Source: Acidimicrobiales bacterium
GTDB lineage: Bacteria; Actinomycetota; Acidimicrobiia; Acidimicrobiales; UBA8592
NCBI GenBank assembly: GCA_022425805.1
Contig: JAKMEQ010000089.1
Span: 1 to 64,000, forward strand
Direction: 5' to 3'
Length of the DNA: 64,000 bases
The notes below the pieces were generated by a model. The model had not been told where the DNA came from. It saw only the letters and a list, made by a program, of their open reading frames with translations, and did not search any database. Below are positions 1-64,000 of the stretch, piece after piece. The number at the start of each line of letters is the position of its first letter. Position 1 is the stretch's first letter. The position numbers were made by a program, and so were the translations under genes.

Positions 1-1743
1 GCTCTTTTTCCCATGGTGGACGTAGGATATTTTTAACGTTATTCCCTTCATCTAGTGGGAAAACTTGATTATCCCATGCAGCCTGTGACCACTTCTCTTT
101 TAGTTCCTCAACTTTTTCTGGGAACTGTCCGGATAAATCATATTTTTCTGTTGGGTCATCTCTAAGGTTATGCAGTTCCCATTTTTCGTCAGAAAATGGA
201 GTTTGCGGTTTTCGAATCGTCACTGCAGACCAGTCCTGTTGATAAAAGCCCCGATGCCCAATCATCTCGAAGTACTGTTCGGGATGAGTTGATTCAACAT
301 CAGGATTCTCTAGAGATCGATAAAAACTATTACCAGCAGGAAGCGGGAGATCTTTCCCATCCTTCATAATTGGTATTTCTATGTCTACTAGTTCACAGAT
401 CGTTGGTAACAGATCAGTGACGTGCTGATATTGCGTTCTAAGGGAATTTTGAGAACGTAATTTTTCAGGCCACGAAATGATCAGAGGAACTTGTTGCCCT
501 CCTTGGTGGGTATTGGTTTTGTAGAGGCGAAAAGGTGTGTTAGATGCCATCGCCCACCCCATTGGGTAATGGGCTAAAGCTCTTGGGCCTCCTAGGAGGT
601 CCAGTCGTTCATGGTCAGTATCCACACTTTCGAGTTCGTTATGCCCTGTAAAAGCTAGCAAGGTACGGAAATAGGACGAAGTACCTAATTCTTGACCCTC
701 CCGAGATCCGCCATTATCTGATGTAAATACAATAATCGTGTTTTCCCACTCACCCATTTCCTCGAGAGTAAGGCGTAATCTTTGAAAGTTCTGGTCGACA
801 TTATCGACCATCGCAGCAAAAATTTCCTGATACCTAGCAAAGATCTCTTTTTCCTTCCTTGAAAGTTCGTCCCAGGCTTTTACAGCGTGATTGTCTTCCG
901 TGTTTCTATCGGGAAGTTCTGCATGAGGTGGAATGACTCCCAGTTTCTTTTGGTTGTGGAATCTTTTTTCTCGAATTTCGTCCCAGCCTGATTCGTATTT
1001 CCCGCGATACTTCTCTATATCTTCCGCTTTTGCTTGAAGGGGAGCATGAACAGCGCCATGTGAGAAATACATAAACCATGGTTTTTCGGGGTGAGAGCTT
1101 CGAAGTTCTCTAAGCATCTTTATCGCTTGATCAGTTAAGTCATCTGTAAAGTAATATCCATCTGGGTACGCATCTATATCTAACGCATGATTGTCTTCAC
1201 ATAACCGATGTGGATGGTGAAAATTTGTAAAGCCTCCAAGTATCCCATAGAAGCGTTCAAAGCCTTTTTGTAAAGGCCAACTATGTTTTGGGCCAGCTTC
1301 AGAAAGGTGTGAATCTTTACATAGGTGCCACTTGCCAACCATAAGGCTTGCCCACCCGTTCGCTTTAAATAGATCCCCCATTGTTATTGCATTCTCACGC
1401 AACTCCATCGCATACCCAGGAAACCCTGGATCAAAATGTGCTACATGCCCCATGCCTGCCATGTGGGAATTAAGACCAGTTAGTAGCGATGCTCGTGTGG
1501 GTGAGCACATCGGATTTACATGAAAATTTGTGTATCGGATTCCTTCAGCAGCAAGTGCATCAAGATTAGGTGTTTCTATTTCGGATCCAAAACATCCCAG
1601 ATCAGAAAATCCAAGATCATCAACAAGCATGACCAGAACATTTGGGGAGCCGGTAGGCGCTGTCGGAGGTCGTGGCCAGTCTGGGTCGGATGTAGAGAAC
1701 ACTTTCCCGACTTCTCCTTTAAAACTGCTGTACGCTTTGTTCA
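1..1743 (-). CDS. Type I sulfatase (arylsulfatase family), C-terminus cut by the window edge
   Basis: The minus strand is open from a GTG at 1743 to base 1 with no stop, so the C-terminus lies outside the window. About 581 codons are present. The N-terminus carries the metal-binding stretch MLVDDLGFSDLG and, near 1500, the sulfatase signature CSPTRASLLTG, whose first Cys is the residue converted to formylglycine in this family (C-x-P-x-R form). Other family hallmarks are GKWHL and a later FTSDNGG. The GTG start is preceded by GGGGA and follows an in-frame TGA a few codons upstream; no ATG lies before the family core. No secretion signal is obvious in this reading. The enzyme would cleave sulfate esters; the substrate cannot be read from the sequence. 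A formylglycine-generating or anaerobic maturase is not seen nearby. Confidence 0.93.
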
Positions 1744-1953
1744 CTTTTCCCCATTTACGTCATGTCTTAGCGAATTTGATGTGCCAACATTCTTAAACTG
1801 GCAAATATCTAGATTAGTATCTACAAGCAACCCCTTACTAACGAGAAACAGTTTTAAAGTTATGAGTGATTCAAAGTCGCTAATTTCGAATTCGTTGATC
1901 CGTAGATCTCTATCAATGGGTCTTCCTAATCAATCTCAACTATCGTTCTTTCT

Positions 1954-2319
1954 ATGACTTCTTCACCTGATGCAATTATCCGATCTTTTTGTGAAGCATG
2001 GTCCGATGGAGACATTGAAAAAATCATGGGATTCTTTGATGTGTCAGCTGTTTATCACAATATCCCAATGGAGCCCGCAGAAGGTTTAGAGAATATTCGG
2101 GGATTCATAGAGGGGTTTTTTGGTATGGCTAGTTCAATTCACTTTGAAATTCTTCACCAAGTAGTAGCTGGCGATGTAGTCATGAACGAGCGGGTAGACA
2201 CTCTTACAATTGGTGAGAACACTATTGAGCTTCCAGTGGCAGGAATATTTGAACTCACTGATGGCAAAATCACAAAATGGCGGGATTATTTCGACATGGC
2301 CCAATTCACTGGTGCTTAA
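1954..2319 (+). CDS. SnoaL-like / limonene-1,2-epoxide hydrolase family protein
   Basis: 121 residues, the usual size for a single cone-shaped alpha+beta barrel of the NTF2/SnoaL superfamily. The catalytic set of limonene-1,2-epoxide hydrolase can be matched: Tyr34 and Asn36 (AVYHNIP), Arg80 and Asp82 (NERVDT), and Asp111 (KWRDYFD). This supports real epoxide hydrolase chemistry more than the generic SnoaL label. The substrate is unknown; terpene or lipid epoxides are possible. It is convergent with the amidohydrolase, whose stop lies 5 bp away, and the preceding 210 bp hold no gene that I recognise. Confidence 0.82.
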   Translation: MTSSPDAIIRSFCEAWSDGDIEKIMGFFDVSAVYHNIPMEPAEGLENIRGFIEGFFGMASSIHFEILHQVVAGDVVMNERVDTLTIGENTIELPVAGIFELTDGKITKWRDYFDMAQFTGA

Positions 2320-2323
2320 GGAA

Positions 2324-4081
2324 TTAGCTTCTAACTAATCTTCCAGGACGTAAACCCGTATCCTCGTCATTTTCTCTAGTGACTTCACCAGAACATAGTG
2401 TTGCGACATATCCCTTGACGGGCTGCATTAAACGCCTTCCACCTTTGGGCAGGTCATCATGGGCAACCGGAGGAGAGACTGTCAAATTATCATGATCTAT
2501 CACGTTAATATCTGCTCGTTTTCCTAGTTCTAGCGTTCCGCGGTCATCGAACCCATACAAGCTAGCATTACGAGCACTCTGTTTTTGAACAACAAATTCT
2601 ATGGGTAACTGTTCGCCTTTTTTTCGGTCTCTAGTCCAATACGTCAATTGGGTAGTAGGCATCGTCCCATCGCAAATCAGTGTCACATGTGCTCCAGCGT
2701 CACTCAAACCAGTAACCGTATCCTTATGAAGAAGCATCTCTCTTAGAACCTCCATCCGTGCTGGTAGGTCAACACCGCTAAGAGAAGCGAATCGAGTTCC
2801 ACCGTCCTCTAGGAGGAAGTCATACAGGCTTTCGATAGGTGATACTCCCATGTCGGAGGCTCTCGTCCCGAGACATTTGTTCATATCAGGCTCATAATCA
2901 ACTGGGTCTTCCAAGGGAAACAAGAAAGGCGCCGCATGGTTAAATAATGACGATACATTCTCCATTGAACCTGGCTCATCGGGAGGCAGGTCGTTCTCTG
3001 ACAGCAGCGCGTCCCGTATATCATTTCGTTGCATCATCCTGACTTTTTCGGGTAAGGAAAGGTGAGCTATCTCACGCAAGTAGGTAGGACGGCGCATGAA
3101 CGCGTGGTAACCAGATAGACCTGTAAGAAACCCGATAGGCCTCGATGAAACCTGCGGAAACATTTTGGCACCTTGATCATTTGCTTCTTCAGTTAGCTGC
3201 AGAATTTTTCTCCAAAGGTCCTGATCATAATCAGGGGATTGCACCAAAGTGAACGTTACTGGCCTACCGCTTACGAGTGAAAATTTTCTCATGAGTTCAT
3301 GTTCCGACTCCTGAGTGGTCCGTTCCCCACCTAGGCTTTCCAGCTTCCCCACTGTCCCAGCTGGAATCATTTCAAATACGCCTTTGTTTGTCTTCCCCAT
3401 TGAAGAAGCGATTGCAAGAAGTTCTTCTTCTGGAGCAAACGTTCCTGGAACCGGCTCACCCCACAAAGCCCGATGCCCTATAGTTCTAGATGTGCTGAAC
3501 CCTACCGCTCCAGCATTGATTGCTTCTGCGACAAGGTCGCCCATCATTGCTAAATCAGCTTGATTAGCATCTTCGTTCAACCTTCCTCGCTCACCCATGG
3601 CGTAATACCGAACTGCTCCGTGTGCTACCTGCGCTCCGACATCAAGGGAGAACTCTCTTGATGCTAAATAGTCAAGGTACTCTGGAAACGTTTCCCATTG
3701 ACCCCATTCCATGCCTTCATGAAGAGCTGAACCTGGTATGTCTTCGACACCTTCCATGAGCTCGATAAGTTCTTTCTCATGCCCGCTGTGAACGGGTGCA
3801 AAACCGACACCACAATTACCCATAACGACCGTTGTTACTCCATTGTGTGATGACGGCGCGATTTCTGTATCCCAACTTACCTGTCCGTCATAGTGGGTAT
3901 GAAGATCAACCCAGCCTGGGGTTACTAAAGCACCATCAGCGTCAAGGACTCTTTTGCTATTCCCAGTAATGCGGCCGCCGACTTCAACGACGACCCCATC
4001 TTTTATAGCAACATCACCAGTCGCACCTTCTTTGCCTGTTCCATCGATAATGGTTCCACCTTTTATCAAACAGTCAAACAT
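2324..4081 (-). CDS. Amidohydrolase, N-acyl-D-amino-acid deacylase (D-aminoacylase) type
   Basis: 585 residues. The protein begins with the amidohydrolase strand motif (LIKGGTIIDGTG), then the metal motif DLHTHYDGQ with His61 and His63, and the GNCGVG motif with Cys90, which is the zinc-ligand cysteine characteristic of D-aminoacylases. Near the C-terminus GLSDAGAHV supplies the conserved Asp of the family, followed by the Ser-rich helix SARNASLYGF and the second small-barrel domain. It should hydrolyse an N-acyl-D-amino acid or a related cyclic or linear amide in the cytoplasm. It stands alone on the minus strand downstream of tRNA-Leu. The substrate within this broad family is not certain. 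Confidence 0.88.
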   Translation of the reverse strand: MFDCLIKGGTIIDGTGKEGATGDVAIKDGVVVEVGGRITGNSKRVLDADGALVTPGWVDLHTHYDGQVSWDTEIAPSSHNGVTTVVMGNCGVGFAPVHSGHEKELIELMEGVEDIPGSALHEGMEWGQWETFPEYLDYLASREFSLDVGAQVAHGAVRYYAMGERGRLNEDANQADLAMMGDLVAEAINAGAVGFSTSRTIGHRALWGEPVPGTFAPEEELLAIASSMGKTNKGVFEMIPAGTVGKLESLGGERTTQESEHELMRKFSLVSGRPVTFTLVQSPDYDQDLWRKILQLTEEANDQGAKMFPQVSSRPIGFLTGLSGYHAFMRRPTYLREIAHLSLPEKVRMMQRNDIRDALLSENDLPPDEPGSMENVSSLFNHAAPFLFPLEDPVDYEPDMNKCLGTRASDMGVSPIESLYDFLLEDGGTRFASLSGVDLPARMEVLREMLLHKDTVTGLSDAGAHVTLICDGTMPTTQLTYWTRDRKKGEQLPIEFVVQKQSARNASLYGFDDRGTLELGKRADINVIDHDNLTVSPPVAHDDLPKGGRRLMQPVKGYVATLCSGEVTRENDEDTGLRPGRLVRS

Positions 4082-4139
4082 TATGCCCCCTCAATTCAAG
4101 CTTACTGGATACTAGACTTTCACCCAGTTTTTTATTCTG

Positions 4140-4226
4140 TGCCCGAGGTGGGACTCGAACCCACACGCCCCTGTTAGGAGCCGGGGGGTTTAAGCCCCCT
4201 GCGTCTGCCTATTCCGCCACTCGGGC
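4140..4226 (-). tRNA. tRNA-Leu (anticodon UAA)
   Basis: Read on the minus strand, the acceptor stem GCCCGAG pairs with CTCGGGC and the discriminator is A. The anticodon stem GGGGG/CCCCC encloses CTTAAAC, giving anticodon TAA. The long variable arm expected of a class II tRNA is present, and the T arm contains GGTTCGAGTCC. CCA is not encoded. Length is 87 nt. Confidence 0.95.
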
Positions 4227-4352
4227 TAGTTACTTAGACTACCTGACGACTTATTTCCTCGCTCTACTATAGAGCGATTTCATTTTCTTACAATAACGGT
4301 TAGGAGAGGGAACGGCTCTGGTCTAATCTTCGTATTACTAGAAGGAGCGCAA

Positions 4353-5078
4353 ATGGGAAATCTTGATGGGAAAACGATTATCATCACCGGCGGAGGAAAA
4401 GGCCAAGGTGCTGCGGAGGTCAAATTAGCAACAAATCTCGGCGCGAAAGTTGTAGTAACTGACGTTCTGGACGATGAAGGCAACCAAATCGCAGAAGAAA
4501 CAGGAAATGTTTACCATAGTTTGGATGTCACAGATCCTGAACAATGGTCTGATGTCGTAAATTCCACGGTAAGCGATTTTGGAAGGATAGATGGACTTGT
4601 CAACAATGCAGGAATTTTTGGGCACGGTGGCATACTTGATAGCGATATAGAGCAATTCAAGAAGATCATAGATGTGAACCAAATTGGAACTTATCTGGGC
4701 ATGGCCGCAGTAGCACCAATTATGGTTTCACAGATGTCTGGAAGCATCGTAAACATTTCTTCCATTGCTGGAATGCGGGGACGCAAAGCTATTGGCTATG
4801 GGGCAAGCAAATGGGCTGTACGGGGAATGACAAAATGCGCAGCAAATGAACTAGGCAGCTACAATATACGGGTTAACTCTATTCACCCTGGAGCGATAGA
4901 AACTGACATGCTGTCTGGTCTAGGTGACGCCACTATTAACCGGCTGGTGTCTAACGTTCCCATGCAGCGGTCAGGCACTCCAGATGAAGTAGGAACAGCG
5001 GTGATGTTTCTACTTAGCGACGAAGCAAGTTACATTTCAGGTACAGAAATCGTTGTCGATGGAGGGCTCATAGCCTGA
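4353..5078 (+). CDS. SDR family NAD-dependent oxidoreductase (first of a tandem pair)
   Basis: 241 residues, a classical short-chain dehydrogenase. The nucleotide-binding motif TGGGKGQG is at residues 12-19 and Asp37 at the end of the second strand suggests a preference for NAD. NNAG lies at 84-87, the catalytic Ser at about 136, and Tyr149-x3-Lys153. The C-terminus ends in the usual SGTEIVVDGG. The start is supported by GGAG 8 bases before the ATG. It is one of two adjacent homologues separated by 34 bp, so they probably share a transcript. The family includes 3-alpha/20-beta-hydroxysteroid dehydrogenases and many alcohol dehydrogenases; the substrate cannot be assigned. Confidence 0.92.
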   Translation: MGNLDGKTIIITGGGKGQGAAEVKLATNLGAKVVVTDVLDDEGNQIAEETGNVYHSLDVTDPEQWSDVVNSTVSDFGRIDGLVNNAGIFGHGGILDSDIEQFKKIIDVNQIGTYLGMAAVAPIMVSQMSGSIVNISSIAGMRGRKAIGYGASKWAVRGMTKCAANELGSYNIRVNSIHPGAIETDMLSGLGDATINRLVSNVPMQRSGTPDEVGTAVMFLLSDEASYISGTEIVVDGGLIA

Positions 5079-5112
5079 CATGCAAATCTGAGCGGGTAAC
5101 GCAAAGGAACAA

Positions 5113-5838
5113 ATGGGCTCTCTCGATGGAAAGGTAGTGATTGTCACCGGCTCAGCCAAAGGTATGGGTGCAGCTGAAGCTCGGGACGCGGCAAGCCAAG
5201 GCGCTCAAGTAATTGTTACCGACATACTTGAGGAGCAAGGAAAAGAAATCGCAACCGAGATAAATGCCACTTATCGAACATTGGATGTCACATCAGAAAA
5301 AAATTGGGAAGCGCTTGTCTCCTCGGTGGTTGAGAAACACGGCCAGATTGATGGTCTCGTAAACAATGCTGGGATATACACCGCACAGAGTATTCTCGAT
5401 AGCTCAGCGGAGTCTTTTCAAAGGACAATCGAAGTTAACCAATTAGGAACCTATCTGGGAATGGCAGCCATCGCCCCGATAATGGCCAGTCAAAAAAGCG
5501 GAAGTATTGTGAATATCTCATCTGTCGCGGGGATGAGAGGGCAAGTCAATATCGCGTACATGGCAAGCAAATGGGCGGTTCGCGGAATGACAAAAGGCGT
5601 GGCAAAAACTCTTGCAAACTCCGGTGTGAGATGTAACAGTATCCACCCTGGAGCAGTAAATACTGACATATTATTCGGTCTTGAGGATAGAACTCTAAAG
5701 CATCTGATCTCTACGATCCCGATGGGACGACCAGGAGAACCTTCAGAGGTAGCAAAAGTGGTAACTTTTCTTCTAAGTGATGCCGCAAGCTATATCACTG
5801 GTGCAGAAATCGTGGTCGATGGAGGAATGATCACTTGA
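5113..5838 (+). CDS. SDR family NAD-dependent oxidoreductase (second of a tandem pair)
   Basis: Also 241 residues, clearly paralogous to the preceding gene over its whole length. It has TGSAKGMG in place of TGGGKGQG, the same Asp in VTDIL, NNAG, and the Tyr-x3-Lys motif in YMASKWAVRGMTK. AAGGA precedes the ATG. The two proteins share exact length and several identical blocks (WAVRGMTK, ASYI, NISS). This indicates a local duplication followed by divergence, perhaps with altered substrate preference or formation of a heteromer. Confidence 0.92.
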   Translation: MGSLDGKVVIVTGSAKGMGAAEARDAASQGAQVIVTDILEEQGKEIATEINATYRTLDVTSEKNWEALVSSVVEKHGQIDGLVNNAGIYTAQSILDSSAESFQRTIEVNQLGTYLGMAAIAPIMASQKSGSIVNISSVAGMRGQVNIAYMASKWAVRGMTKGVAKTLANSGVRCNSIHPGAVNTDILFGLEDRTLKHLISTIPMGRPGEPSEVAKVVTFLLSDAASYITGAEIVVDGGMIT

Positions 5839-5839
5839 T

Positions 5840-6211
5840 TTAAGCGGCAGAGCTTAGGGAGTGATACGGGGGAGATAACCCACCTCCATCAACTTTCGAT
5901 AATTCCCTTTCCTCGACAACTGACCAAAGCAAATCGCGGAGTTGGTGTGTTTTATCAAGGTGGCTATTTGCGATGACGAACCCTTCAACGATGTCCGAGA
6001 GAGTGGAAAGCCAAGCTCTCCCCCGAAAAACAACCGAGATGGTCATTGACCCGTCTCTATTTCTTCTAAGAGTTCGAGAGTATTCGCCCAAATTCGGAGG
6101 GCCTTTAAATGCAGGGACGCTATAGCCTCTTTCTCGGACAACTGTGCTTAGGGTTCTAACCGTATTAGCAAATCGAAATGATTCTGATTCCGTCATGTAA
6201 ACATTGTGCAT
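5840..6211 (-). CDS. Small conserved-looking hypothetical protein
   Basis: 123 residues (118 if the second Met at 6196 is used). I do not recognise the family. The central part reads as an alternating, well-ordered segment (RNRDGSMTISVVFRGRAWLSTLSDIVEGFVIAN) followed by a charged helix, so it looks like a folded cytoplasmic protein with no signal or membrane segment. It ends 2 bp from the converging SDR gene and starts 75 bp from the divergent nuclease gene. Amino acid composition matches its neighbours, which supports a real gene. Confidence 0.6.
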   Translation of the reverse strand: MHNVYMTESESFRFANTVRTLSTVVRERGYSVPAFKGPPNLGEYSRTLRRNRDGSMTISVVFRGRAWLSTLSDIVEGFVIANSHLDKTHQLRDLLWSVVEERELSKVDGGGLSPPYHSLSSAA

Positions 6212-6286
6212 CGAGCCTATGACATTTTATTTCAAATATGCCTTCCGGTGACAGAAGATTCTTCTGCATAGAGCTAGCTTTAAACT

Positions 6287-7252
6287 ATGGATGACGAGGA
6301 CCCTATTCCTTCGATAATTTTAAACCCTGCTCAAGAACATGTCTTAACTCAACTCGGGGCAAAGCCAAAGGAACGGCCGGAAGTTTCTATTGAAGTTCAA
6401 AAAAACCTAAGAAGAAGACTAGAAGAAACAGCACAAATATTTTCTGCTGATATACCTCAGGGTGAAGTTCTTTTCATCAATAAGCATCAATTAACCCAGA
6501 TCATGGGATGCGAAAAAAAGTATCTAGCTGAGAGTAATGAAAAATTTGAATGGAGTATCCCTACGGCACGTGGAACTCTCTCGCATAAGGCAATTGAATT
6601 GTCTGTCTTCTGGCATGGGCCCAAAGATCCCTTAACTCTTACCGAGGAAGCACTTTCCAAAGCGAGCGAAGGAACCGATGGGCTTGGCTTATGGCTTCGT
6701 GAGCTAAGCCAAGGCGATTTAGCACAACTCCGTGGAGATGTGAATGCTAGGGTCGGTTCATTCCTTGAGACATGGCCACCATTACAAAAACGGTGGAGAC
6801 CGATGCTCGAGACTCCCATTAGAGTGGAATTAGCCCAAGGGAGAGTCGTTCTATCTGGAAAAGTTGATCTCACTCTCGGGCACGCTGACGGAAACGCTTC
6901 TGGAAAGGTAATCGTTGATTTCAAAACGGGAAAATTCACCCCCTCCCATAGAGATGATCTGCGTTTCTATGCCTTATTGGACACGGTACGGATAGGCATC
7001 CCTCCTCGTTTAGTTGCTAGCTATTATCTTGACCGTGGAGAATTCTCTCCTGAAAAAATTACTCCCAATGTACTCGAATCTTGCGTAGCTAGAGTCACGG
7101 ACGGGATTACTCGACTCGCAGAGATCCGATTCAAAGGACGCGAAGCCACAGTCCAAACAGGCCCTGCATGTCGATGGTGTACTATCTCTGACACCTGCGA
7201 TGAAGGACAACAATTTCTGAAACTCGACACGGAATTAAACGACGTCATATAA
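6287..7252 (+). CDS. PD-(D/E)XK nuclease, RecB/Cas4-like with a four-cysteine Fe-S site
   Basis: 321 residues. The nuclease core is visible: His100 in GTLSHKAIE, Asp194 in SGKVDLT, and Asp211-x-Lys213 in VDFKTGK, followed by a helix with RFYALL. One cysteine (Cys75) precedes the core, and three follow it (Cys295, Cys298, Cys304), the arrangement that binds a 4Fe-4S cluster in AddB and Cas4 proteins. No helicase domain is attached and no cas genes lie nearby, so it is a stand-alone RecB-family nuclease, probably in DNA repair or recombination. It is divergent from the small hypothetical gene and 50 bp upstream of the crotonase gene. Confidence 0.85.
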   Translation: MDDEDPIPSIILNPAQEHVLTQLGAKPKERPEVSIEVQKNLRRRLEETAQIFSADIPQGEVLFINKHQLTQIMGCEKKYLAESNEKFEWSIPTARGTLSHKAIELSVFWHGPKDPLTLTEEALSKASEGTDGLGLWLRELSQGDLAQLRGDVNARVGSFLETWPPLQKRWRPMLETPIRVELAQGRVVLSGKVDLTLGHADGNASGKVIVDFKTGKFTPSHRDDLRFYALLDTVRIGIPPRLVASYYLDRGEFSPEKITPNVLESCVARVTDGITRLAEIRFKGREATVQTGPACRWCTISDTCDEGQQFLKLDTELNDVI

Positions 7253-7302
7253 AACTGGATTCCAGCAAGACATACAGCCTTCACATCGGCAAGAATAAGA
7301 GT

Positions 7303-8073
7303 ATGCAATATATAACTGTGGATATTTCTGACGGTGTAGCAACTTTGACGTTAAATGACCCTGACAAACGTAATGCCATTAATCTCATCATGAACGATGA
7401 GATTTGTGACACCTTAAATGATCTTGAAGACTCAGCTGATGTCGGTTCGTTAATAGTAACCGGTGCTGGCAGAGCCTTTTGCGCCGGAGCCGACCTTGGC
7501 GACCTATTATCTGCAAGAGAAAGGGACAATATTCAAGACATTTACCGTGGGTTTCTTCGAATAGCTGACTCGACTCTACCTACCGTTGCAGCAGTTAATG
7601 GAGCAGCTGTAGGGGCAGGTATGAACATGGCATTGGCTTGTGACGTTATTGTCTCGGGCGAATCAGCGAAGTTTGATAGCAGGTTTCTTCAAATCGGAAT
7701 ACATCCGGGCGGAGGGCACACATGGCGTCTACTTTCGCGAACCGACGATCAGACAGTTCGGGCTATGGTGCTTTTCGGTGAGGTACTTAATGGAACGGAT
7801 GCTACCGAAGCGGGCCTATCTTGGAAATGCGTACCAGATAGCGACTTGATGGAAGAAGCCCGAACCCTTGCGCTACGTGCGACATCGTATTCGAAAGATT
7901 TAACTAAGATGACAAAGGTCGCACTGCGAGAGCTCCCTTCCATCGATAGTTCTTTAGAAGCAGTACAGCACGAAGTTCTTCCCCAAATTGAATCTATGAA
8001 ATCTGAAGAATTCACCCGACTTGTCCAAAGCCTTCAGGAAAAAATTGCTTCAAAGTCAGATACAGAGAATTAA
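7303..8073 (+). CDS. Enoyl-CoA hydratase/isomerase (crotonase) family protein with altered active site
   Basis: 256 residues with the crotonase fold. The oxyanion-hole segments are intact (RAFCAGADL and NGAAVGAG) and the CoA-binding N-terminus is normal. However, the residues that align with the two catalytic glutamates of enoyl-CoA hydratase appear changed: the GGCELA position reads GAGMNMA (Glu to Asn), and the PEILIG position reads RFLQIG (Glu to Phe). It may therefore be a non-hydratase member (isomerase, hydrolase, or a CoA-binding regulator) and should not be called a hydratase without testing. Confidence 0.85.
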   Translation: MQYITVDISDGVATLTLNDPDKRNAINLIMNDEICDTLNDLEDSADVGSLIVTGAGRAFCAGADLGDLLSARERDNIQDIYRGFLRIADSTLPTVAAVNGAAVGAGMNMALACDVIVSGESAKFDSRFLQIGIHPGGGHTWRLLSRTDDQTVRAMVLFGEVLNGTDATEAGLSWKCVPDSDLMEEARTLALRATSYSKDLTKMTKVALRELPSIDSSLEAVQHEVLPQIESMKSEEFTRLVQSLQEKIASKSDTEN

Positions 8074-8082
8074 CGAGCCGGA

Positions 8083-8700
8083 CTAATCAATCCAATACTC
8101 GTTTATCTCCTCTTTCCGAACTTCCCACTCTTCGGATGTGAGCGCATACCGAACATGGTCTTCCCAAACCCCATCAATTTCAAGATACCGTTCAGCGATA
8201 CCTTCGTTCCGAAGCGATAACTTCTCTACCACTCTTCTACTTGACTTATTTCTTGGAATTATTGCAACCTGCACTCTATGCAGGTCAAGTTCCTCGAAAG
8301 CATAACGGAAGACTATCGCTAAAGCTTCCGGAGTGTATCCGTTCCCAGCGTGTCGCTCATCGATCCAATAGCCAACGTAACAACTTTGGAATGGACCTCG
8401 CTGAATAGACGACAAATTAATCTCTCCGCAAAAATCACCCTTAACAAAAATTCCAAACCCATATCCAGATCCTAGATGGCGCTCGCGTTCTCTTGCATTG
8501 CAGCGAGATGCAAAAGCATTACGATCATTCACCACATCGGGCATACCTGAAGAGCGGGTTGGTTCCCATTTCTGCAGCCATTCCATATTTTTAGTTCTGA
8601 CTTCACTCCATTGCTCAAAATCAGAAGTCGCTAATGCACGTAAAGTAACCCTCCTCCCTTCTAAGCAGAAGTTTCCTTGACGAGATTTCGATATCCTCAT
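8083..8700 (-). CDS. GNAT acetyltransferase, RimJ/RimL-like
   Basis: 205 residues. The start LEGRRVTLRAL, the central YVGYWIDERHAGNGYTPEAL (acetyl-CoA loop: basic residue, G-x-G/A pattern) and the following HRVQVAIIPRNKSSRRVVEKL are those of RimJ/RimL-type N-acetyltransferases, which modify the N-terminal amine of ribosomal proteins or small amines. The C-terminus (GVWEDHVRYALT) is the family's usual ending. Its stop is 10 bp from the converging crotonase gene. Confidence 0.88.
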   Translation of the reverse strand: MRISKSRQGNFCLEGRRVTLRALATSDFEQWSEVRTKNMEWLQKWEPTRSSGMPDVVNDRNAFASRCNARERERHLGSGYGFGIFVKGDFCGEINLSSIQRGPFQSCYVGYWIDERHAGNGYTPEALAIVFRYAFEELDLHRVQVAIIPRNKSSRRVVEKLSLRNEGIAERYLEIDGVWEDHVRYALTSEEWEVRKEEINEYWID

Positions 8701-8788
8701 TTGGTTAACCAGCGACCAAGACGGTCCAAATAATCATGTCGTGACCATAGCCGTAAAAGAGATTTCTAGGCGACCTGACGTCAAGAAA

Positions 8789-9730
8789 CTATCCTTCTCC
8801 AAGTTGTTGTAAAATCAAACCATCTAAGATATCTCTCTCCGATACAAGACATTCGGAGAAACCAAATTGGCGCATGATTTGAATAAGGACACAGACTCCT
8901 CCAACGATTACGTCCACACGGTCTTCCTCCATTCCTGGGTTAGTCAAACGGTTTTCACGGCTGTCGGTTGCAAGTATCCTGAAAACTTCCTCCATAGCCT
9001 CTTTGGTCATACGGTAGTGGTGGACCGCATCATACGAGTACTCCTGTAATCCTTGCTCGATCATTGCCATCGCTGTCACGGTGCCTGCAACCCCTATCAA
9101 CGTTTTTGCACCAGCAATTTTTGTAACGGCTTGCTCAACATCGTTCAGGTGAAGTTCTATGAGTGAAAGAGCCGCTGAAAGTTCTTCCGGCAATGGAGGA
9201 TCAGAGTGAATAAACTTCTCAGAGATCCTGACACAACCGACATCAGTGGAAAAGAACTCTTCACATGTATCATTCCCATACGCAAATTCGGTCGATCCGC
9301 CTCCAAGATCAAAAATCAAGTACGGAGCTTCTCCTCTCTCCATCTCATGAGTTGCACCCAGATATGAAAGTTCTGCTTCTTCTTCTCCCGAAAGAAGTTC
9401 GATTTCGAAGCCAGTCACTCCTTTTGCTGCTTCAAGAAAAATATCTCTGTTAGTAGCGTCGCGCACTGCAGAAGTAGCGACGACACGCACAGCTTGGGTG
9501 CTTGAAAGATTGAGGTCTTCTTGAAAGGATATGAGGGTAGCAAGCACTCTATCCATGGCCTCTGGCTTCAATTCTCGTGAAGCATCTACTCCTGCCCCGA
9601 GCCGAGTTACTTCTTGACGGCGAAGTATGACTTCATATCTGTTTTCATCCGTTTTTTCGGCTATTAATAATCGCGTACTATTTGTGCCGCAGTCTATAGC
9701 AGCAACTATTCGAGAGTTTAGAGACATCAT
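8789..9730 (-). CDS. Ppx/GppA family phosphatase (exopolyphosphatase / pppGpp phosphohydrolase)
   Basis: 313 residues, the short actinobacterial form of the family. ASKHA-type motifs are present: AAIDCGTNSTRLLIAE at the N-terminus, EEEAELSYLGA with the catalytic glutamate, the second phosphate loop in IFDLGGGSTEF, and GVAGTVTAMAM. It hydrolyses polyphosphate or the 5' phosphate of pppGpp. The start overlaps the stop of DUF501 by 4 bp; the second Met is an alternative. It is the last gene of a tight minus-strand run beginning with the MoxR gene. Confidence 0.93.
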   Translation of the reverse strand: MMSLNSRIVAAIDCGTNSTRLLIAEKTDENRYEVILRRQEVTRLGAGVDASRELKPEAMDRVLATLISFQEDLNLSSTQAVRVVATSAVRDATNRDIFLEAAKGVTGFEIELLSGEEEAELSYLGATHEMERGEAPYLIFDLGGGSTEFAYGNDTCEEFFSTDVGCVRISEKFIHSDPPLPEELSAALSLIELHLNDVEQAVTKIAGAKTLIGVAGTVTAMAMIEQGLQEYSYDAVHHYRMTKEAMEEVFRILATDSRENRLTNPGMEEDRVDVIVGGVCVLIQIMRQFGFSECLVSERDILDGLILQQLGEG

Positions 9731-10179
9731 TTTATTCCGCTGTGGATTTTTTCAGAGACCCATTTACCTACGGGATCTTCTCCACCGGCAAGAAACCAAG
9801 CAAAGTGGGCATGGAGGCATTTGATGCCTCTTCTAGTTCCTCCCACCCCGCCAGTTGGTTTTGGCCCATGATAAGTAGTGGGTATGAAATGATCCCTTTC
9901 CTTTGCATACTTATCGTGCACTTGGGCGAGGACTGGAAGTCCAAATATTTCTTCGACTTCTTTGATAACTCCAGTTGATTCCAATTGGCTTACTAAACGC
10001 CGGTCAATAGGGTCTACTAACCAGAAGAGAGTAGGCATAGGTCTTCCATCGTCAAGGAACGGGGCATTTCGTATGACCCTTGCTCCCCCATCGCTTTTAC
10101 GAACAACTACCTCAAATGCGCCTTGGGGCTTACGACCCAACAACTTTTCTATTTCTTCAACGTCGCTAGCCTGATGCAT
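9727..10179 (-). CDS. DUF501 domain protein
   Basis: 150 residues. The family signature (GVGGTRRGIKCLHAH) is near the C-terminus, after a conserved middle (PTLFWLVDP). DUF501 proteins have no established function. The gene overlaps ppx by 4 bp, the standard neighbour in actinobacteria, so it is co-translated with it and a role in phosphate or alarmone metabolism is only an inference. The Cys and paired His of the signature could bind a metal. Confidence 0.9.
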   Translation of the reverse strand: MHQASDVEEIEKLLGRKPQGAFEVVVRKSDGGARVIRNAPFLDDGRPMPTLFWLVDPIDRRLVSQLESTGVIKEVEEIFGLPVLAQVHDKYAKERDHFIPTTYHGPKPTGGVGGTRRGIKCLHAHFAWFLAGGEDPVGKWVSEKIHSGIK

Positions 10180-10200
10180 GAAAACATGTCCTATTGCGCG

Positions 10201-10815
10201 TTAATTCGTTGAGAACCAAATAATGAGAAAGACTGCAGCTCCAAAGATAATAATAGGTAGTCCAAATCGTTTGAGTAGTGGAACCCCAACAACGCTTAGT
10301 AGATTAAAGGCCTCTTTCTCACTCTGGTCACTCTCTACATTCGCTTGGTCAGACGTAGGGTTGGATTCTTCTGTCTCTAAAAGTTGTTCGAGGTTCGCAG
10401 CAAACTGTGTCATTAGCTTTGCACTAACATCACTAATTACTCCACGGCCAAATTGTGCGACTTTTCCAGTGATGGTGAGTTCAGTCACAACGTTAACTTC
10501 TGTGGTAGAAGAGGAAGTTTCGCGAATGTTAGCTGTGATTAAAGCACTGGCATTTCCCGCCCCTCGTACATCACGGCCGTCACCTTTAATCACAACTTTT
10601 CTATTCTCTTCATCCCGCTCGACATAAACAGCGGTTCCTTTGTACTGGGCGGTGATAGGGCCAACTTTAATCTTTACCAGCCCATGGAACTCTTCCCCTT
10701 CGATCTCTTGGAGTTCTGCTCCTGGAAGACATGGTGCGATCTTTTCAGGTGTATTGATAGCTTCCCAAACTTCACTAATCGCAGCGTTAACTTCTATTTT
10801 ATTGTTTAATTCCAT
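10201..10815 (-). CDS. coxG: CoxG-like SRPBCC protein with a C-terminal membrane anchor
   Basis: 204 residues. The first ~150 are the CoxG/SRPBCC domain (opening MELNNKIEVNAAISEVWEAI, then APCLPGAEL, GRGVISDVSAKLM). A polar linker follows, and the protein ends in a single hydrophobic helix (about residues 181-202). CoxG anchors or helps mature CO dehydrogenase at the membrane in carboxydotrophs. The start overlaps mocA by 10 bp. The tail anchor fits a membrane-recruiting role. Confidence 0.88.
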   Translation of the reverse strand: MELNNKIEVNAAISEVWEAINTPEKIAPCLPGAELQEIEGEEFHGLVKIKVGPITAQYKGTAVYVERDEENRKVVIKGDGRDVRGAGNASALITANIRETSSSTTEVNVVTELTITGKVAQFGRGVISDVSAKLMTQFAANLEQLLETEESNPTSDQANVESDQSEKEAFNLLSVVGVPLLKRFGLPIIIFGAAVFLIIWFSTN

Positions 10816-11447
10816 CGTTCTAAGTCGCCTCTTGTATCAATATCGATTGGATTACCTTCACATACTATCTCATCTATTAAATCTGGTCGAAGCCGAAGTA
10901 ACGACCTTGCCCCCTCATCTCCTGAAATTGGAACTAACGACCAAAGCTCATGATGAATTTTGACAGGTGGCCTCTGGTTACCGGTAAAGGTTGCTACCAC
11001 GAGTTTACCATCCGAGCTTCCAACTGATCTCCAAGCTGATGCTGGGACTAAGGGCATGTCACCAAGTCCAACAACTATTGCACTGTGATTATCATGCTCT
11101 GCTATGGCAATAGCGGAACGCAGAGATGAGGCTTGGCCATCCTCAAAGTTGTGGTTCTCGACAATTGTGACTCCATGATCGGAGAGTTTCAGTTTCTTCT
11201 CTTTTGTGAAGTCAATAGCTCCAGAAATCAGATAAATATCATCAAAATCAGCTGCGCTTGCCGCTTCGATCACCCACTGGAGTACTGGCTTTCCTCTAAA
11301 TGGTGCGAGGAGTTTATGTGATGCTCCCTGAAACCGCTCTCCAAGGCCTGCTGCGAGAATAACCGCAGCTGTTGTATCGTTTCGGGTTCTCACCTGCTCT
11401 GAAATATTTTCCACTTCCCTATTGTACGGAATTGAAAGAGATCCCAA
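10806..11447 (-). CDS. mocA: MobA-like molybdenum cofactor nucleotidyltransferase (MocA type)
   Basis: 213 residues. The nucleotide-binding motif AVILAAGLGERFQG and KLLAPFRGKPVLQWV are those of the NTP_transf_3 family; VVGLGDMPLV holds the metal-binding Asp. The MocA subfamily attaches CMP to molybdopterin, which is the cofactor form used by CO dehydrogenase and xanthine-dehydrogenase-type enzymes. It lies between the XdhC-family genes and coxG. About 27 residues precede the core, and a later start is possible. Confidence 0.87.
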   Translation of the reverse strand: MGSLSIPYNREVENISEQVRTRNDTTAAVILAAGLGERFQGASHKLLAPFRGKPVLQWVIEAASAADFDDIYLISGAIDFTKEKKLKLSDHGVTIVENHNFEDGQASSLRSAIAIAEHDNHSAIVVGLGDMPLVPASAWRSVGSSDGKLVVATFTGNQRPPVKIHHELWSLVPISGDEGARSLLRLRPDLIDEIVCEGNPIDIDTRGDLERWN

Positions 11448-11459
11448 CGATTCGTGAAA

Positions 11460-12269
11460 CTATATTGATTTGCTACTGGGCCCGTGGATAGGCCCGTCTG
11501 CTTCTTTCAGGTTTGGGGCATTCCGACCAGTTCGTAATGCTATGATTTCAGCGCAAATTGAAATCGCCGTTTCTTCCGGTGTTCGTGCTCCTAGATCAAG
11601 ACCAATAGGCGACATAATTCTTTGAAATTCGTCTTCAGTAACTCCTGCTTCACGAAGACGCAGTGTTCGGTTCTCATGAGTTTTTCTGCTTCCCATCACT
11701 CCGATATATCCAACTTCTGTCTTCAAAGCCGAGGTTATAGCCGGCACATCAAATTTGTTGTCATGGGTTAATACACAAACGACATCGCGTACTCCCAGAG
11801 AAGCTCCAACCGTTTCAAGCAATTTGTCGGGCCACATTGCTTCAACAACGTCAGCTTGCGGGAATCTCTCCGCCGTAGCGAAAACCGCCCTAGCGTCACA
11901 AACTGTCACATGGTATCCAAGTACTTTGGCGACTCGGACTAATGCTGCAGTAAAATCTACTGCTCCAAAAATCAGCATTTGAGGTGGTGGAGCAAAGGAT
12001 TCGATAAAGATAGAGACTGATTCTTCACGCGCTTCTCCATTCACTCCGTAGTGACGTATACCGCTTTGCCCAGCAGCTAACTCCCCAGACATGTCCCTAG
12101 TCACTACACGATCCAACGCATCATTGCCTAGAGTTCCAGATTTACTACCATCAGAGTGGAGCAGTAATTTACTCCCTCTGCCTTCCCCGTCTATTACGGT
12201 TGCAAGCGCTATCGGGTCCCCTTGATGGATGGCTTCTCTAAGTGTCTCAAAAATAGAATCTTTCATCAT
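11460..12269 (-). CDS. XdhC/CoxF-family molybdenum-enzyme maturation factor (Rossmann part)
   Basis: 269 residues. The C-terminal two thirds are the XdhC Rossmann domain: QMLIFGAVDFTAALVRVAKVLG, VCVLTHDNKFD, YIGVMGSRKT, and SPIGLDLGARTPEE. The N-terminal third is a weak XdhC-like segment. XdhC/CoxF proteins bind and deliver the (sulfurated) molybdopterin cofactor to the large subunit. Two consecutive Met codons open the frame immediately after the stop of the N-terminal-domain gene, so the pair is translationally coupled. Confidence 0.88.
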   Translation of the reverse strand: MMKDSIFETLREAIHQGDPIALATVIDGEGRGSKLLLHSDGSKSGTLGNDALDRVVTRDMSGELAAGQSGIRHYGVNGEAREESVSIFIESFAPPPQMLIFGAVDFTAALVRVAKVLGYHVTVCDARAVFATAERFPQADVVEAMWPDKLLETVGASLGVRDVVCVLTHDNKFDVPAITSALKTEVGYIGVMGSRKTHENRTLRLREAGVTEDEFQRIMSPIGLDLGARTPEETAISICAEIIALRTGRNAPNLKEADGPIHGPSSKSI

Positions 12270-12584
12270 CTACCAATCCAACGGTTCAATGTACAGATGA
12301 ATTATCCCTCCACAAGTTAACCCCACTGCATAAGCTTCATCATCGCTGTATCCGAAAGTAACAATCTTTCTTTCACCTGTTTGTAGAATCTCTAAGGCCT
12401 CTGAAACAACCGCCCCTTCAACGCACCCACCAGAAACCGATCCCGCTATTTCCCCGTTTTCATTCACAGCCATCGAAGCCCCCGGATCTCGAGGTCCAGA
12501 CCCTTCAACTTTTACTACACGAGCTAAAGCAATTTTCTTATTATCTTTTTTCCATTTTTCAATGTCAGCGAAAATTTCTTTCAT
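12270..12584 (-). CDS. XdhC/CoxI-family N-terminal domain protein
   Basis: 104 residues, only the XdhC_CoxI N-terminal domain. Signature segments: VEGSGPRDPGASM, GSVSGGCVEGAV with the conserved Cys, and VGLTCGGIIHLYIEP with the second conserved Cys. It is followed without any gap by the Rossmann-domain gene, so the function that XdhC carries in one chain is encoded here in two. It should act in molybdenum cofactor insertion. Confidence 0.9.
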   Translation of the reverse strand: MKEIFADIEKWKKDNKKIALARVVKVEGSGPRDPGASMAVNENGEIAGSVSGGCVEGAVVSEALEILQTGERKIVTFGYSDDEAYAVGLTCGGIIHLYIEPLDW

Positions 12585-12596
12585 AATTAACCTCTT

Positions 12597-13733
12597 CTAC
12601 TCGGAAAGCAGCGCTGCTAGGTTTGTCAATGACTCCATATTATGACCTTCTATGAATCGGTCGACATACGGTAATGCTGCAGCCATCCCTTGCGCAAGTG
12701 GTTCATACCCCGGAGAAGCTTTCAATGGGTTGACCCAAACAATTTGGTGTGAAACTTTTTGCAACCTTCCCATTTCCTCAGACATTATGGATGCGTCGCC
12801 ACGATCCCACCCATCAGAAAGAATTACGACACTTGCCCCTCGCGCAATACCTCTTTGCCCCCAGTCATTATTAAATATTCGCAAGGTTTCACCCAGTCGT
12901 GTTCCTCCCGACCAATCTTGTACAGAATTTGCAGCAGCATCAATTGCTCGGTCAAGGTCACGTGATGATAGTTCTCGTGTGATGCGCGTAAGTCTTGTAC
13001 CCAACGTAAACACTTCAACTTGGCGTCGCCCCACCACTGCTGCCTGAACAAACCGAACAAGCGCCCGCGCATATGTTTCCATCGACCCTGAAATATCGAG
13101 AAGAAAAACGACTCTTCGGAGCCGCTTGCCTCTCTCAAGGAAGTCTTGACGAATAGGTTCTCCATTCGTACGCAGAGATCTTCTAATAGTTCTTCTCAAA
13201 TCGGGATATTGGGTCTTTTTTCCAGAGGGTAATTTTCTTCTCGAGGACCGGCTTCCCCCGATCAACAGCATCGCTTGCATCAATACGTGAGCTTCTTCAA
13301 GTTCTCTGAGATTGTAAAGTGCAAAATCTTTTTGTTGGAGAACCTCTGAAGTTGAATACCGAAGATTAATGACCTCTCCTTCAGGACGCTCTTCGTCGTT
13401 GGCTGTCTCATCTAGAGAAGGTCCATCGTCTATTGCCAGAGTAACTGTTTGAATCAATGGTGAAAGATCCTGTTCTATGAAAGCCTGCCCCTCCCAGAAA
13501 CCAATGAAAGCCTGGTCGTAAAGAGAAATATTCTCCGGATCCGTAATCAGTGTTGTCCGTCCAGCCCAATAGACGCTTTTTCTATTCTCTAACCCCAGTT
13601 CTCTAAGGGATTCTTGGAAAGCGATAACAGAACCAATGGGTATAGTTAATCCTAAGGAGCGCAGAAGCGTTACAAATCCTACTGTTAACAGTTCGGGAAC
13701 TTCGGTAGGTTTTTTTCGAGTTTCAACCGACAC
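12597..13733 (-). CDS. coxE: VWA-domain protein, CoxE type
   Basis: 378 residues. The C-terminal von Willebrand A domain has the complete MIDAS motif DISGS (Asp213, Ser215, Ser217) with the later GGTRLGE threonine and SDGWDRGD aspartate. The N-terminal half is the alpha-helical region typical of CoxE proteins. CoxE works with the MoxR ATPase CoxD to build the copper-sulfur-molybdenum site of CO dehydrogenase in known systems. The start overlaps the MoxR gene by 11 bp. Confidence 0.88.
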   Translation of the reverse strand: MSVETRKKPTEVPELLTVGFVTLLRSLGLTIPIGSVIAFQESLRELGLENRKSVYWAGRTTLITDPENISLYDQAFIGFWEGQAFIEQDLSPLIQTVTLAIDDGPSLDETANDEERPEGEVINLRYSTSEVLQQKDFALYNLRELEEAHVLMQAMLLIGGSRSSRRKLPSGKKTQYPDLRRTIRRSLRTNGEPIRQDFLERGKRLRRVVFLLDISGSMETYARALVRFVQAAVVGRRQVEVFTLGTRLTRITRELSSRDLDRAIDAAANSVQDWSGGTRLGETLRIFNNDWGQRGIARGASVVILSDGWDRGDASIMSEEMGRLQKVSHQIVWVNPLKASPGYEPLAQGMAAALPYVDRFIEGHNMESLTNLAALLSE

Positions 13734-14640
13734 GAGCTAGAGCCTTGTCTAACAATTCCTGAATGCCATGGTCTTTGACACGTATTTGATCTTCTCGATA
13801 CTTTAGGAGCGCCCCCATCGTCCCAAGAATAGAAGATTCATCAAGCTCCTTCGACCCAAGTCGTCCAAGGGCTATCGCCCAATCTATGCTCTCAGCAACA
13901 CCAGGCGGCTTGTACAGTCCCAAGTCGCGAACTAGTTCAACCGCTGCAGCTACCTGCTTCGCAAAGTTCTCGGAGACTTCAGGCACTCGACTTCGAATGA
14001 TCATTACTTCACGGTCAAATCCCGGATGTTCAACCCAGTGATAAAGGCACCGGCGCTTTAAAGCATCGTGCACGTCACGTGTCCGATTGGAAGTTACGAT
14101 AACTACTGGTGGAATTCGTGCTTCAAATGGTCCTATTTCTGGAATAGTTACCGAATATTCCGAAAGCATCTCTAATAAAAATGCCTCGAATTCATCATCG
14201 GCCCTATCGATTTCATCAATTAGCAGTACTGGAGGAGTTTCGTTAGAGTGAGAGATCGCTTGCAGAAGAGGACGTTTAACAAGAAAACGCTCATGGTACA
14301 TCTCATCCTCTAGAACTTTCTCACCTACTTCCATCGCTCTACCTGAGGCTTCTGCGGCACGTAGGTGCAACAATTGTCTCGTGTAATCCCATTCATAAAG
14401 GGCTTGAGCGATGTCTAACCCTTCATAGCATTGGAGCCGTATTAGTTCTGTATCCAACCACTTGGCAAGCGTTTTTGCTACTTCAGTCTTCCCTACCCCT
14501 GGATCACCCTCTAAGAACAGTGGACGCTTGAGAGAGAGGGAAAGAAAAATGGCTGTGGCTAATCCCTCAGAAGCAAGATAACCAAAATCGGCAAGCCCTT
14601 TAGCGACACCCTCTGGTTTGTTTGGTAGTTCTGATGCCAT
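13723..14640 (-). CDS. coxD: MoxR-family AAA+ ATPase, CoxD type
   Basis: 305 residues. Walker A GDPGVGKT is at residues 45-52, Walker B is in LLIDEIDRAD, sensor 1 is in VIVTSNRTRDVHDAL, and an arginine-rich segment RRCLYHWVEHP follows, all typical of MoxR. MoxR ATPases act as chaperones together with VWA proteins; CoxD is the CO-dehydrogenase version. This is the first gene of an eight-gene minus-strand run ending at ppx, and the 109 bp upstream, shared with the divergent lipoprotein, should hold its promoter. Confidence 0.9.
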   Translation of the reverse strand: MASELPNKPEGVAKGLADFGYLASEGLATAIFLSLSLKRPLFLEGDPGVGKTEVAKTLAKWLDTELIRLQCYEGLDIAQALYEWDYTRQLLHLRAAEASGRAMEVGEKVLEDEMYHERFLVKRPLLQAISHSNETPPVLLIDEIDRADDEFEAFLLEMLSEYSVTIPEIGPFEARIPPVVIVTSNRTRDVHDALKRRCLYHWVEHPGFDREVMIIRSRVPEVSENFAKQVAAAVELVRDLGLYKPPGVAESIDWAIALGRLGSKELDESSILGTMGALLKYREDQIRVKDHGIQELLDKALARVG

Positions 14641-14749
14641 ACTTCCAATGTACTGTCCGATCTTTCTTCCCCCTATCCCTTAACGCTCTTCATTGCTTCC
14701 AGATTCTCTAATAATCTTTTTTTAGCTTTGGATCCGTTAGTTTTAGAAT

Positions 14750-15769
14750 ATGAAATACACTTTTTCCGCTCTGCTTTTCTGCATTGTCTTGTTTTCTTGC
14801 TCTAGCGAGTCAGATGATCAAACATATGCTCAACTAAACCCTACAAGCACCCTTACACCTACTCTTACCCCAAGTTTGCAACCTTCTCCCACCCTGGAAC
14901 CTTTGCCTTCACCGGCCCCTTCTGAAAACCCCGAAGTTGTAGCAACACCCGCTACGCATGCCGGATGCACAAATAGTGGCCATCAAGCTCCAAGAAGGGA
15001 GGAGATCCTTGACAATCATGAGCTTTGGCTTGGAAGTCTCTATGGTTCATCTCTTGACGAGGGGTACAAGTTACTCTCTGGAGCTTCAGTCCCAGATGGG
15101 CTTCTATACAAAGATGTCATTCATTTGTGGTGGGTCTCCTCTTCAGATCACACGATTCATCATGGAACTGTCAACGAAGGGTCATTAACCGACCTTGGGT
15201 CAATTTCCATAGATGGGGAAATTTTTTCAGGCATGGTTGATCCTGACCTTGTACAGCTTCCAGATGGAACGCTCGGTTTAACTGTGCTTGATGGGTTTGA
15301 TAAACCCGGTCCTCCAGGACCAATCTGCCATCTAAGGTCAACGGATGGTCAAGAATTCTTCACCCATAGCACGATGCTTGACCTTGAAGAGCGTTTCGAC
15401 CCGTCTGTCGTACTCGTCGAAGATCATTGGTGGTTGGCGGTAGGCGTGCCAGCCGACGAAAATAGTTTCACGGAAATATACAGGGGCAGCATTGGACAAG
15501 AGTTCACCCTCGAAGCTCAAGTCAAAGGAGCGATACCTGACATCGCTTATTTCGATGGACAATTCCACCTTCTAACATGCAGTCTTAATGGCATGTTGAG
15601 TTACACATCACCCGATGGTAAGGATTGGAACTTACTCGACACTATTCTGATCAGCGGTTGTGACCCCTCTAGGGTAACGGGAACCAATTTCTTAGCCTAT
15701 AAAAAAGAGCAAGGCGGCAGCAACGAAATGAAGCCGCCTTTGCCAGGAGAACCTCACCCCACTAGATAG
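14750..15769 (+). CDS. Lipoprotein with a beta-propeller-like domain (GH43/sialidase-like blades)
   Basis: 339 residues. It has a lipoprotein signal (about 17 residues ending LFSC), a Thr/Pro-rich spacer (STLTPTLTPSLQPSPTLEPLP), then repeated blade-like strands with Asp-rich turns: MVDPDLVQLPDGT, FDPSVVLVEDHWWLAVG, IPDIAYFDGQFHLLTC, LSYTSPDGKDW. This pattern is seen in five-bladed propellers of glycoside-hydrolase clans and in sialidases, but I cannot identify catalytic residues with confidence. It would sit on the outer face of the membrane. It is divergent from coxD and convergent with coxM, and interrupts the cox cluster. Its last codons overlap a terminator that reads on the other strand. 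Confidence 0.75.
   Translation: MKYTFSALLFCIVLFSCSSESDDQTYAQLNPTSTLTPTLTPSLQPSPTLEPLPSPAPSENPEVVATPATHAGCTNSGHQAPRREEILDNHELWLGSLYGSSLDEGYKLLSGASVPDGLLYKDVIHLWWVSSSDHTIHHGTVNEGSLTDLGSISIDGEIFSGMVDPDLVQLPDGTLGLTVLDGFDKPGPPGPICHLRSTDGQEFFTHSTMLDLEERFDPSVVLVEDHWWLAVGVPADENSFTEIYRGSIGQEFTLEAQVKGAIPDIAYFDGQFHLLTCSLNGMLSYTSPDGKDWNLLDTILISGCDPSRVTGTNFLAYKKEQGGSNEMKPPLPGEPHPTR
15701..15740 (-). terminator. Intrinsic terminator for the coxS-coxM transcript
   Basis: On the minus strand an 8-bp stem (AAGGCGGC with GCCGCCTT, loop 14 nt) is followed by GCTC and six T residues. It starts 42 bp past the coxM stop. The stem lies inside the 3' coding end of the converging lipoprotein gene, so the same bases serve as codons and as terminator. 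It shows that the coxSM transcript is meant to stop before the coxD cluster. Confidence 0.65.
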
Positions 15770-15781
15770 TAAGTTTTGACC

Positions 15782-16606
15782 CTACCTGCCAGCTTCTTGC
15801 AGTCCTCGCCTGACAAGAACTCTTGCCAGGTGCTCCCGATAACCCTTCGATGCATTTAAATCAGTTGGAGCTTCGGTGTTCTCTGCTGCCAGCTCAGCTG
15901 CCTCTTCAGCATTTGCTCCGTTAGATAAAGCTGCTTCAACTGCTTCTGACCGGAATGGCATGGAGTGCATATTCACCAAGCCAACGCCCACATGACTATC
16001 ATCACAGATGATTGAAGCTCCGACGATTGCCCAGTCCTGAGCACGTCGATTAAATTTTTGGAAAGACCATTTTGCGTTCGGGAGTTTTGGGATCCTGATT
16101 TCTTTCAGCATCTCATCTTCTGCGAGATCCGTTTCAAGAAATCCGGTAAAAAAGTCATCGATGCTTATTTCGCGTTCTCCTTCTGATCCTTTCGCAATCA
16201 AAGTTGCTTTAAGGGCAAGAAGTGCTGAAGGAATGTCCGAAGCAGGGTCACCGTGGGCAATAGCGCCACCTATCGTCCCTCGATGGCGCACCTGCGGGTC
16301 CCCGACACTATGCGTGGCAAGAGCAAGAACACCAGCATTGGTTTTCACTATTTCATTTTTTTCAATTTCACAATGACGAGTTAGGGCACCAATCGCCAGG
16401 TAGTCACCCGCATCATGAACATATTTCAACTCATCCAATCGGTTGATATCAACGACATAGGTGGGAGTCGCCAAACGAAACTTCATTAAGGGAAGTAGCG
16501 AATGTCCACCAGCAATGAGTTTTGCCTCATCTCCGTGCTCTGATATCGCAGCTATTGCTTCATCAACTGAATCAACTTGGATAAAATCAAAAGGTGCGGG
16601 GATCAT
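15782..16606 (-). CDS. coxM: CO-dehydrogenase-type medium subunit, FAD-binding (CoxM)
   Basis: 274 residues, the usual length. The two FAD motifs of the xanthine oxidase family are present: AGGHSLLPLMKFRLATP near residue 33 and TIGGAIAHGDPASDIPSALLAL near residue 112. The C-terminal CO_deh_flav_C domain follows. It carries electrons from the 2Fe-2S subunit through FAD. Its start overlaps the coxS stop by 4 bp. No large molybdopterin subunit gene is next to it, so its partner must be encoded elsewhere or the pair serves another molybdenum hydroxylase. Confidence 0.92.
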   Translation of the reverse strand: MIPAPFDFIQVDSVDEAIAAISEHGDEAKLIAGGHSLLPLMKFRLATPTYVVDINRLDELKYVHDAGDYLAIGALTRHCEIEKNEIVKTNAGVLALATHSVGDPQVRHRGTIGGAIAHGDPASDIPSALLALKATLIAKGSEGEREISIDDFFTGFLETDLAEDEMLKEIRIPKLPNAKWSFQKFNRRAQDWAIVGASIICDDSHVGVGLVNMHSMPFRSEAVEAALSNGANAEEAAELAAENTEAPTDLNASKGYREHLARVLVRRGLQEAGR

Positions 16607-17067
16607 TTTGCCACCTCACTGGCTTGGAGAACAGCCTTGACAATATTGTGGTACCCAGTGCAACGGCAAAGATTACCCTCTAATCCCTCTCGTACTTCCT
16701 TCTCAGTCAAAGAAGGATTCTCGTCGATTAACGATACAGATGCCATTACCATTCCTGGAGTGCAGTATCCGCATTGCAATGCATGGCATTCGTGAAATGC
16801 TTGCTGCATGGGATGAAGAGTTCCATCGCCTTCAGCAAGTCCTTCAATAGTTTCAACATTCATTCCGTCTACCTGTGCTGCTAGGACTGTGCATGATTTC
16901 ACGGATTCACCATTTAGGTGAACTGTGCATGCACCACATGACGAGGTATCACAACCGATATTGGTTCCTGTTAAGCCCGCTAACTCTCGAATGTACTGGA
17001 CAAGCAACATCCTTGGTTCCACTTCATGTGAATGGGTAACCGAATTGATCTTAATATTTACTTCCAC
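16603..17067 (-). CDS. coxS: CO-dehydrogenase-type small subunit, 2Fe-2S (CoxS)
   Basis: 154 residues from a GTG at 17067, preferred because GGGG lies 6 bases before it; a TTG at 17088 would add 7 residues. Both 2Fe-2S clusters are encoded: the plant-type motif CDTSSCGACTVHLNG with a further Cys in VKSC, and the C-terminal pair CGYCTPG and LCRCTGYHNIV. It transfers electrons between the molybdenum site and the FAD subunit. It is the first gene of the coxS-coxM pair; 67 bp separate it from the ABC exporter genes upstream. Confidence 0.93.
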   Translation of the reverse strand: MEVNIKINSVTHSHEVEPRMLLVQYIRELAGLTGTNIGCDTSSCGACTVHLNGESVKSCTVLAAQVDGMNVETIEGLAEGDGTLHPMQQAFHECHALQCGYCTPGMVMASVSLIDENPSLTEKEVREGLEGNLCRCTGYHNIVKAVLQASEVAK

Positions 17068-17134
17068 ACACTTCCCCTTTTCTTTCAACGCACTATTGAA
17101 GCTAGTACATGTTTAGTTGATATGGCGAAACGTA

Positions 17135-17926
17135 CTAGATGTCCACTTTCTTATAACGGATCCTAGCCCAAATGCTAGTACCTACCACCATTCCAGCTAA
17201 CGCTATCAACCCTGGTTGAGTCATTGACCATGTAACTTCACCGAGAAAACCCTGTCGGCACATACGAATAACATTGGTTACCGGATTAATCGCTGCGACG
17301 CTATGTAGCCAGCCGTCTATCGCCTGTATGGGTGCCTGTCCGACCGAGAGAAACATTGCGCTGAACATGAAAATTTGCCCGATAGCCAACGATTTAAGAG
17401 TGCGAAAAGTAAATACGATCCCTAGAACAAACAATCCCATGACGGCTGCCATTCCTATACCGGACAGATACACCATCACAAAACCCAAGACCCCTCCGGG
17501 CATTTCAGCGTGCAGCACTCCGAAGGCAACAATCAGAACAGCTGTGATCGGAATTAACGCTCGACACACGCAATAACCTACTAAGCCGCCTATGATCGCC
17601 ATCGGGCGGATTGGAGCTACTCTCAAACGGTCAAAAAAGCCATTTTCCAGGTCAGTAGCCGCTAAACCGCCTGCACCCATTCCAGAAAAAGCAGCTCCTT
17701 GCATCACTGCCCATGCTGTCATCCAATTCACTGCTTTATCAGTCTCGTAACCGTCTAGTTCGACTATCGAAGCGAAGGAACCACTAAATGCAATGACAAA
17801 AAAAACTGGCATGAGAATTGATGGAATCATAAGTGAAGGAAGACGCCGCATACGACTAAACCCGCGTAATATTCCTGCGTATACGACGGCAACTGAAGAT
17901 GCATCTGCAGCGTTTTTGTAGCTCAT
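17135..17926 (-). CDS. ABC-2 type transporter permease (second of pair)
   Basis: 263 residues from the ATG at 17926, which overlaps the stop of the upstream permease (ATGA). An earlier in-frame start at 18028 would overlap that gene by about 100 bp and is rejected. Six hydrophobic segments are recognisable and the ABC-2 hallmark (FFDRLRVAPIRPMAIIGG) sits after the second. It is homologous to its neighbour, so the exporter is probably a heterodimer of two permeases with the ATPase. Substrate unknown; DrrB-like. Confidence 0.87.
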   Translation of the reverse strand: MSYKNAADASSVAVVYAGILRGFSRMRRLPSLMIPSILMPVFFVIAFSGSFASIVELDGYETDKAVNWMTAWAVMQGAAFSGMGAGGLAATDLENGFFDRLRVAPIRPMAIIGGLVGYCVCRALIPITAVLIVAFGVLHAEMPGGVLGFVMVYLSGIGMAAVMGLFVLGIVFTFRTLKSLAIGQIFMFSAMFLSVGQAPIQAIDGWLHSVAAINPVTNVIRMCRQGFLGEVTWSMTQPGLIALAGMVVGTSIWARIRYKKVDI

Positions 17927-18714
17927 TGTGCAGATACCAAACGTCGGCGTAGTTGCCAGATAGAAATTCCAATTCCCAGTGAAGCTATCGCCGATATGAT
18001 TCCTAACGACTGGCCAAGGTCTTTCCAAGAAAATCCGACGATTGCCATCCGACGGGTTGGATCAATAATCCAAGTAAGCGGATTTTTCTGCGCTATGGAT
18101 CCATACCACCCTTCCATAAGTTGCACGGGGAAAAATGCTGAACTCACAAAGATCGCTACGAAAATTAGAGGAAAGGTAGATTGAACTACTTCCTGTGAAC
18201 CAGTCCGTAATGCGATAGCTATCCCGAAGCTCCCTATTGAAACCGCAAGAAGCGCTGCTATTAAAACTATTGAAATTATGCTGGGAAACCCGCCAGCTAT
18301 ATTTGCACCAAAGATTAGAAAAATTGTTATAAGAATCCCAGCCTGCACAACTCCATACATAAACGCACTAGCTAACCGTGCGAGGAGGATTGAGGCCCTT
18401 GAGACTGGTGAGACTAAAAGCCTATCCATGAATGAATTTTCAATATCAGCAGCAAGGTCAGAGGCACTATTCGTAGATCCAAATAGGACACCTTGAATGA
18501 CACAAGCCGGCAGAACAAAATCAAGAAAAGATACATCTTGAAAAGGAAATCCGACGATGTCAACTGCCTTGCTAAATTGTGATGAATATACCGCCGCCAG
18601 CAGAAGCGGGAAGAAAAGCCCAGGCGCCCAAGACTGGGGTTGTCGGAGCATACCTAAGATACTTCTGTGCGATAGCCGGACCGCTTGTTGGAGAAAGTTT
18701 TTCTGTATCAACAA
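17923..18714 (-). CDS. ABC-2 type transporter permease (first of pair)
   Basis: 263 residues with six membrane segments and the conserved ENSFMDRLLVSPVSRASILLARL stretch (family mark between segments 2 and 3). It begins 9 bp after the ATPase stop and is coupled by a 4-bp overlap to the next permease. The family includes DrrB-type antibiotic exporters and lipid or polysaccharide exporters. Confidence 0.88.
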   Translation of the reverse strand: MLIQKNFLQQAVRLSHRSILGMLRQPQSWAPGLFFPLLLAAVYSSQFSKAVDIVGFPFQDVSFLDFVLPACVIQGVLFGSTNSASDLAADIENSFMDRLLVSPVSRASILLARLASAFMYGVVQAGILITIFLIFGANIAGGFPSIISIVLIAALLAVSIGSFGIAIALRTGSQEVVQSTFPLIFVAIFVSSAFFPVQLMEGWYGSIAQKNPLTWIIDPTRRMAIVGFSWKDLGQSLGIISAIASLGIGISIWQLRRRLVSAQ

Positions 18715-18723
18715 TTTTTTGCC

Positions 18724-19668
18724 TTACGCCTGTCCACCCTCAAGTCGCCTACCAGTCGCATCGGCGAAAACATCATCAAGGCTAGGTTCATCCAGTTCAA
18801 CATGATGGACTTCCAAACCATCTTCTTCAAGGGCTTTCATAACATCAGTAATTCCAGGGGTTCCTCTATCCAGGCCGATTGCTATTCGGTTTCGGCGAGC
18901 TGGGCGCTCTTCTCCAAACCGTGTCATGACTATTCGAGCTGCTTCAAGGGAGTCTTCTGATACATCGATACGCAAGGTCGGCGCTCCCACGGCAGATTTG
19001 AGAGATATTGGAGAACCTTCTCTAACGATCTTACCGTTATCGATAATCGCGATACGTTCAGCTAACTGATCCGCTTCTTCAAGATACTGCGTAGTTAGAA
19101 AAACAGTTGTCCCTAATTCCTGATTTAAGCTTCTAACCTCTTCCCAAAGTGCCATGCGACTAGTGGGGTCAAGACCTGTGGTCGGTTCATCAAGAAAAAG
19201 AACTTCTGGTTCATGGACTAGCGAGAGTGCAAGGTCAAGCCGCCTCCTCATTCCTCCTGAATAAGCACCAACCCTGCGGTCTCCTGCAAGAGTAAGCCCA
19301 ACACGCTCTAGCAGTTCCTTGCACCGTTTCTCTCCTGACCGTTTGGGAAGCCCATGTAAAACACACTGGAGTCGAAGAAGTTCGTTTCCTGTCATAAGAG
19401 GATCGATCGCCGCATCTTGAAGAGCTACTCCAATTCTTTTTCGTACTGAAGGGGCCTTCTTGACAACATCAAAACCTGCGACACAGGCCGAACCACTAGT
19501 CGGTTTAAGTAAAGTTGTCAGCATTCGAACGGCGGTGGATTTCCCAGCCCCATTTGGGCCAAGAAAGCCAAAAACCTCTCCATGTGAAACCGAAAGATTG
19601 ATTGAATCTACCGCTTGAATCTCTCCGAATGCACGCGAAAGATCTACTGCTTCTATTGGATTCTCCAC
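18724..19668 (-). CDS. ABC exporter ATPase, DrrA-like
   Basis: 314 residues. Walker A GPNGAGKST, signature YSGGMRRRLDLALSL, Walker B VLFLDEPTTGLDP and the H-loop region (here TTQYLEEADQLAER, with Gln in the usual His place) are in order. The C-terminal extension of about 90 residues is typical of daunorubicin-resistance-type ATPases. Gln is the normal residue at that site in the DrrA branch. It powers the two downstream permeases. The gene begins one base after the ftsB stop. Confidence 0.92.
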   Translation of the reverse strand: MENPIEAVDLSRAFGEIQAVDSINLSVSHGEVFGFLGPNGAGKSTAVRMLTTLLKPTSGSACVAGFDVVKKAPSVRKRIGVALQDAAIDPLMTGNELLRLQCVLHGLPKRSGEKRCKELLERVGLTLAGDRRVGAYSGGMRRRLDLALSLVHEPEVLFLDEPTTGLDPTSRMALWEEVRSLNQELGTTVFLTTQYLEEADQLAERIAIIDNGKIVREGSPISLKSAVGAPTLRIDVSEDSLEAARIVMTRFGEERPARRNRIAIGLDRGTPGITDVMKALEEDGLEVHHVELDEPSLDDVFADATGRRLEGGQA

Positions 19669-19669
19669 A

Positions 19670-20053
19670 TCAACCTCCTAGAGCATCCGCAAGTTCTGTA
19701 AAGGGCCAAGCTGGAGGTATTACTAGAGGCTCAGGAGCTGGTGGTGAGACAGCGAAAGCTTCCTCCCCATCTTTAATGAGGCCAAAATTTTTACGAGCGA
19801 CCAATTCAATTTGTTCAGCAGTCCGCAACGAGTCAGCCTTCTCGGCCAATATTTCATTAGATTGTTGAATATCAGATAGCTCTTGTTGTTTATTGGAAAG
19901 ATCATCACCTTGCTCTAGCCATAGTCGTATAGGCTGAATCGCCCAAATGAGAACAGCTGCTACAACTATGAGAATCAAGGTCCAGAAAAAATACTTTCGA
20001 AGCTTCTCTGGAATAAAAAACCGTTGCGACAAATGGTCAGTAGCCGTCGTCAT
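19670..20053 (-). CDS. ftsB: FtsB/DivIC-type septum formation protein
   Basis: 127 residues. A short basic N-terminus is followed by one membrane segment (about residues 22-43), a coiled coil (about 47-80) and the DivIC-like tail AEQIELVARKNFGLIKDGEEAF. It acts in the divisome with FtsL and FtsQ. It lies 2 bp after the eno stop, the usual actinobacterial order eno-ftsB. The Pro-rich C-terminal tail is a lineage extension. Confidence 0.88.
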   Translation of the reverse strand: MTTATDHLSQRFFIPEKLRKYFFWTLILIVVAAVLIWAIQPIRLWLEQGDDLSNKQQELSDIQQSNEILAEKADSLRTAEQIELVARKNFGLIKDGEEAFAVSPPAPEPLVIPPAWPFTELADALGG

Positions 20054-20055
20054 AA

Positions 20056-21405
<1,350 letters not shown>

Positions 21406-21554
21406 TTAGCGCTTAGAAGCTAAAATGTTACTGATATGGCTGCTATGTGGACTTCGTGCTTACAGTAATAGCAGATTCATTATTCTGTGCACCATGGGAA
21501 AGTTAACTGGAATCGACCTGACTCTTTCCATTCATAAGGAAGGATACGGAGGTT

Positions 21555-24500
21555 TTAGGTCAGAGGCGGTTTAAGGTCTTGCAAATACTCAATTATGTCT
21601 GATACGGGCTTGTCCGATTGGTTAAATACTATATGGAGTTCAAGGGATGCTTGTTTATAGACTGAACCCGGGTACACACGTTTAGTTTTGACAGCTTCAG
21701 AGGCACGGAGTTGGATTGGAGAAATTTTTGCCTCCCACTTTGAATCTCTATAGGTAGGGGGTCTACGTCCAGCTATCTCTGTCACCGCTAACTTTCGACA
21801 TATATATCGGAGTCGTGCTACAGAGAGAAGATTTTGTGCTGCTAGAGGTATTTGACCGAACCGGTCGGCCCATTCTGTCTCAACTTTTATAATGTCCTCT
21901 TCATCTTTACAAATGGCAAGTCGCCTGTACGCCTCTAATCGCTGATCTTCTTTAGAAATATAATCAACTGGAATTTGTGCTACTACTGGAAGTTCGATAG
22001 TGACGTCCTGTAGCTCCTCGATAGTCTGCCCTTTATATTCTGCTACCGCTTCAGTCACTAATTGACAATAGAGATCGTAGCCAACTGCGGCAACGTGCCC
22101 AGATTGTCCTGTACCAAGGAGGTTTCCAGCACCGCGGATTTCAAGGTCTCTCATAGCTATTTTAAAACCCGAGCCTAATTCGGTTGACTCTCCTATGGTC
22201 TTTAACCTTTCGTAGGCTATTTCCCCCACAGAGGCGCCTTTGGGCGTGAACAGATAGGCATACGCTCGGGAACTTGACCTTCCAACCCTCCCGCGAAGTT
22301 GATGCAGTTGGCCTAACCCAAGTCGGTCCGCATTTCCCACGATAAGCGTGTTGACTGTCGGCATATCAATACCGGATTCGATAATCGTTGTGCACACTAA
22401 AACGTCGTAGGAACCTCTCCAGAAATCAATAACTACTTGTTCGAGCATTCTTTCATCCATCTGGCCGTGAGCGATGGCAATTTTCGCTTCTGGGACCAGA
22501 TTCCGAAGATTCTCTGCTATCCGTTCGATATCCGCGACGCGATTATGTACAAAAAAAACTTGACCCTCGCGAAGCAGTTCCCTTCGAACAGCCGCAGTAA
22601 CAACACTCTCATCATATTCTCCGACAAAGGTAAGAATTGGGTATCTGTCTGTTGGTGGAGTGGTAAGGATTGTTAAATCCCTTATCCCAGTCAGACTCAT
22701 TTCTAATGTTCTTGGAATCGGAGTGGCCGATAGGGTTAAAACATCAATACTTGTTTTGAGTTCTTTGAGTATTTCTTTATGTTTAACTCCAAAACGTTGT
22801 TCTTCATCAACGATTAGAAGACCTAAGTCACGGAAAGCAATATCGTCAGAAAGTAATCGATGAGTTCCGATTACAAGGTCTACCTCTCCTGTCGCCAACT
22901 GTTTTATTACACGCTCGCTTTCCTTTGTAGTCAGAAATCTACTTATTACTTCTATCTGCACGGGGTAGGGTCGGAGGCGACTGACGAAAGTTTGAAAGTG
23001 CTGTTGTGCTAGCAATGTTGTAGGTACGAGAATTGCCACTTGTTTATTATCCTGAATAGCTTTGAAAGCTGCTCGGAGGGCTATTTCAGTTTTCCCAAAC
23101 CCTACGTCTCCGCAAACTAGTCGATCCATGGGTCGCCTTTGTTCCATGTCTTCTTTCACAGCTTGAATTGCTAGAAGTTGATCAGGAGTTTCTTGAAATG
23201 GAAAGGAATCTTCAACCTCTTGTTGCCACGGAGTGTCAGAGGAAAAAGCATATCCATCGTCTGTGAGTCGATTTTGATAGAGGGACACTAGTTCATGAAC
23301 GATTTTTTGTATTTCTGAACGAACTTTAGTTTTTGTTTTATGCCATTCAACTCCTCCCATTCTGCTGAGCGCAGGTTCGCTTCCGCCCGTATAGTGACGG
23401 ATTTGATTTATCTGCTCTGTTGGGACATATAGCTTGTCGCCTTTACGGTATTCAAGAAGGAGGTAGTCACGCTCAACTCCCCCAATGAACTGAGAAACGA
23501 TTCCTCGATATAGAGCAACCCCATGATGCTCATGTACGACATAGGAACCAACGCGAAGATCTTCATGGAATGCTTTGGCATCGTTTCCTTTTCTTTTTTT
23601 GCCATGGTTTGATTTCCTTCGTCCCGTGAGGTCATTTTCCGAAATAATGGAAATTTTTCTTAAGGGAAAAATGACACTTTGTGTAACCGGCCCAACAACA
23701 ATTTGAACTTCTCGGGTTAGGTGAGTTTCACCTTCATGAAGAGTCTCATTTTGGTTCAAACCATCCCGCTTTATAATTTGCGAAAGGCTCTGACGAGATT
23801 TCTCAGAGCCCACAGATAGGACAACGTGGTAACCCTGTTTCAATAGTTGTTTTATTTTCTCCATGGGATTGTCTGTCAACGGGCCTGATTGCCATGGCTG
23901 AGCATCTATTTCTGGGTGGTTCTGGTTTACGACTGGTGAAACGAGTGACACTAAAGACACTGGCTTATTCTTTAGGACCATTTCGAGCGGAAGATGCAAT
24001 TTCTTCGAAAGAGCCGCATCTCCGATATCCCATGTTTGGGACAGAACAGAACCTATCTGGTCTTCTTCACGAGAGATTTCTTCTACTCGGCTCCGTGAAC
24101 GGCTGGGGTCAGTAAGTAGTACGAGAGCATCCGCTGGTATATGATCTAGGATCGTTTCTTGACTTTGTGTCAACCATGGAAGCCAAGACTCCATTCCATC
24201 GAACATTTCACCATCTGCGAATTTTTCCCAATTAGACCGGCCCCATGGTGCATCTGTTATCAATTGTTCGGCTCGTAGTTTCAGGTTACTTGTTGGTAGG
24301 AGTTCACGTGCCGGAAATATTTGGACATGTTGTTTGAGGACCGTCGTCCGTTGATCTGAAATAGAGAATTCTACGAGTCTGTCAATTTCGTCTCCCCACA
24401 AATCAACTCGAATCGGAGCTGTGGCTGTTGCCGGATAGATATCTAAGATTGAGCCTCGATTTGCTACTTCGCCGCGCTGTTCAACTTGTGCAACCCGCCT

Positions 24501-24974
24501 ATACCCCATTTGGATTAATGCCTCTAATGTTTGTTGTAAATCGATTGTCCCTTTAAGGGTGATGGAGATCGGTTCAATACCATGTTCTGGTGCAAGTTGT
24601 TGTGTCACTGCCCTGATGGGAGAGACGATGATTTTGGGAATTTGTGAATTTTTAACTTTCCATACAACTTCGGCACGCTTGCCCATAATTTCAATCATTG
24701 GACTTACTCTTTCAAACGGAAGGGTTTCCCAAGCTGGGAATAACTCAACCTGTTCTTCACCGAGTATCGTGCCAAGGTCAGAGTGGGTTGCTATTGCCTC
24801 TTTATCAGTTGGCGTAATGATAAAAATCGGACGCCTTCCTCCAAGTCGCACATACGATGCGATCACCCACGGCCGAGCACAATCTGGCACTGCAATAGCA
24901 GTGGCAGAACGTTTGGCCATCGACAGGACAGCATCCTCTTCAGCAAGGAGTTTCAATACTAGGTCAAAATTCAC
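21555..24974 (-). CDS. mfd: Transcription-repair coupling factor Mfd
   Basis: 1139 residues, full length. In order: UvrB-like N-terminal domain, the RNA-polymerase-binding CarD-like domain (SYVVHEHHGVALYRG near residue 490), then the RecG-like translocase with Walker A GDVGFGKTE, DEEQRFGVKHKE, TLSATPIPRTLEMS, and motif VI QLRGRVGRS, and the C-terminal TRCF domain. It releases RNA polymerase stalled at DNA damage and recruits UvrA. The start overlaps the pth stop by 4 bp. Confidence 0.97.
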   Translation of the reverse strand: MNFDLVLKLLAEEDAVLSMAKRSATAIAVPDCARPWVIASYVRLGGRRPIFIITPTDKEAIATHSDLGTILGEEQVELFPAWETLPFERVSPMIEIMGKRAEVVWKVKNSQIPKIIVSPIRAVTQQLAPEHGIEPISITLKGTIDLQQTLEALIQMGYRRVAQVEQRGEVANRGSILDIYPATATAPIRVDLWGDEIDRLVEFSISDQRTTVLKQHVQIFPARELLPTSNLKLRAEQLITDAPWGRSNWEKFADGEMFDGMESWLPWLTQSQETILDHIPADALVLLTDPSRSRSRVEEISREEDQIGSVLSQTWDIGDAALSKKLHLPLEMVLKNKPVSLVSLVSPVVNQNHPEIDAQPWQSGPLTDNPMEKIKQLLKQGYHVVLSVGSEKSRQSLSQIIKRDGLNQNETLHEGETHLTREVQIVVGPVTQSVIFPLRKISIISENDLTGRRKSNHGKKRKGNDAKAFHEDLRVGSYVVHEHHGVALYRGIVSQFIGGVERDYLLLEYRKGDKLYVPTEQINQIRHYTGGSEPALSRMGGVEWHKTKTKVRSEIQKIVHELVSLYQNRLTDDGYAFSSDTPWQQEVEDSFPFQETPDQLLAIQAVKEDMEQRRPMDRLVCGDVGFGKTEIALRAAFKAIQDNKQVAILVPTTLLAQQHFQTFVSRLRPYPVQIEVISRFLTTKESERVIKQLATGEVDLVIGTHRLLSDDIAFRDLGLLIVDEEQRFGVKHKEILKELKTSIDVLTLSATPIPRTLEMSLTGIRDLTILTTPPTDRYPILTFVGEYDESVVTAAVRRELLREGQVFFVHNRVADIERIAENLRNLVPEAKIAIAHGQMDERMLEQVVIDFWRGSYDVLVCTTIIESGIDMPTVNTLIVGNADRLGLGQLHQLRGRVGRSSSRAYAYLFTPKGASVGEIAYERLKTIGESTELGSGFKIAMRDLEIRGAGNLLGTGQSGHVAAVGYDLYCQLVTEAVAEYKGQTIEELQDVTIELPVVAQIPVDYISKEDQRLEAYRRLAICKDEEDIIKVETEWADRFGQIPLAAQNLLSVARLRYICRKLAVTEIAGRRPPTYRDSKWEAKISPIQLRASEAVKTKRVYPGSVYKQASLELHIVFNQSDKPVSDIIEYLQDLKPPLT

Positions 24975-25579
24975 GCGTTGAACTTATTCATCGCAGCCGC
25001 GTACCCCTCCGAAAGAATGAATTCTATGGCGTCTGCGGAATTAGATATTGCCTGATCCAATTTATATTTTTCTTCTTTACTCGGACGACTCAGAACATAA
25101 TCTCGTCCTTTCACTCCATCGTTGACAGGACCAATACCGATCCGTACCCTGGCAAAGGCTCTTGTATGTAAATGGCTTTCGATCGACTTGAGTCCATTAT
25201 GACCAGCAAGTCCGCCATCAATTTTTATTTTAATTATTCCAGTAGGGAGGTCTAGCTCATCGTGAATAACTATTAGGTTATTAAAGTCTTCAATGTTGTA
25301 TCTATGCATTAACCGATGAACAGCTAATCCAGATTCATTCATATACATTTGTGGTATCGCTAGTACAAGGCTTCCCCCTGTTGCTTTAACTTCGGCACTT
25401 ATAGCGAGCTCTTTGCTTTTCCTTAAACGAACTCCATAGCGCTCTACTAATGCATGGACCGTATCCGTTCCCACATTGTGCCTTGTACCGTCGTATTTTT
25501 GGCCAAAGTTACCGAGACCCACTACTAAGAAACTTGTAGAGCTATTCGGAGTACGTTCGGTGCGCCTTCGACGCAGCAT
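24971..25579 (-). CDS. pth: Peptidyl-tRNA hydrolase
   Basis: 202 residues. The active-site landmarks are visible: Asn and His in VVGLGNFGQKYDGTRHNVG, MNESG, the catalytic Asp in IVIHDELDLPTG, and GLAGHNGLKSI. It cleaves peptidyl-tRNA released from ribosomes. The first ~18 residues before the core are Arg- and Ser-rich, so a slightly later start is possible. It is 8 bp after rplY, the usual rplY-pth pair. Confidence 0.96.
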   Translation of the reverse strand: MLRRRRTERTPNSSTSFLVVGLGNFGQKYDGTRHNVGTDTVHALVERYGVRLRKSKELAISAEVKATGGSLVLAIPQMYMNESGLAVHRLMHRYNIEDFNNLIVIHDELDLPTGIIKIKIDGGLAGHNGLKSIESHLHTRAFARVRIGIGPVNDGVKGRDYVLSRPSKEEKYKLDQAISNSADAIEFILSEGYAAAMNKFNA

Positions 25580-25587
25580 GGGATGAA

Positions 25588-26271
25588 CTATTCGCTATCT
25601 TCGGCTGAAGTTTCTCCGCCATCAGTTGAAACTTCGCCTTCACCGGATAAGCCATCTTCGCCTTCTTCAGCCGATGCTTCAGACATTGCGTCAGCTGCCA
25701 TGGATTCCATAGTGGAACGAGTTAGAGTCCCGACTGCAACAGTTTCTTCCACATCAACCTCTGTGCGGACTCCATCAGGCAAAGCGATATCACCGACACG
25801 AACAGCTTCGTTGATCTCAAGCTCAGATATATCAACAACTAATTCGTTAGGGATCGATTGTGGTAGGGACAAGACCGAAAGGTTGAACATAGTCTGGTCC
25901 ACCATCCCATCTTCGTCAGTCACCTTTCGAGGATCTCCAGTAAGGATTAACCTGACCTCGACTGATAACTCTGCATTAGGATCCACTCGGATAAAGTCGA
26001 CATGGATCACTTCATCTCTATAAGGGTGCCTTTGGAGATCCTTCAAAATTGATAGATAATTAGATCCACCGATTTCGACCTCGACTAGGGCATTCAAGCC
26101 CGCTTCAGTACTCAAAGTATCTCGGAGCTCTAAGTAATCAACACTAAACAAGAAAGGGTCTTCCCCTAATCCATACAGGACGCCTGGGACTCGACCTTCG
26201 CCACGTAGTCGTCGCGATGGTCGGCTGCCAAGGTCGCGGCCTTCTTCGGTCTTTAAAACAAGCTCAGGCAT
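25588..26271 (-). CDS. rplY: Ribosomal protein bL25, general stress CTC form
   Basis: 227 residues. The N-terminal bL25 domain binds 5S rRNA (RLRGEGRVPGVLYG is the signature), and the C-terminal CTC domain follows (VRVGDIALPDGV). The protein ends in a long acidic Ser/Glu/Gly tail. It is followed by pth and preceded by prs. Confidence 0.94.
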   Translation of the reverse strand: MPELVLKTEEGRDLGSRPSRRLRGEGRVPGVLYGLGEDPFLFSVDYLELRDTLSTEAGLNALVEVEIGGSNYLSILKDLQRHPYRDEVIHVDFIRVDPNAELSVEVRLILTGDPRKVTDEDGMVDQTMFNLSVLSLPQSIPNELVVDISELEINEAVRVGDIALPDGVRTEVDVEETVAVGTLTRSTMESMAADAMSEASAEEGEDGLSGEGEVSTDGGETSAEDSE

Positions 26272-26365
26272 GACTGGTTACTCCATTGTTTGCGGCAAGC
26301 TCACTGACGTGATTTGCGCATGTCTAACAGAGATGAAGTCTATCGTTGTGATCTTCGAGAGCAAC

Positions 26366-27346
26366 CTAGCTTAAATGCTTCCCGCCAAATATTTCACTCA
26401 CGCTTGTATCTTCAAACACCGCATCTAGTGCGCTAGCGATAATGCCTGCTACAGATAGCACTTTGATTTTAGAACTTTTTTTCGTTTCAGGTAACGGCAA
26501 AGTATTCGTCATTACTATTTCGTTTATGACGGAGTTCTCTATCCGTTCAATCGCAGGGTGAGAGAAAACACCGTGTGTGGTGCAAGCAAAAATTTCTTTC
26601 GCCCCTCGATCGGCAAGCTGTTGTGCCGCTCCGACGATTGTCCCGCCGGTATCTATCATGTCATCAATCAAAACGCAGACTCTTCCATCTACATCACCCA
26701 TTACATCTTTTGATTCAACGACATTCTTACGGTCTTTAATTCGTCTCTTATGGACAATAGCCAAATCTGCTGATAGCTCACTGGCATATCTTTCAGCAAC
26801 CTTTACCCTGCCCGTATCCGGAGAGACTACTACTAGATCATCTCCCAAAGTGCGCATGTAATCGACAAGGACGGGCATGGCTGTCAAGTGGTCAACAGGT
26901 TTATCAAAGAAACCTTGGATTTGTCCTGCATGGAGATCAACGGAAACCATCCGGCTAACTCCGGCAGCTAGAAACAGTGTTGCAAGTAGCCGGGCGGTTA
27001 TGGGTTCCCTACCTTCTGATTTTCGATCCTGCCGTCCATAACCATAGAAGGGACAAACGACCGTTATACGTTTTGCTGAAGCGCGACGTGCTGCGTCAAC
27101 CATGATCAGTTGTTCCATAATCGAATCGTTAATAGTCATGCCCTCAGAAACTGTGTGACTTTGGATAATGAAAACATCTCCGCCGCGAACAGATTCGTCG
27201 AAACGACAATGAATCTCCCCATTTGCGAATTCAGCTAGATTTGGTTCATCCAGAGCAACCCCCAGATGGTCTGCGATTTCTTGTGCCAATGGCAAATTCG
27301 ATCTACCAGAAATTAAGTGCAAGCGCTTCTTCGTTACCAATTCCAT
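26366..27346 (-). CDS. prs: Ribose-phosphate pyrophosphokinase (PRPP synthetase)
   Basis: 326 residues. FANGEIHCRFDESVRGGDVF, the flexible loop CPFYGYGRQDRKSEGREP, and the ribose-5-phosphate/PRPP loop VCVLIDDMIDTGGT are diagnostic. It makes PRPP from ribose 5-phosphate and ATP, the co-substrate of the uracil phosphoribosyltransferase encoded 25 kb away. It is 95 bp upstream of rplY. Confidence 0.97.
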   Translation of the reverse strand: MELVTKKRLHLISGRSNLPLAQEIADHLGVALDEPNLAEFANGEIHCRFDESVRGGDVFIIQSHTVSEGMTINDSIMEQLIMVDAARRASAKRITVVCPFYGYGRQDRKSEGREPITARLLATLFLAAGVSRMVSVDLHAGQIQGFFDKPVDHLTAMPVLVDYMRTLGDDLVVVSPDTGRVKVAERYASELSADLAIVHKRRIKDRKNVVESKDVMGDVDGRVCVLIDDMIDTGGTIVGAAQQLADRGAKEIFACTTHGVFSHPAIERIENSVINEIVMTNTLPLPETKKSSKIKVLSVAGIIASALDAVFEDTSVSEIFGGKHLS

Positions 27347-27459
27347 ATGTAAGTCCTTTAATTTGTGGCTAGACGTTAAATCGTAGGTGGGAAACCATGT
27401 TTATCAGAAGAAACACTATAGGCGGTTGTTTTTAACACAAACAGCCAAGATGCATTTTG

Positions 27460-27532
27460 CTGGCCCGGCAGGACTTGAACCTGCAACCTCCTGGATCAAA
27501 ACCAGGCGTTCTGCCAATTGAACTACGGGCCA
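27460..27532 (-). tRNA. tRNA-Gln (anticodon UUG)
   Basis: On the minus strand the acceptor stem TGGCCCG pairs with CGGGCCA, discriminator G. The anticodon stem CCTGG/CCAGG encloses TTTTGAT, so the anticodon is TTG. The T loop reads TTCAAGT. The start with U at position 1 is typical of tRNA-Gln. CCA is not encoded. The rest of the interval between prs and the bS22 gene (27347-27740) shows no other gene. Confidence 0.95.
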
Positions 27533-27740
27533 TTGTATATCTCATGAACTTATCGTATTTCTGTCACAATTTTGTGGTTGAAAGATATCTCTAGGGTCTT
27601 GAGTCTATTCAGAAATGTGAATGATTTCCTTTTATGTCCCAAAGACATTCATCATTGGCTTATCTTCGTAGGGTACTTGACGTTATGAAACCATCAAATA
27701 AAGTCCATTTCTGCTTTTTTCCCTGTACCTTGGATCGCTT

Positions 27741-27839
27741 ATGGGTTCACTTATTAAAAAACGGCGCAAGAGAATGCGAAAGAAAAAACATCGCAAGATG
27801 CTAAAACGCACTCGGGCTCAACGTCAGCGCGGCAAGTAA
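27741..27839 (+). CDS. Small ribosomal protein bS22-like (AURKAIP1/COX24 domain), 32 residues
   Basis: A 32-residue, extremely basic protein opening MGSLIKKRRKRMRKKKHRK and continuing with MLKRTRAQRQRGK. The pattern matches the short actinobacterial AURKAIP1/COX24-domain protein, identified in mycobacterial ribosomes as bS22 (established for that family; homology here is by motif recall). It is the only plus-strand gene in this stretch and is too short for ordinary gene finders. Confidence 0.88.
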   Translation: MGSLIKKRRKRMRKKKHRKMLKRTRAQRQRGK

Positions 27840-27911
27840 ATACAGCACACGGTTAAAAACGAGCTGCTCTTGCGTTCGTCTGAACATTGTGGTTTATCAG
27901 ATAGCAAAGGC

Positions 27912-28619
27912 TTACTCTGACGCGGGGAGGCTTCGGGCTGTAATGAATCCGTTCCCTGGGTAGCTTCCTTCGACGAACCACGTAGATCCGCTTCCAGCAA
28001 GTTTTGGTTGCTGGCCGGTATGCTTCTCCAACTTGCTTCTCCATATAGCCAATCTGGGCTCTATATCAAGTGCAGCAGCTTCTAAATCATTGCCACGTGG
28101 ATTTACCGGTCCTCCTAGCGCATCCCATCTCTCATAAACAGCGATAGTCGAGCAACCAAAGGGGGGAATCATAAGAGTGAATTCCTTTTCTTCAAATGAG
28201 CAGGGGGTGAGTATCTCACCAATTCCTTGGACTAATGCTCTCCCACCACGAAGATTAAATGGCACATCAGCCCCAAGTTCCACAGTTCTTTCCGCATCAT
28301 CAAAGTTCATCATGCGCAAAATTGTCGCAGCATTTCCGGAACCTCCACCTAACCCTCCACCCGGAGGAATGTTTTTTTGAATGGTTACTGTCGCGTCATA
28401 TTTTAAAAACTCCATAGCTCGAAAAACTATGTCGTCATCTGGATCTGGATCTATGGGATACTGTCCTTCATAGATTACTTTTCTGGGCCCATCTTGGACT
28501 GTGACAATATCGACAAAATCTATTGTCACCATCTCGGCTTCTAGAAGGTGAAACCCATCTTCTCTTCGTCCAGTAATTTTGAGTGAAAGTGTTAACTTTG
28601 CCGGAGAAATTAATTCCAT
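27912..28619 (-). CDS. ispE: 4-diphosphocytidyl-2-C-methyl-D-erythritol kinase (short form)
   Basis: 235 residues, around 40-50 shorter than common IspE proteins. The substrate Lys region SPAKLTLSLKITGRREDGFH, the ATP-binding GHMP motif PPGGGLGGGSGNAATIL, and the C-terminal LAGSGSTWFVEG are intact. It phosphorylates CDP-methylerythritol in the MEP isoprenoid pathway. It is 30 bp after ksgA, a conserved actinobacterial neighbour. The shortening seems to be in the middle and C-terminal domain and not an end truncation. Confidence 0.88.
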   Translation of the reverse strand: MELISPAKLTLSLKITGRREDGFHLLEAEMVTIDFVDIVTVQDGPRKVIYEGQYPIDPDPDDDIVFRAMEFLKYDATVTIQKNIPPGGGLGGGSGNAATILRMMNFDDAERTVELGADVPFNLRGGRALVQGIGEILTPCSFEEKEFTLMIPPFGCSTIAVYERWDALGGPVNPRGNDLEAAALDIEPRLAIWRSKLEKHTGQQPKLAGSGSTWFVEGSYPGNGFITARSLPASE

Positions 28620-28649
28620 AGAACCAGCTTGTCACTTTTTTTGGTCATG

Positions 28650-29474
28650 CTACGACTTGCAGGCATTAGCTAACGCCACCCAATCTTGGACGGTTAGATC
28701 CTGCGGTCGCATTGTTGAATCTAGTTCAGCTATTTCAAATCCCAGTGGCTGTACAACATCCCTAAGAGATTTCCGGAGCATTTTCCTGCGCTGCCCAAAA
28801 CCTATTCGTACCAACCGCCAGAGCATTTCCAAATCTGTTGGCTCGACAGCAGCTCGTCTTTTGAATTGCAAAAGAACAGATTCGACTTTCGGTACTGGGA
28901 AAAAGACTTGAGGTGGTATACGTCCGACAATAGAAACATCAGACCAATATTGTGCTTTTACCGATGGGATCCCGTATGCAGGGGTTCCCAGTCGCGCTGT
29001 AAATCGTTCCCCTACTTCTCGTTGGACCATCACAGTCATTTCTTTAACTTGATGGGCGCTGTCTAGAACATCTAGCAGTAACGGAGAAGCAATATTATAA
29101 GGAAGGTTTGAAATCATCTTCCAATTCGCGTCTTTTGTAGAGAAAAAATCTTTCCAACGAATCTTCATGGCATCAGCTTCGACGATCTCTGTTCTATCCA
29201 ACATGTCGTAATCCTCAAGTGTTTCACGTAATGCAGGAATCAAGTAACGGTCAAATTCTATGACAATAACCTGTGCCGCATTTGCGAGTTCACATGTTAG
29301 AGACCCAAGCCCAGGACCAATTTCAAGGACATGGTCGGACGAATTGATATCAGCGAGGTGCACAATCTTGCGAATGGTATTTGGATCTGTCACAAAATTT
29401 TGCCCCAGTGAACGGGACGGTGTAATTGAATGGCGTTTTAGAATGGAGTGAATTTCTTTGCTGCCCATGACCAT
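28650..29474 (-). CDS. rsmA: 16S rRNA dimethyladenosine transferase KsgA/RsmA
   Basis: 274 residues. SLGQNFVTDPNTIRKIV, the SAM motif VLEIGPGLGSLT, the acidic loop VIEFDRYL, and the catalytic motif ISNLPYNIASPLL are those of KsgA. It dimethylates two adenines near the 3' end of 16S rRNA. It sits between an SLT-domain gene and ispE in the same direction. Confidence 0.96.
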   Translation of the reverse strand: MVMGSKEIHSILKRHSITPSRSLGQNFVTDPNTIRKIVHLADINSSDHVLEIGPGLGSLTCELANAAQVIVIEFDRYLIPALRETLEDYDMLDRTEIVEADAMKIRWKDFFSTKDANWKMISNLPYNIASPLLLDVLDSAHQVKEMTVMVQREVGERFTARLGTPAYGIPSVKAQYWSDVSIVGRIPPQVFFPVPKVESVLLQFKRRAAVEPTDLEMLWRLVRIGFGQRRKMLRKSLRDVVQPLGFEIAELDSTMRPQDLTVQDWVALANACKS

Positions 29475-29570
29475 TGTAAAATTAAGCTTCCCTTGAATAG
29501 TCAGATACGTTGACCTCGAAGTCGTTGCCGCCTCTGAATTTAAGGCTTAACATCCAAGGCCGGCCATTGT

Positions 29571-30449
29571 CTAATAAGTTGACCAATGACCCCAACCCCC
29601 GCCAGCTGCTTGGTACAACAACCAAGCGCTGACATTAATATTTGCCACTGGGTCATATGGGCTTTCTCCTGAATAACCGGCATTGATTGCTCTTTGGTCC
29701 CAATACTGTGGCATATGTTGCATGAGTCCGGCAGCCCCACTGGTCGGATTCGTTACGTCAGGGAGGCCTCTACTTTCACGATGCATGATGGTGAGAAAAA
29801 GATCCACCTCATCCGAAGGTCCACCATATGCGGCAATAGCAGCGATTACAGTCTCTCGCCAGCGTTCTACATTTGGAATAAAAGTCTCATTAACTACGGG
29901 AGGGCTCGGGTCAACCGGAGAACTAACCGGAGGGTCAACCGGAGAACTGACCGGAGGGTTAACCGGAGAACTGGCTGGGGGGTCTGGAGCAGGAATTGAC
30001 GGAGGAGAATAAGTTGGTATGGATGGTGAAGTCGATACCTGATTTGTTTGATTTGGGGTGAAGCTTTCAGCAGACTCGGCCGTGATACCCCTTGCGACAA
30101 AGTTCGGGATAAATGAACTTGATGCGAGAACCATCTCTGGTATCTTCTCACCCCTGGTCTTCTTAGTTGGTATGACATCAAGTGCCTGCGGTTTATCTTG
30201 GGTCGTTGAAGGTAATCCCGTACTTTCTATCGCTTTTTGATTCGGAACGTCATTCTCTTCATTCCTTTCCACAAAATCTTTAGTTGTAGATAGGCCTAAA
30301 CCATTAGGGGTCTCTTGACTTCGAGCGACCTCGTTTGATTGGGATTCACTGGGTCCTGTTAACGATACGACCACTGAAGCAACGGAAAGAAAAATAACAA
30401 AAATACCAGCAATTAGGAATCGCAATGCATGCAGTATTCGGTACCCCAT
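29571..30449 (-). CDS. Membrane-anchored SLT-domain protein (lytic transglycosylase-like)
   Basis: 292 residues. An N-terminal membrane segment (about residues 10-32) with no cleavage motif is followed by a long disordered, Ser/Thr/Pro-rich stretch with an 8-residue repeat (PVSSPVDP), then a compact C-terminal domain of about 90 residues. That domain contains FLTIMHRESRG with the catalytic-type glutamate, TSGAAGLMQHMPQYW, and YDPVANINVSAWLLYQAAGGGWGHWSTY. This is a soluble-lytic-transglycosylase-like domain cutting peptidoglycan. In many actinobacteria the slot before ksgA is held by rpfB (resuscitation-promoting factor); this gene may be the local equivalent (inference). Confidence 0.87.
   Translation of the reverse strand: MGYRILHALRFLIAGIFVIFLSVASVVVSLTGPSESQSNEVARSQETPNGLGLSTTKDFVERNEENDVPNQKAIESTGLPSTTQDKPQALDVIPTKKTRGEKIPEMVLASSSFIPNFVARGITAESAESFTPNQTNQVSTSPSIPTYSPPSIPAPDPPASSPVNPPVSSPVDPPVSSPVDPSPPVVNETFIPNVERWRETVIAAIAAYGGPSDEVDLFLTIMHRESRGLPDVTNPTSGAAGLMQHMPQYWDQRAINAGYSGESPYDPVANINVSAWLLYQAAGGGWGHWSTY
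29908..29979. repeat. Three tandem 24-bp units inside the SLT-domain gene
   Basis: Units at 29908-29931, 29932-29955 and 29956-29979. The first two differ at one base; the third is more diverged. On the coding strand each gives the octapeptide PVSSPVDP or a variant, part of the extended wall-spanning linker. Unit number is likely to vary between strains. Confidence 0.85.
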
Positions 30450-30575
30450 CTGATCTTCCAGCGTTCAACCTCCGCCTAACTGCGCGACCCTACATTATGT
30501 GTCTATTTGAGGAGAATTTACAACACACCCCTTCTGACCCAGCACTAAGAAAAAATGAAACCGAGTGTCAGGTTG

Positions 30576-31358
30576 TCATTCAGGTGCTATCCCATAAAAA
30601 TTATGCGTCGTTGCCCATACTTGTTCTGAGACAGTTTCTATAGCTAACCCTCGTTCTTTTGCTATATGTTCTCCGATAAGAGGCAGATTTTTCGGTGAGT
30701 TCTTTTGGCCCCGAAGTGGAACAGGGGCAAGATAAGGGGAATCAGTTTCTAGCATGAGTTTATTAAGCGGAACAAGAAGCATTGCATCACGAGTATCCTT
30801 CGCATTTTTAAATGTAATGATCCCCGAGAATGAGAGCAGAGCTCCAATTGAAAGTGCTTTTTCTGCTTCGTTAGAGCCTCCAGTAAAGCAGTGAAAGACA
30901 GTCTTTGAGGGTGTACTTTCGCTTTCAAGAATTGCAAAGATTTCATTCCATGCTTCTCTTGCATGTATGACGAGTGGCAGATTGTGCTCGTGGGCTAAGG
31001 CGATCTGTTCGGCAAAAATTATTCTCTGGGTCTCAGGTGGAGAATGGTTGTAGTGATAGTCAAGACCGCACTCCCCAACAGCAATGATTTCGGGGCGGTC
31101 GAGTAGTTCGGCAATTCCTTCAAGTCCTTGTGATGCCTCATGGGGATGGACGCCAGCCGTAGCAAATACGACCTCAGGAAATGCTTCGGCTGCAGCTAAA
31201 GCTTTAAGCGAAGTTGTTAGATCCGTCCCAACATTAATAAATTTTTTAACCCCCGCTGCGAGCCCTTCCTTTATTTCTTCCCCGCCATCACCGTCAAACC
31301 CAATGTGACAATGATTATCGATCCACAGATGTGGGGAGTTTCCTCCGGAATCTATCAT
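30576..31358 (-). CDS. tatD: TatD-family metal-dependent DNase
   Basis: 260 residues. The metal motif DNHCHIGF, then ATAGVHPHEA, GECGLDYH, VIHAREA, HCFTGG, and METDSPYLAP cover all landmarks of the TatD family. It acts as a 3'-5' exonuclease in DNA repair or turnover. The start overlaps the metG stop by 4 bp. Confidence 0.94.
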   Translation of the reverse strand: MIDSGGNSPHLWIDNHCHIGFDGDGGEEIKEGLAAGVKKFINVGTDLTTSLKALAAAEAFPEVVFATAGVHPHEASQGLEGIAELLDRPEIIAVGECGLDYHYNHSPPETQRIIFAEQIALAHEHNLPLVIHAREAWNEIFAILESESTPSKTVFHCFTGGSNEAEKALSIGALLSFSGIITFKNAKDTRDAMLLVPLNKLMLETDSPYLAPVPLRGQKNSPKNLPLIGEHIAKERGLAIETVSEQVWATTHNFYGIAPE

Positions 31359-33007
31359 TCATTCACTTCTTCAATTTCAACTTTTTGGAAGAGGGGTTCC
31401 GGTTTTGGGATAGGTAATCCTGGAGCCAAAGCAGTTCGCTTCCATCCAGTCGTTTCCCCAAGAAGATTATCTAATTTTTTCGAAGAGAATGGTATGAACG
31501 GGCTGAGCATCACTCTTATTCCATTAATGGCACTAAGAGCAACGTATAGAACCGTGCGAGCCCGTTCAGGATCTGTTTTGGAAAGCTTCCATGGTTCTGT
31601 CGCGTTTAGATACCTATTAGTTGCTTGTGCTGATTCCATTGCTGTCCGTAAAGCTGCCCGTAACTCTACAGATTCGAAAAGGCTTGCTGATTCTTCAAGT
31701 GAACTATCGATCAACGTTAGTAAATCTGTATCTTCTGGGGAGTCGCTTGATGGCTCTGGAACGACTCCATCACATGTTTTATATATCATAGACAGCACTC
31801 TATTTACTAGGTTTCCCCAATTAGCCACTAGTTCATCATTGATCCGTCGAACTATCTCTTCTTCAGAGATTTCGGTATCGGCTTGTTCAGGGAAGTTCGC
31901 TGCAAGAGCATACCTGAGTGAATCAGACTGGAAGCGCTGAAGCCCTTGCTCAATTGTCATCCCCACCCCACGACTTGCTGATGCTTTCCCTCCTTTAAAT
32001 GTGACATATTGATTCGCTGGAACATCATCGGGCAAATGAAGCTTCTCTCCTCCAAATTCGTCACCGACAGCCATTAGTTGTGCTGGCCAGAACAGCGCAT
32101 GGAAAGGAATATTGTCTTTTCCTATGAAGTAGACATGGCGTGCATTGGGGTTGTGCCACCAATGTTTCCATCGATCCATGTCTCCAGTTTTTTCCGCCCA
32201 TTCTTTTGATGCGGAAAGATATCCGATAACAGCGTCGTACCAGACATATATTCTTTTTCCTTCTCCAAGGTCATCCACTGGTAACGACACTCCCCAATCT
32301 AAATCACGAGTTATGGCTCGATCATGCAGACCTTCCTCTTTGAGCCATCCCAGCGAAAAATTCATAACATGATTTCTCCACCCATCTTTGCTCTTAAGAA
32401 AATATTCAAGAGATTCATTGAAATCAGAATACCGAAAATAGAAATGTTCGGTTTCTCGTTGGATTGGTGTAGCGGACGACATCTTAGAACGCGGTTGTAG
32501 CAACTCCGTAGCATCATAGGTTTTACCGCACAAGTCGCACTGGTCCCCTCGTGCTTCTTCGAAACCGCAGTGAGGGCATGTTCCCTCCACATATCTATCA
32601 GGAAGGAATCTCTGAGCTTCGGGATCAAAAAGCTGTTCACTGGTTCGACGGTCTATGTATCCATTTCTGAGCTGGGCAAGAAACATTTCTTGCGTGACGT
32701 CCGAATGGTTCGAAGTACCTGTGGTCGTGAAGAGATCCCAAGAAATTCCTAGTAGCTCCCACTGTTCTAGAAACTCGGAGTGGTAACGATTAACAATATC
32801 TTGTGGCGTAACGCCCTCTGCATCAGCTCGGACTGTTATTGGGGTTCCATGGACGTCAGAGCCACTAACCATCAGCACTTCATTGCCAATGATTCGCTGT
32901 TGTCGCGCAAAGACGTCAGAGGGTAAATAGGCGCCAGCAAGGTGCCCAAGATGTCGGGATCCCGATGCATAAGGCCACGCAACTGCGACGAGCACTGGAG
33001 TAGTCAT
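31355..33007 (-). CDS. metG: Methionyl-tRNA synthetase
   Basis: 550 residues. The class I HIGH motif reads HLGH (GSRHLGHLAGAYLPSD), and the zinc knuckles CPHCGFEEARGDQCDLCG are present. The KMSKS equivalent reads KASASRG, lacking the second lysine, a change that also occurs in actinobacterial MetRS of this type (recalled, KFSSS form). The C-terminal anticodon-binding helix bundle follows, and there is no appended tRNA-binding EMAP domain. It overlaps tatD by 4 bp. Confidence 0.95.
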   Translation of the reverse strand: MTTPVLVAVAWPYASGSRHLGHLAGAYLPSDVFARQQRIIGNEVLMVSGSDVHGTPITVRADAEGVTPQDIVNRYHSEFLEQWELLGISWDLFTTTGTSNHSDVTQEMFLAQLRNGYIDRRTSEQLFDPEAQRFLPDRYVEGTCPHCGFEEARGDQCDLCGKTYDATELLQPRSKMSSATPIQRETEHFYFRYSDFNESLEYFLKSKDGWRNHVMNFSLGWLKEEGLHDRAITRDLDWGVSLPVDDLGEGKRIYVWYDAVIGYLSASKEWAEKTGDMDRWKHWWHNPNARHVYFIGKDNIPFHALFWPAQLMAVGDEFGGEKLHLPDDVPANQYVTFKGGKASASRGVGMTIEQGLQRFQSDSLRYALAANFPEQADTEISEEEIVRRINDELVANWGNLVNRVLSMIYKTCDGVVPEPSSDSPEDTDLLTLIDSSLEESASLFESVELRAALRTAMESAQATNRYLNATEPWKLSKTDPERARTVLYVALSAINGIRVMLSPFIPFSSKKLDNLLGETTGWKRTALAPGLPIPKPEPLFQKVEIEEVNE

Positions 33008-33042
33008 ATTTAGCTAGGTTACCCTAGCTATTGGAAGGTCCG

Positions 33043-33894
33043 TTACCTTAGCTCATTTCTCATCGTCGAAATGTGGAGGTCATATACTTTACGTTTTGAG
33101 ATGTCAAGAGTGCTGGAAACTTCCCTGACAGCATCGCGTGTGGAGAGTCCGTCTTGTACCGCTAATTTTAGGGCGTGAAGGATCTCATCGTCGGAAGATT
33201 GGACCTTCTCCTCTCCCCCCTCTATAACAATAACGATTTCTCCCTTTGGGGCAGTATCAGAAAATTCGTCTAGTAGCTGCACTAGCGTTCCACGATGATA
33301 TTCTTCATAGATTTTCGTTAACTCTCGGGCAATAGTTGCTCCTCGGTTTGGACCGAAATATTTCAATAGGTCAGCTAATGTCTTTTGAAGCCGGCGGGGG
33401 GATTCGAATAGAATGATGGTTCGTTGGTCGGTTGAGATCTCCTGAAGTCGAGTTGTCCGAGATGCCCCCTTTCTTGGCAAGAATCCTTCAAAGGCAAATC
33501 TTCTGGGAGATAATCCACTGCCAATTAGGGCGGTAATACCTGCAGAAGGGCCGGGAATGACCTCAACGGTCAGTCCCGATTCTGCAACTTTTTTTACTAT
33601 ATATTCGCCAGGGTCAGCGATTCCAGGCATTCCGGCATCAGTTACCATTACCAGTCGTTCACCATTCTGGATCCTGTCGATGATCTCTTGGCACCGTCGT
33701 TTCTCCGAGTGCTCATTTACGACTAGCAAGGGCGGGCGTGGCGAACATTGGAGGTGTGCTAGTAATTTTCCTGTTCGACGCGAATCCTCACAGCAGATCG
33801 CATCAGCGTTTTTTAACTCCCGAATGGAACGGAGAGAAATATCATCGAGATTCCCAATTGGGGTTCCGACAAGCACCAATGCTGCTTTCTTCAT
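33043..33894 (-). CDS. rsmI: 16S rRNA (cytidine-2'-O)-methyltransferase RsmI
   Basis: 283 residues of the tetrapyrrole methylase fold. LVGTPIGNLDDISLRSI at the N-terminus, CEDSRRTGKLL, VTDAGMPGIADPGE, and IPGPSAGITALIGSGL are the RsmI motifs. It methylates C1402 of 16S rRNA with SAM. Together with metG and tatD it forms the common actinobacterial rsmI-metG-tatD-ksgA-ispE series. Confidence 0.95.
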   Translation of the reverse strand: MKKAALVLVGTPIGNLDDISLRSIRELKNADAICCEDSRRTGKLLAHLQCSPRPPLLVVNEHSEKRRCQEIIDRIQNGERLVMVTDAGMPGIADPGEYIVKKVAESGLTVEVIPGPSAGITALIGSGLSPRRFAFEGFLPRKGASRTTRLQEISTDQRTIILFESPRRLQKTLADLLKYFGPNRGATIARELTKIYEEYHRGTLVQLLDEFSDTAPKGEIVIVIEGGEEKVQSSDDEILHALKLAVQDGLSTRDAVREVSSTLDISKRKVYDLHISTMRNELR

Positions 33895-34018
33895 ATGGCC
33901 TCCGCCTTTAGGTTACCTGACTCTCAAGAAAGTCGCTTTAGATTCAGACGATAGCGAGGGCGTTCGTTCGTTATCCTGCCTTGATCTCGTTCGCTATATT
34001 AATTCTATAAAGCTCAAT

Positions 34019-35095
34019 TCAGACATTGAAACGGAAATCCATGACATCTCCGTCCTTCACTACGTAATCTTTCCCTTCAACTCTGATTTTTCCAGCTTCT
34101 CGCGCTTCAGTCCAACCGCCACAATCCAGTAAGACCTCCCAATTAATTGTCTCAGCGCGTATGAATCCTTTTTGGAAATCTGTATGTATTCTACCTGCTG
34201 CCTGTGGAGCCGTTGATCCCTCGCGGTACGTCCAAGCTCGACTCTCTTTCTCACCCGTAGTTAAGAAAGTTCGTAACCCAAGGATGTGATAAGCCTGTTG
34301 GATAAATCGCGGAAGAGCCCCCTTACCTAAGCCGAGGCCCTCTAAGAGGTCGGATCTTTCATCGAGAGAGAGCTCCGAAGCTTCAGCTTCAAGTTGGATG
34401 CAAGCACTGATTACTTCGGCCATACCTTCTAACTCATCAACAACAGGTTGCATGACATGGGTGGGGTCTAAGAGCTGGTCTTCTCCGATATTCACTATTG
34501 CTATGACAGGTTTTGCTGTAAGAAGGAAATAAGGTTTTAACAATTCAAGCTGCTCTTTAGGTAGGGCGCTTCGGTATAAGGGAGTCCCCGAAGAAAGAAA
34601 ATCTATTGCGGTTTCCAGAGCTTCTGCTTCTGCAGCAAGCCCTTTCTCTAGCCGAGCTGCCTTAATCCTCTTTGCAGCTTGTTTCTCTACTGATTCAAGA
34701 TCTGCCAACGTTAGTTCAATCTCAAGAATGCTTAGTTGCTCTAACGGGTCTGGTTCCCCTGGGACATCGGGGTCAAGAAATGCTCGAAGGACGTAAACGA
34801 TTGCATCGACTTCCCTGATGTTGGCCAGGAATTGGTTTCCAAGCCCTTCACCTTGACTTGCCCCCTCAACTAGTCCTCCAATATCGGTAAATTGGACGCT
34901 GGTGTGGACAACGTTCTTTGATCTGCTCATCTCTGCTAGGAGGTCAAGACGGTGATCCGGAACCTTCGCGACACCCACATTTGGATCTGTCGTAGCGAAC
35001 GCATAAGGCGCGGCAAGAGCCGAGCCACCAGTTAGAGCGTTATACAAAGAAGACTTACCAGCATTTGGAAGGCCTACGAACCCGAATTTTTCCAT
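34019..35095 (-). CDS. ychF: Redox-regulated GTPase/ATPase YchF
   Basis: 358 residues. G1 FVGLPNAGKSSLYNAL, G3 FTDIGGLVEGASQGEGLGNQFLANIREVD, and the C-terminal TGS-like domain (TFLTTGEKESRAWTYREGSTAPQAAG and GKDYVVKDGDVMDFRF) are typical. It is an Obg-family ribosome-associated NTPase. The 124 bp to rsmI contain nothing else that I recognise. Confidence 0.95.
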   Translation of the reverse strand: MEKFGFVGLPNAGKSSLYNALTGGSALAAPYAFATTDPNVGVAKVPDHRLDLLAEMSRSKNVVHTSVQFTDIGGLVEGASQGEGLGNQFLANIREVDAIVYVLRAFLDPDVPGEPDPLEQLSILEIELTLADLESVEKQAAKRIKAARLEKGLAAEAEALETAIDFLSSGTPLYRSALPKEQLELLKPYFLLTAKPVIAIVNIGEDQLLDPTHVMQPVVDELEGMAEVISACIQLEAEASELSLDERSDLLEGLGLGKGALPRFIQQAYHILGLRTFLTTGEKESRAWTYREGSTAPQAAGRIHTDFQKGFIRAETINWEVLLDCGGWTEAREAGKIRVEGKDYVVKDGDVMDFRFNV

Positions 35096-35172
35096 ACTTG
35101 TCGAAGGGTATCGTCACTAGTCGCTAGTTGTTGAAGCTTCTTGTATGGTAGAAGGTGAAATCGGAGGGTTTT

Positions 35173-35262
35173 ATGTCGAAGAGAACACAGAAGAAAAAGG
35201 TGAATGCGCGCCGGAAGAAAGCCAATCATGGACGTAAACCGAATCTAGGACGCAATTCGTAA
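35173..35262 (+). CDS. bL37-like small ribosomal protein, 29 residues
   Basis: A 29-residue basic peptide, MSKRTQKKKVNARRKKANHG then RKPNLGRNS. The KANHG-x-x-PN block matches the mycobacterial large-subunit protein bL37 as I recall it. A strong ribosome-binding site, GGAGG, is 7 bases before the ATG. It is divergent from ychF. Its position, alone and highly basic, parallels the bS22-like gene 7.4 kb upstream. Confidence 0.75.
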   Translation: MSKRTQKKKVNARRKKANHGRKPNLGRNS

Positions 35263-35342
35263 ACATTATCTTGGAACTCCATCTCCCAGGAAGATTATTC
35301 ACATCTCTAGCACACAGTGCTTTCTTGCTTTGTTATAGGTAG

Positions 35343-35465
35343 CTAGTGATTACAATCTGACCCATGTACGTGGTGAAGATGTGGTGTTTGAGCGTTTCCA
35401 GCTTTTTTCGCGTCTTTTGCAGCCTTCTTTGCTGCTGAGCGCTTAAGTTTCCGGTTCACTCCCAT
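35343..35465 (-). CDS. Possible 40-residue Lys/Ala-rich small protein
   Basis: A short frame begins 9 bp after the di-iron protein stop. It opens MGVNRKLKRSAAKKAAKDAKKAG, a charged amphipathic helix, and ends with a His-rich tail (PHLHHVHG). The ribosome site is weak (AGG). It could be a nucleic-acid-binding micro-protein, or chance coding. Basic composition like nearby ribosomal mini-proteins is the only support. Confidence 0.35.
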   Translation of the reverse strand: MGVNRKLKRSAAKKAAKDAKKAGNAQTPHLHHVHGSDCNH

Positions 35466-35474
35466 ATCAATGAC

Positions 35475-36611
35475 CTACGCTGGAACTGGGACATCTTCGT
35501 CGAGAGAGAATGCTTCGTATTCTTGTCCTGTGTCTTCGAGGTGCTCAAATTCAATAACACCTATTTCCGTAAAGCGGTCACGGAGCCAACCATCACCAGC
35601 ATCAAGTAAGCCAAGTTTTTTGCAATTTGGTACGATCTTAGAGAATAGCAATTGCTGAAAAATTTGATCTTCTTCAGGAATATTCAATCCATGCTTGACC
35701 GCTTTTTTGACATCGCAACCCATACGATCCCAAACTTCTTGCTGTAATAGACGATCCCTCATTCGAACTCCAGCTTCGAAAGCAAACTCTTGGCGTTCCA
35801 GAACTTCTGCCGACGTCATATCCGCATAGACCTCTTGAAGACTTAGAACCCCGAACGCAACATGACGTGCCTCATCGCTCATCACGTAACGTAACAGTTT
35901 CTTCAAAAGAGGCTCTGTGGTCACTTGATGCATTAATCCAAAAGCTGCCAGCGCTAAGCCTTCGACCATGATTTGCATTCCCAGATAGGTCATATCCCAA
36001 CGACTGTCATTGATTATGTCATCAAGCAGAAGTTGCAAATGAGGATTAACTGGGTAACGAACACCAACTTTTTCATCTAGGTATTTTTCGAACACTTCAA
36101 CATGACGGGCTTCGTCTACAACTTGGGTAGCGGCGTAATATTTGGCATCAATCCAAGGAACAGTTTCGACAATCTTTGCCGTGCAAAGTAGCGCACCTTG
36201 TTCACCATGTTTGAATTGTGAGATTCTCCAGCCGAAAGACTCAAGACTAAATTGTTCCCATTCTTTGTCTCCCCAGTTTCGAGCGGGAGAATCGGGATGC
36301 TCCGTCCAATGCCCTGTATTGACTTCAGATGATTCCGTGAAGATATTAAATGCTCGGGAAGGGTCAACCTCAATGCTCCAGTCAAGATCGGTCTGAGCGT
36401 TCCATTGGGAAACCTTTGCTTTTTCATAGAGTTTATCTAACCGCGGGCGGGACCCTTTCTCATAATCCCAGGTAAAAATCGCTTCTGCCTGATCTTCAAC
36501 TGCATGCATGACTTCATCAGGGTCAGCGTTGAAAGCGGATATTGCATCAACATCGTCAAGGGAAGCCCTATCAAGGATCTCTTGGTCATTACGGATTTCT
36601 GCTGTGGTCAT
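35475..36611 (-). CDS. Ferritin-like di-iron protein (AurF/desaturase-like)
   Basis: 378 residues. A ferritin-like di-iron core can be traced: a first glutamate helix near FKHGEQGALL, the second DEARHVEVFEKYL, a third with MVEGLALAAFG, and a fourth with SDEARHVAFG; the two E-x-x-H motifs are the hallmark. Members of this class are oxygenases, desaturases or N-oxygenases; the actual reaction cannot be read. The start codon overlaps the TetR stop by one base (TAATG), so the regulator gene and this gene are one unit. Confidence 0.82.
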   Translation of the reverse strand: MTTAEIRNDQEILDRASLDDVDAISAFNADPDEVMHAVEDQAEAIFTWDYEKGSRPRLDKLYEKAKVSQWNAQTDLDWSIEVDPSRAFNIFTESSEVNTGHWTEHPDSPARNWGDKEWEQFSLESFGWRISQFKHGEQGALLCTAKIVETVPWIDAKYYAATQVVDEARHVEVFEKYLDEKVGVRYPVNPHLQLLLDDIINDSRWDMTYLGMQIMVEGLALAAFGLMHQVTTEPLLKKLLRYVMSDEARHVAFGVLSLQEVYADMTSAEVLERQEFAFEAGVRMRDRLLQQEVWDRMGCDVKKAVKHGLNIPEEDQIFQQLLFSKIVPNCKKLGLLDAGDGWLRDRFTEIGVIEFEHLEDTGQEYEAFSLDEDVPVPA

Positions 36612-37192
36612 TATTTATCTCCTACTGTCGTTGGTAACGCTGATGAAATCACTCGGTCGATAACGACCTGCCATTCATCGGGTGCGGGTGTGGGTGTATC
36701 AAGTGTTCGAAAGATCGTAAATCCAAGACTTATGGCCTGCGCAAATGTAACTATGGATGCAGTATCAATGGAGTTGTCAATTTGACCATCACTTTTAGCT
36801 TCTTCGATAATTTTTGCTAATCCCATACCTTCATCTTCTAGTTTACGACTCATCATTTCAGACATCTCACTATCTCGACGGCTAGCCACAACCGCTTCGA
36901 GAAAGAGTGGATCTTCATCTCCGTGCTGATCAAGGAGATGGGATCCTAACGTTGAGAGCAAGTCCGCTGGCGAGTTATGTTCTGAGCTAGAAAGAATGCT
37001 CTCCAAATGGTCACCCACTCTTGAATCAAGCACATCAAATAGAAGTTCAGACTTCCCTCGGTAGCGACTATAGATTGCTCCAGTCGTAACTCCCGCTCGG
37101 CGCGCAATCTCTGCTACACCGGCACCATCGTATCCTCGTTCTGCAAAGACCTCTGCTGCTGCCGTAATTAGACGTTCATCCGTTGATTCCAT
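36611..37192 (-). CDS. TetR-family transcriptional regulator
   Basis: 193 residues from the ATG at 37192 (GAGGT about 10 bases upstream); a TTG at 37216 is the alternative. The helix-turn-helix is complete: ERLITAAAEVFAERGYDGAGVAEIARRAGVTTGAIYSRYRGKSELL, with the variable ligand-binding domain after it. It most likely controls the di-iron gene downstream and itself through the 20-bp palindrome 30 bp before its start. It is divergent from the BMP lipoprotein gene, which could also be under its control. Confidence 0.9.
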   Translation of the reverse strand: MESTDERLITAAAEVFAERGYDGAGVAEIARRAGVTTGAIYSRYRGKSELLFDVLDSRVGDHLESILSSSEHNSPADLLSTLGSHLLDQHGDEDPLFLEAVVASRRDSEMSEMMSRKLEDEGMGLAKIIEEAKSDGQIDNSIDTASIVTFAQAISLGFTIFRTLDTPTPAPDEWQVVIDRVISSALPTTVGDK

Positions 37193-37221
37193 AGATTTTG
37201 CTACCTCAATGTGCAAACTGG

Positions 37222-37241
37222 ATAATAATGATCATTATTAT
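37222..37241. promoter_or_regulatory. Perfect 20-bp palindrome, candidate TetR operator
   Basis: ATAATAATGATCATTATTAT is identical to its own reverse complement. It lies in the intergenic region between the TetR gene and the BMP gene. Size, symmetry and place fit an operator for a TetR dimer. AT-rich palindromes could also be chance or a promoter element. Confidence 0.6.
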
Positions 37242-37322
37242 TACTGTCAAAATCCGCCTCAAATAAATGAAATATTCATGATTGTCCACTTTGATCAAGC
37301 ACGTCATCTGAATGCCGACTAG

Positions 37323-37351
37323 GTTGGCCAACGAAGCCGGGGAAACCGGCT
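37323..37351 (+). promoter_or_regulatory. Small structured leader of the BMP gene
   Basis: Two compact elements precede the BMP ribosome site: a 10-bp palindrome GTTGGCCAAC (37323-37332) and a 6-bp stem AGCCGG/CCGGCT with loop GGAAA (37335-37351). I do not recognise a known riboswitch. They end 22 bp before GGAGGG. They may form an mRNA hairpin that stabilises or tunes the message. Confidence 0.35.
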
Positions 37352-37381
37352 GAAATTTGTATTCTCATTCTTGGAGGGAAA

Positions 37382-39460
37382 ATGTTAAAAAAATGGAAGC
37401 TGATCGTCGCCCTTTTGGCGATCTTCGGTATGTTTGCTGCTGGTTGCGGTGGCGATGACGACGATGCAAGCAGTTCAAGTTCAGCTGGCGATGATGTTAC
37501 TGCCGGCCTTGTCTATGACATCGGCGGCCGAGGAGACCAGTCATTTAATGATTCAGCAGCAGCTGGTATTGAAAGAGCAAAAAACGAACTGGGGATAGAG
37601 TTCACAGAAGCTTCTCCAAACGATGATGGCTCTAACCGTGCTGAACTCCTGCAATTACAAGCTGACAACAACCCTATAGTTATAGCTGTTGGATTCTTAT
37701 TCGCCGGAGATGCTGCAACTGTTGCTGCGAATAACCCAGATACGAACTTTGCTGTTATTGATGACGCGATGATGGACTTTGACGCCGGTGGACCGCTGGC
37801 TCAAAATGCAGCAGGATTGACCTTCGCCGAACACGAAGGGTCGTTCCTAGTTGGAGCAGCTGCAGCACTCAAGAGTGACACAGGAACTATTGGATTCATC
37901 GGTGGCGTCTGTTGCTTCGGCCTTATTGAAAAATTCGAAGCCGGATATACAGCAGGAGCAAAAGCTGTAAATCCTGACATTAAGATCATTCCCCAATACA
38001 TCACAGAATTCCCAGACTTTGACGGATTCAACGCTCCAGACCGAGCAAAAGAAATTGCTCTAGCGATGTACAACGAAGGAGCAGATATCATCTACCATGC
38101 TGCCGGCGGTGCCGGAGCTGGACTTTTTGAAGCTGCAAAAGAAGTCAGCGAAAGCTCAGGTTCAAAAGTTTGGGGTATCGGCGTTGACTCTGACCAGTAC
38201 AACACCGTTGACGCTTCCGTACAGGAATATGTACTTACCTCAATGCTCAAGCGAGTTGACACTGCTGTTTACCTAGCGATCAAGTCTCAGGTTGATGGAA
38301 CTTTCACTCCTGGACAGACTGCTTATGGCTTATCCGATGATGGCGTTGGGTACTCTACCACTGGTGGTTACCTCGACGATATCGTCACACAATTAGAAGC
38401 TTACAAAGCAGACATTATCGCCGGAAACATTGTGGTACCTAGCACAATGGAAGCTCCGACCAGCGATGTTAAAGCTGCATTTCTTTATGTAGGCCCCCCC
38501 GGAGATGCGGGGTGGACTTGGGCTCACGACGAAGGTCGTAAATGCGCTGAAGCCGCTACTGGAGCGGAGACAGCCTACGTTGAGTCTGTTCCAGAAGGAA
38601 CAGCAGACTTTGCGAATTTCGCTAAAGACTTCATAGACCAGGGATATAACGCGATTATCGGAACTTCGTTTGGCTACATGGATGCTATGGAAGCCTTAGC
38701 AACCGAATACCCAGACGTCGTGTTTGACCATGTCTCTGGTTATAAGAACAACGGAACAAACTTTGGAAATACCTTCGGGCGCATGTACGAACCTCGTTAC
38801 CTATCAGGAATCGTGGCCGGCTCTGCAACCACTTCAGGACAAATCGGCTATGTTGCCGCCTTCCCGATACCAGAGGTGATACGAGGAATTAATGCCTTTA
38901 CCCTTGGTGTTAGAAGCGTAAATCCTACTGCGACAGTTGAAGTGAACTGGACAAGCACATGGTTTGACCCAGCAGTTGAAGGTGACGCCGCTCAAGCACT
39001 AATCGATGCAGGTGCTGATGTCATTGCAATGCATCAAGACTCAACAGCTGCCGGCGACAAAGCAGAAGCTGCTGGAGTTCGTTGGGTTTCCTATAACTCA
39101 GACATGAGCGCATTTGCTCCAAATGCATTCCTCACAGCCCCTGTGTGGGATTGGTGCAACCGATATACCCAGATCATCCAACAGGCAGGTGATGGCACCT
39201 ACGCTGGTGGTGCTTGGTGGGGATCGATGGCCGATGGTGTCGTTGATCTAGCTCCAATCGCTGGTGACGTATCCGGAGACATCAAAGATCTAGTTGCGGA
39301 AAAGAAAGCGGCCATTATCGATGGTAGCTTCCACCCCTTTACTGGCCCTATCAATGCCCAAGATGGCAGCGTTCTTGTTGCCGATGGTGAAACCATGGAC
39401 GATGGTGCCATGCTGGGAATGATGACCTTTGTTGAGGGCGTCATTGGTTCAACAAGCTGA
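37382..39460 (+). CDS. Double-headed BMP/PnrA-type nucleoside-binding lipoprotein (two fused binding domains)
   Basis: 692 residues, about twice the usual length. A lipoprotein signal ends at Cys22 (FAAGC) and an Asp/Ser-rich tether follows. Domain 1 (about 40-352) is PnrA-like: LVYDIGGRGDQSFNDSAAAG, FAVIDD, EHEGSFLVGAAAAL, GFIGG. Domain 2 (about 362-692) is a second complete BMP domain of a different subtype: AFLYVGPPGDAGWTWAHDEGRK, ESVPEG, TSFGYMD, YEPRYLSGIVAG, AAFPIPEVIRGINAF, SYNSDMSAF. A nine-residue Pro/Ser linker joins them, with no stop or frameshift. BMP proteins bind purine nucleosides or bases and feed ABC permeases. GGAGGG is 4 bases before the ATG. Two full transporters follow, suggesting that each head serves its own or either transporter. 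Confidence 0.93.
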   Translation: MLKKWKLIVALLAIFGMFAAGCGGDDDDASSSSSAGDDVTAGLVYDIGGRGDQSFNDSAAAGIERAKNELGIEFTEASPNDDGSNRAELLQLQADNNPIVIAVGFLFAGDAATVAANNPDTNFAVIDDAMMDFDAGGPLAQNAAGLTFAEHEGSFLVGAAAALKSDTGTIGFIGGVCCFGLIEKFEAGYTAGAKAVNPDIKIIPQYITEFPDFDGFNAPDRAKEIALAMYNEGADIIYHAAGGAGAGLFEAAKEVSESSGSKVWGIGVDSDQYNTVDASVQEYVLTSMLKRVDTAVYLAIKSQVDGTFTPGQTAYGLSDDGVGYSTTGGYLDDIVTQLEAYKADIIAGNIVVPSTMEAPTSDVKAAFLYVGPPGDAGWTWAHDEGRKCAEAATGAETAYVESVPEGTADFANFAKDFIDQGYNAIIGTSFGYMDAMEALATEYPDVVFDHVSGYKNNGTNFGNTFGRMYEPRYLSGIVAGSATTSGQIGYVAAFPIPEVIRGINAFTLGVRSVNPTATVEVNWTSTWFDPAVEGDAAQALIDAGADVIAMHQDSTAAGDKAEAAGVRWVSYNSDMSAFAPNAFLTAPVWDWCNRYTQIIQQAGDGTYAGGAWWGSMADGVVDLAPIAGDVSGDIKDLVAEKKAAIIDGSFHPFTGPINAQDGSVLVADGETMDDGAMLGMMTFVEGVIGSTS

Positions 39461-39477
39461 GAATACTCGCACGTGAT

Positions 39478-39515
39478 TGACGGTACCAATGGGAGGAATC
39501 CTGTTGGTACCGTCA
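39478..39515 (+). promoter_or_regulatory. 12-bp perfect hairpin between binding protein and first transporter ATPase
   Basis: TGACGGTACCAA pairs exactly with TTGGTACCGTCA across a 14-nt loop. There is no T run after it, so it is not a standard terminator. In binding-protein operons such hairpins often protect the upstream message or partly stop transcription, giving more binding protein than membrane parts (inference). Confidence 0.6.
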
Positions 39516-39525
39516 ACGCGTCCGT

Positions 39526-41055
39526 GTGATTACCCTTCTAGATATGAGCTCACCTACACCACCTGCAGTCAATCTTGTTGACGTTTGGAAACGTTTCCCT
39601 GGTGTTGTAGCGAATGCCGGAGCGACATTAAGCGTTACTGAGGGAACCATCCATGCTGTTTTGGGTGAGAATGGGGCAGGGAAATCTACCCTGATGAATG
39701 TCCTGTCTGGCATGTACCGTCCCGACTCTGGAGAAATTCAGATTAAAGGACAACAGTTCTGGTTTCGCTCCCCGGCAGACGCTCTCGCTGCTGGAATTGG
39801 AATGGTTCACCAAGAGTTCCGCCTTATTCCTTCGTTCACAGTGGCTGAAAATGTGGTACTAGGAGCCTCTGAAAGAATACTACGCCGATCATCGATAGAA
39901 GCACAGGTCGGTGACGTAGCTAACGAATTTGGTCTAAAAATTGACCCTACCCGACCGGTATGGCAACTCTCCATGGGAGAACGACAACGTGTCGAAATCC
40001 TCAAATCTCTTTGGCGGAATGCACAGATTCTCATCTTGGATGAACCTACAGCTGTCCTTACACCATCAGAGGCTAATGAGCTGGGGACTGTCTTACGTGA
40101 AATGGCAAATTCTGGACGTTCAATAATTTTTATTAGCCACAAACTCCATGAGGTCAAAGAGTTCTGTGATGAAGCTACTGTCCTTCGAGGTGGAGAAACT
40201 GTCGCAGCGTCACTCCTCGTTAAGGATACCGATACTGTGAAACTTGCTGGATTAATGGTGGGTTCTTCACCTTCCACCATTAGTAGGCCAACACCCCAAA
40301 GCCAGGGAACGCCTTTACTCACGGTTAGTGGGATAGGAGCGCTCGATGACCGATTCCTTCCTGCTATACAAGATCTGAACCTCACTGTCCACGGTGGAGA
40401 AATTGTCGGGATCGCTGGGGTATCTGGTAACGGACAAAGAGAAATAGCTCAGGTGATCGCTGGCCTTCGGCCCGTAACTTCAGGCAAGATAATTATTAAC
40501 GGAGAAGACCTTACGAATGCTCTTCCAGTTGAGCGTTTCAGAGCCGGCTTAGGGTATGTTCCTGAAGACCGACTCGGTGTCGGTTTAGCACCTCGATTAA
40601 ATATTATTGAGAACGCTATTCTACGAAATTACCGAAACCTACGTCAGGGACCACTTCTGGCCGAGGAACGAATGAGGACCTATTGTGAGGATATTATTAA
40701 CCGTTTTGGAGTGCGCTCCGGCCTTTTGGGGGATCCAATAGCTGGTCTGTCTGGAGGTAACCTGCAACGGCTCTTGGTTGGACGGGAATTGAGTGGAAAC
40801 CCCAAAGTTTTAGTTGCTGCTCAACCTACTAGAGGGTTGGACGTGAAGGGAGTAAAGGCTATTCAAGATCTATTAGTAGCCGAACGGTCTGATGGAGTGG
40901 CTATTCTGCTCATCTCCGAGGACCTTGATGAGCTCCTTACTCTCTCCGACCGGTTACTCGTAATGCATGAGGGGATGATAGTGGGCGAATTTGATCCGAC
41001 CACCGCCAAACGCCATGACATTGGAGCAGCTATGGCGGGAGAAGTGGCAACATAA
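39526..41055 (+). CDS. BMP-family ABC transporter double ATPase, first system
   Basis: 509 residues from GTG (503 if the ATG at 39544 is used); neither start has a clear ribosome site. Two fused nucleotide-binding domains as in RbsA/NupO-like proteins. Domain 1: Walker A GENGAGKST, MGERQRVEI, Walker B ILILDEPTAVL, H-loop FISHKLHE. Domain 2: degenerate Walker A GVSGNGQRE, LSGGNLQRLLVGREL, VLVAAQPTRGLD. It drives nucleoside-type import with the next two permeases. Its stop overlaps the first permease start (TAATG). Confidence 0.93.
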   Translation: MITLLDMSSPTPPAVNLVDVWKRFPGVVANAGATLSVTEGTIHAVLGENGAGKSTLMNVLSGMYRPDSGEIQIKGQQFWFRSPADALAAGIGMVHQEFRLIPSFTVAENVVLGASERILRRSSIEAQVGDVANEFGLKIDPTRPVWQLSMGERQRVEILKSLWRNAQILILDEPTAVLTPSEANELGTVLREMANSGRSIIFISHKLHEVKEFCDEATVLRGGETVAASLLVKDTDTVKLAGLMVGSSPSTISRPTPQSQGTPLLTVSGIGALDDRFLPAIQDLNLTVHGGEIVGIAGVSGNGQREIAQVIAGLRPVTSGKIIINGEDLTNALPVERFRAGLGYVPEDRLGVGLAPRLNIIENAILRNYRNLRQGPLLAEERMRTYCEDIINRFGVRSGLLGDPIAGLSGGNLQRLLVGRELSGNPKVLVAAQPTRGLDVKGVKAIQDLLVAERSDGVAILLISEDLDELLTLSDRLLVMHEGMIVGEFDPTTAKRHDIGAAMAGEVAT

Positions 41056-42128
41056 TGGGCCGCCTTGTTCTGGTTCGTAGAGACCAAGTTCTTCAGGGCG
41101 GACAACCGCTTGCCTTCCTCATCGGCATATTCTCCGCTCTGCTAATTGGGATCTTGTTATTAGCCGTTTCTGGACATGATGCTTTAGCCGTCTATGAGCG
41201 CATGTTCGATGCTTCGATAGGAAGTAGCAAAGCATGGTCTCTTACCCTAAACAGAGCTGTGCCTCTCGGATTAGCAGGTTTGGCAGTAGCGGTCGCAGGA
41301 AGAATGGGACTGTGGAATATCGGGGCAGAGGGGCAAATACTTGCTGGAGCAATGATGGCCGCTTGGGTTGCGCGGATCGGCGAAAGTTGGCCCAGTCCTC
41401 TTCTGATTACGGTCATGCTCTTAGCAGCAGTTTTAGGAGGGGCCCTACTGGGGTTAGGACCTGCTGTAGCTCGAGCACAGATTGGAGTAAACGAGATCAT
41501 TACTACATTGATGCTCAACGAAGTTGCGCTTCGAATGCTCCAATGGTTAATTCATGGGCCATGGAAAGATCCAGAATCACGGGGCTTCCCTCTTGCACCA
41601 ATTTTACCCGAGGGGGCACGACTTCCGGGACTATTCCAACAAGCTCATTGGGGGGCAGTGATAGCTCTTTTGGTAATCATCTTGTTCGGTTTGGTAGCAA
41701 GCAGAACCGCGTGGGGATACGAGTTACGCGTAGCTGGTTCTTCTGGTGCGACCGCACTATATGCTGGAATTTCCCTCAAGCGAAAAATCTTAACGGTTCT
41801 TGTATTAAGTGGAGGGATTGCTGGACTTGCAGGAGGAATTGAACTCTCGGGTAGTTCAGACCGAATAGTTGAGGGCATATCGGGTGGATATGGTTTCGCA
41901 GGGATCATCGTCGCAGCGCTCGCGCTCATGCGTCCTTCTGGAGTAGCTGCGGTGGCGTTACTTTTCGGAGCTGTACAGGTAGGAGGGCTAAGTATCCAGA
42001 CAATGGGTGTTTCATCTTCTGTCTCCACCATCCTTCAAGCCCTTATTCTTTTTGGTGCAATCGGAGCCGGCGTATTCAGTCGATATTCCGTAAAACGGGT
42101 TAGTAAAGAAAACCAGGAGGTCCAATGA
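41055..42128 (+). CDS. BMP-family ABC transporter permease 1, first system
   Basis: 357 residues, BPD_transp_2 fold with about 9-10 membrane segments. LNRAVPLGLAGLAVAVAGRMGLWNIGAEGQILAG is the family's conserved second and third segment, and NEIITTLMLN is the coupling-helix motif. It overlaps the ATPase by one base and the next permease by 4 bp. Pairs with permease 2 to form the channel. Confidence 0.92.
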   Translation: MGRLVLVRRDQVLQGGQPLAFLIGIFSALLIGILLLAVSGHDALAVYERMFDASIGSSKAWSLTLNRAVPLGLAGLAVAVAGRMGLWNIGAEGQILAGAMMAAWVARIGESWPSPLLITVMLLAAVLGGALLGLGPAVARAQIGVNEIITTLMLNEVALRMLQWLIHGPWKDPESRGFPLAPILPEGARLPGLFQQAHWGAVIALLVIILFGLVASRTAWGYELRVAGSSGATALYAGISLKRKILTVLVLSGGIAGLAGGIELSGSSDRIVEGISGGYGFAGIIVAALALMRPSGVAAVALLFGAVQVGGLSIQTMGVSSSVSTILQALILFGAIGAGVFSRYSVKRVSKENQEVQ

Positions 42129-43057
42129 GCGAAGCCTCGATGATTGGTTTACTGAGTGCAGCTGTTTCCTTTGGGGCGCTGTTGTACCTCGCTGCCCTTG
42201 GAGAACTGATTTCGGAAAAAGCAGGCATCTTAAATCTTGGCGTAGAAGGAATGATGGCAGTGGGGGCAGTAACAGGATTCATGGTTGCTCTAGAAACTGA
42301 GAATGCTTGGGTTGCACTCTTGGCTGCGATGCTCGTCGGTGCCCTATTCGCCCTAATCCATGGATTTTTCACTGTTGTTCTTGGAGCGGAACAAGTGGTT
42401 TCCGGATTATCACTCACAATTCTTGGTCTTGGGGCGTCGGCCTTCGTAGGAAAGAATGCTGTCGGTAAACCCTCAGGAGCTGTTCTCGCTTCTGTTGATT
42501 GGGGGCCACTTTCAGATATTCCTTGGGCAGGTCCGATTCTCTTCTCACAGTCGCCATTAGTTTATTTTGCTATTCTCGCTGGATTAGCTGCCGCTTTCGT
42601 ACTTACGAGAACTAGTACTGGCCTTGCCCTACGAGGGGCTGGTGAATCAGCATCAACCGTAGATGCGGCGGGTCATTCTGTAGTTCGGCTTCGGCTCGGC
42701 GCAATCGCAACAGGTGGGGCGTTAGCGGGGGCATCAGGGGCTTACCTAACACTCAGTCTCACGCCTCAGTGGACCGAAGGGGTAACTGCCGGAAGAGGTT
42801 GGATTGCAGTAGCCTTAGTCATTTTCGGGGCATGGCGGCCTGGAAGATGCGCCGTTGGAGCGCTCTTATTCGGGGGCTTACTTGCGCTCAAATCTCGACT
42901 CCAAACCTTCGGGGTCGACCTTTCACCAATCTTGCTTTCCATGATTCCGTATCTGCTAACCATTGGCGTATTAATAGTGATTTCAATTCGAGCGAGACAT
43001 CGACCCTCATCTGCGCCCGCTGCCCTTGGGCAGGCCTACCGAAGAGAAGAAAGATAG
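42125..43057 (+). CDS. BMP-family ABC transporter permease 2, first system
   Basis: 310 residues, the shorter partner. LYLAALGELISEKAGILNLGVEGMMAVGAV is the conserved motif, GAEQVVSGLSLTILGLG the coupling segment, and ATGGALAGASGAYLTLSLTPQWTEG the later conserved loop. It closes the first transporter unit. AGGAGG lies just before the start, inside the previous gene. The 352 bp that follow hold a binding-protein relic and an inverted repeat. Confidence 0.92.
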   Translation: MSEASMIGLLSAAVSFGALLYLAALGELISEKAGILNLGVEGMMAVGAVTGFMVALETENAWVALLAAMLVGALFALIHGFFTVVLGAEQVVSGLSLTILGLGASAFVGKNAVGKPSGAVLASVDWGPLSDIPWAGPILFSQSPLVYFAILAGLAAAFVLTRTSTGLALRGAGESASTVDAAGHSVVRLRLGAIATGGALAGASGAYLTLSLTPQWTEGVTAGRGWIAVALVIFGAWRPGRCAVGALLFGGLLALKSRLQTFGVDLSPILLSMIPYLLTIGVLIVISIRARHRPSSAPAALGQAYRREER

Positions 43058-43211
43058 TTGCGTATTTCGAAAGAGTCCGCATGTGTTGCATCAGCCAATA
43101 CATTTTTATCTACTTTGCCTATCTAGATGAGTGCGGGGCCAGTGCGCCGACTAGCATGTTGTCCCAAGTCAAGAAATCTTTCGACAGCTATTCACCATGT
43201 GGAGAGAAATA

Positions 43212-43277
43212 ATGCGCAAAAAATTGAAGCTAGTTGTCGTCCAAAAGGGGGCCTTTGGCATGTTTGCCACTGGTTGA
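43212..43277 (+). pseudogene. Relic of a BMP lipoprotein gene: ribosome site and signal peptide only
   Basis: An ATG at 43212 opens MRKKLKLVVVQKGAFGMFATG and then meets TGA. The intact gene at 37382 reads MLKKWKLIVALLAIFGMFAAG then Cys. The two DNA stretches align without a gap for about 65 bases, and similarity continues upstream into the ribosome site (GGAGAGAA versus GGAGGGAA). The stop replaces the lipobox Cys codon; two more in-frame stops follow. Nothing that looks like a binding domain remains. The relic occupies the position where the second transporter's own binding-protein gene would be expected. Confidence 0.8.
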
Positions 43278-43320
43278 GGAGACTATGAGTAGGTGCAAAC
43301 AACTATCTTGCATCTGCTAA

Positions 43321-43390
43321 AACGAGTGAGGCTGATCCTTCCCCCTGCTAGGAAATCTAGATAGGGTGTGGGATATGAGTCTCACTCGTT
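43321..43390. promoter_or_regulatory. Exact 10-bp inverted repeat with 50-nt spacing before the second ATPase gene
   Basis: AACGAGTGAG (43321-43330) and CTCACTCGTT (43381-43390) are perfect reverse complements, with two more pairs possible inside after a wobble. A long stem-loop would end 20 bases before the GTG of the second ATPase gene. It could be a leader structure or two operator half-sites. Confidence 0.4.
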
Positions 43391-43409
43391 CTACATATAA
43401 GGAGAAAAC

Positions 43410-44945
43410 GTGGCTTCAGCCATTGAACTCATAGGTATTACGAAGAGATTCCCGGGAGTCTTAGCGAATGACAACGTTAACCTGACCGTTGAAGAAGGTG
43501 AAATACATGCCGTGTGTGGTGAAAACGGTGCCGGTAAATCAACATTGATGAAGATCCTCTACGGCATGCAACCCCCTGATGAAGGAACTATGAGAATCTT
43601 TGGAGAAGAGCGGGTTTTCAACTCTCCGAACGAAGCTATCGACATAGGGATAGGCATGGTCCATCAACATTTTATGTTGGCGAACCAACTGACTGTTCTA
43701 GAAAACGTAATACTGGGCGCCGAACCCACTAAAAAGGGCGGGCTTATCGACTTTAATAAAGCAAGTGCCCATCTTGATGAAGTAGGGAAAGCCTACGGCT
43801 TGACTGTTGACCCATTTGATTTAGTTGAGAGCCTTGCCGTCGGTGAACGACAGCGGGTAGAAATCATCAAGGTGCTTTTTCGGGGTGCGAAAATTCTTAT
43901 TTTCGATGAACCCACTGCGGTTCTAGTCCCTCAAGAAGTTGAAGAGCTCTTTCGAAATATGCGAGAACTTAAAGCGAATGGCGCAACTATTATTTTTATT
44001 GACCACAAGCTCGAAGAAGTCCTCGAGATTGCTGACACAATAACAGTCCTCCGACAGGGACGAACTGTAGAAACGGTTAAGCCCGCTAACGTTTCGGCAG
44101 CATTTCTCGCAGAGTTAATGGTCGGGGCCGAGTTACCGAAACCTCAACTTACTGCTGCGAAACCTGGTGAGGCGATCGGCATAGAGCTAAATGAGGTCAC
44201 GGTTCTTGACAGTGATGAACGGCCAATTGTCGATAATGTCTCGTTGAAGGTTCGACAGGGAGAAATTCTCGGTATCGCTGGTGTAGAGGGTAACGGCCAG
44301 CACGAACTTGTTGCCGCTATTCTTGGAACGACGAAAACTGAAACAGGGCGGATCGCCTTAATGGGGAATGACATTATCAATAGTTCCGTTCGGCAGCGGC
44401 GTGAAAATGGTCTTGGGTATATTCCTCAAGACCGTCAGGAGGAAGGTCTTCTTCTTACAGCACCACTTTGGGAGAATGCAGCTTTGGGGCATCAAACATC
44501 GAAGCCTTTTTCTGGCGGATGGCGTCAATGGTTTATAGATAGAGGGGGATCTCGGTCCCAAACGGAACGGATACGAAAAGAATATGATGTTCGGACTCCA
44601 AATGTTGAAGTTTCCGCGCATGCTTTATCTGGCGGAAACCAACAGAAACTCATCGTCGGCCGAGAGATGGTATCTGAACCTTCAGTTCTCGTAGCTTCAC
44701 ATCCAACGAGGGGTATCGATGTCGGGGCGCAAGCTGCTGTTTGGAAACAAATCCGTGAGGCCCGATCAAGGGGGCTTGCGACTCTCCTTATCTCTGCTGA
44801 TTTGGATGAACTTATCGGATTGTCGGATGTGATCGTAGTCATGTTCCGAGGTCGTGTTGTCGCTAAGCTCGATCCATCTGAAATTACTCCGAGGAGCCTT
44901 GGTGCGTATATGACCGGTGCAGCATTGGAAGAGGGCGCCGAATGA
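43410..44945 (+). CDS. BMP-family ABC transporter double ATPase, second system
   Basis: 511 residues from GTG, well supported by AAGGAG 7 bases upstream. Domain 1: Walker A GENGAGKST, HQHFML Q-loop segment, VGERQRVEI, Walker B ILIFDEPTAVL, FIDHKLEE. Domain 2: GVEGNGQHELV, PQDRQEEGL, LSGGNQQKLIVGREM, VASHPTRGID. It is a paralogue of the first ATPase but more typical of nucleoside systems. Its stop overlaps the next start by 4 bp. Confidence 0.94.
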   Translation: MASAIELIGITKRFPGVLANDNVNLTVEEGEIHAVCGENGAGKSTLMKILYGMQPPDEGTMRIFGEERVFNSPNEAIDIGIGMVHQHFMLANQLTVLENVILGAEPTKKGGLIDFNKASAHLDEVGKAYGLTVDPFDLVESLAVGERQRVEIIKVLFRGAKILIFDEPTAVLVPQEVEELFRNMRELKANGATIIFIDHKLEEVLEIADTITVLRQGRTVETVKPANVSAAFLAELMVGAELPKPQLTAAKPGEAIGIELNEVTVLDSDERPIVDNVSLKVRQGEILGIAGVEGNGQHELVAAILGTTKTETGRIALMGNDIINSSVRQRRENGLGYIPQDRQEEGLLLTAPLWENAALGHQTSKPFSGGWRQWFIDRGGSRSQTERIRKEYDVRTPNVEVSAHALSGGNQQKLIVGREMVSEPSVLVASHPTRGIDVGAQAAVWKQIREARSRGLATLLISADLDELIGLSDVIVVMFRGRVVAKLDPSEITPRSLGAYMTGAALEEGAE

Positions 44946-46069
44946 AACGTGAAACATTCCGTCAAATAGCTCTTGCTTTAGCGGCTCCAGTTGCCGCTGT
45001 TCTTTTTGCCTCGATTGCTTCCTCTATCTTCCTCCTCATTGCGGGAAGTAACCCGTTTACAGCTTATGGAGACATGTTCGAATATGGGAGCAAGCTAGAG
45101 ATTCAGGTTGATATTCTGAATCGAGCCACTCCGCTATATATTTCTGGTGTCGCCGCTGCGATTGGCTTCCGTATGAACCTATTCAACATCGGCGTTGAAG
45201 GTCAATACCGGCTAGCCGCTATCGTGGCTGCCTATGTAGGGGCTTCAGTATCGTTACCCGCAGTTTTCCATGTCGCCTTAATACTATTGGTCGCCATGCT
45301 TGTCGGAGGCGCATACGCCGGTGTCGCCGGTGTACTCAAGGTGACACGCGGAGTGAACGAAGTTATTTCAACTATTATGCTGAATGCTATAGCGATCTCT
45401 GGACTCATCGCATGGCTTGTCAGAGAATGGCAAGCAGGCGGGAAAGTTGACTCAACTGGAGCAAACCTAGGGGTCGGAACTGAACCCATTGACGAATCTG
45501 GGCTTATTCCGAATATCAATAGTTGGCTCGAAGTGTTCACACGTGAAATTGGGAAAGGGAAAGAGCTGACCGGAATTCTGCTCGTTGCAATTGCGGTTGG
45601 AGTTCTTTACCACATTCTTATAAATCGGACTCGGTTTGGGTTTGACCTTCGGGCAACAGGGATGAACCCGTTTGCGGCTCGAGCGGGAGGTGTCCCCGAT
45701 AAGCGAATGGTCCTCGGAGCTATGGTACTTTCTGGGGTTGTTGCTGGGCTCGTTGGAATGGGAGAAATTGCGAAACTTGGAAGGTTTAGTCCAAACTTTG
45801 TCGGAGGGCTCGGGTTCGCAGGTATTGCTGTTGCTCTTCTTGGAAGAAACCATCCTGGTGGAATTGCAATCGGAGCACTCCTTTTTGCCTTCCTTGACAC
45901 CGCTTCCGGAGTTCTGCAGGTAACTGGATCGGCTTCTCGCGAGATCGTCTTTATCATGCAGGGAATAATTCTCCTCGCTGCCGTAATCGCCTATGAGGTT
46001 GTTCAAAGGTTCCGTATACGAGAGGAAGCTCGGCTTGCATCAGCTCTGCTAGCAGAGGAAACTACATGA
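44942..46069 (+). CDS. BMP-family ABC transporter permease 1, second system
   Basis: 375 residues, about 9-10 membrane segments. ILNRATPLYISGVAAAIGFRMNLFNIGVEGQYRLAAI is the family motif and GVNEVISTIMLNAIAI the coupling helix. A polar insert (about residues 160-200) lies between two segments, absent from the first system's permease. It is coupled at both ends by ATGA overlaps. Confidence 0.93.
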   Translation: MKRETFRQIALALAAPVAAVLFASIASSIFLLIAGSNPFTAYGDMFEYGSKLEIQVDILNRATPLYISGVAAAIGFRMNLFNIGVEGQYRLAAIVAAYVGASVSLPAVFHVALILLVAMLVGGAYAGVAGVLKVTRGVNEVISTIMLNAIAISGLIAWLVREWQAGGKVDSTGANLGVGTEPIDESGLIPNINSWLEVFTREIGKGKELTGILLVAIAVGVLYHILINRTRFGFDLRATGMNPFAARAGGVPDKRMVLGAMVLSGVVAGLVGMGEIAKLGRFSPNFVGGLGFAGIAVALLGRNHPGGIAIGALLFAFLDTASGVLQVTGSASREIVFIMQGIILLAAVIAYEVVQRFRIREEARLASALLAEETT

Positions 46070-47328
46070 TGCTGGCGACCCTTAGCCGCATCAGGCAGCT
46101 TCCTACTTGGGCGAGATGGGCTTCATTTGCAACGATCGGAGTGCTTGTTCTGACCCTCGTACAGGAATTAGGACGAAACGATACAAGCCACCTTACGGCG
46201 ATGACAACCTCCCAAACAGCACTCCGGTGGAGTATCCCCATCCTGCTTGCAGGGCTTGGCGGACTTTTCGCTGAGAGAGCAGGAATTATCAATATTGGCT
46301 TAGAGGGAATGATGATCCTTGGGACATGGTTTGGCGCATGGGGCGCTTTTAACTACGGCCCATACTGGGGAATCATCATCGGTATCATTGGTGGCGCTAT
46401 TGGGGGGCTTATCCATGCTGTTGCGACCGTAGGCTTCGGAGTTGACCATATCATTTCTGGCGTTGCTATCAATATTTTGGGTCCATTCGCAGCCCGTTTC
46501 TTATCATCCGAGATTTTTACGGGATACCAGGGGGGTTCGGTTACCCAATCACCGAGAGTAGAGCATGTTGACAGATTTACGGTCCCGTTTCTCGCAGGTG
46601 GTTACGATACACCTAATTTTTTGAGATGGCTTGGTGACAAGGATATTCCGCTGATTAGCGATCTTAGCAATATCTCAAGAGGGGTCTTTACCCAAACGTC
46701 TTGGGCGACGATAGCCGCATTGTTACTTGTCCCCTTCTCCGCGTGGATACTATGGCGTACTCGGTTCGGTCTGCGTGTACGAATCAGTGGAGAAGACCCA
46801 TGGGCAGGTGAATCGCAAGGTGTCAACATATACCGCTACAAGTTCATAGCTGTGATGATAAGTGGGGGATTTGCTGGGTTCGGCGGAGCATTTATCGCTA
46901 TCGAGATGTCTTCTATCTACCAGGAGGGAGGAACAACGGGTAGAGGGTTTATCGGCTTAGCAGCTCTCATCTTCGGCAATTGGAGACCAGGGGGTATTCT
47001 TGCGGCTGCTTTACTCTTCGGATACCCCTATGCCCTTCAATTTGGTGACTTTGATGGCTTCGCTTCACATGCCTTACTTCTAGTCAACGCTGTCGCTCTC
47101 ATCGGGGTAACAATTTGGGCGATGCGGAAAAATAAGCGAACAGATGCTTGTATCGCATGTATTCTCGGTGCTCTTTCAGCAACGTGGTATTTCACCTCTG
47201 ATACAGTGCCAGACTGGTGGGTGAAGATCCTTCCTTATGTTATTGTCATCGTCGTCTTAATTTTCTTTGCCCAACGTTTACGAATGCCAACAGCAAACGG
47301 ACAAATCTATCGACGAGGGCAAACATAG
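46066..47328 (+). CDS. BMP-family ABC transporter permease 2, second system
   Basis: 420 residues, about 110 more than permease 2 of the first system. LAGLGGLFAERAGIINIGLEGMMILGTWFGAW and VDHIISGVAINILG are the family motifs. The extra length comes from an extended N-terminal segment, a loop around residues 160-205, and two extra C-terminal hydrophobic segments. The PhyH-type gene starts 5 bp after its stop. Confidence 0.92.
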   Translation: MMLATLSRIRQLPTWARWASFATIGVLVLTLVQELGRNDTSHLTAMTTSQTALRWSIPILLAGLGGLFAERAGIINIGLEGMMILGTWFGAWGAFNYGPYWGIIIGIIGGAIGGLIHAVATVGFGVDHIISGVAINILGPFAARFLSSEIFTGYQGGSVTQSPRVEHVDRFTVPFLAGGYDTPNFLRWLGDKDIPLISDLSNISRGVFTQTSWATIAALLLVPFSAWILWRTRFGLRVRISGEDPWAGESQGVNIYRYKFIAVMISGGFAGFGGAFIAIEMSSIYQEGGTTGRGFIGLAALIFGNWRPGGILAAALLFGYPYALQFGDFDGFASHALLLVNAVALIGVTIWAMRKNKRTDACIACILGALSATWYFTSDTVPDWWVKILPYVIVIVVLIFFAQRLRMPTANGQIYRRGQT

Positions 47329-47332
47329 GCTC

Positions 47333-48172
47333 ATGACTTCGCTAACCGGTATCCAGAAAGATTCTTTCATTGACGATGGAGTGCTTGTTTTACCTAAGTT
47401 CTTCTCTGAAGGTGACTGTGATTCGCTTAGAAAACGAATGGGACAGTTGTTAGATGACTACGAACCTAAAGGGAACGGAACTGTGTTCTCGACGACGGAT
47501 AGCACACACCATGAAGATGACTACTTTTTGACTTCTGGGGACAAGATACGATTTTTTTTCGAGGATTCTGTTGTAGATAGTGAAGGAGCCTCACTCGAGT
47601 TGTCTCTTAACAAGGCAGGGCATGCAATGCATGACCTTGATCCGGTGTTTTCCTCTTTCGTCCGGCAGCCTAAATTAGCGGAGCTTGCAGCTGACATAGG
47701 GTTTGTCGATCCCCTACTTTTGCAATCAATGTATATTTTCAAACCACCGCGAATCGGAGGGGAAGTCGTTTGGCATACTGATCATCCTTTCCTTTGGACG
47801 GATCCGCCTTCTGTGAAAGGGTTTTGGGTAGCTCTTGAGGATGCCACGATTGAGAATGGTTGCATGTGGTGTCTGCCGGGACTCCACAGAGACAGACCAC
47901 GTCAACGACTTAAGAGAAGTAAAAGTGGGGGGCTGGAAATGGAGACTCTGGACTCTACCCCATTCCCTACTGAAAATAAGATTCCGCTTGAGGCGGAAAA
48001 AGGAACAGTAGTTGTGATAGACGGGCTATTGCCGCATTGGTCTGGACCGAATACGTCATCACGTTCGCGCCATGCCTTTACACTTCACCTCATTGAGCGT
48101 TCCGCTCATTACTCTGACGACAACTGGCTCCAACGATCTCCGGAGATGCCGCTTCGTGGATTCGCGGATTAG
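47333..48172 (+). CDS. Phytanoyl-CoA dioxygenase (PhyH) family Fe(II)/2-oxoglutarate enzyme
   Basis: 279 residues from the ATG at 47333; an earlier frame start lies inside the permease. The facial triad is visible: HTDHPFLW (His-x-Asp) in the middle and the distal His in LLPHWSGPNTSSRSRHAFTLHL, with the following Arg for 2-oxoglutarate. The family oxidises many small substrates. Placement between nucleoside transporters and adenosine deaminase suggests a nucleoside or modified-base substrate, which is inference only. Confidence 0.85.
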   Translation: MTSLTGIQKDSFIDDGVLVLPKFFSEGDCDSLRKRMGQLLDDYEPKGNGTVFSTTDSTHHEDDYFLTSGDKIRFFFEDSVVDSEGASLELSLNKAGHAMHDLDPVFSSFVRQPKLAELAADIGFVDPLLLQSMYIFKPPRIGGEVVWHTDHPFLWTDPPSVKGFWVALEDATIENGCMWCLPGLHRDRPRQRLKRSKSGGLEMETLDSTPFPTENKIPLEAEKGTVVVIDGLLPHWSGPNTSSRSRHAFTLHLIERSAHYSDDNWLQRSPEMPLRGFAD

Positions 48173-48195
48173 CCTCTAACCGGTTCGGAATTACA

Positions 48196-49269
48196 ATGTT
48201 CGATACGAAAATTTTGCGTTCCGCTCCCAAGGTATTGCTCCACGATCATTTAGACGGGGGATTGCGTCCAGCGACGGTCATAGATATTGCACGCCGGATC
48301 GGGTATCGCAAACTTCCGTCCTACGTCGAAGGAGAACTTGCATCTTGGATGGTGGCTACGGCAAGCCGTGGGAACCTCGAACTCTATCTGGAGGGATTTA
48401 CTCATACTCTCTCGGTCATGCAAACAAGAGAGTCCCTTTTCCGCGTAGCTGCAGAATGCGCAGAAGATCTCGCTAGCGATGGGATCATCTATGCTGAAAT
48501 CCGATTTGCTCCAGAGCTTCACCTTCGCGATGGTCTAACCACGGACATGGTGCTCGACAGTGTTCTGGCTGGCTTTGCTGCTGGTTCAGAGGGAACAGGG
48601 ATACGAGTTCAGCTATTGGTATGTGCTATTCGGTCCCACGCGAGAAGTAAGGAGATGGTGGAACTTGCCTTACGCTTTCGAAACAAGGGCGTCGTAGGGT
48701 TTGATATCGCAGGGTCAGAGATCGGCTATCCGCCGATAGGTCATCAAGAAGCATTTAATCTCGCTATAGACAATGACTTTCCTATCACTATTCACGCTGG
48801 AGAAGTAGGCGGTTCTGAATACATTGAACAGGCAGTGACGAAATGTGGAGCAACCCGTATTGGTCATGGTCTGGGCCTCAGAGATAACATTTTCAAAAAC
48901 TCTGATGGGGAGCACTATTTGGGCAGTCTCGCTTCATTGATTTTAGAAAAAAAAATCTCTTTAGAGATGTGCCCTACTTCAAATGTCCATATTGGAGCGG
49001 TTCGGTCTATTGATGAACATCCTATTGACAGTTTCCTTCGGTTAGGGTTATGTGCGACAATCAACACGGACAACCGGCTCATGTCTCAGACAAACCTTAG
49101 TGAAGAAATCGAAATGTGCAGTCTTGCTTTCGGGTGGCACTGGGATCAATTCCATATGCTCATGGAAAACGCAGCAAACAGTTCGTTCTTACCATCTGAT
49201 CAGAAACTAGAAATTCTTTCAATATTGTCACAATGGCATTCCAACCAAACAGTGAACGAAGAAAACTGA
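48196..49269 (+). CDS. add: Adenosine deaminase
   Basis: 357 residues. Zinc and substrate residues are in place: LLHDHLDGGLRP with His16 and His18, HAGEVGGSEYI (His and catalytic Glu), RIGHGLGLRDN, PTSNVHIGAV and INTDNRLMS. The product is inosine from adenosine. This is the direct link between the transporters upstream and purine nucleoside breakdown. It begins 24 bp after the dioxygenase and ends 2 bp before the HAD phosphatase. Confidence 0.95.
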   Translation: MFDTKILRSAPKVLLHDHLDGGLRPATVIDIARRIGYRKLPSYVEGELASWMVATASRGNLELYLEGFTHTLSVMQTRESLFRVAAECAEDLASDGIIYAEIRFAPELHLRDGLTTDMVLDSVLAGFAAGSEGTGIRVQLLVCAIRSHARSKEMVELALRFRNKGVVGFDIAGSEIGYPPIGHQEAFNLAIDNDFPITIHAGEVGGSEYIEQAVTKCGATRIGHGLGLRDNIFKNSDGEHYLGSLASLILEKKISLEMCPTSNVHIGAVRSIDEHPIDSFLRLGLCATINTDNRLMSQTNLSEEIEMCSLAFGWHWDQFHMLMENAANSSFLPSDQKLEILSILSQWHSNQTVNEEN

Positions 49270-49271
49270 TC

Positions 49272-49988
49272 ATGGTCACAATCACTACTATTGGTTTTGA
49301 TGCAGATGACACACTTTGGGAAAGCGAAATATATTTTGCTGACGTTGAACGAAAATTCTTAGAATTAATGGAAGCATACACTGTCGAATTAGATGCCAAG
49401 GAACGCCTCTACAGTACAGAAAGAGATAATCTAGAGCGGTTTGGCTATGGTGTGAAATCGTTTACCATTTCAATGATCGAATGTGCCCATCATCTTACGG
49501 AGGGTGAGCTTCGCAGTGATGACTCTATGCAGATCATTCAATGGGGAAAAGAGTTGATGCAGCACCCTGTTGAGCTAATCTCTGGAGTCCAAGAGACATT
49601 GGAGAAACTAGACCAAACGTTTTCCATGTTGATCATCACAAAAGGAGATCCGCTTCATCAGCGACAAAAGGCTTCTTTGTCTGGGCTGATGCAATATATG
49701 AACGGTATCGAAGTGCTTATGGAAAAAAATTCAGCGTCATACGCGGAGATTCTCAAAAACTACAGAATTGAACCAAATACATTTTTGATGGTGGGCAATA
49801 GTCTGCGAAGCGATATTCTTCCGGTTCTAAAGATAGGCGGGCACGCACTTCATGTTCCGCATGAACTGACATGGGAGCATGAAAACGATCTCGGAACGCC
49901 GTCTGCTTTACCCAATTTCACCACTCTGGAAAGAATCACGGATTTACCCGAGTTACTTGAAGACTTTCCTCTACCGGAAAAGCAATAG
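49272..49988 (+). CDS. HAD-family phosphatase (nucleotidase-like)
   Basis: 238 residues from the ATG at 49272. HAD motif I GFDADDTLWES, motif II/III with IITKGD and a Lys before the last motif, and motif IV VGNSLRSDILP are present, with a helical cap between residues 20 and 90. Length and motif style resemble YjjG-like pyrimidine 5'-nucleotidases. In context it may dephosphorylate nucleotides. It is tightly coupled to add. Confidence 0.85.
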   Translation: MVTITTIGFDADDTLWESEIYFADVERKFLELMEAYTVELDAKERLYSTERDNLERFGYGVKSFTISMIECAHHLTEGELRSDDSMQIIQWGKELMQHPVELISGVQETLEKLDQTFSMLIITKGDPLHQRQKASLSGLMQYMNGIEVLMEKNSASYAEILKNYRIEPNTFLMVGNSLRSDILPVLKIGGHALHVPHELTWEHENDLGTPSALPNFTTLERITDLPELLEDFPLPEKQ

Positions 49989-50021
49989 TCCAGTCATGCC
50001 TAAGTCCTCTACACTGCAAAT

Positions 50022-50939
50022 ATGGGCCGCATAGGAATAGTTCGAGTCTCCGATGAGGTAGAAAGTGCTTTATCTGACGGTACGCCTGTCATAGCTTTAG
50101 AGTCGACTGTTTTCAGTCGACTTGGACTCCCCCAGCCCGCAAATGCCGATGCCCTTAACCGCTGCTTGTCCACGTTTACAGACAATGGAACCGTTCCAGG
50201 AGTAACCGCTGTCATCAAGGGAGAAGTCTGCCTTGGCCTAAGGGATAGCGAATTGGAACAAATTCTTGACGCAGAAACAAAGATAGCTTCACGAGACCTG
50301 CCAATGGCCATGGCAGAGAAAATTCCCGTAGGCGTAACGACAGTTTCTGCTTCTCTTGCGATATCGGCTGCAGCTGGCGTGAAAGTCTTTTGTACCGGTG
50401 GTATTGGTGGTATCCATCACGGATATGAAGAAACCGGAGATCTCAGCGCTGACCTGTATGCCCTTGCAAAACATCCTGTTGTTTGTGTCAGCGCGGGGGC
50501 AAAGGCATTTCTGGACCTCCCTAGAACCTTAGAGATGCTTGAAAGTCTGGGGGTTCCAGTACTGGGATGGAAGACAGATGAATTTCCAGCTTTCTACCTT
50601 CGAACCAGCGGGATACCTATTCATCGAATCGAAGAAGCAGCAACTGTTGTAAATACTCTAAAGAACGCAGCTTCCTTAAGCCTGCCGCAAGGGGTCCTGG
50701 TTGGCGTCCCGATTCCTGAAAAAAATCAACTCGATCCAGAGAAAGTCTGGCCCTTAATTTATAAAGCTCTTACCACGTCTAAAGAATTGGGTATTCGAGG
50801 GCCAAAAGTAACCCCGTTCATCCTTGATGCTCTAGCCAAAGAGACCGATGGGGATAGCATCCCAGCAAACCTTGCACTCCTTGAGAATAATGCTCAGGTA
50901 GCTGTCAAGATAGCGAAAGAATTCCAGTCAAAGATTTAG
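50022..50939 (+). CDS. psuG: Pseudouridine-5'-phosphate glycosidase
   Basis: 305 residues. VIALESTVFSRLGLPQPAN, the catalytic Lys region in VTAVIKGEVCLGL, TVSASLAISAAAGVKVFCTGGIGG, and VCVSAGAKAFLDLPRTLE are unmistakable for PsuG. It splits pseudouridine 5'-phosphate to uracil and ribose 5-phosphate. A dedicated pseudouridine kinase (PsuK) is not next to it; the PfkB protein at 54049 could fill in. Uracil can go to the Upp protein encoded 780 bp downstream. Confidence 0.94.
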   Translation: MGRIGIVRVSDEVESALSDGTPVIALESTVFSRLGLPQPANADALNRCLSTFTDNGTVPGVTAVIKGEVCLGLRDSELEQILDAETKIASRDLPMAMAEKIPVGVTTVSASLAISAAAGVKVFCTGGIGGIHHGYEETGDLSADLYALAKHPVVCVSAGAKAFLDLPRTLEMLESLGVPVLGWKTDEFPAFYLRTSGIPIHRIEEAATVVNTLKNAASLSLPQGVLVGVPIPEKNQLDPEKVWPLIYKALTTSKELGIRGPKVTPFILDALAKETDGDSIPANLALLENNAQVAVKIAKEFQSKI

Positions 50940-50966
50940 AATATAGAACAAGCTTTCGGTCCACTT

Positions 50967-51626
50967 CTAGGAGCTAGGCAAACTTTTCCGTCGCTCAATT
51001 CGATCTGCGCCAGCATCTAGACCAGGAAGTTGTTGCTCTGCGCCTCCTCGCTGTAGCGCAATTTCTCCGAGCACAAACTGTTCTACTTCCTTCCAGTTAT
51101 AAGCACGCTCCCCATCCAAATGTCGATTATATGGCTGGTCGTAGATAATGACTTTACGTCCATCAGCATGAAATGCTTCTATGTTGTGTGGCCCATCGTC
51201 AATATACAGGTCAGCATGGAGAGCTGATTTAGCTCCAATGAAACAGAGATCCCTATAAGGTATTTGCGCTCGGTCTAACCAGTCAGCGGTATCTCCCGCT
51301 GCTATGGCATGCCCCCAGTTAACGTAAAGACGGTGGCTGATTATCCGGATCCAAACGCCTTGGTCAGAAAGCCGCCAAAGTGTTTCCGCTACCCCATCGA
51401 TCACCGGCATGTCACGGAACATGCGGTGTTCTACGACAGCGCGTTCATGGAGCTTCTCAAAATCTTCAGGACTTAATCCCCACTCTTTGAAACCCCAGCT
51501 CCGCTCTAGCGGAAGCGTCTCTGGGTCTACTGATAATTCTTTCGCAACGATATTCCTAAAGATGAGATTGTGGTCTCCACATACCCCATCTAAATCTACG
51601 CCGAGTACGAATGGCTGATTGATAAT
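50967..51626 (-). CDS. 5'(3')-deoxyribonucleotidase-like HAD protein (NT5C type) with apparent ATT start
   Basis: 219 residues if started at the ATT at 51626, which has AAGGAG 5 bases upstream. The first ATG is at 51422, but starting there deletes 68 residues including the catalytic motif VLGVDLDGVCGDHN (Asp11, Asp13). The frame is stopped by TAA just before the ribosome site, and no ATG, GTG or TTG lies between. Later motifs are the Ser/Thr in RIISHRLY, CFIGAKS with Lys, and YIDDGPHNI. It should remove phosphate from pyrimidine nucleotides. It is transcribed opposite to its nucleoside neighbours. Confidence 0.82.
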   Translation of the reverse strand: MINQPFVLGVDLDGVCGDHNLIFRNIVAKELSVDPETLPLERSWGFKEWGLSPEDFEKLHERAVVEHRMFRDMPVIDGVAETLWRLSDQGVWIRIISHRLYVNWGHAIAAGDTADWLDRAQIPYRDLCFIGAKSALHADLYIDDGPHNIEAFHADGRKVIIYDQPYNRHLDGERAYNWKEVEQFVLGEIALQRGGAEQQLPGLDAGADRIERRKSLPSS

Positions 51627-51714
51627 CAGATCTCCTTAATAAGACATTCTCTACGTCTAAGATAGCTTCAAAGTAAACTACGAATGCGTATAACAAGAAC
51701 TGTGAGTCCGACAC

Positions 51715-52338
51715 ATGCATACTACTGTCATCAATCACCCTTTAGTAGCCGAACGACTTACACGGCTTCGGCAAACATCAACAACGAATGTTGAATTTCG
51801 GAAGAACCTTTATGAGGTTTCGATCTTTTTAATTTATGAAGCTTTGAAAGAAATACGGGTCACTCAAACCAGTATCGAGACACCTCTCGCCCCTACATCG
51901 GGGTATAAATTGGAAAGCTATCCCATCATTGTCCCAGTTCTCAGAGCTGGTTTGGGAATGATGGATGCTGCCCTATTTCTCCTCCCAGAGGCACGTGTAG
52001 GATTTATTGGGGCAAGACGAGATGAAACAACTCTCCAACCGGACCTCTATTTAAACACTATCCCTGAAGGGCTCAACGGAGCACATGTGTTGATTCTTGA
52101 CCCCGCGCTGGCTACAGGGGGTTCGATGATTCAAGCCTTAGAATTGGCACATGCTGCTGGAGCTGGCATGGTCACCTTAGTGAGCCTCCTTGCCTCCCCA
52201 GAAGGCATAGAAGCCATTGACGAAAGTGGGTTAGACCCCAGAATAGTTACGGCTTCAATAGATGAGAAATTGAACGCTATCGGATTTATTTACCCTGGCT
52301 TGGGGGATGCTGGTGACCGTCAATACGGAGTTCACTGA
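51715..52338 (+). CDS. upp: Uracil phosphoribosyltransferase
   Basis: 207 residues. VINHPLVAERLTRLR, PIIVPVLRAGLGMMDA, and the PRPP loop LILDPALATGGSMIQAL, ending IYPGLGDAGDRQYG, are diagnostic. It converts uracil plus PRPP to UMP. It can recycle the uracil released by PsuG. No strong ribosome site is seen before the ATG. Confidence 0.96.
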   Translation: MHTTVINHPLVAERLTRLRQTSTTNVEFRKNLYEVSIFLIYEALKEIRVTQTSIETPLAPTSGYKLESYPIIVPVLRAGLGMMDAALFLLPEARVGFIGARRDETTLQPDLYLNTIPEGLNGAHVLILDPALATGGSMIQALELAHAAGAGMVTLVSLLASPEGIEAIDESGLDPRIVTASIDEKLNAIGFIYPGLGDAGDRQYGVH

Positions 52339-52356
52339 ACTCTTATTTCCAAAGGG

Positions 52357-54036
52357 TTAATTGACCTCCGAGAAAAAAGTGTCTAAGTCACCCACGATAT
52401 GATCTACCTTCCTTTGAATTCTTCGCCTTTCACCTTCTATACGTGATTCATCATCTACAACTACCACCTGTTCAATATAGATTTTAACGACCGATTCAGT
52501 ACCACTTGGGCGTATGAGAATACGCACACCATCTTCAAGCAGCAAACGTGTCATACCAGATGGGGGAAGACCCCCTATGTTAGAAACTGAATCAAAATCA
52601 TTAACTTCGAGAGTCTGTAGCCCGGCTAAATATTTAGGGGGCTTAGTTCGTATTGATTCGACGACGCGAATGGCCCGGTCAAAAGCTCCTATACCCTCAA
52701 ATCGGACCCCTACTGAACGGGTAACGTGCAACCCATGTTCAAGAGATATCTTATTTAATTGGTCAAGGACAGTCATACCCTTTTTTTTCAAATCTATAAC
52801 CATTTCTGTAAACCGTAGCGCCGCCGAAATTCCATCTTTGTCACGGACAAGGTCTGTTACCGCGTATCCCAATGCTTCTTCGTATGCGAAAATTGGAGTC
52901 CACGCTGGATCCTTATAAGCCTCGGGAATAATCCATTTAAAGCCAGTTAGCGTCTGTGAATGAGATACTCCGGCAGCAACAGCAATCTTTCCCACGAGCG
53001 AAGAACAAACTACAGTTGAAACGACTTTACGATTACGTCCGGATGTTATTTGGGTCATTCTGTTGCACAGAAGAGCCCCTATTTCATCTCCAGTAAGTAT
53101 CCGCCAGTTACCTGCGGAGGTAGAAATTCCTACCGCAAGTCGATCGCCATCAGGATCATTGGCAAGAACAAGATCTGCTTCTATCGCATTCGCTACTTCG
53201 AGCACTTCATCCATTGAGCCTTTCTCTTCTGGATTTGGGAACGGCGTAGTCGGGAAATCCGAATCAGGTTGCGCTTGAGAAGGAACAACAACAACACTTG
53301 AAACCCCAGTTAAAGAAAAGACTTCTTTAACAGTTGCCCAAGCGACCCCGTGGAGTGGAGTGTACGCAATGGTAAGTAAGTCAGAAAGCTGCGGAACTGA
53401 TTTAGAGATATCTGAACAGTATGCTGCCCAGATTTCGCTACCTAATCTTTCTATTTTTCCTTTTCCTTGTTCAATGATCCGCGGAGGAAAGTCGGCTTCG
53501 ACAATATGTGCATCGATAATTCCATCTTCGGGTTCTCGTAATTGTGCCCCATCTGAAAGAAAAATTTTACACCCATTATCAGTAGCTGGATTATGGGAAG
53601 CCGTAATCATAACTCCAAGGTCAGAACGTAGCCGCCGAACAGAGAATGCTAGAACCGGAGTTGGTACAGGTGATGAAAAAATTTTGGAATTAATACCAAA
53701 CAGTGAAAGCACTAGAGAAAAATCTTCGGCAAAAATTCTGCTGTTGACTCGGGCATCGTAACCAATAATTACCGTCTGTCCTTGCTCTAAATATTTCGCT
53801 ACGCCGACTGCTACTCTTCGGATAGTGACCCGATTCATCCGGTTCGGACCGCCACCTTGGGCTCCACGTATACCTGCAGTCCCAAATTTGAGACGTAGTT
53901 GGAAACGTTCGAGGAGTTCTTCTACATCGTTGTTAGCTAGAAACCCTTCAATCTCTGCGCGGGTTTTGGTATCAGGATCGTGAGCGATCCATCGCTCTAC
54001 TCGAGGAATAAGATCTGCGACTTCGGTTCGTCCCAT
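52357..54036 (-). CDS. Phosphohexomutase/phosphopentomutase family (PGM/PMM)
   Basis: 559 residues. The phosphoserine loop ITASHNPATDNGCK, the metal loop NDPDGDRLAVG, the sugar loop EEALGY, and the phosphate loop RPSGTESVVKIY are in order. Length and N-terminal form are those of the phosphoglucomutase/phosphopentomutase-type alpha-D-phosphohexomutases. In this cluster a role in ribose 1-phosphate to ribose 5-phosphate conversion is attractive but glucose-phosphate mutation is equally possible. It is 12 bp after the PfkB kinase. Confidence 0.9.
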   Translation of the reverse strand: MGRTEVADLIPRVERWIAHDPDTKTRAEIEGFLANNDVEELLERFQLRLKFGTAGIRGAQGGGPNRMNRVTIRRVAVGVAKYLEQGQTVIIGYDARVNSRIFAEDFSLVLSLFGINSKIFSSPVPTPVLAFSVRRLRSDLGVMITASHNPATDNGCKIFLSDGAQLREPEDGIIDAHIVEADFPPRIIEQGKGKIERLGSEIWAAYCSDISKSVPQLSDLLTIAYTPLHGVAWATVKEVFSLTGVSSVVVVPSQAQPDSDFPTTPFPNPEEKGSMDEVLEVANAIEADLVLANDPDGDRLAVGISTSAGNWRILTGDEIGALLCNRMTQITSGRNRKVVSTVVCSSLVGKIAVAAGVSHSQTLTGFKWIIPEAYKDPAWTPIFAYEEALGYAVTDLVRDKDGISAALRFTEMVIDLKKKGMTVLDQLNKISLEHGLHVTRSVGVRFEGIGAFDRAIRVVESIRTKPPKYLAGLQTLEVNDFDSVSNIGGLPPSGMTRLLLEDGVRILIRPSGTESVVKIYIEQVVVVDDESRIEGERRRIQRKVDHIVGDLDTFFSEVN

Positions 54037-54048
54037 AGGTTGATTGTG

Positions 54049-55050
54049 TCAAAGATTGAATACGTTTGACACAATTTCAGATAAAGAGGTCTGAAACCGA
54101 GCACCTGTTTGTGCAACGACCTTAGCTGCTACAAGCGAACCAATTTTACCGCATGTTTCAAGGTCATGCCCTTTTATTAAACCATGCAAAAAACCGGCCG
54201 CATAGAGATCTCCGGCTCCTGTGGAGTCTACGACTTTATCAACAGGGAAAGCTTCAACTTTAATCGTTTCATCTGCTGTAACAATTGTTGAACCATTCTC
54301 AGCTTCTGTCAGACAAGCTATTCCGACCTGGCCGCGTATCCAATTAATTGCTTTGTCAAAACTTTCATAGCCGCTCAAAGCGCATATCTCGTCTTTGTTT
54401 GCGAAGAGAATATCTACTGGCCCTGCAACAAGCTCTAACCATTCTTGCCGGTGGCGATGAACACAAAAACTATCCGACAGAGTGAAACAGACTTTCTTAT
54501 TAGCTTCTTTCGCTATAGACATGGCCAAGCGGATAGCTTCTTTAGTAATTTCAACATCCCAAATATAGCCTTCGCAATATAGGTATTCTGCTGTTGATAT
54601 ATTCTCAGCATCGATGTCATGCGGATAAAGCGTGCTACTCGCTCCCAAAAAAGTAGACATGGTTCTTGCGCCATCAGGGGTAACTAGCACCATCGACCGT
54701 GCTGTAGGAAGTCCGATAGTTGCAGGATCTACAAGGTAATCTACGCCTGATGCTTCAATATCGTGAGCGAATAGGTCACCCAAGTGATCATTCCGAACTT
54801 TTCCGATATACGCAGCGGAACCACCCAATGAAGCTATACCAGCCATTGTGTTAGCTGCAGAACCTCCCGAGGTCTGTATCGCAGGATGCATATCGTTGTA
54901 AAGACCTGTCGCAGTTTCCTCATCTACAAGCGCCATCGAATCTTTTATCAGTCCGTGGCGTTCGATAAAATCGTCTGATTCATGGCTAATGACATCAACG
55001 ATTGCATTACCAATTCCAATGATGTCATATATCTTCCTCATGTCATCCAT
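54049..55050 (-). CDS. PfkB-family carbohydrate/nucleoside kinase, adenosine-kinase-like
   Basis: 333 residues. IIGIGNAIVDVI, the GG motif TSGGSAANTMAG, GKVRNDHLG, and the catalytic DSTGAGDLYAAGFLHG are present. The sequence resembles bacterial adenosine kinases more than ribokinase or PsuK, but substrate assignment in PfkB is unreliable. It might phosphorylate adenosine, pseudouridine or ribose. AGGAG is present 11 bases before the first ATG. Confidence 0.88.
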   Translation of the reverse strand: MDDMRKIYDIIGIGNAIVDVISHESDDFIERHGLIKDSMALVDEETATGLYNDMHPAIQTSGGSAANTMAGIASLGGSAAYIGKVRNDHLGDLFAHDIEASGVDYLVDPATIGLPTARSMVLVTPDGARTMSTFLGASSTLYPHDIDAENISTAEYLYCEGYIWDVEITKEAIRLAMSIAKEANKKVCFTLSDSFCVHRHRQEWLELVAGPVDILFANKDEICALSGYESFDKAINWIRGQVGIACLTEAENGSTIVTADETIKVEAFPVDKVVDSTGAGDLYAAGFLHGLIKGHDLETCGKIGSLVAAKVVAQTGARFQTSLSEIVSNVFNL

Positions 55051-55091
55051 TACCTGAGTAATCTCCTATTCAGTATCTATCAACAGATTAT

Positions 55092-56300
55092 CTATGCTGA
55101 TTGCTGTTCTGCATAGGCCATAGCATCGTCCCAGCTTACGCCATCGGTAATCATCTGCTTATACTGCATCACATGTCGAGGCCGGTTGAAGCCAAGGATT
55201 CCGACAAGACGTCCATTACGGCCATATGCGGCGGCAAATCTTCGTTCTTCAACAGAACCCGTGACGACCCGCACTTCATCATCTGGCCGAGTCCTACCCG
55301 CCAGTTGTATCTTCCGATCAAATTGGTCAGTCCAAAACCATGGAGTTGGTGTATAGGGGTCAACTTTTTGATCTCCCGCTAGAAGACGATGTGCAGCATA
55401 TATACCCTGCTCAACTGCATTGTCCCAGTGTTCTACCCGCATGGTTTCACCAAAACGTTGATTCGGCCACCGAGCAACATCACCAGCAGCAACAACTCCA
55501 GGGGCGGCAAGGCACGTTTCATCACAGAGAACACCGTTATCGAACTCCAACCCGCTCCCTTCAAGCCATTCAGTGTTAGGGGTCACACCAATCCCGACGA
55601 TAACGACGTCTGTTTCTATGACGGTTCCATCAGCTAAGAGAACCTGCTCTACTCTGGAACCACCTCGAAATGCTTCAACCGCTACTCCAGTGCGGACATC
55701 CACGCCGTGATCTCTGTGGACATCTGCAGTCACTTCTCCCATTTCGGGTCCTAACACACGTTCGAAAGGAACCGGGGCAGCTTCTACCATCGAAACTTCT
55801 AATCCGCGCTGACGGGCTGTTGCAGCAACTTCTGCACCGATGAATCCAGCCCCGACAACAACGACTCTTTGAGGTTTCGCTTCAAACTCTGACCGGATAG
55901 CTAGGGCATCGTCTATCCCCCGAAGCGTATAAATACCTTCTAGATTTTCAGCAAGGGGAAGCGAACGACACCGAGCTCCAGTCGCGATGATAAGACCCTC
56001 AAAGTCGAGCTCTTTACCTGATCCAAATGTTAAGGAGCGCTTCCCAAGGTCCAACCCTGTCGCCCGTTCGCCAAGGTGCCATTCAACATCTAGATCTTCT
56101 GAATTGTCTGGCTTTAGCAAAGCAACACGGTCTGGTTCCCAATCTCCAGCTAAAATCTGTTTAGATAAAGGAGGTCGGTCATAAGGCAGGTGAGGTTCAT
56201 CCCCGATTAGATGGATTTTCCCCTCATAACCTCGGTCCCGTAATGCCTCAACCGCTCGCAACCCAGCCAGTGAAGCTCCAACTACTGCGATGTTTTTCAG
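55092..56300 (-). CDS. Ferredoxin reductase, FAD/NAD(P)H-dependent, with apparent CTG start
   Basis: 402 residues from a CTG at 56300. The dinucleotide motif IAVVGASLAGLRAVEAL lies in the first 20 residues, and the first TTG (56261) would cut through it. There is no ATG, GTG or TTG between the ferredoxin TGA and this motif; GAGGG stands 7 bases before the CTG. Other family motifs: PYDRPPLSKQIL, LIIATGARCRSLP, the NAD site VVVGAGFIGAEVA, and VAAGDVARWPN. It passes electrons to the ferredoxin encoded just upstream, probably for a P450 or Rieske-type oxygenase located elsewhere. Confidence 0.88.
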   Translation of the reverse strand: MKNIAVVGASLAGLRAVEALRDRGYEGKIHLIGDEPHLPYDRPPLSKQILAGDWEPDRVALLKPDNSEDLDVEWHLGERATGLDLGKRSLTFGSGKELDFEGLIIATGARCRSLPLAENLEGIYTLRGIDDALAIRSEFEAKPQRVVVVGAGFIGAEVAATARQRGLEVSMVEAAPVPFERVLGPEMGEVTADVHRDHGVDVRTGVAVEAFRGGSRVEQVLLADGTVIETDVVIVGIGVTPNTEWLEGSGLEFDNGVLCDETCLAAPGVVAAGDVARWPNQRFGETMRVEHWDNAVEQGIYAAHRLLAGDQKVDPYTPTPWFWTDQFDRKIQLAGRTRPDDEVRVVTGSVEERRFAAAYGRNGRLVGILGFNRPRHVMQYKQMITDGVSWDDAMAYAEQQSA

Positions 56301-56303
56301 TTT

Positions 56304-56504
56304 TCAGCCCTCAGTAATTGCAATTGCTTGCTTTGGGCATCGCTGGACAGATTCTTCAACCTTTGCTCGCAGTTCTTCACCCGGCTCGTCTGTTAACAGA
56401 TACAGAAAGTCATCATCACGGACTTCAAAAACTTCAGGAGCTACTTGCATACAAATAGCGTTACTCTCACACAAGTCATAATCTACGACGACACGAAATC
56501 CCAT
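56304..56504 (-). CDS. 3Fe-4S type ferredoxin
   Basis: 66 residues from the ATG at 56504, chosen because GGAGGT lies 4 bases before it; an upstream Met would add 15 unlikely residues. MGFRVVVDYDLCESNAICMQ is followed by APEVFEV and, near the end, RCPKQAI. The three-cysteine layout (Cys-x5-Cys and a later Cys-Pro) is that of the single-cluster ferredoxins that serve cytochromes P450. The stop is 3 bases from the reductase start, and both share one reading frame. Confidence 0.9.
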   Translation of the reverse strand: MGFRVVVDYDLCESNAICMQVAPEVFEVRDDDFLYLLTDEPGEELRAKVEESVQRCPKQAIAITEG

Positions 56505-56580
56505 AATTACCTCCAAATACATCGGTTGCTCACAGGATAGCCGAATCACCTCTAAGAAATGTTCACTATCTCAACTAGAC

Positions 56581-57270
56581 CTATACTTTGACACACCTTG
56601 TGTCAGAAGCATTTCTTCGAACAACTTCTCTCGTGCTATCGAAAATGAGAATACTTCCCTCTACTTCTTTTACGCCAAACATCCAGAGGCTAATCGCATG
56701 GCACACATTCAGCGCATCACCTGTTTCTCTCGGCGTGATGAATGTTGCTTCGGCTCCCTGAACAACTGAAGCGTTAAATTTTAGAGAAACAACTATTTTC
56801 TCAACCCAAGGGGCATAAACCTCATTCTCTTTAAGGAAGTCAAGTAATTCAGTTTCTATTATCTGCTGATTAATTCGCAAAGCAGCAGCTATAGCCTCAG
56901 CGCTAATACCGCATTCGTCGGCATTAAAAATTTCAAACGTTTGCTGGGCAATCAAAGCATCGGGGTCAAAAGTCGCGGCAAATAATTGATCCAATTCATC
57001 TATTTCTGCTATGTCAGCTAAGGAGTTTCTTAATTTTTCTACTACTTTAACAATTGTTTTCGGTGAGACATCCAGTAATGCGTCCAGATCTTTTAGTTCA
57101 ATTCCGCTATTATCCAGCCCAATTTCAAAATTTTCTTCGACAAGGTCGCAATACGCCTCGATATCGCCATCAGAACTGTTAGCGCAGGAAGAAAGCAATG
57201 CTACACACAGGCAAATACCCGCGAACAAACCCAAGGGAGATAGTTTTCTTCGGATCTGTTGACTGTCCAC
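56581..57270 (-). CDS. Lipoprotein of unknown function
   Basis: 229 residues. A signal peptide with lipobox LSSC (Cys29) is clear, then a helical, Asp/Glu-rich mature region with a few cysteines (CDLVEENF, ADECGIS, VCHAIS). I do not recognise the family. The many helices and conserved-looking Cys spacing suggest a folded external protein. It lies between the thiolase gene and the ferredoxin gene, 19 bp after the former. Confidence 0.7.
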   Translation of the reverse strand: MDSQQIRRKLSPLGLFAGICLCVALLSSCANSSDGDIEAYCDLVEENFEIGLDNSGIELKDLDALLDVSPKTIVKVVEKLRNSLADIAEIDELDQLFAATFDPDALIAQQTFEIFNADECGISAEAIAAALRINQQIIETELLDFLKENEVYAPWVEKIVVSLKFNASVVQGAEATFITPRETGDALNVCHAISLWMFGVKEVEGSILIFDSTREVVRRNASDTRCVKV

Positions 57271-57288
57271 ATCCTAAGTGTACATGAG

Positions 57289-58461
57289 CTAGCTAGTGGG
57301 TTTATCGGCTCCTACCACCCACATGGCAAAATACTGTGCACCGCCGCCATAGGCATGCCCCAAAGCTTTTTTAGCCCCTGCAACTTGATGTTGCCCTGCC
57401 ATACCTCGGACTTGTAAGGCGGCTTCGGCGAAACGAATCATTCCTGAAGCCCCAATTGGATTAGAAGAAAGCACTCCGCCGGAGCAATTCACCGGCAAGT
57501 CTCCTCCTTCAAGGTGAGTGGCACCTGACTCGACCATTTTCCACCCATCACCGCGTTCACAGAAACCAAGACTTTCTAACCACATGGGCTCATACCAGCT
57601 GAAGGGAACGTACATCTCAACTGCGTCGATTTCCTCCCGTGGGTTCGAGATACCGGCCTGTTTCCACAAATCGGCGGCACACTCGCGGCTAGCTTGGGGA
57701 TTTACTTCGTCACGGCCGGGAAAGTTATTTGCTTCGCTTCGCATTGCACCGGCATGTATCCATGCTGGGTTAGCTGATTTCTCCGCTACAGACTCGTGTA
57801 CGATCACCATTGCAGCTGCCCCATCAGAGGACGGGCAGGTTTCAGAGTATCGGATAGGTTCCCATAGCATTGGTGATTCGACTACTTGATCGAAGGTCAG
57901 GTCAGGTTGATGTAAGTGAGCGTAGGGATTTAACAGTGCATGTTGCCTATCTTTATACGCAACCATGCACCCAATCAGGTCCGGTGCGTCTGACTCGATC
58001 ATGTATTGACGAATAATCGGAGAGAAATAGCCACCTGCTCCAGCATTTATCGAAACTTGAAAAGGTTGTTTAAGGCTTAATGCCCACATTGCATTTGATT
58101 CGCTTTGTTTCTCCCAAGCGACCGTTAGTACTTTTTGGTGAACTCCTGAATGAATCAGGGATGCAGCAACAAGAGCAGTAGAACCTCCAACAGAACCCGC
58201 TGTATGCACGCGTAACATCGGCTTTCCGACACACCCGAGAGCTTCCGATAAAAAGATCTCAGGCATCATCACACCTTCGAAAAAATCTGGGGCCTTTCCC
58301 ATTACAACAGCATCGATATCCTCCCAATCCATTTGGGCATCCTCTAAAGCTCGCTGGGCTGCTTCACGAACTAGACCTGGCATCGAAACATCTCCACGAG
58401 TTGCAGAAAACTCGGTCATTCCTATTCCAACGACTGCAGCAGTTTCTCCTCCAGTACCCAT
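57289..58461 (-). CDS. Thiolase-fold protein (lipid-transfer/SCP-x type), no nucleophilic Cys
   Basis: 390 residues with the thiolase fold: AAVVGIGMTEFS at the N-terminus, CPSSDGAAAMVI in the middle, and the C-terminal NCSGGVLSSNPIGASGM and GHAYGGGAQYF. The position of the acyl-accepting Cys reads RVHTAGSVGGSTAL, without Cys. Such proteins include the retro-aldolases (Ltp2 type) that pair with DUF35 proteins in sterol side-chain removal. Its first base is the last base of the preceding thiolase stop, so they form a coupled pair. Confidence 0.87.
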   Translation of the reverse strand: MGTGGETAAVVGIGMTEFSATRGDVSMPGLVREAAQRALEDAQMDWEDIDAVVMGKAPDFFEGVMMPEIFLSEALGCVGKPMLRVHTAGSVGGSTALVAASLIHSGVHQKVLTVAWEKQSESNAMWALSLKQPFQVSINAGAGGYFSPIIRQYMIESDAPDLIGCMVAYKDRQHALLNPYAHLHQPDLTFDQVVESPMLWEPIRYSETCPSSDGAAAMVIVHESVAEKSANPAWIHAGAMRSEANNFPGRDEVNPQASRECAADLWKQAGISNPREEIDAVEMYVPFSWYEPMWLESLGFCERGDGWKMVESGATHLEGGDLPVNCSGGVLSSNPIGASGMIRFAEAALQVRGMAGQHQVAGAKKALGHAYGGGAQYFAMWVVGADKPTS

Positions 58462-59480
58462 TAGGGTTGACCTCCTTCAAGGACACAAACAAGATTCTGT
58501 TGTAGAAGGTGGCCCGCAGTTGCATGCGCTACTGCCCTCTGGGCCCCCCCTTCCCAAATAGCTCGAGATGCTTCAGCTATTCGGAGCAGTCCAGATGCCA
58601 TTAGCGTGTCCGCTGCCAAAGGATACGACCGCTGTTTAGCATTAGGCCTAACGGAGAGACCCATTTCACGACGAATAATAACTTCATGGGTCGTATATGC
58701 GGCGTGGAGTTCTGCTACGTCCACTGCGGCATCAGAAACGCCAGCATTTTTGGCAGCCAAGCGAACTGAAGGCGCCATCGTAAGGTCACGAACTCCAAAG
58801 TGATGCGCGTCGATTCTATGGTCTATTCCGGTAATCCATGCAGGGTTATCTGAGAGCTTCTCAGCTACTCCTTCAGTTGCTAATATCACTGCAACTCCTC
58901 CGTCAGCGTAGGAAGGGCAATCTGCGTCTCGAAGTGGATCCGCTATAAAGGGCTGAGAAAAGTATTCTTCATGGTCCGATACTCGGCCAGCACGAACAGC
59001 ATAATCTGCTAACTGCTCAATCGTTGTGTGCCCGCCTTCAAGCAAAAGTCTTGCTTGAAGTGCTGCTACCGAATGAGCGTCTGGCCATAGTGGAGCTACA
59101 TAGTATGGATCTAATTGGGTAGCTAGGACATCGCGTATCGACCCTGGTGATGGCTTCCCATAAGAGTAGACAAGAGCTGTCTCGGATTTTCCCATTTGCA
59201 ATTTGACCCATGCTTCATACAACGCCCAGGCCCCATCCATCTCAACATGACTTTCTACGATGGGCGGGTTTGGGCCAACGGCATCTAAAGTCATTACAAA
59301 AGAGAAAGCTTGTCCAGCAAGAAAGTCCGAACTTCCGGAACACGTAAAGTCAATATCGGTTTGCTGCAAACCCACACTCTCGCGAACTTTAGTAATGAGA
59401 GGGATCATCATCTCGACTTCAGTATCGAGCATCTTCTCTTCCTGCCGACTAGCCGCTGCTACTACGGCAACCTTACGCAT
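58461..59480 (-). CDS. Second thiolase-fold protein, strongly degenerate active site
   Basis: 339 residues from the ATG at 59480 (MRKVAVVAAASRQ); the longer frame start lies inside the DUF35 gene. It is a thiolase-like protein with SGSSDFLAG early, ESHVEMDGAWAL where the nucleophile would be (no Cys), CPSYADGGVAVIL, and AVAHATAGHLLQQNLV at the end. The Cys-His pair of true thiolases is not present. It most likely forms a heteromer with the following thiolase-fold protein and the DUF35 proteins. Confidence 0.83.
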   Translation of the reverse strand: MRKVAVVAAASRQEEKMLDTEVEMMIPLITKVRESVGLQQTDIDFTCSGSSDFLAGQAFSFVMTLDAVGPNPPIVESHVEMDGAWALYEAWVKLQMGKSETALVYSYGKPSPGSIRDVLATQLDPYYVAPLWPDAHSVAALQARLLLEGGHTTIEQLADYAVRAGRVSDHEEYFSQPFIADPLRDADCPSYADGGVAVILATEGVAEKLSDNPAWITGIDHRIDAHHFGVRDLTMAPSVRLAAKNAGVSDAAVDVAELHAAYTTHEVIIRREMGLSVRPNAKQRSYPLAADTLMASGLLRIAEASRAIWEGGAQRAVAHATAGHLLQQNLVCVLEGGQP

Positions 59481-60030
59481 CAGAGTTCTCTGAAGCGCGG
59501 TATCGCCACCCACGGACGCCGGCTTGGTCGAATGGGATATCTGGTTCACCATTTGGGCGCCAATACAAAATATTTTCTGCTGTCATCCCTATTTCATCAT
59601 CGGGTTTCCAAACGGCTTCAACGCGCATACCTATTCTGCAATCTTCAGGCGGGCATTCTGAAACAAGGTTGAGAAAACCAATATCAGCCCCATCGAGAAA
59701 TATCCAAGCCGAGATATACGGAAGATCTAAATCTTTTCGGCCTGGGATCGGAACATTGGTTATACAGAATGACCCGACATGCCCCTGATGCGGTAGTTCA
59801 ACGAATTCTTCACAAAGAACACCATGTCGAGGGTCGGCACCACGTGGCGGAACAAGAATTGCCCCATCAACTGGAGAGACATTCGCCAAAATCTTTTTTT
59901 TACCAAACTCTCGAAGGTAGGCCTGTGCTGCAACTCCCGGAGTGAACGTGTATTCCATTCGGATCGGCGTTCGAACAGACTGTACAGGTTCTTTTCCCTG
60001 AAGGATTTCAGGAATAATTATTTCAGACAC
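59473..60030 (-). CDS. DUF35 OB-fold acyl-CoA-associated protein, no zinc cysteines
   Basis: 185 residues from GTG at 60030, which overlaps the previous stop by 8 bases; a longer frame from 60060 is less likely. The OB-fold part reads YISAWIFLDGADIGFLNLVSE and GMRVEAVWKPD. The rubredoxin-like part that usually has two Cys pairs reads KKILANVSPVDGAILVPPRGADPRHG, with the strand pattern but no Cys pairs. DUF35 proteins are partners of thiolase-fold enzymes. Confidence 0.83.
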   Translation of the reverse strand: MSEIIIPEILQGKEPVQSVRTPIRMEYTFTPGVAAQAYLREFGKKKILANVSPVDGAILVPPRGADPRHGVLCEEFVELPHQGHVGSFCITNVPIPGRKDLDLPYISAWIFLDGADIGFLNLVSECPPEDCRIGMRVEAVWKPDDEIGMTAENILYWRPNGEPDIPFDQAGVRGWRYRASENSDA

Positions 60031-60490
60031 CGCTACCCTCAATTGGGATAAACCCTTCAATATCGTTTATATGGCCTTCACGTTCGTCTCTCCATTGGGT
60101 GGTGACACGCATTCCTGTGATCATTTGTTTTACATCGTCAACTAGCACTGCATGCAACAACGATGTGTCAGTTTGGTCCAACTGAATTAGCGCTAAGGCG
60201 TGAGCTTGTTTCCAGGGAGATTGATCTCTGGGTTTGTCAATCCAAGTCCAAGTCAAAACTGTGCCGTCCTGACCGACTTCAACCATTTCATACAAAGACT
60301 CAGAACTTTGCGGGTCGTACTCAGTTGGCGGGAATAGAACCGTCCCATCTGCTCTCTTGATCCCTAGAAGTATCGCTTCTCGTAAACCTGTCAGAAAAGC
60401 TCCAATGACAGGGCCAGTTGTTCGCGTGAAAGGGTATTCGAGAACCAACGGTGCGCTAAGACGTTCGTGTGTTTCCATTACTCTCTTCAT
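60023..60490 (-). CDS. DUF35 OB-fold protein, second copy, no zinc cysteines
   Basis: 155 residues. REAILLGIKRADGTVLFPPTEYDP corresponds to the zinc ribbon without cysteines; LIQLDQTDTSLLHAVLVDD and GMRVTTQWRDER form the OB fold. It is a paralogue of the adjacent gene and the first of four coupled genes (DUF35, DUF35, thiolase, thiolase). The N-terminus before LSAPLVLEYPF may be shorter by one Met. Confidence 0.82.
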   Translation of the reverse strand: MKRVMETHERLSAPLVLEYPFTRTTGPVIGAFLTGLREAILLGIKRADGTVLFPPTEYDPQSSESLYEMVEVGQDGTVLTWTWIDKPRDQSPWKQAHALALIQLDQTDTSLLHAVLVDDVKQMITGMRVTTQWRDEREGHINDIEGFIPIEGSGV

Positions 60491-60508
60491 TCCTGCAGTA
60501 CAGAGGCA

Positions 60509-61591
60509 TTAGAATTCGATGACTTGCCGGATGACCTCGCCTTTTCTAACTGCTTCTAGTGCGGGGTTGATTTCGTCTATCTTTATCCTACGGGTGATCA
60601 TTCCTTCGAGGTCAAGTTTTCCCTGCTTATAGAGCCGAAGCAGCTTATGGAAATCACTTCGCACATCGGTCCCTCCATAATATGAACCTACGAGGTTTTT
60701 CTCGCTGAAAAATAGTTCGAAAGCACTGAACTGGACCATTTCTTCCGGTCTGCCTACCCCGACAATGCATGCTGTCCCGCCTCTTCGAACAGCGTCGAAT
60801 GATGCGCGCATGGTATTAGGGTTACCGATGCACTCTATGGCAAAGTCAAATCCGTCTCCACCGGTAATTTCTAGTTTTACGCCATCTACATCTTCAGGTT
60901 TAACAGCATGAGTGGCACCAAACCGTCTCGCGTCGTCAAGTTTTGCATCGTTGAGATCCACGGCGACGATCTCCGCCGCCCCAGCAATCCGTGCTCCTTG
61001 TAACGCTGCGACCCCTACACCTCCAGCACCATAAACAATGACTGATGAACCTGGGGTTACTTTTGCCGTGTTAAGTACAGCTCCGGCTCCAGTCATCACT
61101 CCACATCCGATTAAAGAAGCTATATCAAGCGGAATATCTTTATCTATTTTTACAACAGCCTGTTTGGGAAGCAGGGTCCGTTCCGCAAATGTTCCCACAC
61201 CTGCCATCGAATGGACGTCCTCACCGCCTTCACGAAAATGCGGAATCATCATCGCTCCGAACTGAACTGTCATACAGAGATTTGGGCTCTTATGATCTAT
61301 ACAGAATTTACATCCCCCACATGGTGGCGACCATACGACAATCACATGATCTCCAACGGATACTTCTGTGACGTTATCGCCGACCGCTTCTATGACACCA
61401 GCACCTTCATGGCCTAGGACCGCTGGTGCAGTTTGCGGGATCGTTCCATTCATCGCTGAAACATCTGAATGGCATATTCCCGTGTGGGTTATTTTTACGA
61501 TGACATCATCGGGACCAGGTTCGTTCACATCTATGGTGTCAGTGACATCTAAGTCGGTATCGCCTATATTGCGCAGAACTGCTGCGAGCAT
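60509..61591 (-). CDS. Zinc-dependent alcohol dehydrogenase (MDR, class III-like)
   Basis: 360 residues. Catalytic zinc residues: Cys and Asp of GICHSDVSAMNG, GHEGAGVIEAVG. The structural zinc loop CGGCKFCIDHKSPNLC has all four cysteines. The coenzyme site is VIVYGAGGVGVAALQGARIAG, with Asp in VAVDLN for NAD. It begins the minus-strand lipid cluster, 18 bp before the first DUF35 gene, and probably oxidises an alcohol intermediate of that pathway. Confidence 0.93.
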   Translation of the reverse strand: MLAAVLRNIGDTDLDVTDTIDVNEPGPDDVIVKITHTGICHSDVSAMNGTIPQTAPAVLGHEGAGVIEAVGDNVTEVSVGDHVIVVWSPPCGGCKFCIDHKSPNLCMTVQFGAMMIPHFREGGEDVHSMAGVGTFAERTLLPKQAVVKIDKDIPLDIASLIGCGVMTGAGAVLNTAKVTPGSSVIVYGAGGVGVAALQGARIAGAAEIVAVDLNDAKLDDARRFGATHAVKPEDVDGVKLEITGGDGFDFAIECIGNPNTMRASFDAVRRGGTACIVGVGRPEEMVQFSAFELFFSEKNLVGSYYGGTDVRSDFHKLLRLYKQGKLDLEGMITRRIKIDEINPALEAVRKGEVIRQVIEF

Positions 61592-61675
61592 GGAAAACTC
61601 CCATCTGAATGAATATTACTAAGCAGAAACTACGCTCTAATAACGCAAATGTAAAACCCGTCACTGTCGAAAACC

Positions 61676-62134
61676 ATGATTTATAATCCGGAGCTGCAAG
61701 ATTTGGGTAGTAATATTTTGGACCACCATTCTGAAAAAGGGCGAATACGGCTTCTGTGGCGCGGGGCTACGAAAGCATGTCCACTTTGTGGCAGGCGGAA
61801 ACTCTTCAAAAAATGGTTTCACATGCTAGATCATTGCCCTCGTTGCGGCTTGTGCTTTGAACGGGTGGAAGGGCATTGGATAGGGGCAATAGGGATAAAT
61901 ACGATTGTTTCTCTAGCTATTCTTGCACTCGGTCTTGCTATTTTCTTTTTTGTTACTTACCCAAATATTCCTACGGGGATCTGGGTTTTCTGGTTCGCTG
62001 GATCTTATGGGGTCGTCCCGATCCTTTTCTATCCATATTCTAAAACACTCTGGACTGCTATCGATATTCTTATGCGACCTTTAGAACAGGGTGAGTTCCA
62101 TGAAGACTGGGAATTGGGACACGATAAGGAGTAA
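61676..62134 (+). CDS. DUF983 membrane protein
   Basis: 152 residues. Two CxxC knuckles (CPLCGRRKLFKKWFHMLDHCPRCGLCFER) precede two or three membrane segments (about residues 80-100 and 104-125), ending YSKTLWTAIDILMRPL. This is the DUF983 layout; its function is not established. It is divergent from the alcohol dehydrogenase gene. Confidence 0.88.
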   Translation: MIYNPELQDLGSNILDHHSEKGRIRLLWRGATKACPLCGRRKLFKKWFHMLDHCPRCGLCFERVEGHWIGAIGINTIVSLAILALGLAIFFFVTYPNIPTGIWVFWFAGSYGVVPILFYPYSKTLWTAIDILMRPLEQGEFHEDWELGHDKE

Positions 62135-62220
62135 GGCCTTATTCTGCTCTCCTCCACTAATATCTTCAGAAAATATGGAGAAAAGTGTTCTATTGTTTCT
62201 ACAGCGATAGTGTTTGCCCA

Positions 62221-63240
62221 ATGGTCGCTATTGATGTACTGCTAAACACGAATTTAGAAACTACTGCTGAGAGTGCTGTAGAGCTGGAGTCTTCTGGCAT
62301 TGATGGATTGTTCACTTATGAAGGTAAAGGCGATGTTTTTTTTCCTCTAGTGCGCGCGGGAGGTACTGCTCGCGGAATGCTATATACGAATGTTGCAATA
62401 GCGATCCCAAGAAGCCCGATGCATATTGCATATCAGGCTTGGGACTTGCAGCGTCTTACGAACGGACGATTCGCCTTAGGTATTGGCTCACAAATTCGTG
62501 CTCACATCGAAAACCGTTTTGGTTCCACCTGGGAAAGCCCACTGGGGCAGATGCGGGAAATCATAGAAGCAACTAAAGAAATTTTTTTTGCTTGGCAGAA
62601 TCGAACCGAGCTAAATTTTACCGGAAGGTGGACCCGTCATACCTTGTCTTCTCCGATGCTGACTCCCGATCCGCTCGAAAGTAAACCACCTCCTATTTGG
62701 TTGGCGGCTTTAGGGCCGAGGATGACACAGCTTGCAGGCGAATGCGCTGATGGACTTCTTGTACACCCTTTCACATCTAAAGAACATATCGCGACGCAGA
62801 CGATCCCGAATGTCTTAGAAGGGCTTCACTCTGTTGGTCGAGACCGTGGAAACTTTGTCATTACAACAGGTGCAATTGTTGGAGTACATGATGGCAGTGA
62901 AAAAAGTAAAGAGCGTGCAGAGAAGGTTGTTCGAGGAATGCTCGGATTCTATGGGTCTACCCCCGCATATCGCCCCGTTTTAGAGACCCATGACTGGGGT
63001 GAACTCCAACCGCAGTTGCGCCAAATGACAAAAGAAGGGCAATGGGAGAAGCTGGGAGATATTTTTAATGAAGAGCAGGTCGAGACACTATCCGTGATTG
63101 GCACCCCAGCAGAGGTAGGAATCGAACTCAATAAACGTTTCGGAGACACAGCTGACCGTCTTGCTTTGTCAATTCCGCAAGGTATCGATTCACGTTGGCT
63201 CACTGATCTTGTTCTTGGAGCTAAACAACCCAGAGCTTAG
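62221..63240 (+). CDS. LLM-class F420-dependent oxidoreductase (MSMEG_2256-like)
   Basis: 339 residues from the ATG at 62221 (an upstream Met at 62185 would add 12 hydrophobic, Cys-rich residues). The luciferase-like barrel is shown by ESSGIDGLFTYEGKGDVFFPL, NVAIAIPRSPMHIAYQAWDLQRLTNGRFALGIGSQI, and PPIWLAALGPRMTQLAGECADGLLVHP. It matches the TIGR03617-type F420 enzymes of actinobacteria as I recall them. The stop overlaps that of the converging acyl-CoA ligase by 4 bp. Confidence 0.88.
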   Translation: MVAIDVLLNTNLETTAESAVELESSGIDGLFTYEGKGDVFFPLVRAGGTARGMLYTNVAIAIPRSPMHIAYQAWDLQRLTNGRFALGIGSQIRAHIENRFGSTWESPLGQMREIIEATKEIFFAWQNRTELNFTGRWTRHTLSSPMLTPDPLESKPPPIWLAALGPRMTQLAGECADGLLVHPFTSKEHIATQTIPNVLEGLHSVGRDRGNFVITTGAIVGVHDGSEKSKERAEKVVRGMLGFYGSTPAYRPVLETHDWGELQPQLRQMTKEGQWEKLGDIFNEEQVETLSVIGTPAEVGIELNKRFGDTADRLALSIPQGIDSRWLTDLVLGAKQPRA

Positions 63241-64000
63241 CGTTCAAATGGGGCGTTCTTAAATCGCTCCTGTAAGACGTTCTTAGTAATTTTTCCAGAG
63301 GGGTTTCGCGGAACCTTCTCTACATTTTCAATTTGTTCTGGTATCGCATTTTTTCTTAGCCCTGTTTGTTCCAAATAATCCCTCATCGTTGTAAGGTCGA
63401 TTGGGTTTTGATTATCAGCAGCGGAAATAATGGCGCAGGCTCGCTCTCCAGTAACGGGATCTGGTAGTCCTATCACGGCAACATCTTTCACCAACGGGTG
63501 CATGAAAAGGAGATCTTCGACTTCTTTCGCAGAGATATTTTCACCGTAGCGAATAATAACGTCTTTCAATCTTCCAGATATTACGACATACCCCTCTGCA
63601 TCCACGATACCAAGGTCACCCGTCCGGAAATAGCCATTTTCATCGAAGGCGTCAGAATCAAGAGAAGAGTCAAGATATCCGAGCATCAACTGTGGCGCTT
63701 TGGCACGGAGCTCTCCTTCTTCTCCCGGACCCGCAATCGTTCCATCTGCTTTGACCGTAATTAGATCGACACCGGGCATGGCTTTTCCTTCTGAAGTTGC
63801 AAGTTTCTCATCGGGGTCTGTGTGTGCTCCCATGGTGAGTATTGGGGCTTCCGTTAACCCCCACCCAGATACGATGCCATTCCCACCAAGTTCTTTTTTA
63901 ACCTCAGCATGCAGAGTGGGAGGTTTCGGAGCACCACCGCCAGGAAAGTTTTTCACATTGGGAAAGAGTTTATTCTCTGGGTTTGCTCGCTGGGCACTGA
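63237..64000 (-). CDS. AMP-binding acyl-CoA ligase, C-terminal part (N-terminus beyond the window)
   Basis: 254 residues visible; the frame is open to base 64000, so the N-terminal half lies outside. GGGAPKPP, GWGLTEAP, GELRAKAPQLMLGY, YFRTGDLG, SGRLKDVIIRYGENIS and the catalytic lysine motif PRNPSGKITKNVL are present, as in fatty-acyl-CoA and related synthetases. It would activate the substrate for the neighbouring thiolase-fold cluster. A GTG at 63956 should not be taken as a start. Confidence 0.92.
   Translation of the reverse strand, partial: SAQRANPENKLFPNVKNFPGGGAPKPPTLHAEVKKELGGNGIVSGWGLTEAPILTMGAHTDPDEKLATSEGKAMPGVDLITVKADGTIAGPGEEGELRAKAPQLMLGYLDSSLDSDAFDENGYFRTGDLGIVDAEGYVVISGRLKDVIIRYGENISAKEVEDLLFMHPLVKDVAVIGLPDPVTGERACAIISAADNQNPIDLTTMRDYLEQTGLRKNAIPEQIENVEKVPRNPSGKITKNVLQERFKNAPFER

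Follow-up and report, generated by a model that had tools for sequence, protein, structure and literature searches.

The window, as the whole 64,000-nucleotide stretch of DNA under analysis is called here, contains at 37382-39460 of its forward strand a gene for a two-headed BMP lipoprotein of 692 amino acids, identified through ORF calling, Pfam and a profile search of the genome. The frame has no internal stops, and PF02608 (Bmp) matched the encoded chain twice, for a summed Pfam score of 357.7 bits; in the genome search, the halves scored 182.8 and 182.3 bits, each above the curated cut-off of 24.1 bits, and both inside one 721-codon frame. No third PF02608 place was found in the window's genome, the assembly of which is 74% complete, such that another BMP gene could be missed. 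The chain begins with its single signal peptide (MLKKWKLIVALLAIFGMFAAGC; 37382-37447, forward strand), in which the bacterial lipoprotein motif ...GMFAAGC occupies residues 16-22 and supplies the lipobox Cys22. An acidic and serine linker leads from there to the N head, of the PnrA-like nucleoside type (residues about 39-356; 37496-38449, forward strand), assigned through Pfam, sequence matches to structure databases and pocket alignment. The joint of the two heads (38450-38464, forward strand), located by comparison with the end of the free N-type gene and the mature C-type start in relatives, is a few residues long (...VVPSTME-APTS-DVKAAF..., within ...VVPSTMEAPTSDVK...), and is followed by the C head, of the AtzT/3S99 purine-base type (residues about 362-690; 38465-39451, forward strand), assigned through sequence and Foldseek matches. 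The open reading frame, the two PF02608 places and the 28% identity between the N and C heads bear out the original prediction of 692 unbroken residues with one lipobox and two complete BMP domains of different subtypes, and confirm a real two-headed substrate-binding lipoprotein. Whole-chain structure prediction, proposed at the same time, was informative in part: the AlphaFold model (671 residues, built from seven sequences) had a modest mean pLDDT of 54, with the C half better, and its Foldseek matches were the same structures as those found by sequence, led by 3S99 and AtzT, while the placement of the two heads relative to each other was not given.

Downstream on the same strand are two complete ABC cores, each comprising an ATPase and two permeases, which the first reading of the sequence had missed. 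Core 1 (39526-43057) consists of an ATP-binding subunit (39526-41055; Pfam, NCBIfam and locus comparison), which pairs with the C-type gene in sister species, and permeases at 41055-42128 and 42125-43057 (both Pfam and locus comparison). Core 2 (43410-47328) consists of an ATP-binding subunit (43410-44945; Pfam, NCBIfam and locus comparison), which is the partner of the N-type gene in both sister species and sister genera, and permeases at 44942-46069 (Pfam and locus comparison) and 46066-47328 (locus comparison and domain search). The same cluster contains an adenosine deaminase (48196-49269, forward strand; 439.1 bits against an NCBIfam cut-off of 412) and, further on, a pseudouridine-glycosidase-like gene (Pfam Indigoidine_A) and a uracil phosphoribosyltransferase. 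A TetR-family regulator (36611-37216, reverse strand; Pfam) is divergent from the fused gene, and is adjoined by an AurF-like di-iron oxygenase (35475-36611) that is retained at this position across the whole genus and its sister genera. In a scan for promoters and terminators, promoter-like matches were at the shuffle mean, and no terminators were found.

The two receptors are encoded separately in the relatives of this marine actinobacterium. The order C-type gene, core 1, N-type gene, core 2 is found in seven sister species (G002, G005, G010, G012, G015 and G017, and partly in G003, where the contig is short), with each receptor gene directly preceding its own core, and in genomes from other genera of the family (G018, G019) a single N-type gene lies between the TetR and AurF genes and core 2. 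As the separate-gene species came out as the sister group of the window in a tree of the flanking genes, with support of 95/95, separate genes are likely to be the ancestral state. Where the sisters carry the N-type gene, the window has 352 bases left between its two cores, and these contain a scar of the former gene (43114-43345, forward strand), recognised by its matches to N-type leaders and flank, with a leader, a decayed signal peptide and a 3' flank, from which the ligand-binding domain is absent. The 5' part of the scar (from about 43114) is 81% identical to the leaders and signal-peptide starts of free N-type genes over 95 bases (E 2e-19; E 1e-19 in a second comparison), its signal peptide reads MRKKLKLVVVQKGAFGMFATG and then a stop, and positions 43321-43345 match the sequence directly behind the stop codon of the free N-type gene (flank AACGAGTGAGGCTG.TCCTTC). 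The leader of the fused gene instead matches those of C-type genes (73% over 184 nt, E 2e-22), and at the joint the final sense codons known from the free N-type gene (...VPSTME) run into the beginning of the mature C-type protein (...SDVKAAF). The scar at the old place, the C-type leader and the position of the joint together show, as far as sequence comparison reaches, that the C-type gene received the mature N-type domain between its signal peptide and its own domain, either by a move or by copying with later loss of the free copy. Our guess at the route is a duplication followed by a deletion through similar leaders, which gains support from the N-type genes with C-type-like signal peptides in G002 and G012.

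The heads differ in the ligands they would be expected to hold. Sequence searches placed the N head nearest the Lbp, PnrA/TmpC and BmpA structures; for the C head, the closest structures were 3S99 and AtzT. The PnrA positions D238 and K260 reportedly contact the ribose. In the alignment, PnrA pocket residues D27, F36, F186, D238 and K260 correspond to D46, F55, F216, D269 and K290 of the N head, comprising the base-stacking phenylalanine pair and the base and ribose contacts; D27 and F186 are among the residues named for the PnrA pocket (PMC7093131). Hence the N head should bind nucleosides. Nine pocket residues of AtzT were taken from a published account (PMC6834077), and at the aligned positions the C head is identical to the Brucella protein 3S99, in which adenine was modelled, at all nine, including His551 and Asp553, whereas only four of the nine (S, F, E and W) are identical to AtzT, in which Tyr45 stands in place of Trp, and Asn218 and Asn220 in place of the His and Asp of 3S99 and the C head. 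Because its pocket matches that of 3S99 throughout, the C head probably binds a purine base rather than a nucleoside, with adenine our best guess as the first candidate. The original description of two nucleoside-binding domains consequently holds for the N half, which keeps the PnrA pocket, and probably does not for the C half, which has the look of the purine-base type. The NCBIfam name of putative B6 ABC transporter substrate-binding protein (NF047927) was rejected for the fused chain, which scored 132.6 bits where more than 400 are required.

The reading we favour, and consider probable, is that a free N-type domain was inserted into the C-type gene, the free copy was lost, and one anchor came to feed both cores. 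As the comparison of loci shows, a mature domain of the nucleoside type entered the neighbouring gene of purine-base type between lipobox and domain, and the free copy was then lost, perhaps by some such recombination route as that suggested above. The chain would be exported and held by one lipid anchor, with the N head delivering nucleosides to core 2, and the C head delivering a purine base, perhaps adenine, to core 1; that each head docks independently on its ancestral core is the best-supported arrangement. A single expressed anchor could thereby feed two importers at a fixed 1:1 stoichiometry, near adenosine deaminase and other nucleoside-related genes, and the presumed benefit would be this fixed receptor ratio, together with a single secretion and lipidation event. 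The suggestion of one anchor serving two substrate classes, already made when the gene was first noticed, fits all findings, including the different pockets and the two cores.

Four other explanations were weighed against this reading. It is unlikely that both heads serve core 1, with the N head broadening its substrate range, and core 2 either using another receptor or being lost. There is a precedent for such an arrangement in GlnPQ, which carries two distinct binding domains on one translocator (PMC8025302), and no receptor gene of core 2's own is left in the window, but the frames of core 2 are fully open and conserved to much the same degree as in those sister species that retain its receptor, and the ancestral partners of the heads are different cores. 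Still less likely is that two similar heads raise the density of receptors at one transporter, as would follow from the alternative first proposal of a higher local concentration: this would suit the homotypic BMP-BMP tandems seen in a different family of the class, the copies of which are 93-100% identical and accompany a single core, whereas the heads in the window are 28% identical, have different pockets, and precede two full cores, each of which has its own head beside it in sister species.

The relocation itself was observed in one of the 18 sampled species of the genus and in one assembly, with no second contig carrying the fusion found. This rarity is what might be expected of a transitional state, in which one head is unused and drifting within the fused chain, yet we regard this as very improbable, given that both pockets are complete and both halves have low dN: dN/dS is 0.03-0.04 for the C half, and for the N half dN is 0.09-0.11, with dN/dS values of 0.035 and 0.073 where computable, dS being saturated in most comparisons. 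Dependence on a single draft assembly, in a genus in which repeated heads do break contigs, could likewise point to a chimera of two gene parts made in assembling the metagenome bin, and a sequencing error joining two adjacent genes had been feared from the outset. However, the joint is in frame and exactly at the domain ends, and the genes of the relatives are not adjacent, but lie about 3.5 kb apart, with three ABC genes between them, in the reverse order, and it is a decayed scar, rather than an intact gene, that occupies the old place. The scar, in combination with the in-frame N-type domain in a C-type gene, argues for a real relocation rather than an assembly error, to which we assign only a very slight probability.

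Other receptors of the genus are also two-headed. In four sister species (G001, G006, G014 and G016; L101:6942-9236, L097:4173-6458, L094:14493-16946 and L104:9498-11840), as well as at contig ends in G007 and G011, a single frame at the same site encodes a signal peptide, a domain X and an N-type BMP domain; core 2 is downstream of these genes in the draft genomes of the four species, and core 1 is absent from the loci. In the window's own genome and G015, X is a separate lipoprotein gene directly behind an ATPase and a permease of NitT/TauT type, and because of this gene context, together with a weak profile match, X very probably serves that pump as its binding protein. In the drafts of the same four species, the ATPase and permease persist (L175-L178) with no binding protein adjoining, and X was seen in fused chains only. 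G016 also has X fused to a LivJ-type protein behind livG-livF-livH-livM (L157:7289-9769); an X tail precedes LivJ in G013 (L184), the contig is cut behind livM in G011 (L188), and G011 also holds an X frame with no partner in view. Domain X had no significant match in PDB or Pfam. Its assignment to NMT1/THI5 (PF09084) was rejected, as the cut-off was missed and one of 11 members matched, at E 0.22, while profile-profile comparison with NMT1 gave the weak match (E 1.5e-4, probability 52%, over 111 N-terminal columns); a model of X from one sequence, with a pLDDT of 33, was discarded.

Further combinations comprise fusions of a LivJ-type head with an NMT1-type protein in G002 and G004 (L218:6398-8800), as well as in G012, where the contig is cut, and a LivJ-LivJ fusion in the window's own genome (L235:1046-3715) and G014; no core of origin was located for the LivJ head. 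The X-BMP, X-LivJ, LivJ-NMT1 and LivJ-LivJ fusions suggest that two-headed receptors are a habit of the genus. In G010 (L237:3772-6234), a LivJ-type head forms the C-terminal end of a chain whose unrelated remainder spans about 430 residues and contains repeats. Several contigs break off within or next to shared heads, in G011 (C47, C82 and C21), G013 (C16 and C28) and G014 (C17 and C42), as if near-identical copies of heads within one genome break assemblies. Whether the habit has a common basis is a nearly even call, which we place slightly on the doubtful side: substrate-binding domains may be portable heads in this genus, inserted behind the conserved signal peptides of other receptors, with the shared leader and signal peptide as the recombination handle, and the resulting two-headed lipoproteins may serve ABC cores that are encoded elsewhere and whose own receptor gene has been lost.

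Importers are usually viewed as having one receptor per core, or a receptor fused to the core that it serves. With heads for two different cores, and the scar still visible, this free lipoprotein is a natural experiment on the matching of receptors to importers. Three questions thereby become accessible to experiment: can a head on a tether work with a core that is encoded at another place, do fixed ratios of receptors bring an advantage to a streamlined marine cell, and are signal peptides the handles by which domains are shuffled? There are two warnings for annotation as well, in that assemblies seem to be broken by repeated heads, and that where no receptor gene adjoins an ABC core, a different protein may carry the head that serves it.

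Tandem fusions of BMP domains are not common in the genomes sampled. A profile of the joint, searched against 397 Actinomycetota genomes and 399 of the phylum of Clostridium, gave a joint-spanning match in the window only; of 62 loci that a sequence search of the GTDB collection yielded, none had both BMP types in one frame, viral contigs held no relative, and searches of open-licence papers found none describing a free two-headed substrate-binding lipoprotein. Long open frames in high-GC relatives (L138-L144) were rejected as fusions, as stop-to-stop frames are long by chance there (1047 codons in L138). Tandem BMP-BMP frames were present in at least seven of 296 genomes of the class, among the matches listed, all from one other family and outside the samples of 397 and 399 genomes.

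Comparison with known systems separates what is familiar in this chain from what is particular to it. The nucleoside receptors of PF02608 (PnrA/TmpC, Lbp, BmpD and BmpA) share the fold family and pocket residues of the N head, and AtzT (6PI5) and 3S99 share the sequence and fold match of the C head, with the nine pocket residues in the case of 3S99, but all of these are single-domain proteins, lipoproteins in the case of the nucleoside receptors. The two-headed chains of the same genus (L101, L157, L218 and L235) likewise have a second head inserted behind the signal peptide, but include heads of other substrate-binding protein families. The homotypic tandems, at the six loci read (L131, L132, L133, L134, L136 and L137), also have two BMP heads and one lipobox, but there a proline-rich linker joins the near-identical copies, where the window has dissimilar heads. 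GlnPQ also has tandem binding domains of different specificity (SBD1-SBD2) in one chain, fused to the transmembrane subunit of its own single translocator (PMC8025302), whereas the permeases in the window are separate genes. The idea of tandem binding domains is therefore itself known, from both GlnPQ and the homotypic tandems; the fused chain is instead a pair of different binding heads on a free lipoprotein, encoded before two transporters.
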